Source of the DNA: an uncultured Oscillospiraceae bacterium
GTDB lineage: Bacteria; Bacillota; Clostridia; Oscillospirales; Oscillospiraceae
Direction of reading: 5' to 3'
Assembly: GCA_944385395.1 (NCBI GenBank)
Contig: CALWXA010000051.1
Location: 1-38,444 of the forward strand
DNA: 38,444 nucleotides
The notes below the pieces were generated by a model that searched no databases, was not told the DNA's origin, and worked only from the letters and a program-made list of their open reading frames with translations. The position numbers were made by a program, and so were the translations under genes. Positions 1-38,444 of the stretch are shown in pieces. Position 1 is the stretch's first letter, and every line of letters begins with the position of its first letter.

Positions 1-66
1 GTTATATGGGTAGGTTCATAAATTGTCCCTATGGAGCGCCGGAGAATGCCGCAGGGTGTTTTGTTT

Positions 67-708
67 TTATTCCTTATTCTCTTTATCCTCCGGTTCTTCC
101 AGGGAGCGGAACACCGGGCGGAGGATCCGCAGCGTCACATACTGCAGTGAGCTGAAGCCCAGCAGCAGCCAGATGATCAGCAGCGAATAAAAGGTCTGCA
201 CCGTCCAGAAGGTCAGCAGCACCGGCACCATCCACGTCAGCCAGACCAACAGCAGGCGGGGCAGATGGGCGATGCCCAGCACCACCGCATTGCGCAGATG
301 GTTCCGGCAGGTATTCTCATACCGGGCCTGGAGGGGAAAGAGGAAAGCACACACCAGGCCCACTACGTTCAGACCAGCCATGGCCACCACCTTCCACAGA
401 AAGCTGTCCAGTGCCAGAGCGATATACAGGTCGGCCAGGCAAATGCCCAAAGTCAGCAGCACCACCAGCCAGGTGATACCGGCGCATTTCCAGTTCTCCC
501 GGAAGGCTGCAAAAAACTGACGGACCACATGCCGGTCCTCGCCCCGCTGGATGCGCAGCAGCACGGCGCTGGCGGCGGTAGCGGAGATTCCCATGGTCAC
601 CACCGGAAGGGAGCAAAGCAGGAACAGCACATTCACCAGCACCAGCTGCCCCAGCAGCTCCGTGCCACGGGCAAAAGCACCCTCCGGGTCAAAAAGAGAT
701 TTCCACAT
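67..708 (-). CDS. DUF624 (YesL-like) integral membrane protein
   Basis: A 213-aa protein that is mostly hydrophobic, with about five predicted membrane segments (near residues 20-45, 75-95, 100-125, 148-170 and 170-190) and a charged C-terminal tail (EEPEDKENKE). The opening 'WKSLFDPEGAFARG' and the overall length fit the DUF624/YesL family, which often sits beside carbohydrate genes in Firmicutes; its biochemical role is unknown. It begins 4 nt after the pfkA stop, so the two are probably co-transcribed. The ATG at 708 is the first in frame. The family call is fairly secure; the function is not. Confidence 0.75.
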   Translation of the reverse strand: MWKSLFDPEGAFARGTELLGQLVLVNVLFLLCSLPVVTMGISATAASAVLLRIQRGEDRHVVRQFFAAFRENWKCAGITWLVVLLTLGICLADLYIALALDSFLWKVVAMAGLNVVGLVCAFLFPLQARYENTCRNHLRNAVVLGIAHLPRLLLVWLTWMVPVLLTFWTVQTFYSLLIIWLLLGFSSLQYVTLRILRPVFRSLEEPEDKENKE

Positions 709-712
709 GGCA

Positions 713-1690
713 TCAGGTACCGGACATGACTTCCATGACTTCGTACTCCTCGGGGTTCAGGGTCTTTTTCATGTTCAGGCCCTCGGTGATATCCACGTCG
801 AAGATCTTATCGTCATGGGCGCAGATCACACGGTTGGTCTTGCCGGCTGCCAGGACACGGACGGCCTCATAGCCCATACGGGTAGCCATGACCCGATCCT
901 TGGCCGTGGGACAGCCGCCCCGCTGGATATGGCCCAGAATGGTGATCCGGGGATCCAGGCCCAATTCCTCCTGGATCTGGCGGCCCACATCCACGGCACT
1001 GGCAGCACCTTCAGCCACCACGATCATGAAGTTGGTCTTGCCGCCCAGACGGGCACGGCGGATCTTCTCAGCCACGTCCGTATGGAAATCGTAATGATCC
1101 TCCGGCACCAACACCGCCGTGGCGCCTACGGACATACCCACATACAGCGCCAGATAACCGGCGTGGCGGCCCATGACCTCCACCACCGCACAGCGTTCGT
1201 GGGACTGCATGGTATCCCGCAGACGGTCAATGCACTCCACCGCCGTATTGGCGGCGGTATCAAAGCCGATGGTATAGTCGGTACAGACGATATCGTTATC
1301 AATGGTGCCGGGGACGCCCACCACCGCCACACCATAGGCCGAAAGCTCCCGGGCGCCCTTGAAGGTACCGTCACCGCCGATGGCCACGATGCCGTCCAGG
1401 CCCAGCAGCTTACAGGTATTGGCGGCCTTCTGCAGGCCTGCCTCGGTACGGAACTCGTCGCTGCGGGCGGTATAGAGCATGGTGCCGCCGCGGTTGATGA
1501 TATGGCTGACGCTGTCGGACTCCATGCGCAGAATATCTCCGTTGATCAGGCCCGCCCAGCCACGGCGGATGCCAACACACTCAATGCCCATCTTGGCGGC
1601 GCTGCGCACCACGGAACGGATGGCGGCATTCATGCCGGGAGCATCGCCGCCGCTGGTGAGTACGCCGATTCGCTTTACTGCACTTTCCAT
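713..1690 (-). CDS. pfkA: ATP-dependent 6-phosphofructokinase
   Basis: Phosphorylates fructose 6-phosphate to fructose 1,6-bisphosphate, the committed step of glycolysis, in the cytosol. The protein is 325 aa, normal for bacterial PfkA. Visible motifs are the N-terminal nucleotide loop 'GVLTSGGDAPGMNAAIR' (9-25), GGDGT (105-109), PGTIDND (127-133, with the catalytic Asp), MGRHAGYLAL and the C-terminal HIQRGG. Gly within GGDGT and Gly within PGTIDND are the ATP-type residues; pyrophosphate-dependent enzymes usually carry Asp and Lys there. The ATG at 1690 is chosen over an in-frame TTG two codons upstream because AGAGAGG lies 10 nt before it. An extended -10 sits about 93 nt upstream. The gene leads a two-gene operon with the DUF624 protein. 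Confidence 0.96.
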   Translation of the reverse strand: MESAVKRIGVLTSGGDAPGMNAAIRSVVRSAAKMGIECVGIRRGWAGLINGDILRMESDSVSHIINRGGTMLYTARSDEFRTEAGLQKAANTCKLLGLDGIVAIGGDGTFKGARELSAYGVAVVGVPGTIDNDIVCTDYTIGFDTAANTAVECIDRLRDTMQSHERCAVVEVMGRHAGYLALYVGMSVGATAVLVPEDHYDFHTDVAEKIRRARLGGKTNFMIVVAEGAASAVDVGRQIQEELGLDPRITILGHIQRGGCPTAKDRVMATRMGYEAVRVLAAGKTNRVICAHDDKIFDVDITEGLNMKKTLNPEEYEVMEVMSGT

Positions 1691-1782
1691 AATCAATAAA
1701 CCTCTCTTTTCCGGAACCAGGTCCGGACCTCAGTTGTGGACCAGCCGCTTCTTTCCTTGCTCAGCGGCACATACAATTAGGT

Positions 1783-1791
1783 ATCATACCA
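1783..1791 (-). promoter_or_regulatory. Probable pfkA extended -10 promoter element
   Basis: On the minus strand this reads TGGTATGAT, an extended -10 (TGn plus TATGAT). No good -35 hexamer lies 17 bp upstream, as is common for extended -10 promoters. It would give pfkA a leader of about 85 nt. Confidence 0.45.
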
Positions 1792-1847
1792 TAAATGTCT
1801 CCTTGCCTTTTACTGCCCGCACAGGCAGCAAAAACGCCGGAAGTTCC

Positions 1848-1880
1848 TGGTATAATAACCGCATTGCGGTTATTATACCA
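1848..1880. repeat. Perfect 15-bp inverted repeat with 3-nt loop and mirrored -10 boxes
   Basis: Arms 1848-1862 and 1866-1880 are exact reverse complements around ATT. Each arm begins TGGTATAAT, so an extended -10 is present on both strands (1848-1856 on plus, 1872-1880 on minus). There is no T-tract, so it does not look like an intrinsic terminator. It lies in the 331-nt gap between pfkA and the gene at 2022, which otherwise holds only the two flanking promoters. It could be an operator for a dimeric repressor, a pair of overlapping face-to-face promoters, or a short extragenic palindrome. Confidence 0.8.
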
Positions 1881-1960
1881 CATCTGCCCCATTTAGAAAA
1901 GCGTCAAATTGCACTTTCGGTATCCCCTCCATTTTTATTCCACCGCCAACCGCTTCCGTC

Positions 1961-1989
1961 TTGCCCCAGAAATCGTTTTATGGTATAAT
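1961..1989 (+). promoter_or_regulatory. Sigma-A-type promoter for the small-protein/psiE pair
   Basis: TTGCCC (1961-1966), a 17-bp spacer, then TATAAT (1984-1989) preceded by TGG, giving an extended -10. Transcription would begin near 1996, with AAGGAAGAGG just downstream as the ribosome binding site for the gene at 2022. Confidence 0.7.
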
Positions 1990-2021
1990 ACGTCATATCT
2001 TAAGGAAGAGGATCATTTCTG

Positions 2022-2303
2022 ATGCATGCACAGTTTTCTGTCCTGACCCCACGCTGGTTCCGCCGGGCACTGGTTTATACCGGCAGCATCGGGGAGTTTC
2101 GTTACCGTTTCGCCAACGACCACGACGCAGGTCTCATCCATGCTTCCGTCTACACCGTGTTCTGCTATGAAGCCGCGCGCGACGTGCACAACCGGGATTT
2201 CTCCTGGGATGAACAAGGAGTAGAGGCTTTGAAGGAATGGCTGCAGAGCTGCTATGAAATATACCAGCGTACCGGAAGCTTGCCGGACGCTTCTGATTCT
2301 TGA
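2022..2303 (+). CDS. Hypothetical 93-aa protein
   Basis: A small, probably cytosolic protein without signal peptide or membrane segment. It is rich in aromatic and acidic residues (for example 'EFRYRFANDHDAG' and 'FSWDEQGVEALKEWLQSCYEIYQRTG'), with a predicted C-terminal helix. I do not recognise a family. A good promoter (1961-1989) and a purine-rich SD (about 2002-2012) support expression from the ATG at 2022. It precedes the PsiE-like gene by 16 nt, so both probably share one transcript ending at 2741. Confidence 0.65.
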   Translation: MHAQFSVLTPRWFRRALVYTGSIGEFRYRFANDHDAGLIHASVYTVFCYEAARDVHNRDFSWDEQGVEALKEWLQSCYEIYQRTGSLPDASDS

Positions 2304-2319
2304 CTTGCAGGAGGGTCTC

Positions 2320-2712
2320 ATGCACAGAAAAGTCGGATTTTACGTTCGCAAACTGCTGTATTGCGTGGAGTTTGCCCTGGCTATGCTCACCATCGTCGTT
2401 CTGGTAGGCAACCTGGGCATGGAGGCCTATCGGGTGATCCTGGATCCCACCTACTTCCCGGCCAGCGACCTCTTTCTCCATGAGATCCTCAGCATTGCGG
2501 TGGGTCTTGAGTTCGTACGGATGCTGGTGGACATGACCCCGGCCAATATCCTGGACGTGCTTACCGTGGCCATCGCCCGGTACATCATCATCAACCACGA
2601 AGACCCCTGGGGTCTTGTGGCCGGTGTGATTTGCATCGCCGGTCTGTTTGCCATCCGCCGCTTCCTCATCCACCGTAAAGACATGCAGGTGGAACTGTCC
2701 AAGGCGGAGTGA
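2320..2712 (+). CDS. PsiE-like small membrane protein
   Basis: A 130-aa protein with about four hydrophobic segments (near 15-35, 55-75, 80-98 and 103-118). The pattern 'HEILSIAVGLEFVRMLVDM' followed by 'VAIARYIIINH' resembles the PsiE (phosphate-starvation-inducible E) family, whose molecular role is unknown. The start at 2320 is chosen over an upstream in-frame ATG at 2254 because GGAGGG lies just before it and because the earlier start would run through the end of the preceding gene. A strong terminator follows the stop at once. Family assignment is moderate. Confidence 0.65.
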   Translation: MHRKVGFYVRKLLYCVEFALAMLTIVVLVGNLGMEAYRVILDPTYFPASDLFLHEILSIAVGLEFVRMLVDMTPANILDVLTVAIARYIIINHEDPWGLVAGVICIAGLFAIRRFLIHRKDMQVELSKAE

Positions 2713-2717
2713 GCTGC

Positions 2718-2742
2718 CCCGCCCTTTCTGGGCGGGTCTTTT
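2718..2742 (+). terminator. Intrinsic terminator after the PsiE-like gene
   Basis: CCCGCCC (2718-2724) pairs with GGGCGGG (2730-2736) around a TTTCT loop and is followed by TCTTTT. Confidence 0.9.
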
Positions 2743-2839
2743 CATATCCACACCAGAGAGACCTTTTTCTTTATTTAATTATGTATCTACCACCTGCGGC
2801 GGAACACCGCCGTATGGCTGTTGAAAGGAGTGCATCGTC

Positions 2840-4675
2840 ATGAGCAGACTTGACATCAAAAGTCCCAGCAGAGCCCAGACCGTGGTGGATAACCTGTACC
2901 GGGATGTGGAGCGGCGCATCGCCGCCAGTCCTCCGGGACTGTGCCCGGTGGATATGTCCCGGTCGTTCCTGCAGCTGTGCCACGCCCAAAGCTGCGGCAA
3001 GTGCGTGCCCTGCCGCATCGGTCTGGGGCAGCTGAGCATGCTGATCGGCCAGGTACTGGACGGTACCGGCACCATGGAGACCATCGATATCATTGAAAAA
3101 ACCGCCCGCACCATCGTCAATACCGCCGACTGCGCCATCGGACGTGACGCCGCACGGCTGGTAGTGGATGGATTGGAGGGCTTCCGGGACGACTACGAAG
3201 AGCACGTCAAGCATCACCGGTGTCTTGCCGGGCTGCAGAACCCTGTGCCCTGCGTATCCCTGTGCCCCGCCGGTGTGGATATCCCCGGCTATGTGGCCCT
3301 GGTGGGTGAAGGGCGCTATGCCGACGCCGTGCGTCTCATCCGCAAGGACAATCCCATGCCCGTATCCTGCGCCTACATCTGCGAGCATCCCTGCGAGGCA
3401 CGGTGCCGCCGGAACATGATCGACGACGCCATCAACATCCGGGGCCTCAAGCGCTACGCCGTGGATCACGCAGGCGACGTGCCCAATCCCCCCAATGCCC
3501 CCTCCACCGGCAAGCGGGTGGCCATCATCGGCGGCGGACCCAGCGGTCTGAGCTGCGCTTACTATCTGACACTGATGGGCCATCAGGTCACCATCTACGA
3601 AGAGCGCAAGCAGCTGGGTGGTATGCTGCGCTACGGCATCCCCAGCTACCGCTATCCCCGGCATCTGCTGGATCGGGAGATCCAGTCCATCCTCTCCACC
3701 GGCATCGAGGTACACACCAGCATCACCGTGGGCAAGGACATCACCTTCGATGAGATCCATCAGAAATACGACTGCCTGTACATCGCCATCGGCGCCCAGC
3801 AGGACAAGAAAACCGGCATCCCCGGAGAGGACAGCCGCAACGTCATCTCCGCCGTGGAGATGCTCCGGGCCATTGGCGACGACCACATGCCGGATTTCAG
3901 CGGCAAGAATGTGGTGGTCATCGGCGGCGGCAACGTGGCGATGGACGTCACCCGCAGTTCCATCCGCCTGGGGGCCGACAAGGTCACCTGCGTATACCGC
4001 CGGCGGGTGGAGGATATGACCGCCCTGCCCGACGAGGTCACCGGTGCTCTGGCGGAAGGAGCCGAGCTGATGACTCTGGCCGCCCCCGTACGCATCGAGG
4101 CAGACGAAAACGGCGTGGCCCAGGCCTTGTGGGTACAGCCCCAGATCATCGGCGAGACCGACAAGTCCGGGCGGCCCCGGCCCAACAAGGCGGCACTGGA
4201 CGAAGTACGGATACCGGCGGATATCATCGTGGTGGCCATCGGCCAGGGCATCGAGATCCAGGGCTTCACCCAGTCCGGCATTCCCATCAAGCGGGGCACC
4301 TTCGTGGCGGCCAGCTCCAGCCAGGTGGACAACATGGACAACGTCTTTGCCGGCGGCGACTGCGTCACCGGGCCCGCTACCGCCATCCGGGCCATTGCCG
4401 CCGGTAAAGTGGCAGCCGCCAACATCGATGAGCAGCTGGGATTCTGCCATGAGATCCGGGTGGATGTGGACGTTCCGGCACCCCGGCTCAACAACCGTCC
4501 GCCCCATGGGCGCATCAACACCACCGAGCGGGAAGCCTATGAACGCAAGCATGATTTCTGCGACATTGAGTGCGGCATGACAGAGGAAGGCGCCCGGACG
4601 GAAGCGTCCCGCTGCCTGCGCTGCGATCACTTTGGATACGGTATTTTCAAGGGAGGTCGGATCGAAAAATGGTAA
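2840..4675 (+). CDS. NuoF C-terminal/GltD-like fusion NAD(P)-linked iron-sulfur flavoprotein
   Basis: A 611-aa electron-transfer protein, probably the pyridine-nucleotide partner of the hydrogenase encoded next. Residues 45-105 match the [4Fe-4S] end of NuoF/HydB: SCGKCVPCR gives C52, C55 and C58, with C98 in 'TADCAIG'. From about 125 it is a glutamate synthase small-subunit (GltD) fold with Cys ligands C138, C142, C181, C185 and C189, an FAD loop IIGGGPSG (229-236), a second dinucleotide loop IGGGNVAMD (361-369) followed by YRRR, and a final FAD-binding GG-D segment. The C-terminus adds a CLRC pair. It lacks the FMN/NADH-binding part of NuoF. SD AAAGGAG precedes the ATG. It overlaps hydA by 7 nt. 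The fold is clear; NADH versus NADPH and true partner are inferred. Confidence 0.85.
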   Translation: MSRLDIKSPSRAQTVVDNLYRDVERRIAASPPGLCPVDMSRSFLQLCHAQSCGKCVPCRIGLGQLSMLIGQVLDGTGTMETIDIIEKTARTIVNTADCAIGRDAARLVVDGLEGFRDDYEEHVKHHRCLAGLQNPVPCVSLCPAGVDIPGYVALVGEGRYADAVRLIRKDNPMPVSCAYICEHPCEARCRRNMIDDAINIRGLKRYAVDHAGDVPNPPNAPSTGKRVAIIGGGPSGLSCAYYLTLMGHQVTIYEERKQLGGMLRYGIPSYRYPRHLLDREIQSILSTGIEVHTSITVGKDITFDEIHQKYDCLYIAIGAQQDKKTGIPGEDSRNVISAVEMLRAIGDDHMPDFSGKNVVVIGGGNVAMDVTRSSIRLGADKVTCVYRRRVEDMTALPDEVTGALAEGAELMTLAAPVRIEADENGVAQALWVQPQIIGETDKSGRPRPNKAALDEVRIPADIIVVAIGQGIEIQGFTQSGIPIKRGTFVAASSSQVDNMDNVFAGGDCVTGPATAIRAIAAGKVAAANIDEQLGFCHEIRVDVDVPAPRLNNRPPHGRINTTEREAYERKHDFCDIECGMTEEGARTEASRCLRCDHFGYGIFKGGRIEKW

Positions 4676-6405
4676 CGTTGACCATCGACGGCAGAACCGT
4701 CACCGTACCGGAGGGCACCACCATTCTGGAGGCCGCCCGGTCCGTACATCTGGATATTCCTTCTCTGTGCTACCTCAAGGACATCAACGAGATCGGCGCC
4801 TGCCGCATCTGCATCGTGGAGGTGGAGGGCTATGAGCGGCTGGTCCCCTCCTGCGACAACGCCGTGGCAGAGGGTATGGTGGTATACACCAACTCTCCCC
4901 GGGTCCGGGAGGCCCGGCGCGTGAACCTGCGGCTTTTGCTGAGCCAGCACGACACCAAATGCACCCAGTGCACCCGCAGCGGCAACTGCCGGCTGCAGGA
5001 GCTGTGCAACGACTACAACCTGCTGGGCGATCATTACGCCAAGGATCTGCGGCCGGTGCCCGACGACTTCTCCACCCCGGTGATCCGGCTGGAAAACCGG
5101 TGCATCAAGTGCATGCGCTGCATCCAGGTCTGCGACAAGATCCAGTCTATGAACATCTGGGACGTCATCGGCAGCGGTTCCCGGGCCACGGTAGGCGTGG
5201 CCAGACACCGGAGCCTGGCCGAATCCGACTGCACCTTCTGCGGCCAGTGCATCACCCACTGTCCCGTAGGCGGCCTGCAGGAGCACGACGATACCGGTAA
5301 GGTCTTTGATGCGCTGGCCGATCCCAACAAGATCACCGTGGTGCAGGTGGCCCCGGCGGTACGGGCGGCCTGGGCCGAGTACTATCATCTGGACCCCAAG
5401 TTCGCCACCGCCCAGCGGATGGTGACGGGTCTGAAGCACATGGGCTTCGATTATGTGTTCGATACCAATTTCGCCGCAGACCTTACCATCATGGAGGAGG
5501 GCAGCGAATTCCTGCAGCGGTTCACCCATCGGGAGCGGTATACCTGGCCCATGTTCACCTCCTGCTGCCCCGGCTGGGTGCGGTTCGTCAAGGGACAGTT
5601 CCCCCAGTACACCCAGAATCTCTCCACCGCCAAATCTCCCCAGCAGATGTTCGGGGCCGTAGCCAAGAGCTACTTCGCCCAGAAGCTGGGTGTGGATCCC
5701 CACAACATTTTCGTGGCATCCATCATGCCCTGCACCGCAAAAAAGAGCGAGGCCAAGCTGCCCACCATGCGTGACGCCTGCGGCGATCCCGATGTGGATG
5801 TGGTGCTCACCACCCGGGAGATGGTCCGCATGTTCCGGGGCGAGCAGGTGAATCCCGCTGTCATGGCCGAGACGCCCTTCGACAGTCCTCTGGGCACCGG
5901 CACCGGCGCTGCCGTGATCTTCGGCGCCACCGGCGGCGTTATGGATGCGGCGCTGCGCAGTGCTTACTATCTGGTCACCGGGTCCAATCCCGATCCCGAC
6001 GCCTTCCACAGCGTCCGGGGTATGGATGGCTGGAAAGAAGCCGTATTCACCATCCCCGGCGCCGGCGACGTCCGGGTGGCGGTGGTCAGCGGGCTGGGCA
6101 ATACCCGGCGGCTGATGGAGGCCCTGGAGAGCGGCCGGGCATCCTACGATTTCGTGGAAGTCATGGCCTGTCCCGGCGGCTGCGCCGCCGGCGGCGGTCA
6201 GCCCATCCACGACGGTGTGGAAATGGCCGAGTCCCGGGGCGGCGTGCTGTGGAATCTGGACGCCGATGCCACCATCCGGTTCTCCCACGAAAATCCCGAT
6301 GTACAGGCGCTGTATGCCTCCTATCTGGAGCGGCCGCTGGGTGAAAAGTCTCACCATCTGCTGCACACCCAGCACGACGCCTGGAAAATGCCCAACCAGC
6401 AGTAA
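4669..6405 (+). CDS. hydA: [FeFe] hydrogenase, group A catalytic subunit
   Basis: Reversible H2 oxidation/proton reduction at an H-cluster, cytosolic (no Tat or Sec signal). At 578 aa it aligns almost residue for residue with the length and layout of Clostridium pasteurianum CpI. Domains: N-terminal [2Fe-2S] (C34, C45, C48, C62); His-Cys3 [4Fe-4S] (H94, C98, C101, C107); two [4Fe-4S] (C145/148/151/155 and C188/191/194/198); H-cluster motifs TSCCPGW (297-303), MPCTAKKSE (353-361) and MACPGGCAAGGGQP (499-512). The proton-relay Cys next to the first H-cluster Cys is present (C299). The ATG at 4669 is chosen because the protein then starts at the [2Fe-2S] domain and GGGAGG lies 12 nt upstream. 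Maturases HydEFG are not in this window and must be elsewhere. Confidence 0.97.
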   Translation: MVTLTIDGRTVTVPEGTTILEAARSVHLDIPSLCYLKDINEIGACRICIVEVEGYERLVPSCDNAVAEGMVVYTNSPRVREARRVNLRLLLSQHDTKCTQCTRSGNCRLQELCNDYNLLGDHYAKDLRPVPDDFSTPVIRLENRCIKCMRCIQVCDKIQSMNIWDVIGSGSRATVGVARHRSLAESDCTFCGQCITHCPVGGLQEHDDTGKVFDALADPNKITVVQVAPAVRAAWAEYYHLDPKFATAQRMVTGLKHMGFDYVFDTNFAADLTIMEEGSEFLQRFTHRERYTWPMFTSCCPGWVRFVKGQFPQYTQNLSTAKSPQQMFGAVAKSYFAQKLGVDPHNIFVASIMPCTAKKSEAKLPTMRDACGDPDVDVVLTTREMVRMFRGEQVNPAVMAETPFDSPLGTGTGAAVIFGATGGVMDAALRSAYYLVTGSNPDPDAFHSVRGMDGWKEAVFTIPGAGDVRVAVVSGLGNTRRLMEALESGRASYDFVEVMACPGGCAAGGGQPIHDGVEMAESRGGVLWNLDADATIRFSHENPDVQALYASYLERPLGEKSHHLLHTQHDAWKMPNQQ

Positions 6406-6471
6406 GTTTCTTATCCCCCAACCGGCTGTCTGGGCGGCCGGATCAAGTCAAAATGTTCAAGGAGGATCATT

Positions 6472-7149
6472 ATGCAATACGAACTCATCGGCGGCTCTTT
6501 TCCCGTAGTAATCTGCAAGCTGGAAAACGGCGAACAGATGATCACCGAAAGCGGCTCCATGGTCTGGATGTCTCCCAACATGGAGATGCAGACCAGCGGC
6601 GGCGGACTGGGTAAGATCTTCTCCCGGGCCCTGTCGGGAGAAAACCTGTTCCAGAATATTTACACCGCCCGGGGCAACGGTATGATCGCCTTTGGCTCCA
6701 GCTTCCCCGGCAAGATCGTACCCATCGAGATCGGGCCGGGCAAGGAAATGATCCTGCAGAAAAACTCCTTCCTGGCCAGTGAGGCCGGAGTGGATCTTTC
6801 CATCCATTTCAGCCGCAAGCTGGGCTCAGGCTTTTTCGGCGGCGAAGGGTTCATCCTGCAGCGCCTGTCCGGACAGGGCATTGCCTTTGCTGAGATCGAC
6901 GGCGAGCTGGTACAGTATGATCTGGCACCTGGCCAGCAGATGGTGGTGGATACCGGCAACGTGGCAGGCTTCGAGCCCTCGGTGTCCATGGACATCCAGC
7001 AGGTCCGGGGCGTGAAGAACGTATTCCTGGGCGGTGAGGGTCTGTTCCACACCGTACTTACCGGGCCCGGCCGGATTTGGCTGCAGACCATGCCCCTGAG
7101 CAATGTGGCCATGGCCCTGCGCCCCTTCTTCCCCTCCAACAACAACTGA
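6472..7149 (+). CDS. AIM24 / TIGR00266-family protein
   Basis: A 225-aa, all-beta, glycine-rich protein without signal peptide or membrane helix. The start 'YELIGGSFPVVICKLENGEQMITESGSMVWMS' pattern, the internal GGEGFILQRLSG segment and the ending 'GPGRIWLQTMP' are typical of the AIM24/TIGR00266 family. Bacterial members have no settled function; the yeast namesake is mitochondrial. SD AAGGAGGATC precedes the ATG. It is 66 nt downstream of hydA with no terminator between, so it may ride on the hydrogenase transcript. A strong terminator follows. Confidence 0.85.
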   Translation: MQYELIGGSFPVVICKLENGEQMITESGSMVWMSPNMEMQTSGGGLGKIFSRALSGENLFQNIYTARGNGMIAFGSSFPGKIVPIEIGPGKEMILQKNSFLASEAGVDLSIHFSRKLGSGFFGGEGFILQRLSGQGIAFAEIDGELVQYDLAPGQQMVVDTGNVAGFEPSVSMDIQQVRGVKNVFLGGEGLFHTVLTGPGRIWLQTMPLSNVAMALRPFFPSNNN

Positions 7150-7162
7150 TCACTCTGCAAAA

Positions 7163-7194
7163 CCCCGGCGTCCCCTGGCGCCGGGGTTTTTCTT
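7163..7194 (+). terminator. Intrinsic terminator after the AIM24 gene
   Basis: CCCCGGCG (7163-7170) pairs with CGCCGGGG (7179-7186), extended by flanking A/T pairs and followed by TTTTTCTTT. This isolates the following RNA/polyamine region from the hydrogenase operon. Confidence 0.93.
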
Positions 7195-7226
7195 TCCGCA
7201 AATTCCGGCAAAAAATGCAGCAGTCA

Positions 7227-7255
7227 TTGACACCGGCCAAGGGATGTGATAATAT
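7227..7255 (+). promoter_or_regulatory. Near-consensus promoter driving the structured RNA and polyamine operon
   Basis: TTGACA (7227-7232), exactly 17 bp, then TAATAT (7250-7255) preceded by TGA, an extended -10. The predicted start is near 7262. This is among the strongest promoter matches in the window and suggests abundant transcription of the RNA that follows. Confidence 0.88.
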
Positions 7256-7261
7256 TTCACC

Positions 7262-7484
7262 AATGCGCGAGAGTTTATCTAGCGAATACGAGGACCACTC
7301 CTCTCGGGGAGTTAAGGCCATACGGACAGCCGGGTCCACTGCCGATTGGCGGCTTGCCGCCTTATTGATTGAGTTAAAAGCTCAAATTTTATAAGTTGGT
7401 TACTTTATAACCGAAATGCGTGATTACGCAGACTTGTGAAACGGTCAATAAGAGTAGTAAAAGTATTGTTGCTATATAGACTCT
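7262..7484 (+). ncRNA. Highly structured RNA (about 215 nt) upstream of speA, class unknown
   Basis: No plausible ORF is present. The segment is closed by a long end helix: 7270-7283 pairs with 7471-7484 over 14 positions (12 Watson-Crick, one G-U, one mismatch). Inside, hairpins can be read directly: GGACC 7292-7296 with GGTCC 7333-7337 enclosing ACTCC 7297-7301/GGAGT 7308-7312; GGCGG 7348-7352/CCGCC 7357-7361 with a CTTG tetraloop; TTGAG 7369-7373/CTCAA 7381-7385; GGTTA 7398-7402/TAACC 7408-7412; TGCGT 7417-7421/ACGCA 7426-7430; CAATA 7446-7450/TATTG 7464-7468. The last loop (AGAGT 7451-7455) could form a pseudoknot with ACTCT 7480-7484, competing with the end helix. I find no T-box, lysine, SAM, TPP, cobalamin or ykkC signature. 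Size and complexity would suit the raiA-type RNAs of Firmicutes, but I cannot confirm that by eye. It may be a free ncRNA, a riboswitch aptamer, or both. Confidence 0.72.
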
Positions 7485-7586
7485 GAGTACCCAAGGCTCC
7501 GCCCGGCAGGTGATCCTGTCCATGGCGGCTTCATGTGCCGCCCTGTCCATGGCGGCGGTACGGGTGCGTCAACTGGATCGCTTTTC
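7485..7586 (+). promoter_or_regulatory. Second leader domain with direct repeats and alternative pairings
   Basis: GTACC (7487-7491) and GGTAC (7557-7561) can close this domain. Inside lie GGCAGG (7505-7510)/CCTGTC (7515-7520) and GGCGGC (7524-7529)/GCCGCC (7537-7542). A 15-nt direct repeat occupies 7515-7529 and 7542-7556, so most of GCCGCC (7537-7542) can pair with GGCGGC of either copy (7524-7529 or 7551-7556). This kind of choice is what an RNA switch needs, but whether it affects the terminator at 7587 is inference. Confidence 0.5.
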
Positions 7587-7623
7587 ATGCAGGCTGTGTT
7601 GTCACAGCCTGCATTTTTGTTTT
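7587..7623 (+). terminator. Perfect intrinsic terminator directly upstream of the speA ribosome binding site
   Basis: A 12-bp perfect stem (7587-7598 with 7603-7614) around TTGT, followed by TTTTGTTTT. The T-tract runs straight into the speA SD (GGTGAGG, 7624-7630). There is no room for a promoter between terminator and gene, so the operon must be transcribed through it or from a start inside the leader. That makes it a likely attenuator. Confidence 0.9.
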
Positions 7624-7639
7624 GGTGAGGTATACGGCC

Positions 7640-9097
7640 ATGTACAAATTGGATCAAAATCAGGCGCCCATCCATCAGGCGCTGCAGAAATTCCGCCAGA
7701 TGCGGGTAGTACCCTTCGATGTGCCCGGCCACAAGCGGGGCCGGGGCAATCCGGAGCTGACGGCATTCCTGGGCGAGCAGTGCGTGGGCATCGACGTCAA
7801 CAGCATGAAGCCTCTGGACAATCTCTGCCATCCCATTTCCGTGATCCGTCAGGCAGAAGAACTGGCCGCCGACGCCTTCGGCGCCGCCCACGCCTTTTTG
7901 ATGGTAGGCGGCACCACCAGCTCCGTGCAGAGCATGGTGCTGGCCACCTGCAAGCCCGGGGACAAGATCATCCTGCCCCGGAACGTACACCGCAGCGTCA
8001 TCAACGCCCTGGTACTGTGCGGCGCCATCCCGGTCTACGTGAATCCGGAGGTGGATTCCCGGCTGGGCATCTCTCTGGGCATGAAGCGTGAGCAGGTGGA
8101 AAAGGCCATTGCCCAGCACCCCGACGCCGTGGCCGTATTGGTGAACAACCCCACCTACTACGGCATCTGCAGCGATCTGAAGGCCATCGTGGACATGGCA
8201 CATCAGGCCGGCATGTACTGTCTGGCAGATGAGGCCCACGGTACCCACTTCTATTTCGGAGAAAACATGCCCATTTCCGCCATGGCCGCCGGGGCGGACT
8301 TTGCCTCGGTATCCATGCACAAAAGCGGCGGAAGTCTGACCCAGTCCAGTCTGCTGCTCATCGGCCCCAACGTGCAGGAGGGCCATGTGCGCAAGATCAT
8401 CAACCTCACCCAGACCACCTCCGGCAGCTATCTCCTGATGTCCAGTCTGGACATCAGCCGCCGGAACCTGGCCCTGCGGGGCAAGAAGGTTTTCTCCCAG
8501 GTGGTATCCATGGCCGAATACGCCCGGGAGGAGATCAACGCCATCGGCGGCTACTACGCCTTCGGACGGGAGCTCATCAACGGCGACTCCATCTTCGATT
8601 TCGACGCCACCAAGCTGAGCATCCACACCCGGGACATCGGCTTGGCGGGCATCGAGGTATACGACCTTTTACGGGATGAGTACGACATCCAGATCGAGTT
8701 CGGCGACATCGGCAACATCCTGGCCTATCTCTCCATTGGCGACCGGCCGGCGGAGCTGGAGCGGCTGGTCAGCGCCCTGGCGGAGATCCGCCGGCGGTAT
8801 CAGACCGACGGCAGCGGCTTGATGAATCAGGAATACATCGACCCGGAAGTGGTCATCAGCCCCCAGGACGCCTTCTACGCCGAAAAGGTCAGCGTACCGC
8901 TGGACGAGAGCGTAGGCAAGGTGTGCAGCGAGTTCGTCATGTGCTATCCCCCCGGCATCCCCATCCTGGCACCGGGTGAGCGGATCACCCCCGCCATTCT
9001 GGATTACATCCGCTACGCCAAGGCCAAGGGCTGCTCCATGACCGGTACGGAGGATCCCGACATCGCACACATCAATATTCTGCAGGAGGACGTGTGA
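7640..9097 (+). CDS. speA: Arginine decarboxylase (Orn/Lys/Arg decarboxylase fold I, SpeA type)
   Basis: PLP enzyme that most likely decarboxylates arginine to agmatine, the first step of the operon. At 485 aa it matches the short B. subtilis-type SpeA rather than the roughly 700-aa wing-containing family. Visible: PFDVPGHKRG (25-34), a glycine-rich PLP loop FLMVGGTTSS (86-95), DEAHGTH (197-203, Asp to the pyridine N) and the Schiff-base lysine in SMHKSGGSLTQSS (K228). The ATG at 7640 is chosen because GGTGAGG (7624-7630) lies 9 nt before it, although the frame stays open upstream through the leader. Lysine is an alternative substrate for the family, but the adjacent agmatinase supports arginine. 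It overlaps speE by 1 nt. Confidence 0.9.
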   Translation: MYKLDQNQAPIHQALQKFRQMRVVPFDVPGHKRGRGNPELTAFLGEQCVGIDVNSMKPLDNLCHPISVIRQAEELAADAFGAAHAFLMVGGTTSSVQSMVLATCKPGDKIILPRNVHRSVINALVLCGAIPVYVNPEVDSRLGISLGMKREQVEKAIAQHPDAVAVLVNNPTYYGICSDLKAIVDMAHQAGMYCLADEAHGTHFYFGENMPISAMAAGADFASVSMHKSGGSLTQSSLLLIGPNVQEGHVRKIINLTQTTSGSYLLMSSLDISRRNLALRGKKVFSQVVSMAEYAREEINAIGGYYAFGRELINGDSIFDFDATKLSIHTRDIGLAGIEVYDLLRDEYDIQIEFGDIGNILAYLSIGDRPAELERLVSALAEIRRRYQTDGSGLMNQEYIDPEVVISPQDAFYAEKVSVPLDESVGKVCSEFVMCYPPGIPILAPGERITPAILDYIRYAKAKGCSMTGTEDPDIAHINILQEDV

Positions 9098-9969
9098 TGG
9101 AACTGTGGTTCAGTGAATTTCATGCCCCGGACGTCAAGCACAGCATCCGGGTGGACCGGCATCTCTATTCCCACAAAAGCGACTATCAGCAAATCGACAT
9201 CTATGAGACCCCGGAATTCGGCCGGGTGCTGACCCTGGACGGCAACGTGATGCTCACCGAGCGGGACGAGTTCATCTACGACGAGATGATCACCCATGTG
9301 CCCATGGCGGTGCATCCCAACGTGCAGGACGTGCTGGTCATCGGCGCCGGAGACGGCGGCGTGGTCCGGGAGCTGGCACGGTATGACTCCATCCGGTGCA
9401 TCGATCTGGTGGAGATGGACGATCAGGTGGTGAAGGCCTGCCGGATGTATCTGCCGGAAAACGCCAGCCGCCTGGATGACGCACGGGTACACATCTATTT
9501 CGACAACGCCCTGCGGTTCATCCGCCGCTGCCACGCCCAGTACGATCTCATCATCGTGGACTCCACCGATCCCTTCGGCCCCTCCGAGGGACATTTCACC
9601 CGGGAGTTCTACGGCATTTGCTACAACGCTCTGCGGGATGACGGCATCCTGGTGAACCAGCAAGGCAGCCCCTTCTACCGCCACGACGCCGAGGCCATGC
9701 AGCGCAGCCACAAGCGCATCGCCACCACCTTCCCCATCAGCCGGGTGTATCAGGCCCATATCCCCACCTACGCTGCCGGGTACTGGCTTTTCGGCTTTGC
9801 CAGCAAGAAATACCACCCCATTGACCACTTCAACAAGGAAAAGTGGCTCTCGCTGAATCTCAAGACCAATTACTACACCGTGCGGCTGCATGTGGGAGCC
9901 TTCTATCTCCCGGCATTTCTGGAGCGGCTGCTGGAGGAAGTGGAGGATAAACCATGCGACCGAACATAG
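9097..9969 (+). CDS. speE: Polyamine aminopropyltransferase (spermidine synthase)
   Basis: Transfers an aminopropyl group from decarboxylated S-adenosylmethionine to putrescine or a related amine. It is 290 aa, standard length. Features: N-terminal beta-strand domain with 'LTLDGNVMLTERDEFIYDEMITHVP' pattern, the SAM loop IGAGDGG (82-88), VEMDD (105-109) and the catalytic VDSTDPFGPSEGHF (154-167, D155 and D158). The start ATG overlaps the speA stop (TGATG) and AGGAGG lies 7 nt upstream; a GTG one codon earlier is possible. No S-adenosylmethionine decarboxylase (speD) is visible here, and a carboxyspermidine route is encoded two genes downstream, so its real substrate is open. Confidence 0.92.
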   Translation: MELWFSEFHAPDVKHSIRVDRHLYSHKSDYQQIDIYETPEFGRVLTLDGNVMLTERDEFIYDEMITHVPMAVHPNVQDVLVIGAGDGGVVRELARYDSIRCIDLVEMDDQVVKACRMYLPENASRLDDARVHIYFDNALRFIRRCHAQYDLIIVDSTDPFGPSEGHFTREFYGICYNALRDDGILVNQQGSPFYRHDAEAMQRSHKRIATTFPISRVYQAHIPTYAAGYWLFGFASKKYHPIDHFNKEKWLSLNLKTNYYTVRLHVGAFYLPAFLERLLEEVEDKPCDRT

Positions 9970-10823
9970 AAACCTTCATTGGCTGCGACAGCAGCTACCA
10001 TCAGGCCGACGTAGTGCTCTTTGGGGCGCCCTTCGACTCCACCACCAGTTTCCGGCCCGGGGCTCGGTTCGGCCCGTCGGCCATGCGCCATGAGAGCTTC
10101 GGGCTGGAGACCTACAGTCCCTATCAGGACCGGGATCTCACGGACTGCCGGATCTTTGACAGCGGCGATCTGGAGCTGTGCTTCGGCAACTCCCGCAGCG
10201 CTCTGGACGATATCCGCAATCACACCCGGCAGATCCTCTCTGACGACAAGTTCCCCCTGCTGCTGGGGGGCGAGCATCTGGTGACGCTGGGGGCCGTGGA
10301 GGCCGTGGCGGAGCGGTATCCCCATCTGCACATCATCCACTTCGACGCCCACGCCGATCTGCGGCAGGATTATCTGGGGGCGCAGCTGAGCCATGCCTGC
10401 GTCATCCGGCGCTGCCACGACCTTTTGGGGGACGGACGGATCCATCAGTTCTGCATCCGCAGCGGCGAGCGGGAGGAGTTCCGGTTCGGCCGGGAGCACA
10501 CCGACTTCCATCCCCTGAGCTTTGAGGGGCTCAGCGAGACGGTAGAGCAGCTGCGGCAGGAGGGCTGTCCGGTATATCTCACCATTGATCTGGATTGTCT
10601 GGACCCCGCCTCCTTCCCCGGCACCGGCACGCCGGAGGCCGGAGGCGTCAGCTTCCTGCAGCTTTTGGAAGCCATCCGGCAAGTAGCCGATACCCGGCTG
10701 GTGGGTGCCGACCTCAATGAGCTTGCACCCATGCTGGATCACAGCGGCGTTTCCACCGCCACCGCCTGCAAGGTGCTGCGGGAACTGCTGCTGGCCATTG
10801 CACCTTCGTATCCCCGGGATTGA
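9954..10823 (+). CDS. speB: Agmatinase-family ureohydrolase
   Basis: Manganese-dependent hydrolysis of a guanidino group, giving urea; the expected reaction is agmatine to putrescine. 289 aa. The metal ligands are all present: GGEH (H108), DAHAD (D131, H133, D135) and TIDLDCLDP (D212, D214). SHAC (146-149) is the usual substrate-loop segment. It overlaps speE by 16 nt and has its own SD (GGAGG within speE). Because the next two genes build a carboxy-aminopropyl group, the enzyme might instead, or also, act on aminopropylagmatine; sequence alone cannot decide. Confidence 0.92.
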   Translation: MRPNIETFIGCDSSYHQADVVLFGAPFDSTTSFRPGARFGPSAMRHESFGLETYSPYQDRDLTDCRIFDSGDLELCFGNSRSALDDIRNHTRQILSDDKFPLLLGGEHLVTLGAVEAVAERYPHLHIIHFDAHADLRQDYLGAQLSHACVIRRCHDLLGDGRIHQFCIRSGEREEFRFGREHTDFHPLSFEGLSETVEQLRQEGCPVYLTIDLDCLDPASFPGTGTPEAGGVSFLQLLEAIRQVADTRLVGADLNELAPMLDHSGVSTATACKVLRELLLAIAPSYPRD

Positions 10824-10859
10824 CCGTTTTGAGACGACAGAAAAAAGGAGAATGAGAAC

Positions 10860-12119
10860 ATGAGCAAGGTATTAGTCATCGGCTGCGGCGGCGTGGCCTC
10901 CGTTGCCATCCGTAAGTGCTGCCAGGTCAGCGAGGTATTCACCGACCTGTGCATCGCCAGCCGCACCAAGTCCAAGTGCGACGATCTGGCCGCCGCTCTG
11001 GCCGGCAAGACCGCTACCCGCATCACCACCGCCCAGGTGGATGCCGACAACGTACAGGAGGTCATCGACCTCATCAAGGCCTACCAGCCCGATCTGGTGA
11101 TGAACATCGCCCTGCCCTATCAGGATCTGACCATCATGGACGCCTGCCTGGCCTGCGGCGTCAACTACATGGATACCGCCAACTATGAGCCGGAGGACAC
11201 CGACGATCCGGAATGGCGGGCCATCTATGAAAAGCGCTGCAAGGAAGAGGGCTTCTCCGCCTACTTCGACTACAGCTGGCAGTGGGCCTATCGGGAGCAG
11301 TTCGAAAAGGCCGGGCTCACCGCCCTGCTGGGCTGCGGCTTCGATCCCGGTGTGACCCAGGCCTACTGCGCCTATGCCAAGAAGCATCATTTCGACACCA
11401 TTGACACCATCGACATTCTGGACTGCAACGGCGGCGACCACGGCTATCCCTTCGCCACCAACTTCAACCCCGAGGTGAACCTGCGGGAAGTGTCCGCCCC
11501 CGGCAGCTACTGGGAGGACGGCCACTGGGTGGAGATCCCCGCCATGAGCATCAAGCGGGAGTACAACTTCGATCAGGTGGGCATGAAGGACATGTACCTG
11601 CTGCACCATGAGGAGATCGAGTCTCTGGCCCAGAACATCCCGGAAGTGCAGCGCATCCGGTTCTTCATGACCTTCGGCCAGAGTTATCTGACCCACATGA
11701 AGTGCCTGGAGAACGTGGGGATGCTGTCCACCACCCCGGTGGAATTCGAGGGCCATCAGATTGTGCCCATCAAGTTCCTCAAGGCCCTGCTGCCGGATCC
11801 CGCTTCCCTGGGCCCCCGGACCAACGGCAAGACCAACATCGGCTGCATCTTCACCGGTAAGAAGGACGGCAAGGATGTCACCTACTACATCTACAACGTC
11901 TGCGACCATCAGGAGTGCTACAAGGAAGTGGAGAGCCAGGCCATCAGCTACACCACCGGCGTTCCCGCCATGTGCGGCGCTCTGATGCTGCTCACCGGTA
12001 AGTGGAACAAGACCGGCGTCCACACCGTGGAGGAGTTCGATCCCGATCCGTTCCTGGATGCCCTGGATCAGTACGGTCTGCCCCGCAGCGAAAGCCATAA
12101 CCCGGTGCTGGTGGACTGA
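10860..12119 (+). CDS. Carboxyspermidine-type dehydrogenase (saccharopine dehydrogenase family)
   Basis: NAD(P)H-dependent reductive condensation of aspartate semialdehyde with an amine, probably putrescine to carboxyspermidine, or agmatine to carboxyaminopropylagmatine. 419 aa. An N-terminal Rossmann loop (VLVIGCGGVASVAI, 4-17), the 'YMDTANYEPED' region and 'GCGFDPGVTQAYCAYA' are typical of the saccharopine dehydrogenase-like CASDH/CANSDH enzymes and not of lysine-pathway saccharopine dehydrogenase. The direct neighbour is the matching decarboxylase nspC, only 1 nt away, which strongly supports the assignment. SD AAAAGGAG precedes the ATG after a 36-nt gap from speB. Confidence 0.9.
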   Translation: MSKVLVIGCGGVASVAIRKCCQVSEVFTDLCIASRTKSKCDDLAAALAGKTATRITTAQVDADNVQEVIDLIKAYQPDLVMNIALPYQDLTIMDACLACGVNYMDTANYEPEDTDDPEWRAIYEKRCKEEGFSAYFDYSWQWAYREQFEKAGLTALLGCGFDPGVTQAYCAYAKKHHFDTIDTIDILDCNGGDHGYPFATNFNPEVNLREVSAPGSYWEDGHWVEIPAMSIKREYNFDQVGMKDMYLLHHEEIESLAQNIPEVQRIRFFMTFGQSYLTHMKCLENVGMLSTTPVEFEGHQIVPIKFLKALLPDPASLGPRTNGKTNIGCIFTGKKDGKDVTYYIYNVCDHQECYKEVESQAISYTTGVPAMCGALMLLTGKWNKTGVHTVEEFDPDPFLDALDQYGLPRSESHNPVLVD

Positions 12120-12120
12120 T

Positions 12121-13314
12121 ATGGCCGTATCTCCCGCCTTTGCCGCTCTGGAGCCGCAGCGGCTGTCTGCCCTCCCCTCTCCCTGCTACGTCATCGACGA
12201 AGGGCAGCTTCTGAAAAACGCCCAATGCCTGGGAGCGCTGGCAGAGCGCACCGGGTGCCGGGTACTGCTGGCCCAGAAGGCTTTTTCCAACTACGACTTC
12301 TACCCCCTTCTGGCCCAGTACCTGGCGGGCACCGAGGCCAGCGGCCTCTTTGAAGCCCGGCTGGGCAAGGAGGAAATGCCCGGCGGCGAGGTACACGTTT
12401 TCTGCGCCGCCTACCGGGAGGAAGAATTCCAGGAGCTGCTGGAATACGCCGACCACATCGTGTTCAACTCCCCGGCCCAGCTGGCACAGTTCGGCCCCCG
12501 GGCCAAGGCTGCCGGCAAGGAGGTGGGGCTGCGGATCAATCCCCAGCACTCCACCCAGGAAGGTCACGCCATCTACGATCCCTGCGCTCCCGGCAGCCGT
12601 TTAGGCGTCACCCGAGAGGTATGGGATCAGCAGATGACCCCGGAGCTCATGGCTCTGCTGGATGGGCTCCACTTCCACACCCTGTGCGAGCAGGATTCCG
12701 ACGATCTGGCCTCCACCCTGCAGGCGGTGGAGCAGCGGTTCGGTGACGTACTGGTCCAAATGAAATGGCTGAACATGGGCGGCGGGCATCACATCACCCG
12801 GCCGGGGTATGATCTTCCCCGGTTGGAAGCGTGCATCCGCCACGCTCAGGAGGTCTGGGGCGTGACGGTATATCTGGAGCCCGGTGAGGCGGTAGCCCTC
12901 AACGCCGGGTATCTTGTGAGCCAGGTACTGGATCTGGTGGAGAACGCCGGAGTGCGCATCGCCATTCTGGACACCAGCGCCGCCTGCCACATGCCGGACG
13001 TACTGGAGATGCCCTATCAGCCCCCCATTTACCATGCCGTGGCGGGCGGTGAGGGGGATCACGTCTACCGGCTGGCCGGGCCTACCTGTCTGGCAGGGGA
13101 TGTGGTGGGAGATTACGCCTTTGACCAGCCCCTGCACATAGGGGACACGGTGCTCTTCGGTGACATGGCCATCTACACCACCTGCAAGAACAACACCTTC
13201 AACGGCATGCCCTTGCCGGATATCTGGCGTCTGACGCCCCAGGGCCATACGGAACAGCTGACCCGGTTTGGGTATCGGGACTTCAAAATGCGGCTGGGAC
13301 GGGAAAAAGAATAA
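12121..13314 (+). CDS. nspC: Carboxy(nor)spermidine decarboxylase
   Basis: PLP enzyme of the alanine-racemase fold that decarboxylates carboxyspermidine/carboxynorspermidine (or the agmatine equivalent) to the free polyamine. 397 aa. The PLP lysine is in LLAQKAFS (K53). Other family landmarks are 'HFHTLCEQ', 'NMGGGHHITRPGYD', 'EPGEAVALNAGYL', 'CHMPDVLEMPYQP' and GPTCLAGDVVGDY, which holds the active-site Cys and Asp expected from the dimer partner. The ATG at 12121 begins 1 nt after the stop of the preceding gene with only a weak SD, so translation is probably coupled. It is the last gene of the polyamine operon; a hairpin follows. Confidence 0.93.
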   Translation: MAVSPAFAALEPQRLSALPSPCYVIDEGQLLKNAQCLGALAERTGCRVLLAQKAFSNYDFYPLLAQYLAGTEASGLFEARLGKEEMPGGEVHVFCAAYREEEFQELLEYADHIVFNSPAQLAQFGPRAKAAGKEVGLRINPQHSTQEGHAIYDPCAPGSRLGVTREVWDQQMTPELMALLDGLHFHTLCEQDSDDLASTLQAVEQRFGDVLVQMKWLNMGGGHHITRPGYDLPRLEACIRHAQEVWGVTVYLEPGEAVALNAGYLVSQVLDLVENAGVRIAILDTSAACHMPDVLEMPYQPPIYHAVAGGEGDHVYRLAGPTCLAGDVVGDYAFDQPLHIGDTVLFGDMAIYTTCKNNTFNGMPLPDIWRLTPQGHTEQLTRFGYRDFKMRLGREKE

Positions 13315-13356
13315 AAAAACCAGGGGGGGCAACCAATAATTGCCCCCCTGGTTTGT
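13313..13356. terminator. G/C hairpin terminator after nspC
   Basis: The arm 13317-13332 (seven G in a row) pairs with 13340-13354 (six C) with a one-base bulge. Plus-strand T-tract is short (TTT), but on minus the stem is followed by TTTTTTT, so it may act mainly as a shield in that direction. Confidence 0.75.
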
Positions 13357-13405
13357 AGACAGCCCTCTGATCCTCTGCTATCATCGGGGCAGGAGGTGCA
13401 TCTCT

Positions 13406-13993
13406 ATGACATTCGGTGAACGGCTTCGCTCTTACCGGCTGGCCCAGGGACTTTCTCAGGAACAGGCCGCCCAGATGCTGGGGATCAGCCGGCAGGCGGT
13501 GGCCAAGTGGGAATATGGGCAGTCCGCCCCTTCCACAGAAAATCTGGTGGCACTGTCAAAGCTGTATCAGGTCTCACTGGACGAGTTGGCCGGCAAGGAA
13601 CCCGAAGGTAAAGCGGGCAACCCAATCCTTCGGTCCAATCTGACGCTGCTGGCCATTATCTGTCACGCAGCAGCGTGGAACGTATGCGTCCAGCCCCTGT
13701 CGGATGACAGCATCGGCGCTGCGCCCCTGCTGCTGTGGAAGCTGATTCCGCTGCTGGCGGCATCCATCTGGATGGCCTGCAACCTGCGGTGGGAAACGGA
13801 TCCGGCACAGCGGCGCAAAAATGCCCGTATCGAGCTTTTCTACTGTCTCTTGCAGGCAGCCGCCGGGATCTGGGTCTACAGCAGCCATCAATACTTCCCG
13901 GGCGCACTGCTGATTCTGGCACTGGCCCTGGGGTACATTTTCTGGGTCAATCCCCGATTTATGAACCGGCAGCTGGTGAGAAAAAAGGCCTAA
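13406..13993 (+). CDS. XRE-family regulator with membrane-embedded C-terminal domain
   Basis: 195 aa. Residues 1-65 form a Cro/C1-type helix-turn-helix ('RLRSYRLAQGLSQEQAAQMLG', 'SRQAVAKWEYGQSAPS'). Residues about 75-190 hold four hydrophobic segments, making this a membrane-anchored DNA-binding protein, an arrangement common in Firmicutes and often of unknown signal. The ATG at 13406 is chosen for AGGAGG (13391-13396) 9 nt upstream; an earlier in-frame start would lie in the nspC terminator. No target is evident. It stands alone between two terminators. Confidence 0.85.
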   Translation: MTFGERLRSYRLAQGLSQEQAAQMLGISRQAVAKWEYGQSAPSTENLVALSKLYQVSLDELAGKEPEGKAGNPILRSNLTLLAIICHAAAWNVCVQPLSDDSIGAAPLLLWKLIPLLAASIWMACNLRWETDPAQRRKNARIELFYCLLQAAAGIWVYSSHQYFPGALLILALALGYIFWVNPRFMNRQLVRKKA

Positions 13994-14019
13994 AAGCTAT
14001 AATGGCCGCAAGAGAGCGC

Positions 14020-14051
14020 AAAAAGCGGTGCCCGCCTGGGCACCGCTTTTT
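14020..14051. terminator. Bidirectional terminator between convergent genes
   Basis: Perfect 14-bp stem 14020-14033/14038-14051 with a GCCT loop, flanked by A and T runs that serve both strands. It ends the XRE gene on plus and the amidohydrolase operon on minus. Confidence 0.93.
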
Positions 14052-14058
14052 CCTTGTT

Positions 14059-15687
14059 TTACTTTTCTTCCGCCTGGTAGCGCAGCTGGCCGTCCACATA
14101 TGTTGCCAGCACCTGCACATCCTTGATCTCTTCCGGATCAATGGCGAAGATATCCCGGCTCAGCACGGCAAAGTCTGCCACCTTGCCGGCGGTGATGCTG
14201 CCCTTGCGGTTTTCCTCAAAGGACGCATAGGCGCCGTTGACGGTGAAGCTCTTCACCGCATCCATGACACTGATGCACTGCTCCGGACGCCAGCCGTGTT
14301 CCGGATAGCCCTCCAGGTTCTTGCGGCACACGGCGGTATAGATGTTCTCCATGATATTCAGGGATTCCACCGGGCAGTCGGAGCCGCCGATGATGGGGAT
14401 GCCTTTATCCAGGAACTCCTTCCAGTTATAGGAGGTAGAAGCACGCTCTTTGCCCACACGGTCCTCCACGATGCTGATATCGTAGTTCAGGAAGATGGGC
14501 TGGATATAGGCCAGCAGGTCCATGGATTTCATCCGGTCCAGCTGTTCGGGTGTGGTGATCTGGCAGTGGATGACGCCGTGGCGCTCACCGGTACGGGGGC
14601 AGGCGGCCTTGGCTTTTTCGATGCTGTTGAGCACCATATCCAGCGCGCCGTCGCCGATGGCGTGGATGGCCACCTGCATGCCGGAGCTATGGGCCAGGAC
14701 CATCATGTCGTCCAGCTCCTCCTGGGTAAAGAGGGTGATGCCCCGGGTATCCGGCTTATCGGAATAGGGCTGGCGCAGGAAGGCCGTCCGGGAGCCCAGA
14801 GAGCCGTCGGACAGGAGCTTCAGCGGCCCCAGCCGGAAATGTTCGCTGCCGTAGCCGGTATGGTATCCGGCATCGATGAACTTCTGGATCTTCCAAACCG
14901 CCGGCAGGTTGCACTGCTCATAAATGCGGATCTGCAGTGAGCCGTCACGCTCCATCTCCTCATAGGTATCGATGACCTTCTGGAAGTTGTTGGGCACATC
15001 CTTGAAGTCATCGGTATGGATGGTGGTGATGCCATGGGCCAGGGCCTCCTGGGACGCCAGCTCAATGAGGTAGCGCAGCTCCTCCTTGGTCTGTTCGGGG
15101 ATGGCATCCAGCACCAGCTGACGGGCCATCTCACGGAACACGCCCAGGGGCTTGCCGTTCTCGTCCACGTCGATCTGGCCGCCTTCCACAGGACGGGCCT
15201 CCTCCGACATGCCGATGAGCTCCAGTGCCTTACTGTTGACCACGATAACGTGGCCGTCGGTACGGGTAAAGGCAATGGGGTGCTCGGTGGAGATCTTATC
15301 CAGATCGTACCGGTTCAAAAACCGATGCTCATCCTGGAAGTGATCGTGGTTCCAGCCACGACCCCGGATCCAGGTGCCGGGAGCGGGCTGATGCCGGGCG
15401 ATATAGGCACGGCCACGGTCCACCACGTCCTGGATGCTGTCTGCCGTCTGGAGACTCACGTCCTTGAGGAACATGCCCAGAGACAATACGTGCATATGGG
15501 ATTCGGTAAAGGCCGGCAGCACCGTGCGGCCCTGCATATCGATGCGCTGGACCTCCGGTCCGCACTGATCCTGCAGCTGCCCGCCGCCTACCTGGACGAT
15601 GGTACCGTCACGCACCAGCACCGCTTCCGCCCGGGGCATGGATTCGTCCATCGTGACGAAGCTGCCGTTATAAAAAAGCTGTTCCAT
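14059..15687 (-). CDS. YtcJ-like metal-dependent amidohydrolase (Amidohydro_3)
   Basis: 542-aa cytosolic hydrolase of the amidohydrolase superfamily. Landmarks are 'GRTVLPAFTESHMHV' (first metal HxH), 'FTRTDGHVIVVNSKAL', 'LLSDGSLGSRTAFL', 'QVAIHAIGDGALD' and 'IIGGSDCPVE', with the usual C-terminal 'GKVADFAVLSRD'. Members cleave amide or related C-N bonds of small molecules, and the substrate cannot be read from sequence. It is last in an operon with a sodium/proton antiporter and a MadLM-type carboxylate transporter, so the substrate or product may be the transported acid. SD GGAGG precedes the ATG. Confidence 0.88.
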   Translation of the reverse strand: MEQLFYNGSFVTMDESMPRAEAVLVRDGTIVQVGGGQLQDQCGPEVQRIDMQGRTVLPAFTESHMHVLSLGMFLKDVSLQTADSIQDVVDRGRAYIARHQPAPGTWIRGRGWNHDHFQDEHRFLNRYDLDKISTEHPIAFTRTDGHVIVVNSKALELIGMSEEARPVEGGQIDVDENGKPLGVFREMARQLVLDAIPEQTKEELRYLIELASQEALAHGITTIHTDDFKDVPNNFQKVIDTYEEMERDGSLQIRIYEQCNLPAVWKIQKFIDAGYHTGYGSEHFRLGPLKLLSDGSLGSRTAFLRQPYSDKPDTRGITLFTQEELDDMMVLAHSSGMQVAIHAIGDGALDMVLNSIEKAKAACPRTGERHGVIHCQITTPEQLDRMKSMDLLAYIQPIFLNYDISIVEDRVGKERASTSYNWKEFLDKGIPIIGGSDCPVESLNIMENIYTAVCRKNLEGYPEHGWRPEQCISVMDAVKSFTVNGAYASFEENRKGSITAGKVADFAVLSRDIFAIDPEEIKDVQVLATYVDGQLRYQAEEK

Positions 15688-15705
15688 AGATTCATACCTC
15701 CGAAT

Positions 15706-16476
15706 TTACACCAGCAAGCCTACCAGCCAGCTGCACATCCAATGGAATAGGGTGGGACAGACCAGACAGCCCAATCCCAGATAGAACGTGGCCATCATGG
15801 CACCGTAAGGTACCAGCGTCTCATCGGTGGCCGCCAGACCCGCCGATACGCCGCTGGTGCTGCCCATCATGGCGCCGTAGACCATGGCCGCTTTGGGAGT
15901 GGTAAGGCCGATGTACTTACCCACAATAGGCGTGCCGATCATGATGGCGATGGATTTCACCACGCCGGCGGCAATGGATACCGCCACCACCTCAGAAGTA
16001 ACGCCCAAAGTAGAAGCTGTCACCGGTCCCACAATGAACGACACGGCGCCGGAGGCGATCACCGTCACCTCGTCGGGTGACCGGAAGCCAAAGGCAATGG
16101 CAATGAGCATCCCCACCACAAAGGAGGAAAGCACTCCAAAAAAAAGTGCGATGACACCGGATTTGCCGCATTTCCGGAACTCATCCAGATCCGCCCCGTA
16201 GGAGGTGGAGATGATGGTAAAATCCCGCATCATGGAGCTGCCCAGCAGTCCCACGCCGGAAAATGCCGCCACATCGGCGATTCCCTTACTTCCGCCGGTG
16301 AGGCGGCCGCCAATATAGGCGGCCACCAGTCCGGCAAAAATCGCTATAGCGGAGGCATGGACTCTGCCCCGGAACAGCCGGTTGGCCAGCAGCTCACAGC
16401 CTGCCATCACCAACCCGATGAACAGAAAGGACATGACAAAGCTGTTTTGCACCACTAAATCCTTAATGATCTCCAT
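15706..16476 (-). CDS. madM: MadM-like subunit of a malonate-type sodium symporter
   Basis: 256-aa integral membrane protein with about seven or eight membrane segments. Small, glycine- and serine-rich stretches such as 'SGAVSFIVGPVTASTLG' and 'YGAMMGSTSGVSAGLAATDETLVPYGAMMA' match the MadM malonate transporter subunit known from Malonomonas rubra. It follows madL by 9 nt, and MadL plus MadM together form the carrier. No malonate decarboxylase genes are in view, so the true substrate may be another small carboxylate. SD AGGAGG precedes the ATG. Confidence 0.82.
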   Translation of the reverse strand: MEIIKDLVVQNSFVMSFLFIGLVMAGCELLANRLFRGRVHASAIAIFAGLVAAYIGGRLTGGSKGIADVAAFSGVGLLGSSMMRDFTIISTSYGADLDEFRKCGKSGVIALFFGVLSSFVVGMLIAIAFGFRSPDEVTVIASGAVSFIVGPVTASTLGVTSEVVAVSIAAGVVKSIAIMIGTPIVGKYIGLTTPKAAMVYGAMMGSTSGVSAGLAATDETLVPYGAMMATFYLGLGCLVCPTLFHWMCSWLVGLLV

Positions 16477-16485
16477 TGCCCCCTC

Positions 16486-16842
16486 CTATTCCAACAGTCC
16501 TCTTTTGGAAAGGAAGAACATCAGGATAAAGACGGTACACACCGCAGCGATTCCCGCCAGAATGGCTACACTTCCCTGGCTGATGGCGGAAACCACATCC
16601 TGAGATGCCGACATAGCCACCACCACCGGAATATACATGCCTTTCCAGAACTGGATCCCCTTTTCCATGCCGGCATGAAGTTTCCTGCGCTTTCGCATCC
16701 AGTTGGTCAACAGCAGCAGGCACACCATAGAGAAACCCACGCCGCCTACATTGGTGCCGATGCCAAACAGGACGCCAAGCCATTCCCCTATGGTATACCC
16801 TACCAGCATACACAGGGCAATGATCGCTGAACCGAAAATCAT
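16486..16842 (-). CDS. madL: MadL-like subunit of a malonate-type sodium symporter
   Basis: 118-aa membrane protein with four predicted helices (about 5-25, 33-48, 66-85 and 92-112) and a basic loop 'NWMRKRRKLHAGMEKG'. The 'YTIGEWLGVLFGIGTNVGGVGFSM' pattern and the position directly before madM identify it as the small MadL subunit. The start lies 3 nt after the nhaC stop, with the SD (GGTGAAG) inside the end of nhaC, so translation is probably coupled. Confidence 0.8.
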   Translation of the reverse strand: MIFGSAIIALCMLVGYTIGEWLGVLFGIGTNVGGVGFSMVCLLLLTNWMRKRRKLHAGMEKGIQFWKGMYIPVVVAMSASQDVVSAISQGSVAILAGIAAVCTVFILMFFLSKRGLLE

Positions 16843-16845
16843 TGC

Positions 16846-18273
16846 TTACTTCACCACTGCTTCTTTGTTCTCTTTCTTATCGGCACGGGCAATGGTCAGG
16901 CCGGTGATAACATAGAACGCACCCACGATGCAGCTGAGATAAGTGATGGGGGCAAAGACGATAAAGTCCCAGGTGCTGGCGAAGCCCAGAGTGGAGGCAT
17001 AGTAGGCACCGGACAGGCCCCAGGGAATCACGGGAGCCAGAGCCGTACCGGTATCCTCCAGGGTACGGGAAAGGTTCTTGCGGCTGACACCGAACTTGTC
17101 GTACAGGTCCTTGGTCATGTTGCCGATGATGATGAAGGAAACATAGTAGCTCACCACGATGATGAACAGGATCATGTGCAGCAGACCTACCATGATCATC
17201 ATCTGTTTTTCGTTCTTGGCCATCTTCTCCAGCTTGGCCACAATGATCTGCACCGTGCCGCTGGCCTTCAGAGGTGCACCGAAGATGCCGGCTGCCAGCA
17301 CCAGAATGATGGTAGAGAACATGCTGCTCAGACCGCCACGCAGAACCATGGAATCCACCACGGCAACGCCGGTAGCTTCCTTATAACCGGAAGCCATGTT
17401 GTTCAGAGCGGTACCCACATCTACGCCCTGGAAGATCAGAGCCAGGAAGAAGGCCACCACGATACCGGCAAAGAACGTGGGCACCGTGGGCTTTTTCAGA
17501 ACGATCAGGGCCACCACAACAACGGGAGGCAGCAGCAGGATGGGATTGATATTGAAGGTGGAGCTGAGGGTATTCATCATCTCGGTGTACTCAGCACCGC
17601 CGATGGCCGCATCACCATGCTGCAGGCCCAGGAATACGTACAGCACCAGGGAGATCACCAGGCAGGGCACCGTGGTGAACAGTTCGTACTTGATATGATC
17701 CACCACATCTACATCCGCTACGGCAGCGGCCAGAACCGTGGTATCGGACAGGGGAGACAGCTTGTCGCCGAAGATGGCGCCCACCGTAATGGCGCCGGCG
17801 GTATAGGCCAGAGGAATCTGCAGACCGGCGGAAACGCCCATCAGCGCTACGCCTACCGTGGCCACCGTGCCCCAGGAGGTACCGGTCATCACGCTCATCA
17901 ATGAGGCGATGAGGCAGGCCATCACCAGGAAGATCTGGGGATTGAGGAACTTCATGCCGTAATAGATCATGGTGGGAATGGTACCGGAGGTGATCCAGAT
18001 ACCTACCAGCATGCCTACGCACATGAGGATCACGATGGGAACCGTCATGGATTTGAAGTTTTCCTTCATCTGCTCTTCAATGTCGGCCCACTTGATACCC
18101 CAGATCATGCAGAGGCTGGCCACAATGGCCGCGTCTACGATCAGGACCACCGAAATGTCGCCATTGAGGACGACCTTACCGATGACGATTCCAAGAATGG
18201 AAATCACCAGAAGGATCACTGCTTTTACCGTACTGAGTTCTTTTGTCTTGGACTGTACATTCTTTTCTTCCAT
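16846..18273 (-). CDS. nhaC: NhaC-family sodium/proton (or malate/lactate-type) antiporter
   Basis: 475-aa polytopic membrane protein with a charged cytosolic N-terminus ('MEEKNVQSKTKELS') and about eleven helices. 'MTGTSWGTVATVGVALMGVS', 'GAIFGDKLSPLSDTTVLAAA' and 'TALAPVIPWGLSGAYYASTLG' are NhaC-family hallmarks. Some members exchange organic acids (malate/lactate, tyrosine-linked) for sodium or protons. The ATG at 18273 is chosen because GGGAGGG lies 8 nt upstream. It leads an operon with madL, madM and an amidohydrolase, and could regenerate the sodium gradient used by MadLM or export a product. Confidence 0.88.
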   Translation of the reverse strand: MEEKNVQSKTKELSTVKAVILLVISILGIVIGKVVLNGDISVVLIVDAAIVASLCMIWGIKWADIEEQMKENFKSMTVPIVILMCVGMLVGIWITSGTIPTMIYYGMKFLNPQIFLVMACLIASLMSVMTGTSWGTVATVGVALMGVSAGLQIPLAYTAGAITVGAIFGDKLSPLSDTTVLAAAVADVDVVDHIKYELFTTVPCLVISLVLYVFLGLQHGDAAIGGAEYTEMMNTLSSTFNINPILLLPPVVVVALIVLKKPTVPTFFAGIVVAFFLALIFQGVDVGTALNNMASGYKEATGVAVVDSMVLRGGLSSMFSTIILVLAAGIFGAPLKASGTVQIIVAKLEKMAKNEKQMMIMVGLLHMILFIIVVSYYVSFIIIGNMTKDLYDKFGVSRKNLSRTLEDTGTALAPVIPWGLSGAYYASTLGFASTWDFIVFAPITYLSCIVGAFYVITGLTIARADKKENKEAVVK

Positions 18274-18445
18274 GTGAACGCCCTCCCTAAAAATTTTGCT
18301 AAGATATTGGCAAGATCCTTTTCTAATATTTATATACTTTGCACAAATCTCAGCTCGCCTACAGAATAGCATTGACGATTGATAATGTCTAATATATATT
18401 TATATAAGTATATATAACTAAATAGTTATGAATTGGGTGATGAAA
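18274..18445. promoter_or_regulatory. AT-rich divergent control region between nhaC and lysR
   Basis: Much richer in A/T than its surroundings, with runs of alternating TATA between about 18385 and 18420. For lysR, TTGATA (about 18379) and TATATA (about 18401) are 16 bp apart. The divergent layout is typical for a LysR regulator controlling the neighbouring operon; I could not settle on one T-N11-A box. Confidence 0.55.
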
Positions 18446-19321
18446 ATGGACCTGCTGCAGCTGCGTTATTTCTACAAAATTGCCCACACTCCAACCCTGA
18501 CCCAGGCAGCCCGGGAGCTGCATGTGTCCCAGCCGTCACTGAGCAAGATGATCCGTGATCTGGAGCATGAATTCGGGGTCAAACTTTTCTCCCGGGAAGG
18601 GCGGAACCTGCGACTCAATGACAAGGGCATGATCCTGCTGGGATATGCCACGGACATCCTCAACTCCATTGAAAGCCTGCGCAACGAGCTGCAAGTCTGC
18701 CGGGACCGGGAGGATATGGAACTGCGGGTTGGCGTTTTCGCCGCCTCCCCCCTGTTTCCCAGACTCATTGCCAAATTCCGGTCCATTCACCCCAACATCA
18801 AGATCAACATGGTGATGCACAGCTACGAGCACAATCTGTCGGAAAACCCCCTGGATATGGTGCTCTCTTCCAGCCGGACACCTCCCTCTTCCCCCTACAG
18901 CATCCTGCTGACCCGGGAGGATATCCTTCTGGCAGTGCCTAAAAACCACGCTCTGGCCCAACGGGACACCGTGTCCCTTCAGGAGCTGCAGGGCGAAGAA
19001 TTCATCAGTATGTCCCGGGAAAAGACCTTCCGGGCCATTATGGATCAGTACTGTGCAGAAGCGGGTATCAGTCCCAACATCATTCTGGAAAGCGATGACC
19101 CATTCATGACCCGCAACCTCATCGCCTCCGGCTTCGGAATCGCTTTTTTCCCCAAAAAAACCTGGATGCATGCTCTGGACAGTTCCCTGTCCCTGGTCCG
19201 GATCACCGATCCGCCCTGCGTGCGGTACATCTACTCTACCGTACCCCGGAATACCTTCCGCTCCACAGCCTCCCGGCTGTTTCAGGAGTACCTCCGGGAA
19301 TTCTTTCAAAAAGAAATATGA
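18446..19321 (+). CDS. LysR-family transcriptional regulator
   Basis: 291 aa from the chosen start. The N-terminal winged HTH ('LQLRYFYKIAHTPTLTQAARELHVSQPSLSKMIRDLEHEFGVKLF') is classical LysR, followed by a periplasmic-binding-protein-like effector domain (about 90-290). The inner ATG (MDLLQL) is preferred over one 18 nt upstream because GGGTG precedes it at a good distance and the helix starts there. It diverges from the nhaC-madLM-amidohydrolase operon, which is its likely target; the effector may be the transported acid. A perfect terminator follows its stop. Confidence 0.92.
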   Translation: MDLLQLRYFYKIAHTPTLTQAARELHVSQPSLSKMIRDLEHEFGVKLFSREGRNLRLNDKGMILLGYATDILNSIESLRNELQVCRDREDMELRVGVFAASPLFPRLIAKFRSIHPNIKINMVMHSYEHNLSENPLDMVLSSSRTPPSSPYSILLTREDILLAVPKNHALAQRDTVSLQELQGEEFISMSREKTFRAIMDQYCAEAGISPNIILESDDPFMTRNLIASGFGIAFFPKKTWMHALDSSLSLVRITDPPCVRYIYSTVPRNTFRSTASRLFQEYLREFFQKEI

Positions 19322-19353
19322 AAAGCGCAGCGCCGTATGGCGCTGCGCTTTTT
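19321..19353. terminator. Bidirectional terminator after lysR
   Basis: Perfect 14-bp stem 19321-19334/19339-19352 around GTAT, with A/T ends acting on both strands between convergent genes. Confidence 0.93.
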
Positions 19354-19367
19354 GTTCTGCTCACCGC

Positions 19368-19961
19368 TCAAAAGCACATCTGTTCCGGAGAAATTACATC
19401 CTGCTCCGTGATGGCACGGATGGGACGGCATGGTACCCCGGCCGCCACCACACCAGCCGGAATATCCCGGGTCACCACGCTGCCTGCACCGATAACCGAC
19501 CCTTTGCCGATGGTAACACCGCCGCAGATCACCGCATTGGCTCCGATCCAGACATCGTCTTCCAGTGTGATGGGGTGGGATGTGCTGACGCTCTCCCCTC
19601 GCTGCCGGGCATCCAGCGAATGTCCTGCACAGAACAGGCAAACCCCCGGTGCAATGAACGCATTGGCCCCGATGTGGATGGGCGAAGTGTCCAGAAACAC
19701 GCAGTTATAATTGATCACCGTCAAACCGTGGGTATGAATATTGAACCCGTAGTCGCAGCGGAAGGACGGCTCAATAAAAGTCAGCGGATGGCAGGTGCCC
19801 AGCAACTCCTGCAGGATCTCCTGCCGGCGGTCCTTCTCATCCGGTCCGGACTGGTTATACTCCCAGCACAGCCGCTGGGCATTGGCCTTTAGCTCCGGAG
19901 GAATGCACAGGTTTTTCCCTGCATAGCCTTCCGCCGACCGCAGAATCTCAAGAATTTCCAT
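19368..19961 (-). CDS. Maltose/galactoside-type O-acetyltransferase
   Basis: 197-aa acetyl-CoA-dependent acetyltransferase with an N-terminal 'Mac' cap ('KANAQRLCWEYNQSGPDE') and a left-handed beta-helix of hexapeptide repeats (about 95-185). 'FIAPGVCLFCAGHSLDARQR' holds the catalytic His, and 'DDVWIGANAVICGGVTIGKGSVIGAGSVVTRDIPAG' closes the helix. Substrate is likely a sugar or similar hydroxyl compound. Start at 19961 is chosen for the AAAGGA 11-14 nt upstream; in-frame ATGs farther up exist. It stands alone, diverging from tetR. Confidence 0.85.
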   Translation of the reverse strand: MEILEILRSAEGYAGKNLCIPPELKANAQRLCWEYNQSGPDEKDRRQEILQELLGTCHPLTFIEPSFRCDYGFNIHTHGLTVINYNCVFLDTSPIHIGANAFIAPGVCLFCAGHSLDARQRGESVSTSHPITLEDDVWIGANAVICGGVTIGKGSVIGAGSVVTRDIPAGVVAAGVPCRPIRAITEQDVISPEQMCF

Positions 19962-20146
19962 ACATCCGCTGTCCTTTCCATACATGCTGGGCCCGTCAGC
20001 ATCCCGCTGCCGGAACCCTTTCCATAATATCATGATATCCCACCTGTGAAAATGCTTTTCTTACTCCCCTGCCCTCCCATAATATACCGCCCGGCGCAAA
20101 GCGCACAGAGAAAGCCCACGTCCCGCCCACTCAGACATCTCCCCTC

Positions 20147-20189
20147 TTGCCACCGGCTTCCAACTATGCTAAAATAAAGATAAATTATC
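20147..20189 (+). promoter_or_regulatory. Promoter and possible self-operator of the TetR gene
   Basis: TTGCCA (20147-20152), 17 bp, TAAAAT (20170-20175) with TGC directly before it. Just downstream, GATAAATTATC (20179-20189) is a dyad at the expected start site, a plausible TetR operator. Confidence 0.6.
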
Positions 20190-20218
20190 AGTTTTGTTTT
20201 TATAAGGGAGGGGATGCT

Positions 20219-20836
20219 ATGCCGAAGGTTGCCTATTCGGAGGAAGAGCGGGCGCAGATCAGGCAGCGTCTTCTGACCACAGCACTGGAACTTATGGGCA
20301 GACAGGGTATACAGCATACCACCGTGGAGCAGATCTATCAAGCGGTAGGCATCTCCCGCACCTTTTTTTACTCCTTTTTTCCCACAAAAGAGGATCTGAT
20401 TGTAGAGGCACTGTATCTGCAGCAGCCCAGGATCCTGGCCTATGCCCGGCAACTGATGGCAGATCCCGCTCTGACCTGGCAGCAGGCGGCAGCGCAGTTT
20501 CTCCACTCCTGCTGCTATGGCGAGCGGCACGGCATCGCCGTTTTGTCCGTGGAAGGGCAGCAGCAAATCTTCCGGCGGCTGAGTCCGGAAAGCTATCAGG
20601 TATTCCGGGAAAAGCAGGCACGCCTGTTTGGGGATATTCTGGAATGCTTCGGCATCCAGTCCAACAAGGAACGCATCGCCCTTTTTACCAATCTGGCTCT
20701 GTCGGTGATTGTTCTGCGCAACGCCATCCCCCATTCCCTGCCCCTGTTCGTTCCGGAGGCCGCAGACCAAACCACCGCTGTTCAAATCCAAGCAATCGTG
20801 GATTGTCTGGATTCCATGCGCAGCAATCCCCTGTAA
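20219..20836 (+). CDS. TetR/AcrR-family transcriptional regulator
   Basis: 205 aa. The N-terminal HTH is typical: 'LLTTALELMGRQGIQHTTVEQIYQAVGISRTFFYSFFPTKEDLI' (about 18-61). The C-terminal ligand domain is all helical and unrecognised. The ATG at 20219 is preferred for the AAGGGAGGGG upstream. The only nearby candidates for control are itself and the divergent acetyltransferase. A terminator with a long loop follows. Confidence 0.9.
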   Translation: MPKVAYSEEERAQIRQRLLTTALELMGRQGIQHTTVEQIYQAVGISRTFFYSFFPTKEDLIVEALYLQQPRILAYARQLMADPALTWQQAAAQFLHSCCYGERHGIAVLSVEGQQQIFRRLSPESYQVFREKQARLFGDILECFGIQSNKERIALFTNLALSVIVLRNAIPHSLPLFVPEAADQTTAVQIQAIVDCLDSMRSNPL

Positions 20837-20845
20837 AATCACCAT

Positions 20846-20894
20846 GATCCGTCCGGAAGTTTCGTTTCGGCCCACTTCAGGGCGGATCTTTTTT
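20846..20894 (+). terminator. Intrinsic terminator after tetR
   Basis: Nine-base-pair stem 20846-20854/20880-20888 (one G-U), a long loop, then TTTTTT. Confidence 0.75.
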
Positions 20895-21002
20895 ACCTGC
20901 AATAAAAACAAATTTACACTTTTATCTTTATTTTGGCAAGTGCCGGGGCGAGAGTCCTTCCCGGCTTGCACATATACTTCACTTCTTCAGGAGGGTATTG
21001 AG

Positions 21003-21488
21003 ATGGGACTTTTCAGCAAACTGTTCAAGGGACCCGAGATCGACGAGGCCAAGAGCGAAGCCAACGCCAAAAAAATGCGGGCCTTGTTCGGCCACGTGGT
21101 GGAGCACCCGGAATCCTACCGGCTGATCTACGGATACACGGAGGATGTGGCCCGGTTCAACTATGGATTTGTCCACGGCAGCAAGACAAAAATCGGCAGC
21201 CTCATCGTGGGTTGGGATGCCGACAGCCAGACCATTGCGGTGGTTCCCACCGTCCCGGATCTCTCCGGCTGCGGAGATCCCACCTATTACCGGCGCAGCG
21301 AGATCCTGAAGGCCTACCGGAACAAGTATCCCACCGACGCCTTCGTGATCTATCCTGACCGCAGCGGCTATATCGCCATCAACGCCTATGACTGGCTGGA
21401 TGACGAAAGCCTGTATGTCTACGTATCCCAGGAGCAGGAGCTGGCAGCTTTTACGGAGTTCTTCCAGAGCCAGTTCGCCAAGAAGTAA
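21003..21488 (+). CDS. Hypothetical 161-aa cytosolic protein
   Basis: I do not recognise a family. The protein starts with an amphipathic, basic segment ('GLFSKLFKG') and continues as a mixed alpha/beta, aromatic-rich protein ('DPTYYRRSEILKAYRNKYPTDAFVIYPDRSGYIAINAYDWLDD'), with no signal peptide or catalytic motif that I can see. AGGAGGG lies about 7 nt upstream of the ATG. It precedes the small membrane protein by only 9 nt, so the two are likely one transcript and possibly one function. Confidence 0.75.
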   Translation: MGLFSKLFKGPEIDEAKSEANAKKMRALFGHVVEHPESYRLIYGYTEDVARFNYGFVHGSKTKIGSLIVGWDADSQTIAVVPTVPDLSGCGDPTYYRRSEILKAYRNKYPTDAFVIYPDRSGYIAINAYDWLDDESLYVYVSQEQELAAFTEFFQSQFAKK

Positions 21489-21497
21489 GGAGGACCC

Positions 21498-21713
21498 ATG
21501 AAGGAATTGGGCGGGATCCTCCTGGTGATGCTGGCGGTGGTGATCCTGGGCAATCTGTGGTTCCATCTGGTGGAATCCCTGCTGGACCGGGTCCGGCGCT
21601 GGCGGGATGCATCCCATGAGCAGCCCGCCTGGCACACCCTCTCCGAGGCGGAAAAGCAGGCAGACTGTCCTCCTGATATGGACAGTTCCGACTCATCCGG
21701 TACAACGGAATAG
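21498..21713 (+). CDS. Small single-pass membrane protein (71 aa)
   Basis: One N-terminal membrane helix ('GGILLVMLAVVILGNLWFHLV', about 5-25), then a basic stretch ('RVRRWRDA') and an acidic, Ser-rich tail. By the positive-inside rule the tail is probably cytosolic. AAGGAGG sits directly upstream. Function unknown; co-transcribed with the 161-aa protein. Confidence 0.7.
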   Translation: MKELGGILLVMLAVVILGNLWFHLVESLLDRVRRWRDASHEQPAWHTLSEAEKQADCPPDMDSSDSSGTTE

Positions 21714-21720
21714 CTCTTCC

Positions 21721-21765
21721 AAAAAAAGCACCCGGCCACGCATTTGCGCCGTCGGGTGCTTCTTT
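21721..21765. terminator. Bidirectional terminator between convergent genes
   Basis: GCACCCG (21728-21734) pairs with CGGGTGC (21753-21759) with further inner pairing; A-run on the left and TTCTTT on the right. It separates the small plus-strand genes from the CMD-cupin operon. Confidence 0.85.
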
Positions 21766-21811
21766 ATATGCTGCAGCTTTCTTATGACGGGAACGCACGG
21801 GCCATCAGGAA

Positions 21812-22567
21812 TCAGTCCAGCAGTCCGTACGTCTGGTCGGATACCGGTTCCAGCCACTCATTGGAGCAGTCCGCACCGGGCACTTCCAGGGCCAGATGGG
21901 AAAACCAGCTGTCCCGGGCGGCACCGTGCCAATGCTTCACCTCAGGGGGAATATTCACCACGTCCCCCGGGTGCAGTTCCCGGGCCTCCTGGCCCCACTC
22001 CTGATACCAGCCACGGCCGGCCACGCACAGCAGCAGCTGGCCGCCGCCGCTGGAAGCGTGGTGGATATGCCAGTTGTTGCGGCAGCCCGGTTCAAAGGTC
22101 ACGTTATACACCCCCACCTGGCTGGTGGACAGGGGCTGCAGATAGCTCCGGCCTGTAAAGTACCGGGCGAAGCCGTCGTTGGGTGCACCGATGGGGAACA
22201 CCATCTCTTTCTGATGCTCCGCCCTGCCGCTGTCATCGGCTGCATCCTCCGCCCAGACCTCTTTGGCCATACGGAAGGCAGCCCAGGCCTTGGGCCAGCC
22301 TGCGTAAAAAGCGGCGTGGGTCAGAATCTCCGCAATCTCCCGGCGGGTAATGCCATTTTGCCGGGCAGTGGTCAGGTGATAGCGGAAGGAGCTATCCACC
22401 AGGCCCTGGGACATCAGCGACACCACCGTCACCAAAGAGCGGTCCCGCAGAGAGAGCTGGTCCTCCCGGTTCCAGACCTCACCGAACAGCACATCGTCAT
22501 TGAGCCGGGCAAATTCAGGGGCAAAATCCCCCAGGGAATCCCGGCCTGCCGTCTGTTTTACTGCCAT
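21812..22567 (-). CDS. Carboxymuconolactone decarboxylase-like/cupin fusion protein
   Basis: 251 aa in two domains. Residues about 10-110 are CMD-like ('LSLRDRSLVTVVSLMSQGLVDSSFRYHLTTARQNGITRREIAEILTHAAFYAGWPKAW'); the Cys pair of AhpD-type proteins is absent, so peroxidase action of that kind is unlikely. Residues about 135-245 are a cupin with the metal motif 'NNWHIHHASSGGGQLLLCVAGRG' and 'VVNIPPEVKHWHGA'. Such fusions are common in gut Firmicutes beside flavodoxins and hydrolases, but the substrate is unknown. AGGAGG precedes the ATG. It is the last of a five-gene operon. Confidence 0.87.
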   Translation of the reverse strand: MAVKQTAGRDSLGDFAPEFARLNDDVLFGEVWNREDQLSLRDRSLVTVVSLMSQGLVDSSFRYHLTTARQNGITRREIAEILTHAAFYAGWPKAWAAFRMAKEVWAEDAADDSGRAEHQKEMVFPIGAPNDGFARYFTGRSYLQPLSTSQVGVYNVTFEPGCRNNWHIHHASSGGGQLLLCVAGRGWYQEWGQEARELHPGDVVNIPPEVKHWHGAARDSWFSHLALEVPGADCSNEWLEPVSDQTYGLLD

Positions 22568-22579
22568 ATTCCATACCTC

Positions 22580-23098
22580 CTATGCAAGAGAAAATGTCAC
22601 CGAAACCGTCCCGGCTCCCAACTTTTCCCCGAGGCCGGAGGGATCGTCGATCCTGGCAAGTCTGGTGAAGTTCCAGGTATTGGTTCCATAATAAATGGTG
22701 ATCTGGCTGCCCTGGTACAGGATCACATCGCCGGGCTGGGTGGTGATCTGAGTATCGCTGCGGGGCAGGGTGGTTCCCAGGGGGCCCACCTTTTCAAACC
22801 CGCCGTAATCCGCCATCTCCACCGTCAGAGGACCCTGGGAAAGCAGTTCTATGAAAGCCTCTGCCGAGGCATTTTCCTCAAAAGTGGCCAGCAATTCATA
22901 GCCGCCGACACTGATTTTCAAAGTGTTCCCCTCCTGCTGGGACTCCTGGGTCTGCGGGGGTTGCTGGGCTTGGACATCTTCCTGCTCCGGGTCCGTTTCC
23001 GGACCGTTCGGAGTTGCCGGGGGCGTTTGGGTTCCACAGCCGGAAACAAGGAGCAAAGCCAGCAGCATCCACAGACTCTTTCGTACAATCTTCCCCAT
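22580..23098 (-). CDS. Lipoprotein with cyclophilin-like domain
   Basis: 172 aa with a lipoprotein signal: basic start, hydrophobic core 'LWMLLALLLVSGC' and lipobox LVSGC (Cys about 21), so it is anchored on the outer face of the membrane. A Pro/Gln/Glu-rich linker (about 22-57) leads to a beta-rich domain with 'LLSQGPLTVEMADYGGFEKVGPLGTTLPRSDTQITTQPGDVILYQGSQITIYYG', the pattern of the small cyclophilin-like family. No prolyl isomerase activity should be assumed. It lies 3 nt after the hydrolase stop with a weak SD. Confidence 0.85.
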   Translation of the reverse strand: MGKIVRKSLWMLLALLLVSGCGTQTPPATPNGPETDPEQEDVQAQQPPQTQESQQEGNTLKISVGGYELLATFEENASAEAFIELLSQGPLTVEMADYGGFEKVGPLGTTLPRSDTQITTQPGDVILYQGSQITIYYGTNTWNFTRLARIDDPSGLGEKLGAGTVSVTFSLA

Positions 23099-23101
23099 GA
23101 T

Positions 23102-24076
23102 TTACTTCAGATAAGACCGGAAAAACTGCTGGATGTGATCAAAGGGGATCACGTCCTTGCGGTCATAGAGATCCGTATGGACGGCATTGGGAATGATCAG
23201 CAGTTCTTTATTATCGCTGCAGGGGTTGTCCCGCATCATATCCGCATAGGCATCCCGGCTGAAATAGCAGGAATGGGCCTTCTCACCGTGGATCATCAGT
23301 ACGGCGCTGCGGATCTCATTGCTGTAGCGCAGAATAGGCATATTCAGAAACGACAGCGAGGAAGTCACGTTCCAGCCGTCATTGGAGTTGAGTGAGCGCT
23401 CTGCATAGCCACGCTGCGTCTTATAGTAGTCATAATAATCCTTCACGAAGAAGGGTGCATCCTGGGGCAGCGGGTCTACCACGCCGCCGGCACGGGCACA
23501 GGTGCCTGACCGGTAGTCTTCCGTCCGCTGGGCGTTGAGGGTCATTTTCATCCGGTACCGGGCGTCGGCGCTGTCGTCGGCGTCAAAGTATCCCCGGGCG
23601 GTGACCCTGGTCATATCATACATGGTGGATGTAACGGTGGCCTTGATACGGGTGTCCACCGCAGCAGCGTTCAGGGCCATGCCGCCGAAGCCGCAGATGC
23701 CCAAGATGCCGATCTGCTCCGGGTCCACAAAGTCCCGGGTGGCCAGAAAGTCCACCGCTGCACAGAAGTCTTCCGTATTGATATCCGGGGAGGCCACATT
23801 CCGGGCCTGGCCGCCGCTCTCGCCGATGAAAGAGGGGTCAAAGGCCAGGGCTGCAAAGCCACGGCTTGCCAATTCCTCAGCATACAATCCGGAGCACTGT
23901 TCCTTCACAGCGCCGAAGGGGCCGCACACGGCCACAGCGGAAAGCTTGCCATCACTCGCTTTGGGCAGGTACAGATCCCCCGCCAGTTCCACGCCGTAGC
24001 GATTGACAAAGCGCACACGCTCTCTGCTGACCGTATCCCGCAGGGGGAACGTATAGCCATTATATCTGGACTGCAT
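23102..24076 (-). CDS. Alpha/beta hydrolase with probable Cys nucleophile
   Basis: 324 aa. The nucleophile elbow reads GICGFGG (126-132) with Cys (C128) where Ser is usual, as in dienelactone hydrolase-like and YcjY-like proteins. Further marks are 'VCGPFGAVKEQ' (oxyanion region), 'GFAALAFDPSFIGESGG', 'LMIHGEKAHSCYFS' (acid region) and 'IPNAVHTDLYD' (catalytic His). The ATG at 24076 has AAGGAGG upstream; the earlier open frame has no family character. It lies 13 nt after the flavodoxin gene. Substrate unknown. Confidence 0.88.
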   Translation of the reverse strand: MQSRYNGYTFPLRDTVSRERVRFVNRYGVELAGDLYLPKASDGKLSAVAVCGPFGAVKEQCSGLYAEELASRGFAALAFDPSFIGESGGQARNVASPDINTEDFCAAVDFLATRDFVDPEQIGILGICGFGGMALNAAAVDTRIKATVTSTMYDMTRVTARGYFDADDSADARYRMKMTLNAQRTEDYRSGTCARAGGVVDPLPQDAPFFVKDYYDYYKTQRGYAERSLNSNDGWNVTSSLSFLNMPILRYSNEIRSAVLMIHGEKAHSCYFSRDAYADMMRDNPCSDNKELLIIPNAVHTDLYDRKDVIPFDHIQQFFRSYLK

Positions 24077-24089
24077 GTTCCCGTCCTCC

Positions 24090-24629
24090 TTATGCATTTT
24101 TGCCCATCTCATAGGCCTGACGCAGCGCATCATGGCCCTGGATCTCGCCCACAGACGTGACGCCGCCGGCAAAGACCGTTCCGGCCAGGCGGGCTTTTTC
24201 AAAGCAGTCGATCCAGCCCTGGAGACCGGTGACGGCACCATCCGCCGTATGCCGGCCATCTTCCGCCGCAGCGGAGAGCAGATAAATATCATGGAACCGG
24301 TAATCCGACGCATACAGGGGATTAGAGCGGTCCAGCATGGTTTTCAGCTGTCCGCACATGCCATAGTAGTAAATGGGCGTAGCAAACACGATGACATCCG
24401 CCGTCCGCATCTGCTCCACAATGGCGGCGGCATCATCGGCAATGACGCACCGCTGGGTCTTTGTGCAGCTCAGGCAGCCACGGCAGAATTGGATGGTATG
24501 GTCACGCAGAGAAACCTTCTCCACATGGTGGCCCGCCTCCCGGGCGCCACGGATCCACTCATCCGCCAGGCGGTCGGAATTGCCGCCCTTCCGGGGGCTG
24601 GCAGAGATGACGAAAATCTTCTTACTCAT
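24090..24629 (-). CDS. Flavodoxin-family NAD(P)H-dependent FMN oxidoreductase
   Basis: 179 aa. FMN phosphate-binding loop 'SASPRKGGNSDRLAD' (9-23), a Cys-rich segment 'CRGCLSCTKTQRC' (about 49-61) and the isoalloxazine loop 'ATPIYYYGMCGQLKTMLDR' are those of the iron-sulfur flavoprotein/flavodoxin-like reductase group common in anaerobes. The four Cys could hold an iron-sulfur cluster. The start overlaps the stop of the acetyltransferase gene by 4 nt. Confidence 0.9.
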   Translation of the reverse strand: MSKKIFVISASPRKGGNSDRLADEWIRGAREAGHHVEKVSLRDHTIQFCRGCLSCTKTQRCVIADDAAAIVEQMRTADVIVFATPIYYYGMCGQLKTMLDRSNPLYASDYRFHDIYLLSAAAEDGRHTADGAVTGLQGWIDCFEKARLAGTVFAGGVTSVGEIQGHDALRQAYEMGKNA

Positions 24630-25207
24630 TGCAGTTCCTCCTCACTTAAATGCCGCATGATTTTTGCAGGTACGCCGCCCACGATGGCGTTTTCCGGAAC
24701 GTCTCTGGCCACCACAGCACCGGCTGTCACGATGGCACCGTCTCCGATGCTTACGCCGGGCAGGATCGTGGCGCCGGATCCGATCCAGACGTTCTTGCCA
24801 ATGTGAATGGGGGCAGGGATCATGGTGCCCCGGTCCCGGGGAGATTTGGCGTGGTTCAAGGTAGCCAGCACCACATGATGGCCGATGAGCGCTCCGTCAT
24901 CGATGTAAATGCCGCCCTGGTCCTGAAACTTACAGCCCATATTGATGAAAACGTTCCGGCCGATATGGATGTTCTTGCCGCAGTCGGTATAGAAAGGGGG
25001 AAAGAGCGCAAAGCTCTCGTCCACCGGTGCACCGATGAGCTGAGAAAAAAGCTGCCGCAGCTTGGCCGGTTCGTGATAGCTGCCGTTGATCTCCGCCGTC
25101 AGGCGCAGGGCCTCCTGACTGACGCCGTGCATGAACTGGTGTGCCTCGCTGCCGCCCTTTACCGGTTTACCGCTGTTGAGATGATTCAAAAATGCATCCA
25201 AATCCAT
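24626..25207 (-). CDS. Hexapeptide-repeat sugar O-acetyltransferase
   Basis: 193 aa, LacA/Maa-type. N-terminal cap ('LRLTAEINGSYHEPAKLRQLFSQLIG'), then 'NVFINMGCKFQDQGGIYIDDGALIGHHVVLATLNHAK' with the catalytic His and a closing hexapeptide helix 'VWIGSGATILPGVSIGDGAIVTAGAVVARDVPENAIVGG'. The ATG at 25207 is chosen because CAGGAG lies 8 nt upstream; an ATG 21 nt earlier has AAAAGG touching it. It is first in the operon. TATAAT (minus, 25241-25246) with TTGTTA 17 bp farther gives a good promoter. Confidence 0.88.
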   Translation of the reverse strand: MDLDAFLNHLNSGKPVKGGSEAHQFMHGVSQEALRLTAEINGSYHEPAKLRQLFSQLIGAPVDESFALFPPFYTDCGKNIHIGRNVFINMGCKFQDQGGIYIDDGALIGHHVVLATLNHAKSPRDRGTMIPAPIHIGKNVWIGSGATILPGVSIGDGAIVTAGAVVARDVPENAIVGGVPAKIMRHLSEEELQ

Positions 25208-25349
25208 GATATACTCCTGTTTTTCCATCCTTTTGGTTTCATTATAGCACCCGTAAAATAAAATAACAAATACCTATACCGAATACTTTATTATGCTTGA
25301 AAAGTATCGTTTGTTCGTGGTATGATCTGGGCATCAGGAGGTAGATGGT
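25208..25349. promoter_or_regulatory. Divergent promoters and probable LysR operator
   Basis: Minus promoter: TATAAT at 25241-25246 and TTGTTA at 25264-25269, 17 bp apart. Plus promoter: TTGAAA 25297-25302, 18 bp, TATGAT 25321-25326. The dyad ATACTT (25283-25288)/AAGTAT (25302-25307) overlaps the plus -35, a typical site for LysR autorepression and control of the divergent operon. Confidence 0.65.
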
Positions 25350-26249
25350 ATGGAATTGCGTGTATTACAATATTTCCTAGCGGTGGCAAGGGAGCAGAAT
25401 ATTTCAGCGGCGGCGCAGTCCCTGCATCTGACCCAGCCCACCCTCTCCCGGCAGCTCCGGGAGCTGGAAGAGGAGCTGGGCAAGCAGCTGATGATCCGGG
25501 GCAGCCGGAAAGTTACCCTCACCGAGGAGGGTATGCTGCTGCGCAAGCGGGCGGAAGAAATTCTGGATCTGGTAGGCCGCACGGAAAAAGAGATCGGGCA
25601 GTCTCAGGAAACCGTCTCCGGGGACATTTACATCGGCACCGGCGAGACCGACGGCATGCGGCAGATCGCCAGGGCCGCCAATGGCCTGCAGGAAAGCTAT
25701 CCGGCTATCCAGTTCCATATCGTCAGCGGCGATGCGGCAGATGTATGTGAGCGGCTGGACAAGGCGCTGCTAGATTTTGGGATCCTTCTGGGGGATGTGG
25801 ATCAGACCCGATACCACTACATGGATCTGCCCATGAAGGATACCTGGGGCGTTCTGATGCGGCGGGACAGTCCTCTGGCACAGCAGGAGTCCATTGCGCC
25901 CCGGGATCTGTGGGGCAAGCCCCTGATCCTGTCACGGCAGTCAGACAACAAAAGCGGCCTGTACCGCTGGCTGGGGAAGGAACCCTCGGAGCTGCGCACC
26001 GTGGCCACCTACAACCTGATTTACAACGCATCCCTGATGGTAGACGAAGGGATGGGCTATGCCTTTACCCTGGACAAGCTGGTCAACACTACCGGAACGC
26101 AGCTGTGCTTCCGGCCGCTGGAGCCGAGATTGGAGCTGGGCATGTGCCTTGTGTGGAAAAAGTCCCGGAGCTTCTCCAGAGCCGCCCAGCTGTTTCTGGA
26201 TTATTTGAAGGAATGTCTCAGCCCTTTGGCTGCCGGGAAGGACTGCTGA
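25350..26249 (+). CDS. LysR-family transcriptional regulator
   Basis: 299 aa. HTH at the N-terminus ('LQYFLAVAREQNISAAAQSLHLTQPTLSRQLRELEEELGKQL') and an effector domain from about 90 ('GDIYIGTGETDGMRQIARA'). SD CAGGAGGT precedes the ATG. It diverges from the acetyltransferase-flavodoxin-hydrolase-lipoprotein-CMD operon and very likely controls it. This pairing is seen in many Clostridia (established as a common neighbourhood from memory, not searched). Confidence 0.93.
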   Translation: MELRVLQYFLAVAREQNISAAAQSLHLTQPTLSRQLRELEEELGKQLMIRGSRKVTLTEEGMLLRKRAEEILDLVGRTEKEIGQSQETVSGDIYIGTGETDGMRQIARAANGLQESYPAIQFHIVSGDAADVCERLDKALLDFGILLGDVDQTRYHYMDLPMKDTWGVLMRRDSPLAQQESIAPRDLWGKPLILSRQSDNKSGLYRWLGKEPSELRTVATYNLIYNASLMVDEGMGYAFTLDKLVNTTGTQLCFRPLEPRLELGMCLVWKKSRSFSRAAQLFLDYLKECLSPLAAGKDC

Positions 26250-26294
26250 GCTGTCGGGGGCACCACGGTAGGCGCTCCGTGGAAATCTCTGTGA

Positions 26295-26323
26295 TTGCCA
26301 GAGGGCACCGTTGGTGTTATGAT
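26295..26323 (+). promoter_or_regulatory. Promoter of the small kinase gene
   Basis: TTGCCA (26295-26300), 17 bp, TATGAT (26318-26323). Places transcription start near 26330, 65 nt before the kinase ATG. Confidence 0.65.
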
Positions 26324-26394
26324 AAGGCCATCTCTGCTCTGGGGAGCAGCGCCGCCAGCAAGTGTTCATGGAACTACTATTGGGAGGAAACGGC

Positions 26395-26904
26395 ATGGTT
26401 TTTCTGATTGCAGGGCCATCTCACACCGGCAAAACAGCCCTGGCCCAGAAGCTGTTAAAAAAATACGGATATCCCTGTTTGTCGATAGACCTTTTGAAAA
26501 TGGGGCTGATTCGGAGCGGGTACACGGCGCTTACGCCCGTCAGCAATGACCGGGACCTGACGGAATATCTGTGGCCGGTGGTGCGGGAAATGGTAAAAAC
26601 AGCCATTGAAAACGGAGAAAACCTCATCGCAGAGGGCTGCTACATCCCCTTTGACTGGGAAAAGGATTTTGCGAATGAATACCGCAGGCAGATCCAATAC
26701 CGCTGCCTGGTGATGAGTGAGAACTACATCCGCAGTCACTACCAGGACATCCAGGCGTATGCCGATGTGGTGCAGCGGCGGCTGGATGATTCCGACTGCA
26801 CCATGGAAGCCCTGCTCCGGGACAACGCCCAGGCGCTGGAAGCCTGCCGGACATATGGCAATGCGTACATCCTCATCGACGGAACTTATCAGGTGGATCT
26901 TTGA
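26395..26904 (+). CDS. Small P-loop kinase/NTPase (zeta-toxin-like or AAA_33)
   Basis: 169 aa. Walker A at the very N-terminus (AGPSHTGKTALAQKL, GPSHTGKT), followed by 'YPCLSIDLLKMGLIRSG' with the substrate-side Asp, and a lid-like basic region near 125-140. This is the layout of small-molecule kinases and zeta-like phosphotransferases. No antitoxin-like gene precedes it, so a toxin role is not supported. The ATG at 26395 has GGGAGG 8 nt upstream and directly precedes the P-loop strand; an earlier in-frame ATG is unlikely. Confidence 0.78.
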   Translation: MVFLIAGPSHTGKTALAQKLLKKYGYPCLSIDLLKMGLIRSGYTALTPVSNDRDLTEYLWPVVREMVKTAIENGENLIAEGCYIPFDWEKDFANEYRRQIQYRCLVMSENYIRSHYQDIQAYADVVQRRLDDSDCTMEALLRDNAQALEACRTYGNAYILIDGTYQVDL

Positions 26905-27065
26905 TTGCATCGATGCCAGGGCATGGGAAATGCAGCACTTCTCCTCTTACCTGCCGGCAAGCTGGGCATCTATATGCCGCATTTCATCGCTCACGGAAAC
27001 CACAACACTTTTTAGATCAGCGAGGCTCTCGTCACCTTTGGCTTGAGTCTGTTTGGAGGAACGAT

Positions 27066-27350
27066 ATGAACGGAAAACTGCTCTCTCGGCTGGCAATGAT
27101 CGCCGGTCTCATAGGTCTTGCCATTTTTCTGACCGTCATCCTGTCCGGCACAGCGTATCCCCATCCCTTTTTCCAGATCGGTGTGTGCGCCGGGCTGGTA
27201 TGCGTTTCCCTTTGTATTGTGCTGGAAGTGATCGCCTGGTGCTGGGAAGTCTATCACGGTCTGCGGCAAAAGCAATACCTGTGGGTGGTGGTGCTCGTTG
27301 TGCTGGGGCTCATTACCGTCGGGTCCTTTGTGATAACATCCCTATGGTGA
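27066..27350 (+). CDS. Small three-helix membrane protein
   Basis: 94 aa with three hydrophobic segments (about 9-29, 37-60 and 70-92). No family recognised. TTGGAGGAACG precedes the ATG. It lies 161 nt after the kinase; that gap holds no feature I can identify. A very strong terminator follows. Confidence 0.7.
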   Translation: MNGKLLSRLAMIAGLIGLAIFLTVILSGTAYPHPFFQIGVCAGLVCVSLCIVLEVIAWCWEVYHGLRQKQYLWVVVLVVLGLITVGSFVITSLW

Positions 27351-27353
27351 AGC

Positions 27354-27401
27354 AAAAGTCCCCTGTGCTGTACTGACAAGTACAGCACAGGGGACTTTTT
27401 A
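27354..27401. terminator. Perfect 21-bp stem bidirectional terminator
   Basis: 27354-27374 pairs without mismatch with 27379-27399 around GACA; A-run at left, T-run at right. Separates the convergent membrane protein and XRE genes. Confidence 0.95.
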
Positions 27402-27424
27402 CAAAGGGCACAGTGACCTATCTT

Positions 27425-27874
27425 TTACAGTTGCCCCTTCCATACCCGGGCCAGAATGTCCTTGAGCACCAGCAGGGCGTCGGTGTGGTTATAGCCGTAA
27501 TCCACCTGCAGCTGGGTCAGCATTTCCCGGATCTGGGGCGCATAGTCACCGATCCGCACCGTTTTATGGTAGGTGGCCAGCACTGGGTATTTCTTACTCC
27601 ACACTTTGTTCCAGTCGATCCGGGCCTGGGCCTCGTCGCTGACGCTGTCGATCATCTGCTGGGCCTGCTGCTCATCAAAATCGTACTCAATGAGCTCGTC
27701 CAGGGTCATGTGATACAGCATGGCCAGCCCTTTGGACTGACGGATATCCGGCAGCGTTTCTCCGGTTTCCCATTTGGAAATGGTTTGACGGCTGACCCCC
27801 AGCTTTTCCGCCACATTTTCCTGCGAAAGCCCGCTCTTTTTCCGGGCGTGATACAGACTGCTTCCCACGCTCAT
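27425..27874 (-). CDS. XRE-family transcriptional regulator
   Basis: 149 aa. N-terminal Cro/C1 HTH ('SLYHARKKSGLSQENVAEKLGVSRQTISKWETGETLPD', about 5-43), then a helical C-terminal region ('IREMLTQLQVDYGYNHTDALLVLKDILARVWKG') with no membrane segment. The ATG at 27874 has GGGAGG 8 nt upstream. Target unknown; it sits alone between the arsenic cluster and a terminator. Confidence 0.88.
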   Translation of the reverse strand: MSVGSSLYHARKKSGLSQENVAEKLGVSRQTISKWETGETLPDIRQSKGLAMLYHMTLDELIEYDFDEQQAQQMIDSVSDEAQARIDWNKVWSKKYPVLATYHKTVRIGDYAPQIREMLTQLQVDYGYNHTDALLVLKDILARVWKGQL

Positions 27875-27995
27875 AATATGTTCCTCCCCACCTGCGATTT
27901 CTGCTTCCAGTATACCGTCCCACCCGGCAAAAATCCACCAGGGAAAACCGGCATTTTCGCCCGGATTGCTGACATTTCCTGTTTCCCGGCATAAA

Positions 27996-28035
27996 GCCCG
28001 GGGCATCCCCGCATTGGGATGCTCCGGGTTCTTTT
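27996..28035. terminator. Hairpin terminator between arsC and the XRE gene
   Basis: Stem of about 13 bp with one mismatch (GGGATGC / GCATCCC core), followed by TTCTTTTT on plus and CTTTAT on minus. Probably ends the arsC transcript on minus, although the better T-tract faces plus. Confidence 0.6.
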
Positions 28036-28041
28036 TGCATA

Positions 28042-28455
28042 TCAGCTTACTTCCCCGGCCTGGATGCGGCGCTTCAGATCCAGCACCTTGTCCCGGATCT
28101 GCTCCATGACGGCCAGAAATTCCGAATCCTCCTTACCGCTGGGGTCCTCCAGGCCCCAGTCCTCCCGGTGGGAGCAGGGCATCATAGGGCACTGGACATT
28201 GCAACCCATGGTCACCACGATATCCACCGGCGGCAGCTGGGACAGGGGCTTATTACACTGGGTCTTTTCCATGTCCACACCGTAGACCTGCTTCATCAGC
28301 CGCACCGCATCGGGATTGATCCGGACGCCGGGCTCAGTACCGGCGGAGAAGCTGTCAAAGACATCGCCCGCCAGCAATTTAGCCAGTGCTTCCGCCATCT
28401 GGCTGCGGCAGGAGTTATGGACACAGAGAAAGGCTACCTTAGGTCTTGCGCTCAT
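28042..28455 (-). CDS. arsC: Arsenate reductase, low-molecular-weight phosphatase fold
   Basis: 137 aa, thioredoxin-coupled ArsC type that reduces arsenate to arsenite. The phosphatase loop CVHNSCRS (C11, C16) is intact, with downstream Cys in 'TMGCNVQCPMMPC' (C85, C89, C93) for the disulfide relay. The adjacent thioredoxin-like protein, which overlaps it by 4 nt (ATGA), may be its reductant. Last gene of the permease operon. Confidence 0.9.
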   Translation of the reverse strand: MSARPKVAFLCVHNSCRSQMAEALAKLLAGDVFDSFSAGTEPGVRINPDAVRLMKQVYGVDMEKTQCNKPLSQLPPVDIVVTMGCNVQCPMMPCSHREDWGLEDPSGKEDSEFLAVMEQIRDKVLDLKRRIQAGEVS

Positions 28456-28802
28456 GCCAGGCCTCTGGCTTTCCGGATCAGCTCCATGGCCTCTTCCTTT
28501 TTCAGCACCTTGCCGTAGGAAACCACCTTGCCATCCACCACCAGGGCCGGGGTGGTCATGACCCCATAGGCGGCGATCTGGGCAAAATCCGTGACGTGAT
28601 CCACAGTAGCGTCCATGCCCAGCTCCGTCAGCGCAGCTCGGACCGCATCTTCCAGTGCGTTGCACTTGGCGCAGCCAGAGCCCAGGATCCGGATGCCGAC
28701 AGCCGTCTTTTCCTGCTCCGCCTGAGCCATCTGCTCAGGGGTGCAGCTGCCGCCGCAGCAGCAAGTGCTCTCGGTTTCCTTTTTTCTTCCAAACAATTTC
28801 AT
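28452..28802 (-). CDS. Thioredoxin-like (redox-active disulfide type) protein
   Basis: 116 aa from the ATG. The N-terminal tail holds a dense Cys run (CCCGGSC), then a small thioredoxin fold with CxxC in 'LGSGCAKCNALEDAV' and the cis-Pro segment 'GVMTTPALVVDGKV'. This group (thioredoxin_3, redox-active disulfide protein) commonly sits with ArsP-type permeases and ArsR. AGGAGG lies 9 nt before the ATG; a GTG one codon earlier is possible. The Cys tail could bind arsenite or another soft metal (inference). Confidence 0.88.
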   Translation of the reverse strand: MKLFGRKKETESTCCCGGSCTPEQMAQAEQEKTAVGIRILGSGCAKCNALEDAVRAALTELGMDATVDHVTDFAQIAAYGVMTTPALVVDGKVVSYGKVLKKEEAMELIRKARGLA

Positions 28803-28815
28803 CACAAAAAACCTC

Positions 28816-29820
28816 CTATATCAGCAATGTAAACTGCAATGCGTTGAAAAGATAGCCCACCAGAATGATGCCCGCTGTGCAGATGCCGATAAACAGTGCC
28901 AGCAGCTTCGGCTTCACCGCCTTGCGCAGCATCACCAGGGACGGCAGGGACAAGGTGGTAACGGCCATCATAAAGGCCAGCACCGTGCCCAGCTGGGCAC
29001 CCTTGCCCAGCAGTGCCTCCGCCACGGGGATGGTGCCGAAAATGTCAGCGTACATGGGCACGCCCACGATGGTGGCCAGTACCACTCCCAGTGGATTGTT
29101 GCTGCCCAGCACCGCTGCGATCCACTGCTCCGGGATCCAGTTATGGATCACCGCACCGATTCCCACTCCCAGCAGGATATAGGGAAACACCTTGCGGAAG
29201 GTACCCAGCGTCTGTTCCTTGGCATACAAAAGCCGATCCCGACGGGTGAGATCAGGGGATTCGATATCCACGCTGCCGGCGTTGAGCACAAAGCGCTCCA
29301 CATACGGTTCCATATGGAGCCGGTCGATGAGCGTTCCACCCACCACAGCGATCAGCAGGCCGAACAGCACGTAGATCACCGCCACCCGGACGCCGAAAAT
29401 GCTCATCAGCAGCACCAGACTGCCCAGATCCACCATGGGCGAGGAGATCAGAAAGGAAAAAGTCACACCCAGAGGCAGCCCGGCACTGGTAAAGCCGATG
29501 AACAGCGGGATGGATGAACAGGAGCAAAAGGGCGTCACCGTACCCAAAAGCGCCGAGATGAGATTGGCCGTCAGCCCACGGAAGCGGCCCAGGATGCGTT
29601 TGCTGCGCTCCGGAGGAAAATAGCTCTGGATATAGGAGATGACAAAAATCAGGACGCACAGCAGCACCGTGATCTTCAAAACATCGTAGAGAAAGAACTG
29701 GATGCTCCCTCCCAGCCGGCTCTCAATATCCAGCCCCAGGGCCGATAAACCCTTACCGATGACCGCATTGAGCCACTGCATGCCCAGCACCTGATCCTGG
29801 ATGAAATTCCAGACGCCCAT
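28816..29820 (-). CDS. ArsP/DUF318-family permease
   Basis: 334-aa polytopic membrane protein, about eight helices. The signature 'LLGTVTPFCSCSSIPLFIGFTSAGLPLGVTFSFLISSPMVDLGSL' defines the ArsP_1/YraQ permease family; some members export organic arsenicals, others have unknown cargo. A conserved second motif, 'IVGVPMYADIFGTIPVAEALLGKG', is present. It is first in the operon with the thioredoxin-like protein and arsC, and its promoter region holds an ArsR-type dyad. SD GTGAGG precedes the ATG. Confidence 0.9.
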   Translation of the reverse strand: MGVWNFIQDQVLGMQWLNAVIGKGLSALGLDIESRLGGSIQFFLYDVLKITVLLCVLIFVISYIQSYFPPERSKRILGRFRGLTANLISALLGTVTPFCSCSSIPLFIGFTSAGLPLGVTFSFLISSPMVDLGSLVLLMSIFGVRVAVIYVLFGLLIAVVGGTLIDRLHMEPYVERFVLNAGSVDIESPDLTRRDRLLYAKEQTLGTFRKVFPYILLGVGIGAVIHNWIPEQWIAAVLGSNNPLGVVLATIVGVPMYADIFGTIPVAEALLGKGAQLGTVLAFMMAVTTLSLPSLVMLRKAVKPKLLALFIGICTAGIILVGYLFNALQFTLLI

Positions 29821-29845
29821 AGCAAGACCTCACTTTACAAAATAT

Positions 29846-29861
29846 ATCAAAAAATTTTGAT
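29846..29861. promoter_or_regulatory. ArsR-type operator upstream of the permease operon
   Basis: ATCAA-N6-TTGAT, 25-40 nt before the permease ATG. A TATATT -10-like element abuts it on the minus strand. The same 16-bp layout recurs at 30227-30242 before arsR. Confidence 0.75.
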
Positions 29862-29872
29862 GTATTCGCCCG

Positions 29873-29903
29873 GATAAAACGCCACCGCTGCACGATGGCG
29901 TTT
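29873..29903 (-). terminator. Terminator at the end of arsR
   Basis: AAACGCCA (29877-29884) pairs with TGGCGTTT (29896-29903), overlapping the arsR stop codon; minus-strand reading continues into TTTTAT. This makes arsR mostly its own transcript. Confidence 0.65.
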
Positions 29904-30213
29904 ATGCGTGGCAGGAAGAACAGCCGCATTCCGTATCCGGTGTAGTCAGCTGCGCCAGCAGCTGCAGGGCAGCATCCCGGCCGGCAGGGTCCAGACGGTA
30001 GTGGGTCCACTTCCCTTCCGGGCGGCTGGCCACGATGCCGGACTCGCAGAGGATCTTCATGTGATAGGACAGCCCCGATTGGGTCAGCTCCAGGGCGTCC
30101 AACAGCACGCAGGCGCACTTTTCCCCGCTGCGCAGCTGCTCCAGAATGGCTATGCGCTTGGGATCGCACAGGGCCTTGAACACCTTAGCCTGCTTCTGGT
30201 AAAGTGTCTCCAT
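29902..30213 (-). CDS. arsR: ArsR/SmtB-family metalloregulator
   Basis: 103 aa winged-helix repressor. 'KVFKALCDPKRIAILEQLRSGEKCACVLLDALELTQSGLSYHMKILCESGIV' is the ArsR core, with the arsenic-sensing CxC (C33, C35) in the alpha-3 region. The C-terminus adds ECGCSSC (C96, C98, C101), an extra metal-binding tail. GAGGTGA lies 6 nt upstream of the ATG. An operator overlapping its transcription start indicates autorepression released by As(III) or a similar metal. Confidence 0.93.
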   Translation of the reverse strand: METLYQKQAKVFKALCDPKRIAILEQLRSGEKCACVLLDALELTQSGLSYHMKILCESGIVASRPEGKWTHYRLDPAGRDAALQLLAQLTTPDTECGCSSCHA

Positions 30214-30226
30214 GCCGTCACCTCAC

Positions 30227-30277
30227 ATCAACTTTTTTTGATATGAACAGTATATGCAATCAACCGCCGGATGTCAA
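30227..30277 (-). promoter_or_regulatory. arsR promoter with operator at the start site
   Basis: On minus: TTGACA (30272-30277), 17 bp, TATACT (30249-30254). The dyad ATCAA-N6-TTGAT (30227-30242) begins at the predicted start site, a classic ArsR repression layout. Confidence 0.85.
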
Positions 30278-30831
30278 CAGGAAAATGACCGAGTGCTGTC
30301 CGCAGACGAGCAGGGCGCTGTCCCGGCGCAATGTTCCAAAACGGCGGACATCCGGTCCAGAGCCAGACCAAGACCCTGGAAGCCCACGCAGCGGCTGGGG
30401 CAGGTGTTGACGGCATGGTCCAGCAGGGGCTGGGACTGACAAGCTTCATCCAGGCACAGATCCAGGGACAGCACATCCTCCCAGGCACGGTTCAGGAACG
30501 CCACTTCCCGGCGGCCGTGGGTACGGGTAATCACGGCTCCGCTCCCCTGCTGCAGGTATGACTGAATCTGTCCGGGCGCAACGCCGGCGGCGGTGAGGCT
30601 TTCCTCCAACCCCTCCCGGAAGAGCGCCGGCACATCCTGCCACAGAAAAGGCGGCACATCATAGCGCACAAAGGTATAGCGGCTGCAGCAATGGACCGCC
30701 AGCAGCGATTTCCGGCCCCGGAGATCAATGACGTGCAGGTCCCAGCAGAAGCGGCGGTCCGCCAATATACCATAGTCCGGGGTTTTTATTTTCAAAAAGC
30801 GCTGCAGCGGAAAGGTCAGGCCCAGTTCCAT
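30274..30831 (-). CDS. DUF6933-like hypothetical protein
   Basis: 185 aa. 'WDLHVIDLRGRKSLLAVHCCSRYTFVRYDVP' followed by a helical region with 'LFREGLEESLTAAGV' resembles DUF6933 proteins, whose function is unknown. Many Cys in the C-terminal part ('CPSRC', 'CAGTAPC'). The ATG overlaps the stop of the phosphodiesterase gene by 1 nt (TGATG); a GTG one codon earlier also exists. Last gene of the six-gene operon. The end of the gene overlaps the arsR -35 box by 4 nt. Confidence 0.65.
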   Translation of the reverse strand: MELGLTFPLQRFLKIKTPDYGILADRRFCWDLHVIDLRGRKSLLAVHCCSRYTFVRYDVPPFLWQDVPALFREGLEESLTAAGVAPGQIQSYLQQGSGAVITRTHGRREVAFLNRAWEDVLSLDLCLDEACQSQPLLDHAVNTCPSRCVGFQGLGLALDRMSAVLEHCAGTAPCSSADSTRSFSC

Positions 30832-31289
30832 CACTTCAGCTCATGGGGCAGGAGGATTTTCTCCACCTGAAGGCGGTCATCCGCTATTTCCGCCAGCATC
30901 ATGGTGATCTCCTGGCCGAACCGGCGTGGCCCGCAGGAGCCGGGGTTGAGCCAAAGGACACCGTTCTTCTCCTCCTGCAGATATTTATGGGAATGGCCGA
31001 ACACCACCGCATCCACGCCGGAGAGATCCGCCGGGACCTCTTTGCGGTTATGGACCATATAGAAGGTCACGCCTGCCAGAGTGACGGTGCGGTGATGGGG
31101 GATGGCCTCCGCCCATGCCTTGTCGTTATTTCCACGAACCACATAGAGGGGTGCATACTGCTGCAGCTGGTCCACGGTGGTCTGCTTGTTGATGTCGCCG
31201 CCGTGGAGGATGGCGTCCACCCCTTTGAGATACTCCGCCACCTGGGGCCGCAGCAGTCCGTGGGTGTCGGAGAGAATCGCGATCTTCAT
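30831..31289 (-). CDS. YfcE/MJ0936-family metallophosphodiesterase
   Basis: 152 aa. All calcineurin-like metal motifs are present: 'LSDTHG' (6-11), 'LHGGDI' (28-33), 'VRGNND' (51-56), 'VHN' and 'FGHSHK' (97-102), ending 'LNPGSCGPRRF'. Members hydrolyse phosphodiester bonds of small molecules with manganese. It overlaps the flavodoxin gene by 4 nt. Confidence 0.93.
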   Translation of the reverse strand: MKIAILSDTHGLLRPQVAEYLKGVDAILHGGDINKQTTVDQLQQYAPLYVVRGNNDKAWAEAIPHHRTVTLAGVTFYMVHNRKEVPADLSGVDAVVFGHSHKYLQEEKNGVLWLNPGSCGPRRFGQEITMMLAEIADDRLQVEKILLPHELK

Positions 31290-31753
31290 TTCTTTTCCCC
31301 GCTGTCATAGTTTTCCCGGAGCTTTTGGAAAAAGCGCCGGGCATTTTCCAGATCCCGGGCATCCGGGTGGCCCTTGGCGATGCCGCCCAGCAGGGCGAAG
31401 GGGCCGAAGGTGTCATATCCCTTACAGCCAAAGGCACCCAGCACCGGACATCCTTTTTCCCTTGCGATTTCCATCAGGTCTTTTGGACCACTGCCCTTGG
31501 TCATGCCATAGGTGCAGGCAAAGAACACCGGCTTCCCCTGAGGCAGATACTGCCGGGCAAAGGCCGTCACCGCCTGGTGAAAGGAAAAACCGTAGATGCC
31601 GGAAGCAAAGCCGATACAATCATATTCCTCCAGCCGGACGATCTGGCGGGTGGTGACGTCCAGCAGCGTCACGTCGCCCTCAGCGGCCATGACCTCCAGG
31701 ACTTGCAAGGTATTCCCGTGGTGACGGGAGTAATAGCAGATGGCCGTTTTCAT
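31286..31753 (-). CDS. Flavodoxin-domain protein
   Basis: 155 aa. FMN phosphate loop 'YYSRHHGNTLQV' (7-18), 'IGFASGIYGFSFHQAV' (around the isoalloxazine) and 'GKPVFFACTYGM' are flavodoxin-like. Probably a one- or two-electron carrier in the cytosol. The start overlaps the SDR stop by 4 nt. Start at 31753 fits the family's first beta strand; the earlier in-frame codons are not conserved in character. Confidence 0.88.
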   Translation of the reverse strand: MKTAICYYSRHHGNTLQVLEVMAAEGDVTLLDVTTRQIVRLEEYDCIGFASGIYGFSFHQAVTAFARQYLPQGKPVFFACTYGMTKGSGPKDLMEIAREKGCPVLGAFGCKGYDTFGPFALLGGIAKGHPDARDLENARRFFQKLRENYDSGEKK

Positions 31754-32466
31754 GTCCGGTCGCCTCCCTGCAGCGTCCAGCCGCAATCGTTGTGATAGAT
31801 CATCTGACGGGTCATGCCGCCATCGATACAGATATTCTCACCGGTGATGAAGCCCGCCTTTTCTGAGCAGAGATAGAGCACCATATGGGCGATATCCATG
31901 GGGTTGCCCACACGGCCTGCCGGCTGCTGCAGGGCATCCGGGCCGTGGTAAACGGTATAATCGGTATCGATCCAGCCGGGAGAAATGGAATTCACCCGCA
32001 CTTTCCCGGCAAAGCTTACCGCCAGAGCATGAGTCAGGGCGGAAATGCCGCCCTTTGCCGCCGTATAGCTCTCCGTCTGGGGCTGGCTCATCCGGTCCCG
32101 GGAGGAGGAGATATTGACGATGGACGCTCCGGGGGCAAAGTGGGGTGCAAACAGCTTAGCCAGGTAAAAGGGCGCCGTGACCCCTACCCGCAAGGCGTAA
32201 TTGAACTCCTCATAGCTGCAGCTGTCAATGCCCTTCATCAGGGGCAGGGCGTTGTTGATGAGATAGTCCACATGGCCGCAATCGGCAATGACCTGAGCGG
32301 CGAAGGTTTCCAGGACGGTCTGGTCCGCCAGGTCACCCACGAAGTACTCATTAGGCAGCAGGTCGATGACACACACCCGGGCGCCTGCTTTCCGAAATTC
32401 CTCTGCGATGGCCTTGCCGATGCCTTTGGCGCCGCCGGTGACCACGGCAACTTTCTTTTCAAACAT
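31750..32466 (-). CDS. Short-chain dehydrogenase/reductase
   Basis: 238 aa. Classical SDR: TGGAKGIGKA (10-19) dinucleotide loop, 'INNA' (NNAL), catalytic Ser in 'IVNISSSRDR', YTAAKGG (Tyr and Lys) and 'SISPGWIDTD'. 'VCVIDLLPN' with an acidic residue at the end of strand 2 favours NAD(H). Substrate unknown. GAGGAGGG precedes the ATG at 32466, 11 nt after the TIGR04076 gene. Confidence 0.92.
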   Translation of the reverse strand: MFEKKVAVVTGGAKGIGKAIAEEFRKAGARVCVIDLLPNEYFVGDLADQTVLETFAAQVIADCGHVDYLINNALPLMKGIDSCSYEEFNYALRVGVTAPFYLAKLFAPHFAPGASIVNISSSRDRMSQPQTESYTAAKGGISALTHALAVSFAGKVRVNSISPGWIDTDYTVYHGPDALQQPAGRVGNPMDIAHMVLYLCSEKAGFITGENICIDGGMTRQMIYHNDCGWTLQGGDRT

Positions 32467-32477
32467 AACTTCCCTCC

Positions 32478-32792
32478 TCAGTCTGCGTCCTGGTCCAGTG
32501 CCTCCACCAGAAAGCTCACCGGACGGAAGCCATCGTTGCAGGAAAGCATGGCGGATCTGGGGTTCTTCATCCATCCGTCATAGAAGTTTTCCCCGCCGTG
32601 GCTCAGTGCCAGCACAAAGGGGGAAAGAGTGTCCCAGGCGCTCTGGCAAAAGCCCTCCGGCTTACACCAGCCGTTGGCGACGAAGGTTTGCCCCTCCTCC
32701 ATATCGCAGGCGTGGGAGATGGGATTCTCGTACCGGGCCATGAGATCCTCGTACCGGGTGATGCGCATGACGGTGATTCTGCATTTTTTCAT
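32478..32792 (-). CDS. TIGR04076-family small protein
   Basis: 104 aa. The start 'KKCRITVMRITRYEDLMARY', the central 'GQTFVANGWCKPEGFCQSAWDTLSPFVLALSHGG' and the end 'CNDGFRPVSFLVEAL' match TIGR04076, a small Cys-containing family of unknown function, frequent in anaerobes. The ATG overlaps the deformylase-like stop by 4 nt. Confidence 0.85.
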   Translation of the reverse strand: MKKCRITVMRITRYEDLMARYENPISHACDMEEGQTFVANGWCKPEGFCQSAWDTLSPFVLALSHGGENFYDGWMKNPRSAMLSCNDGFRPVSFLVEALDQDAD

Positions 32793-33199
32793 ATGATGAT
32801 CCCCTCGCAATGGTCGATCTCGTGCTGGATGATCTGGGCCGTCCAGCCGGTAAAGGTTTTCATCCGCTGCTGGAACTTCTCATTCTGCCAGCGGACCTTG
32901 ATGGTCTTCCACCGTCTGGCCGGGCGGATGCCGGTAATGGACAAGCAGCCCTCCTGGGCTTCATAGGGTCCAGAGCACTTGATGATCTCCGGGTTGAACA
33001 TGACCATATAGGTACCCTCATAGTCAAAAGCGATGATGCGCTTATTCACGCCAATCATATTGGCCGCCATACCCACGCAGCCGTCCTTGTGATATGCCAG
33101 CGTCTCCAACAGGTCCGCCGCCACAGTCAGGTCCTCCGGCGTGGCAGGCGCTGCCTTTTGGGAGAGAAACAGCTGGTCTTTACAGATATCCCGGATCAT
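32789..33199 (-). CDS. Peptide deformylase-like protein with altered motif 1
   Basis: 136 aa, shorter than the roughly 165-190 aa of standard Def. Motif 2 (EGCLS, 83-87) and motif 3 (HEIDH, 126-130) keep all metal ligands (C85, H126, H130) and the catalytic Glu (E127). Motif 1 reads GMAANMIG (43-50), where standard enzymes have G-x-A-A-x-Q-x-G: Met48 replaces the Gln that stabilises the transition state. This shorter variant is common in Clostridia. It may be a weak or specialised deformylase; the main Def should be elsewhere. First gene of a six-gene operon. The start is chosen for the conserved first helix. Confidence 0.88.
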   Translation of the reverse strand: MIRDICKDQLFLSQKAAPATPEDLTVAADLLETLAYHKDGCVGMAANMIGVNKRIIAFDYEGTYMVMFNPEIIKCSGPYEAQEGCLSITGIRPARRWKTIKVRWQNEKFQQRMKTFTGWTAQIIQHEIDHCEGIII

Positions 33200-33316
33200 A
33201 TGGGGCCTCCCTTTCTGTTTTTCCAATGTCTTGGGCAGCACAGAGGCCGAGAAATGCCTCATCGAACGCCGCCCTCTGATGATACGCCGCCAGCAGTCCG
33301 GCAAACACATGTCCGG

Positions 33317-36300
33317 TCAATCCCACCAGAAGTACCACACCGTGGACTGCCACAGGACGTCCGCCAGTGAGCCTACCGTATCATCCTCCGGTTCCTGGTC
33401 CACAATGTCGGGGCAGAATCCGTACTGCTCTAGAGCGGTCTCCATGGCCTGCTCCCTGACAACCGGGGCCGGGAGATCAAATTCCAGCTCGTCATGGCTC
33501 ATGGCCGCCGGCACCGCGCCGTACCGCTCAAACCAGTATTGCGCCACCGCCATCAGTTCCGGAGTATGGGGACATTCGTTCCAGCCGCCGAAGGGCAGAT
33601 AAGCAAAGATTTCCCACGGATTCTGCACCGGAATCTTGGCCAGGATCAACGGATACGTCATGCCGGTCTCAGAATTCCAATAGCTGGAAAAACGGCAGTT
33701 ATCATAGCCGCCTTTCATTTCGCCCAGGACCTCTTCTTCCCAGTCCAGTTCGTCGTCCGCAGCTTCCGCCTTACGCTCACCAGTCCGCGCTTCCAGAACG
33801 GCTTTTCCATCTTTGACGGGAGCGGCCAGCATTTTCCTGCGGTATTCTGCCACACGGTCCGGGTCAAAGGCATAGTCGTCCTCACCGTCACTGTCCGGGT
33901 CAGAATTTATGATGAGACATTCCCAAAGGGTCTCGTCCGGCTTCAGCAGTACGGGGACAAAGCCTTCCCGTACCCCAGCACGCCGGGCGTAGCTGTAGGC
34001 CGACATGATGGGATCGTCGTCCTTCATGGAGGGGAAATAGGTGCATGCACAGTCCAGGTACTCCATCATGGCCCGGGCAAGGTCCGATGGCTCCTGGGTA
34101 TCCTCATCAAAGTCCTGGCCCTGCCAGTTGGCAAAGCGCTGGTCCACTACCTCAGCCATAGCCTGATGGTACTTCTCATCAAAGGGGATGAACAGGTACG
34201 CCTCATCCTGAAACTCGTGGGAGTAATACCGGTCCGGGCCAAAGAAGCGGAATGCGTAATCATCGATATCGCCGGGATAATAGGGGCTGTCATTCTCCCC
34301 GTAATAATACGTTGCGAAGGCCCGGCCTTTCTTGCTGAAGAAAGAACCCGAAAGCTGTCCTTCCAGGGCATCCCGGATGAACGTGCGCAGGTCCACGCTG
34401 CCGGGGTCGGTCTTGACCCGGTTCACCACTTCCCCGTATTCCGTCAGGAACTCCTGGTCCATCAAATCATGCTCCATGCACCAGCGCAGGTAGATGGCCA
34501 TATGGTTATAGGCGGTGATTTCATCCACCGGCAGATGCTTTTCCCGGATGGATTCCAGATGCCAGGCGGCATCATCCAGTTCCGTGACATAGTTGTCCGC
34601 ATCATCTCCGCTGCAAATGGTGCCTCTGGTGATGGCATCCTGACGATCAGGGTCCACCACAAAGCTGATACCCGCCATTTTTTCCAGCAAAGCGTCCGCA
34701 TTGTGCTCCAGCTTATACGTCAATTCATCCCGATAGAGGGGGATCACCTGATAGAAATTGACCTCCTCACCATTCGGCAGCACACAGCACTTGCTGCCAT
34801 CCGCTGCATTCTGGGGGCCCACCAGCAGGGAGGCGCACAGCTGCGTGTTCCCGGCAAATGGTTCCCGGTTATCCACAGTGTGGCCCCAGCCCAGCCAGGT
34901 ATCACATTCCCCAGGGAAACGGGCAAGGCCTTTCAGCAGCCGGACAGGCCAATACCACCGCTCATCCTGGAAATCCTCCTGCTTCATGTTCCAGTCCGAT
35001 GGCAGGGAAATGGCCAGCTCCGCACGTTCCAGCTTGTATTCCGCCAGCTCTGCCGGCACATTCATCCGGTGTGCGCCCATACCCATGGTGACCAGGGTAT
35101 AGTAATCCCGCTCCTCAGAAGGCGGCACCAGGCAGACATCCACATGGATATCCGGAGAAACCAGCTCATGGAACACGCTTTCAAACTTGCCGAAGTACTG
35201 CTGGATGTGCTCTTCGATGGTCTCCATCTCCGCCTCGGTATACACCTCCGGCTGATTGGGTTCCTCCTCCGGATTCTGAGCTTCCGATTCGTCCTCTGCC
35301 GGTTTTTTCAGACCTACCCCTCTCGCTTCCCGGCGGAACACATGGAAATCGGCCCAGAGGATGTCCGTTTCAGCAAAAAACTCCCTGGCTGCATTCAGTG
35401 CCGGCAGCAGGTCCCAGGCGATGAAGTCCACATAGCCGCAATAGATACCGGTAGCGCCGCCGGTGATGGTAAGCACATCCGGCCCGCAGGACCGGCTGAG
35501 CGTTTCTTCCAGCTTATCCCGGAAATCAAAAATCTGCCGGCTGCGGTCTTCGCCGGAGAAACCATCCAGCGGATAGCAGAAGAAGCCCGCCACAACGCCA
35601 TCGGCATGGAGATCGTCCATGGAATCGTTATCATGATGCAGGTAGTCGTTGATGAGCGGCGGACAGCAGGTGGAACCCGCTATCACATCCAGCCGCCAGT
35701 CGGCCTCCGGATCCTCATTGGGCTGCATCTCATAACCCAGATAGCGCTCCAGGTAGTCCTCCGGATCGGTGGAGAGCTCCACTCCCCTTTCCTGCAGCTT
35801 TTCCGGCAGCCGGGACAGGAGAATGGACAGTTCCCCTTTGGGAGACTCCAGCACATCGAAGCTTTCTATGTATCTCATATGGGGGATCTCGCCCAGCACC
35901 TGGTCGGTGAGGGTGGTAAGCATCCACCAGGCCCGGCCTTCCTCCTCCCGGAGCAGAGGCAGCAGCTTTTCGCAGTAGGCAGAGATGGCGAACCTGTTTT
36001 CGCCCTGGCTCTCCAGCCAGATCTGCACATCATCCCCGGAGATGTCCCAGCCGTCGTCGGTACGCAGGCCCATACGCTGGTTGGGCTGGCGGCCCACCAG
36101 TATATTCCAATGCTCCAGTACCTTTTCCGGTACATGTTTCTGGAAATAAACCAGCTCAAACAGTTTGACCTTATTCCCCTCCGGCGTCAGGATCAGCTCG
36201 TACTTTTGGCCGTTATAGCCCATCTCAAAGGAGATATCCGCAAAGGCCAGGCCCAAAATGGCTTCACACTGCTCCAGCAGCTCCTGGCCCCGCTCATGGT

Positions 36301-37270
36301 TCTTATCCGCATCCATGATGCGGCGCAGGTGACTCTCCTGCTGGGAAAACGCCTGCCACGCTTTTTCTGTCCGTTCTCGGAAATTCTCCTGAAAGCGGGG
36401 CAGGGCGATGCACTTTTGGCAGTCGTCAATGAGCTCCTGGGTATCCTCATCGCCGGGACGCGCTTCCAGCGCTTTGCGGAAATAGGGCAGCGCCCGGCCC
36501 TCCTGGTCCAGATAGTACCAGGAGTAGCCCATACGGAAGTTCCAGCAGTGGTCGCCCTGGAAATATTCCTGGTGAGGTTCCAGCAAGGCAATGGCTTTTT
36601 TCAGCAGTTCCCTATTGCCGCTGCGGGCACCCAGATTGTTATAGGCCCGGGCCAGATCGCTGTCCATCTCCGGAGTACGCTCCCCGGCGGGAACAGACTC
36701 CAGCGCATCAACGATCTTTTGATATTCCTCGTCCTCATTCCACTTTCGGCACTGCTCCAACAGCTCTGCTGCGGCGGGATTCGGCGTTGCTTCGTACAGC
36801 TCCCGGCGGAGCTGTTGGCACAGCCGGGCCATCGCCCACATATCCTCCTGGTCTACCAGCTCCCGGAGATCATAGCTGAGAGGATTTTGTGCAAAGTCAG
36901 CCAGGGCCTTGTTCATGGCTTCGTGCTCCGATGGCGTGGCTGTGATGCGGATGCGGCGGGAAGGCGTGTTATACCGGTCCAGATCATGGAGGTCCACACT
37001 GCCGCTGGCACGGCATTCCAGCAGGATAGCAGCCAGGTCGGCAACAAGATCAATGGCGAAATGGAAGTCAAGATCCACGCCACTGGAGTGGGTGTATTCC
37101 AGGTGCCCCACCGTTTGGCGAAAGTCCCAGTTCTGCTGGTCCAACCCGATCTTGGCAAAAATCTCACCCAGCGGGATCTCGTCTTTCTTCTGGTCTGCCA
37201 AAAACGCCACAAGGTTCAGGCTGTCGTCGGTATCGCCGATATAGTTGCCCCAGTACTTGTCAATGTACAT
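33317..37270 (-). CDS. Giant multidomain TPR-SUFU-DUF4253 protein, possible poly-immunity protein
   Basis: 1317 aa, acidic, Trp/Tyr-rich, no signal peptide or membrane segment. Modules by eye: 1-110 unknown alpha/beta; about 140-300 TPR-like helices (for example 'GRALPYFRKALEARPGDEDTQELIDD', 258-283); 335-500 and 500-660 unknown beta-rich domains; a Glu/Pro linker (655-680); 680-870 suppressor-of-fused-like ('YYTLVTMGMGAHRMNVP', 'WYWPVRLLKGLARFP', 'WGHTVDN'); 895-1045 a 'DDAAWHLES ... YNHMAIYLRWCMEHDL' module resembling DUF7832-type domains; about 1090-1317 DUF4253-like, ending in 'VWYFWWD'. SUFU-like domains are known bacterial immunity modules against polymorphic toxins, and strings of them form poly-immunity proteins. 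No toxin is adjacent. GGAGG precedes the ATG. Coding is certain; function is inference. Confidence 0.85.
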   Translation of the reverse strand: MYIDKYWGNYIGDTDDSLNLVAFLADQKKDEIPLGEIFAKIGLDQQNWDFRQTVGHLEYTHSSGVDLDFHFAIDLVADLAAILLECRASGSVDLHDLDRYNTPSRRIRITATPSEHEAMNKALADFAQNPLSYDLRELVDQEDMWAMARLCQQLRRELYEATPNPAAAELLEQCRKWNEDEEYQKIVDALESVPAGERTPEMDSDLARAYNNLGARSGNRELLKKAIALLEPHQEYFQGDHCWNFRMGYSWYYLDQEGRALPYFRKALEARPGDEDTQELIDDCQKCIALPRFQENFRERTEKAWQAFSQQESHLRRIMDADKNHERGQELLEQCEAILGLAFADISFEMGYNGQKYELILTPEGNKVKLFELVYFQKHVPEKVLEHWNILVGRQPNQRMGLRTDDGWDISGDDVQIWLESQGENRFAISAYCEKLLPLLREEEGRAWWMLTTLTDQVLGEIPHMRYIESFDVLESPKGELSILLSRLPEKLQERGVELSTDPEDYLERYLGYEMQPNEDPEADWRLDVIAGSTCCPPLINDYLHHDNDSMDDLHADGVVAGFFCYPLDGFSGEDRSRQIFDFRDKLEETLSRSCGPDVLTITGGATGIYCGYVDFIAWDLLPALNAAREFFAETDILWADFHVFRREARGVGLKKPAEDESEAQNPEEEPNQPEVYTEAEMETIEEHIQQYFGKFESVFHELVSPDIHVDVCLVPPSEERDYYTLVTMGMGAHRMNVPAELAEYKLERAELAISLPSDWNMKQEDFQDERWYWPVRLLKGLARFPGECDTWLGWGHTVDNREPFAGNTQLCASLLVGPQNAADGSKCCVLPNGEEVNFYQVIPLYRDELTYKLEHNADALLEKMAGISFVVDPDRQDAITRGTICSGDDADNYVTELDDAAWHLESIREKHLPVDEITAYNHMAIYLRWCMEHDLMDQEFLTEYGEVVNRVKTDPGSVDLRTFIRDALEGQLSGSFFSKKGRAFATYYYGENDSPYYPGDIDDYAFRFFGPDRYYSHEFQDEAYLFIPFDEKYHQAMAEVVDQRFANWQGQDFDEDTQEPSDLARAMMEYLDCACTYFPSMKDDDPIMSAYSYARRAGVREGFVPVLLKPDETLWECLIINSDPDSDGEDDYAFDPDRVAEYRRKMLAAPVKDGKAVLEARTGERKAEAADDELDWEEEVLGEMKGGYDNCRFSSYWNSETGMTYPLILAKIPVQNPWEIFAYLPFGGWNECPHTPELMAVAQYWFERYGAVPAAMSHDELEFDLPAPVVREQAMETALEQYGFCPDIVDQEPEDDTVGSLADVLWQSTVWYFWWD

Positions 37271-37397
37271 CCATCACGCCTCCTTCTAACCTTTGCTGTC
37301 AATCATATGTTTCATGCCGGCCCCACAGTCAGCTGTTCAGCCAAACTTTTTCAAATTTGCAAGCCATATTGCCGGTCTTTTCAAAAGATATGGAACT

Positions 37398-37437
37398 GCC
37401 CTGCAGCCCCCTGTCACTTGGCAGGATGCTGCAGGGC
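37398..37437. repeat. Long imperfect hairpin upstream of the giant gene
   Basis: GCCCTGCAGC (37398-37407) pairs perfectly with GCTGCAGGGC (37428-37437), and inner CCTGTC (37410-37415) pairs with GGCAGG (37420-37425). No T-tract on either strand. It lies 128 nt before the ATG of the 1317-aa gene, within its promoter or leader. Role unknown. Confidence 0.7.
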
Positions 37438-37516
37438 CCAAAAGTAAATCCAAGCTATCTCAGCGAGCCTATGTCAAAAGCTAAGTCCCGCCTCTCTTAG
37501 GCCCGTTGCGCCATGT

Positions 37517-37768
37517 TCATTTGCCCCGCTCGTCAATGTAGTCCAGCAAAGCGGATAAAAAATAGGCGGCAGCTGTTGAAATGATGGCACCGATGAAGCA
37601 CGCAGGGTACCAACGTGTGGCAGTCATGATTTCCATTTGGGTCCTGTAGTCATCGGATCGATAGCCACCAGCTCTTTTGAAATAAAGAACGATCACAATG
37701 ATCCACAGGATTACGGACAGAATCTCAAAAATATGTTTCCAAAGGTTGTCTCTGAGCTTATTTTTCAT
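37517..37768 (-). CDS. Small two-helix membrane protein
   Basis: 83 aa. Hydrophobic segments near 12-30 ('IFEILSVILWIIVIVLYF') and 55-75 ('CFIGAIISTAAAYFLSALL'), basic N-terminus. Family not recognised. The ATG at 37768 is chosen for GAGGTG 7 nt upstream. It is upstream of the giant gene on the same strand, with a 246-nt gap that holds the hairpin described above. Confidence 0.65.
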   Translation of the reverse strand: MKNKLRDNLWKHIFEILSVILWIIVIVLYFKRAGGYRSDDYRTQMEIMTATRWYPACFIGAIISTAAAYFLSALLDYIDERGK

Positions 37769-37783
37769 AACTTTACACCTCAT

Positions 37784-38191
37784 TTCGCTTGTATCAGATA
37801 TGAAATGGCCGTCTCCCCTTTTTCCTGCATGCTTGCAGGGATGATTATATTACCAGATTATCAAAACGGCGGCAAAAAAACAAGGCTGAGAAGTCACTTC
37901 TCAACCCGTTTATTATAGCCCACTCATCTTGCTCTGCTCCGCAGTTTTTTTGGGCCCAGTATTTCCATGAGTTCTGGCAACTGCGGATCTGGAAATATGG
38001 TTAGAACTGCAGGACATTCTATTTCCCTGCAACAAAGGTCTTTCAGGAATAGGTTATCTGGAAAAACCGCATTTCATTCGGTCGCAGGTACCCTTCCTAA
38101 ATCGCATTGGTTTCATTGCGTAGTGTTGCTGCAAATATCACGCTCTTTAGCCACAGCCGTGGATCCCTGACAGAAAACGCTTCACAATATA
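37784..38191. other. Gene-poor stretch with only a decayed-looking reading frame
   Basis: Some 400 nt without a convincing gene, and noticeably richer in A/T than the coding regions. On minus, 37924-38073 stays open for 50 codons and reads protein-like, but has no start codon at its upstream end and no SD. The arms TATTTCCA (about 37960) and TGGAAATA (about 37990) form an inverted repeat. A minus-strand terminator lies at 37874-37906. Confidence 0.5.
37874..37906 (-). terminator. Orphan minus-strand intrinsic terminator
   Basis: TGAGAAGT (37887-37894) and ACTTCTCA (37896-37903) with flanking GG/CC form the stem; on minus it is followed by TTG and seven T. No clear gene feeds it. Confidence 0.7.
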
Positions 38192-38245
38192 AAAATCCGT
38201 AGCCAGCATATCAGGCTTTCATCTGATACTCTAACCACGGATTTT
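38192..38245. terminator. Terminator downstream of the degV-type gene
   Basis: AAAATCCGT (38192-38200) pairs with ACGGATTTT (38237-38245), with inner TATCAG/CTGATA pairing. On minus the stem ends in TTTTTATATT; T-rich on plus as well. Confidence 0.8.
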
Positions 38246-38291
38246 CATTTATCATAAAAATTTGATTTTCAGCCCGGGTGGCAATGTCCCT

Positions 38292-38444
38292 TCAGGGCAT
38301 CAATCTGCGGGCGACGGCCATTCCGAAGGCACCGGGTCCTACATGGCAGCCGACGCTGCAGGTAAGCGGATCATAATGGGGCGCCTGGTCCGGGAACAGC
38401 GTCTGGCACAAGTTTTTCCATTCCTCCATATCCGCATCTTTCAG
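38292..38444 (-). CDS. DegV-family fatty-acid-binding protein, C-terminal fragment
   Basis: The last 50 codons of a gene that runs off the window end, too short to stand out as an open frame. The sequence ends '...CSVGCHVGPGAFGMAVARRLMP', and HVGPGAxGxA is the C-terminal signature of DegV/FakB-type proteins, which bind fatty acids for FakA phosphorylation. The upstream part is missing, so completeness cannot be judged. A terminator follows about 50 nt downstream. Confidence 0.82.
   Translation of the reverse strand: MKDADMEEWKNLCQTLFPDQAPHYDPLTCSVGCHVGPGAFGMAVARRLMP

Follow-up and report, generated by a model that had tools for sequence, protein, structure and literature searches.

The leader of a polyamine operon in an uncultured Oscillospiraceae bacterium contains a structured RNA of about 215 nt (7270-7484). 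We consider it probable that this RNA is part of a leader that attenuates transcription in cis, most likely as a riboswitch that responds to a polyamine end product, with spermidine as the first candidate. The structured RNA itself is real. Attenuation, as read from the sequence, is well supported by the conserved fold, the association with particular genes, the terminator and a co-varying antiterminator; that a small molecule binds directly, which ligand this is and which way the switch works are what we infer beyond this. It is also likely, if somewhat less so, that the RNA represents a structurally new and common polyamine riboswitch class of about 215 nt over the Bacillota, which would shut off biosynthesis or import by means of a terminator arm that competes with P6 and P8.

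Architecture of the leader

The window, i.e. the whole stretch of DNA that was analysed, is 38,444 nt of contig CALWXA010000051.1. Along it, an AIM24-family gene ends at 7149 and is followed by a promoter-like site, the RNA domain, an intrinsic terminator and the ATG of speA at 7640 (Table 1). The leader extends from approximately 7262 to 7622 on the plus strand and combines the structured domain with the terminator. A sequence-only reading of this DNA had placed a candidate structured RNA at 7262-7484. These boundaries hold for the domain, but they miss the functional 3' part, namely the linker and the terminator up to 7622.

Several features described in that reading were borne out. A near-consensus promoter is present, with 0.7 sites as good found in shuffles of the region, so that the promoter by itself is unremarkable. 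The stretch of about 215 nt was said to lack coding potential, and every open reading frame of at least 60 amino acids that touches 7262-7484 enters from outside. In the 14-position end helix, P1, 13 positions pair and a single C/U mismatch remains; the duplex has an energy of -20.9 kcal/mol, compared with -9.5 +/- 2.6 kcal/mol when the 5' strand is shuffled (1/1000 as good). The fold energy of 7262-7484 is -72.6 kcal/mol (z -3.97; 1/200 shuffles as good). At least six internal hairpins had been proposed, and P2, P2a and P3-P8 were indeed found in relatives. We rejected by eye the idea that the 3' block is coding (an open frame from GUG), the spacers between blocks differing by 1-2 bases among loci.

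Further upstream, the window carries genes for an NADH-oxidoreductase-like protein and an [FeFe]-hydrogenase (PF02906) at 2840-6405, followed by the AIM24 gene. A terminator-like hairpin lies behind the latter at about 7170-7187.

Table 1. Positions of the leader elements and operon genes in the window.
Feature	Position	Strand	Remarks
Promoter-like site, TTGACA-17-TAATAT	7227-7255	+	TTGACA at 7227, 17-nt spacer, TAATAT ending at 7255; 10/12 consensus matches
Conserved RNA domain, candidate aptamer	7270-7484	+	Closed by P1 (7270-7283/7471-7484)
Part under RF02440	7292-7345	+	P2 (7292-7296/7333-7337) and P2a (7297-7301/7308-7312)
P3 hairpin	7348-7361	+	7348-7352/7357-7361; the minimum-energy fold of this leader lacks it
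P4	7363-7450	+	7363-7368/7445-7450; around P5-P8; almost invariant, few double changes
P5 hairpin	7369-7385	+	7369-7373/7381-7385
P6	7387-7441	+	7387-7397/7431-7441; A-U rich, conserved G-U pairs; around P7 and P8
P7 hairpin	7398-7412	+	7398-7402/7408-7412
P8 hairpin	7417-7430	+	7417-7421/7426-7430
Conserved block UCAAUAAGAGUAGUAAAAG	7445-7463	+	Retained in shortened forms, with one base change in 2/3 loci
Antiterminator, RNA side, CGCAGACUUGUG	7427-7438	+	3' strands of P8 and P6
Antiterminator, terminator side, UGCAGGCUGUG	7588-7598	+	Inside the terminator 5' arm
Intrinsic terminator	7587-7622	+	12-bp stem (7587-7614) and U tract, before speA
speA-type Orn/Lys/Arg decarboxylase (PF01276)	7640-9097	+	First operon gene; under the NCBIfam decarboxylase cut-offs
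speE, spermidine synthase	9094-9969	+	TIGR00417 above cut-off
speB-type agmatinase	9954-10823	+	TIGR01230 above cut-off
Carboxynorspermidine synthase-like	10860-12119	+	NF043000 399.7 bits, below the curated cut-off of 800; PF16653/PF03435
nspC, carboxynorspermidine decarboxylase	12058-13314	+	TIGR01047 above cut-off; true start probably further in

Relation to known RNA families

At curated thresholds, the sole Rfam match in the whole window is RF02440 (SpF59_sRNA, Streptococcus sRNA SpF59, 'ldcC RNA'), with 73.3 bits against a gathering threshold of 37.2. The Rfam scan suggested by the sequence-only reading thus returned a family, but one that covers 54 nt of the approximately 215-nt RNA. 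The same reading was right that no common riboswitch signature fits, and had not foreseen this match. Its suggestion of a new RNA has to be narrowed: one corner is already known, being filed in Rfam as a streptococcal sRNA, and papers of 2010 and 2012 describe pneumococcal transcripts from the matching place. Over the 54 nt the likeness to RF02440 extends to both sequence and fold, and the Rfam name itself points to ldcC. The RF02440 model does not cover the whole molecule, as conservation and covarying helices span about 225 model positions. RF02440 is typed as an sRNA gene, whereas the window RNA would be cis-regulatory, includes an expression platform and is found across many families of the phylum. 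In a set of 14 control genomes, RF02440 had a match in Lactococcus lactis.

The remaining 15 Rfam matches in 7150-7640 at E <= 10 all fall below their family thresholds, and raiA, SAM-I, FMN and T-box RNAs gave no match in this region at that E value. The raiA motif (RF03072) had been guessed at because of its size and complexity, which are indeed similar (209 positions), yet it matched neither 7150-7640 nor anything in the genome, and the guess was abandoned. The 14 control genomes gave no raiA match either, which makes the test on 7150-7640 the stronger of the two.

RF02440 probably corresponds to F59, SN20 and srn235 of Streptococcus pneumoniae, the link between SpF59 and F59 being drawn from the name. 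F59 is reported as an 82-nt RNA between SP0915 and SP0916 (PMC3395615), and SN20, between the same two genes, is listed as a 318-nt transcript with a predicted promoter and terminator (PMC2887815), a hint in favour of the attenuator reading. Kumar et al. 2010 suggested an FMN switch for SN20 (PMC2887815), a proposal that we rejected in view of the missing FMN match in 7150-7640. A Tn-seq table gives a lung fitness of 0.05 for SN20 and srn235; this value may reflect an effect on downstream genes.

Distribution and downstream genes

Scanning contigs with an exact 20-base core gave at least 118 loci (L019-L136), which are not a random sample; because they were picked by the core, its conservation among them is by construction. 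Among the matches listed are Paenibacillus, Fontibacillus, Bacillus, Neobacillus, Faecalibacterium, Gemmiger, Flavonifractor, Blautia, Neglectibacter, Acidaminococcus, Phascolarctobacterium and many metagenome-assembled genomes (MAGs). Two diverged homologues, both before speD, lie on MAG contigs labelled Spirochaetes and Synergistaceae (L065 and L093, one each), where mis-binning is possible. The core pattern had no exact match in IMG/VR contigs, and hence showed no viral link.

In most loci, homology spans the whole domain up to UUGCUAUAUAGACUCU. The RNA could be cut at both ends in 130 of 136 loci, and a few have a decayed 3' part. These 130 complete RNAs include 128 distinct sequences, of which 89 are left at 85% identity; the first genes of the 89 are speD (37), speA (31), potA (14) and carboxynorspermidine synthase (6), with one too short. 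R1, a covariance model that spans the full domain, was built from 36 sequences and has 225 positions and 64 pairs. Of 398 genomes sampled from the phylum, it matches 23; RF02440 matches 18 of the 398 and misses five of the 23. Within the order, R1 matches 51 of 197 genomes, with a single match per genome in all listed cases.

The downstream genes were identified by tblastn with seven reference proteins, namely SpeA, SpeE, SpeB and NspC of the window and SpeD, carboxynorspermidine synthase and PotA taken from loci. Five of the 136 loci, all of which were found by RNA sequence alone, have too little downstream DNA. In the other 131, the nearest same-strand downstream match is speD (45), speA (41), carboxynorspermidine synthase (28) or potA (16), to which L116 is added, a locus whose contig ends within the first 20 residues of carboxynorspermidine synthase. 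The gene starts 30-458 nt beyond a fixed anchor (190 nt past the first base of the core) in 130 loci, leaving no space for a further gene of usual size. Further R1 loci gave the same picture: a polyamine gene is nearest in 32/32, one of which nearly duplicates a locus found before, including weak matches of 42.8, 33.5 and 30.4 bits. Together, a polyamine gene is nearest in 163/163 loci with enough downstream DNA, a number that is not a species count, as some places are represented twice, once from each of two collections (e.g. L008 and L044). From the order scan, 21 of the 51 matches were given no locus; one of them (G270) is L151, and the other 20 stand outside the gene counts. Naming of representatives by NCBIfam and Pfam identified the gene of L014 as adenosylmethionine decarboxylase and that of L098 as PotA (562 bits vs 550), with PotB- and PotD-like genes under their cut-offs. 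The suggestion that the RNA is a regulator tied to polyamines is supported by the polyamine gene behind every homologue with enough DNA, and by the expression platform that most of them have.

Carboxynorspermidine synthase was found in 0/4 potA-type genomes vs 7/7 biosynthesis-type genomes, all seven matches being below the model cut-off. The potA-type genomes are G583, G568, G544 and G408 (loci L176, L174, L179 and L180); two are incomplete (60% and 85%), and a weaker PF01276 match of some kind occurs in each of the four. In these genomes it is as if the RNA were placed on the only polyamine supply of the cell. In G000 (93% complete), which has the window operon with speE (9094-9969), an adenosylmethionine decarboxylase of either NCBIfam type was not found, and the E. 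coli type was not found in three relatives with speA first (G069, G555 and G524).

Conserved fold and covariation

Compensatory changes were assessed in the 89 loci (alignment A2) and in 32 loci outside the seed (A3), four of which resemble a seed sequence to 90% or more and none to 99%. Both alignments were fitted to the model, so that the counts lean towards it: changes on both sides occur in 52/64 pairs of A2 (27.4 +/- 2.4 in shuffles) and in 42/64 pairs of A3 (20.7 +/- 2.2), with 0/500 shuffles as high in either case. The covariation score is 0.240 in A2 and 0.262 in A3, compared with 0.116 and 0.112 in shuffles; slid controls reach at most 0.067 and 0.063, respectively. A tree-aware test on the model-fitted alignment, from which 13/89 rows with large gaps had been removed, found four column pairs at E <= 0.05. 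All four are in the fold, being the closing pair of P2 and three pairs of P2a, and amount to four of its 64 pairs; 15 of the 64 top-scoring column pairs belong to the fold. On a plain MAFFT alignment (12/89 rows removed), the closing pair of P2 alone passes. Compensatory changes in the fold are seen in sequences outside the seed as well.

The helices differ in what they can contribute. P4 and most of P6 are almost invariant, which leaves little covariation visible there, and P1 and P8 (helices 1-4 and 13) pair less well than the others (52-77% of cells). P6 keeps two G-U pairs in 71 and 83 of the 89 loci; in our reading, these pairs let its 3' strand change partners. Columns that are at least 95% identical number 39 in A3 and 53 in A2, across several junctions, the identity in A2 being partly by construction as most of its loci were chosen by the exact core.

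Just 5' of P1, loci of Paenibacillus and Clostridia (e.g. L025 and L108) show, by eye, an upstream hairpin. The 5' strand of P1a lies in the loop of this hairpin, which would make P1a a pseudoknot in those loci.

Terminator and antiterminator

Of 121 loci, 107 have a terminator behind the RNA and before the gene (shuffles, 43.2 +/- 5.5; maximum, 54), the 121 being those of the 136 loci with a recognisable 3' end, a downstream match and at least 25 nt between them. The finder missed 14/121 loci, and approximately one third of shuffled regions pass it. The median terminator has a stem of 13 pairs and is located 45 nt upstream of the gene. A CAAG-like 5' arm is present in 66/107 by a loose count, made without a control.

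The antiterminator analysis covered 66 nonredundant loci, each with 8 or more pairs in the terminator stem. With every second RNA position tried, the 12-mer most complementary to the terminator 5' arm is the one at 7427-7438 (mean gain, -4.8 kcal/mol; t -12.3; 66 loci). The arm pairs with its own RNA at -13.3 kcal/mol vs -10.5 kcal/mol with the RNA of other loci (66 loci; 0/5000 permutations), and this advantage is also seen inside the speA (22 loci), speD (29) and potA (13) classes; the carboxynorspermidine synthase class has too few loci for the test. The permutation test ignores the tree, and a scan of 37 RNA segments serves as its control: within gene classes, the segments starting at 7415-7433 stand out clearly (z -3.5, -7.4, -4.7 and -2.6) and the other 33 stay within 2.0. 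In the window, the predicted antiterminator pairs CGCAG-A-CUUGUG with the terminator-side strand, giving 11 pairs around one bulge. Because the terminator arm co-varies clearly with the 3' strands of P8 and P6 only, the folded P6/P8 and the antiterminator would be mutually exclusive. A role of the P1 3' strand in the antiterminator was considered and rejected, as it gave no signal vs shuffles (mean z -0.05; 107 loci).

A leader peptide, MKELSAKGVLVNFF..., in Paenibacillus-like leaders was also rejected: it is limited to five similar leaders, and the other carboxynorspermidine synthase leaders listed contain no like peptide. In these five (L005, L007, L012, L105 and L115), the short frame downstream of the RNA reads MK(E/K)LS..GVL(V/L/M)NFF and is probably due to chance.

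Proposed mechanism and alternatives

Transcription would start near 7262, and the leader would fold into the P1-P8 domain. A stably folded domain, presumably with ligand bound, would let P8 and P6 hold their 3' strands and so leave the terminator 5' arm free. The terminator would then form and RNA polymerase would halt before speA (OFF). If the domain is unlocked, the 3' strands of P8 and P6 would pair with the terminator 5' arm, no terminator would form, and the polyamine operon would be transcribed (ON). The window energies, calculated without ligand, are -142.0 for the terminated fold vs -124.7 with the antiterminator forced (approximately 17 kcal/mol favouring termination); before the terminator 3' arm exists, they are -122.8 vs -114.5 with the antiterminator (approximately 8 kcal/mol). 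As the energies favour the terminated fold, ligand-free read-through is not predicted by them alone. Read-through must then come from kinetics, or P6 must be weaker than modelled, or the proposed direction is wrong.

The homologues show what may be expected of a riboswitch: a conserved structured domain with compensatory changes, an expression platform that is exclusive with part of this domain, and downstream genes of one metabolite pathway (131/131 and 32/32). A riboswitch of the same build might instead respond to a precursor or relative of spermidine, such as agmatine, putrescine, cadaverine, norspermidine or decarboxylated SAM. We regard such a ligand as possible but unlikely, in the knowledge that this reading overlaps with the preferred one, which names polyamines generally. 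It would fit the placement of the first genes at different steps (arginine/lysine decarboxylation, AdoMet decarboxylation and carboxynorspermidine synthesis), but the control of both the potA importer and biosynthesis points to the end product that is common to all routes.

The chances are lower still for an attenuator of polyamine genes in which an RNA-binding protein, or some other macromolecule, reads the signal and the RNA does not bind a ligand itself. The attenuation evidence from sequence would all look identical in that case; the spread of columns at least 95% identical (39 in A3, 53 in A2) over several junctions, however, is more reminiscent of an aptamer than of a short protein site. 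General cation sensing, whereby polyamine or Mg2+ would stabilise the fold and favour termination without a selective pocket, seems improbable to us. P6, being A-U rich with conserved G-U pairs, should be easily stabilised, and polyamines bind RNA generally, as stated in PMC10853860, but such sensing would not need strict sequence conservation outside helices. Finally, we give very little credence to an independent trans-acting sRNA, as the Rfam name has it, with the adjoining genes incidental: SN20 and F59 were described as sRNAs in S. pneumoniae, but a terminated leader would itself show up as an sRNA, a same-strand polyamine gene follows in every locus with enough DNA, and the RNA and its terminator co-vary, something for which a stand-alone sRNA has no need. 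For the preferred reading, a polyamine riboswitch, the antiterminator is a direct handle for testing the switch.

Relation to other polyamine RNAs

Polyamine riboswitches have long been expected. The one bacterial class that we found in the open-licence PMC literature is the rare SAM-I variant described by Salvail et al. 2023 (PMC10853860), and its authors state that more such classes are surely left to find. This spermidine riboswitch likewise has polyamine genes downstream (ldcC, speE and speB), and is an OFF switch acting by intrinsic termination, as is proposed here for the window RNA. It differs in having the SAM-I fold, whereas the window RNA has no SAM-I match (7150-7640, E <= 10). Its consensus derives from 13 representatives with a distribution that the authors call narrow (PMC10853860), compared with the 23/398 phylum genomes that have the window RNA.

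Two other candidate structured RNAs before polyamine-related genes differ from the window RNA in host and build, going by their published descriptions. The potE motif is restricted to Veillonella and precedes a putrescine-ornithine antiporter gene, and the odc1 motif is an alphaproteobacterial hairpin with a uORF (both PMC8632094). The ABC-leader before the polyamine import genes potABCD of Haemophilus somnus and Pasteurella multocida (PMC2965389), which we also compared by description, has a premature terminator too. We found no account of the present RNA as a riboswitch or at full length in open-licence PMC full text; a report in a subscription journal or preprint is possible. Six polyamine terms had zero counts in an RNA-discovery paper (PMC11109978), as did the terms looked for in the TIGR4 transcriptome paper (PMC6296669).

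The RNA is common in the sampled genomes, and its proposed function would explain how polyamine levels are set in many gut and soil Bacillota. Judging by its size and conservation, the pocket that would bind a simple polycation is an elaborate one.

Shortened forms

Forms of approximately 110-115 nt precede speD in three genomes of one genus (three of ten tried in the family). They lie around position 1500 of their loci (L217, L218 and L219), with a promoter in the position otherwise taken by the 5' half. By eye, P2, P3, P5 and P7 are lost, and P1b, CUUGUGAA, the AAUAAGAGUAGUAAAAG block and the 3' end are kept. Either the 3' half is the indispensable part of the RNA, or these are decaying copies.
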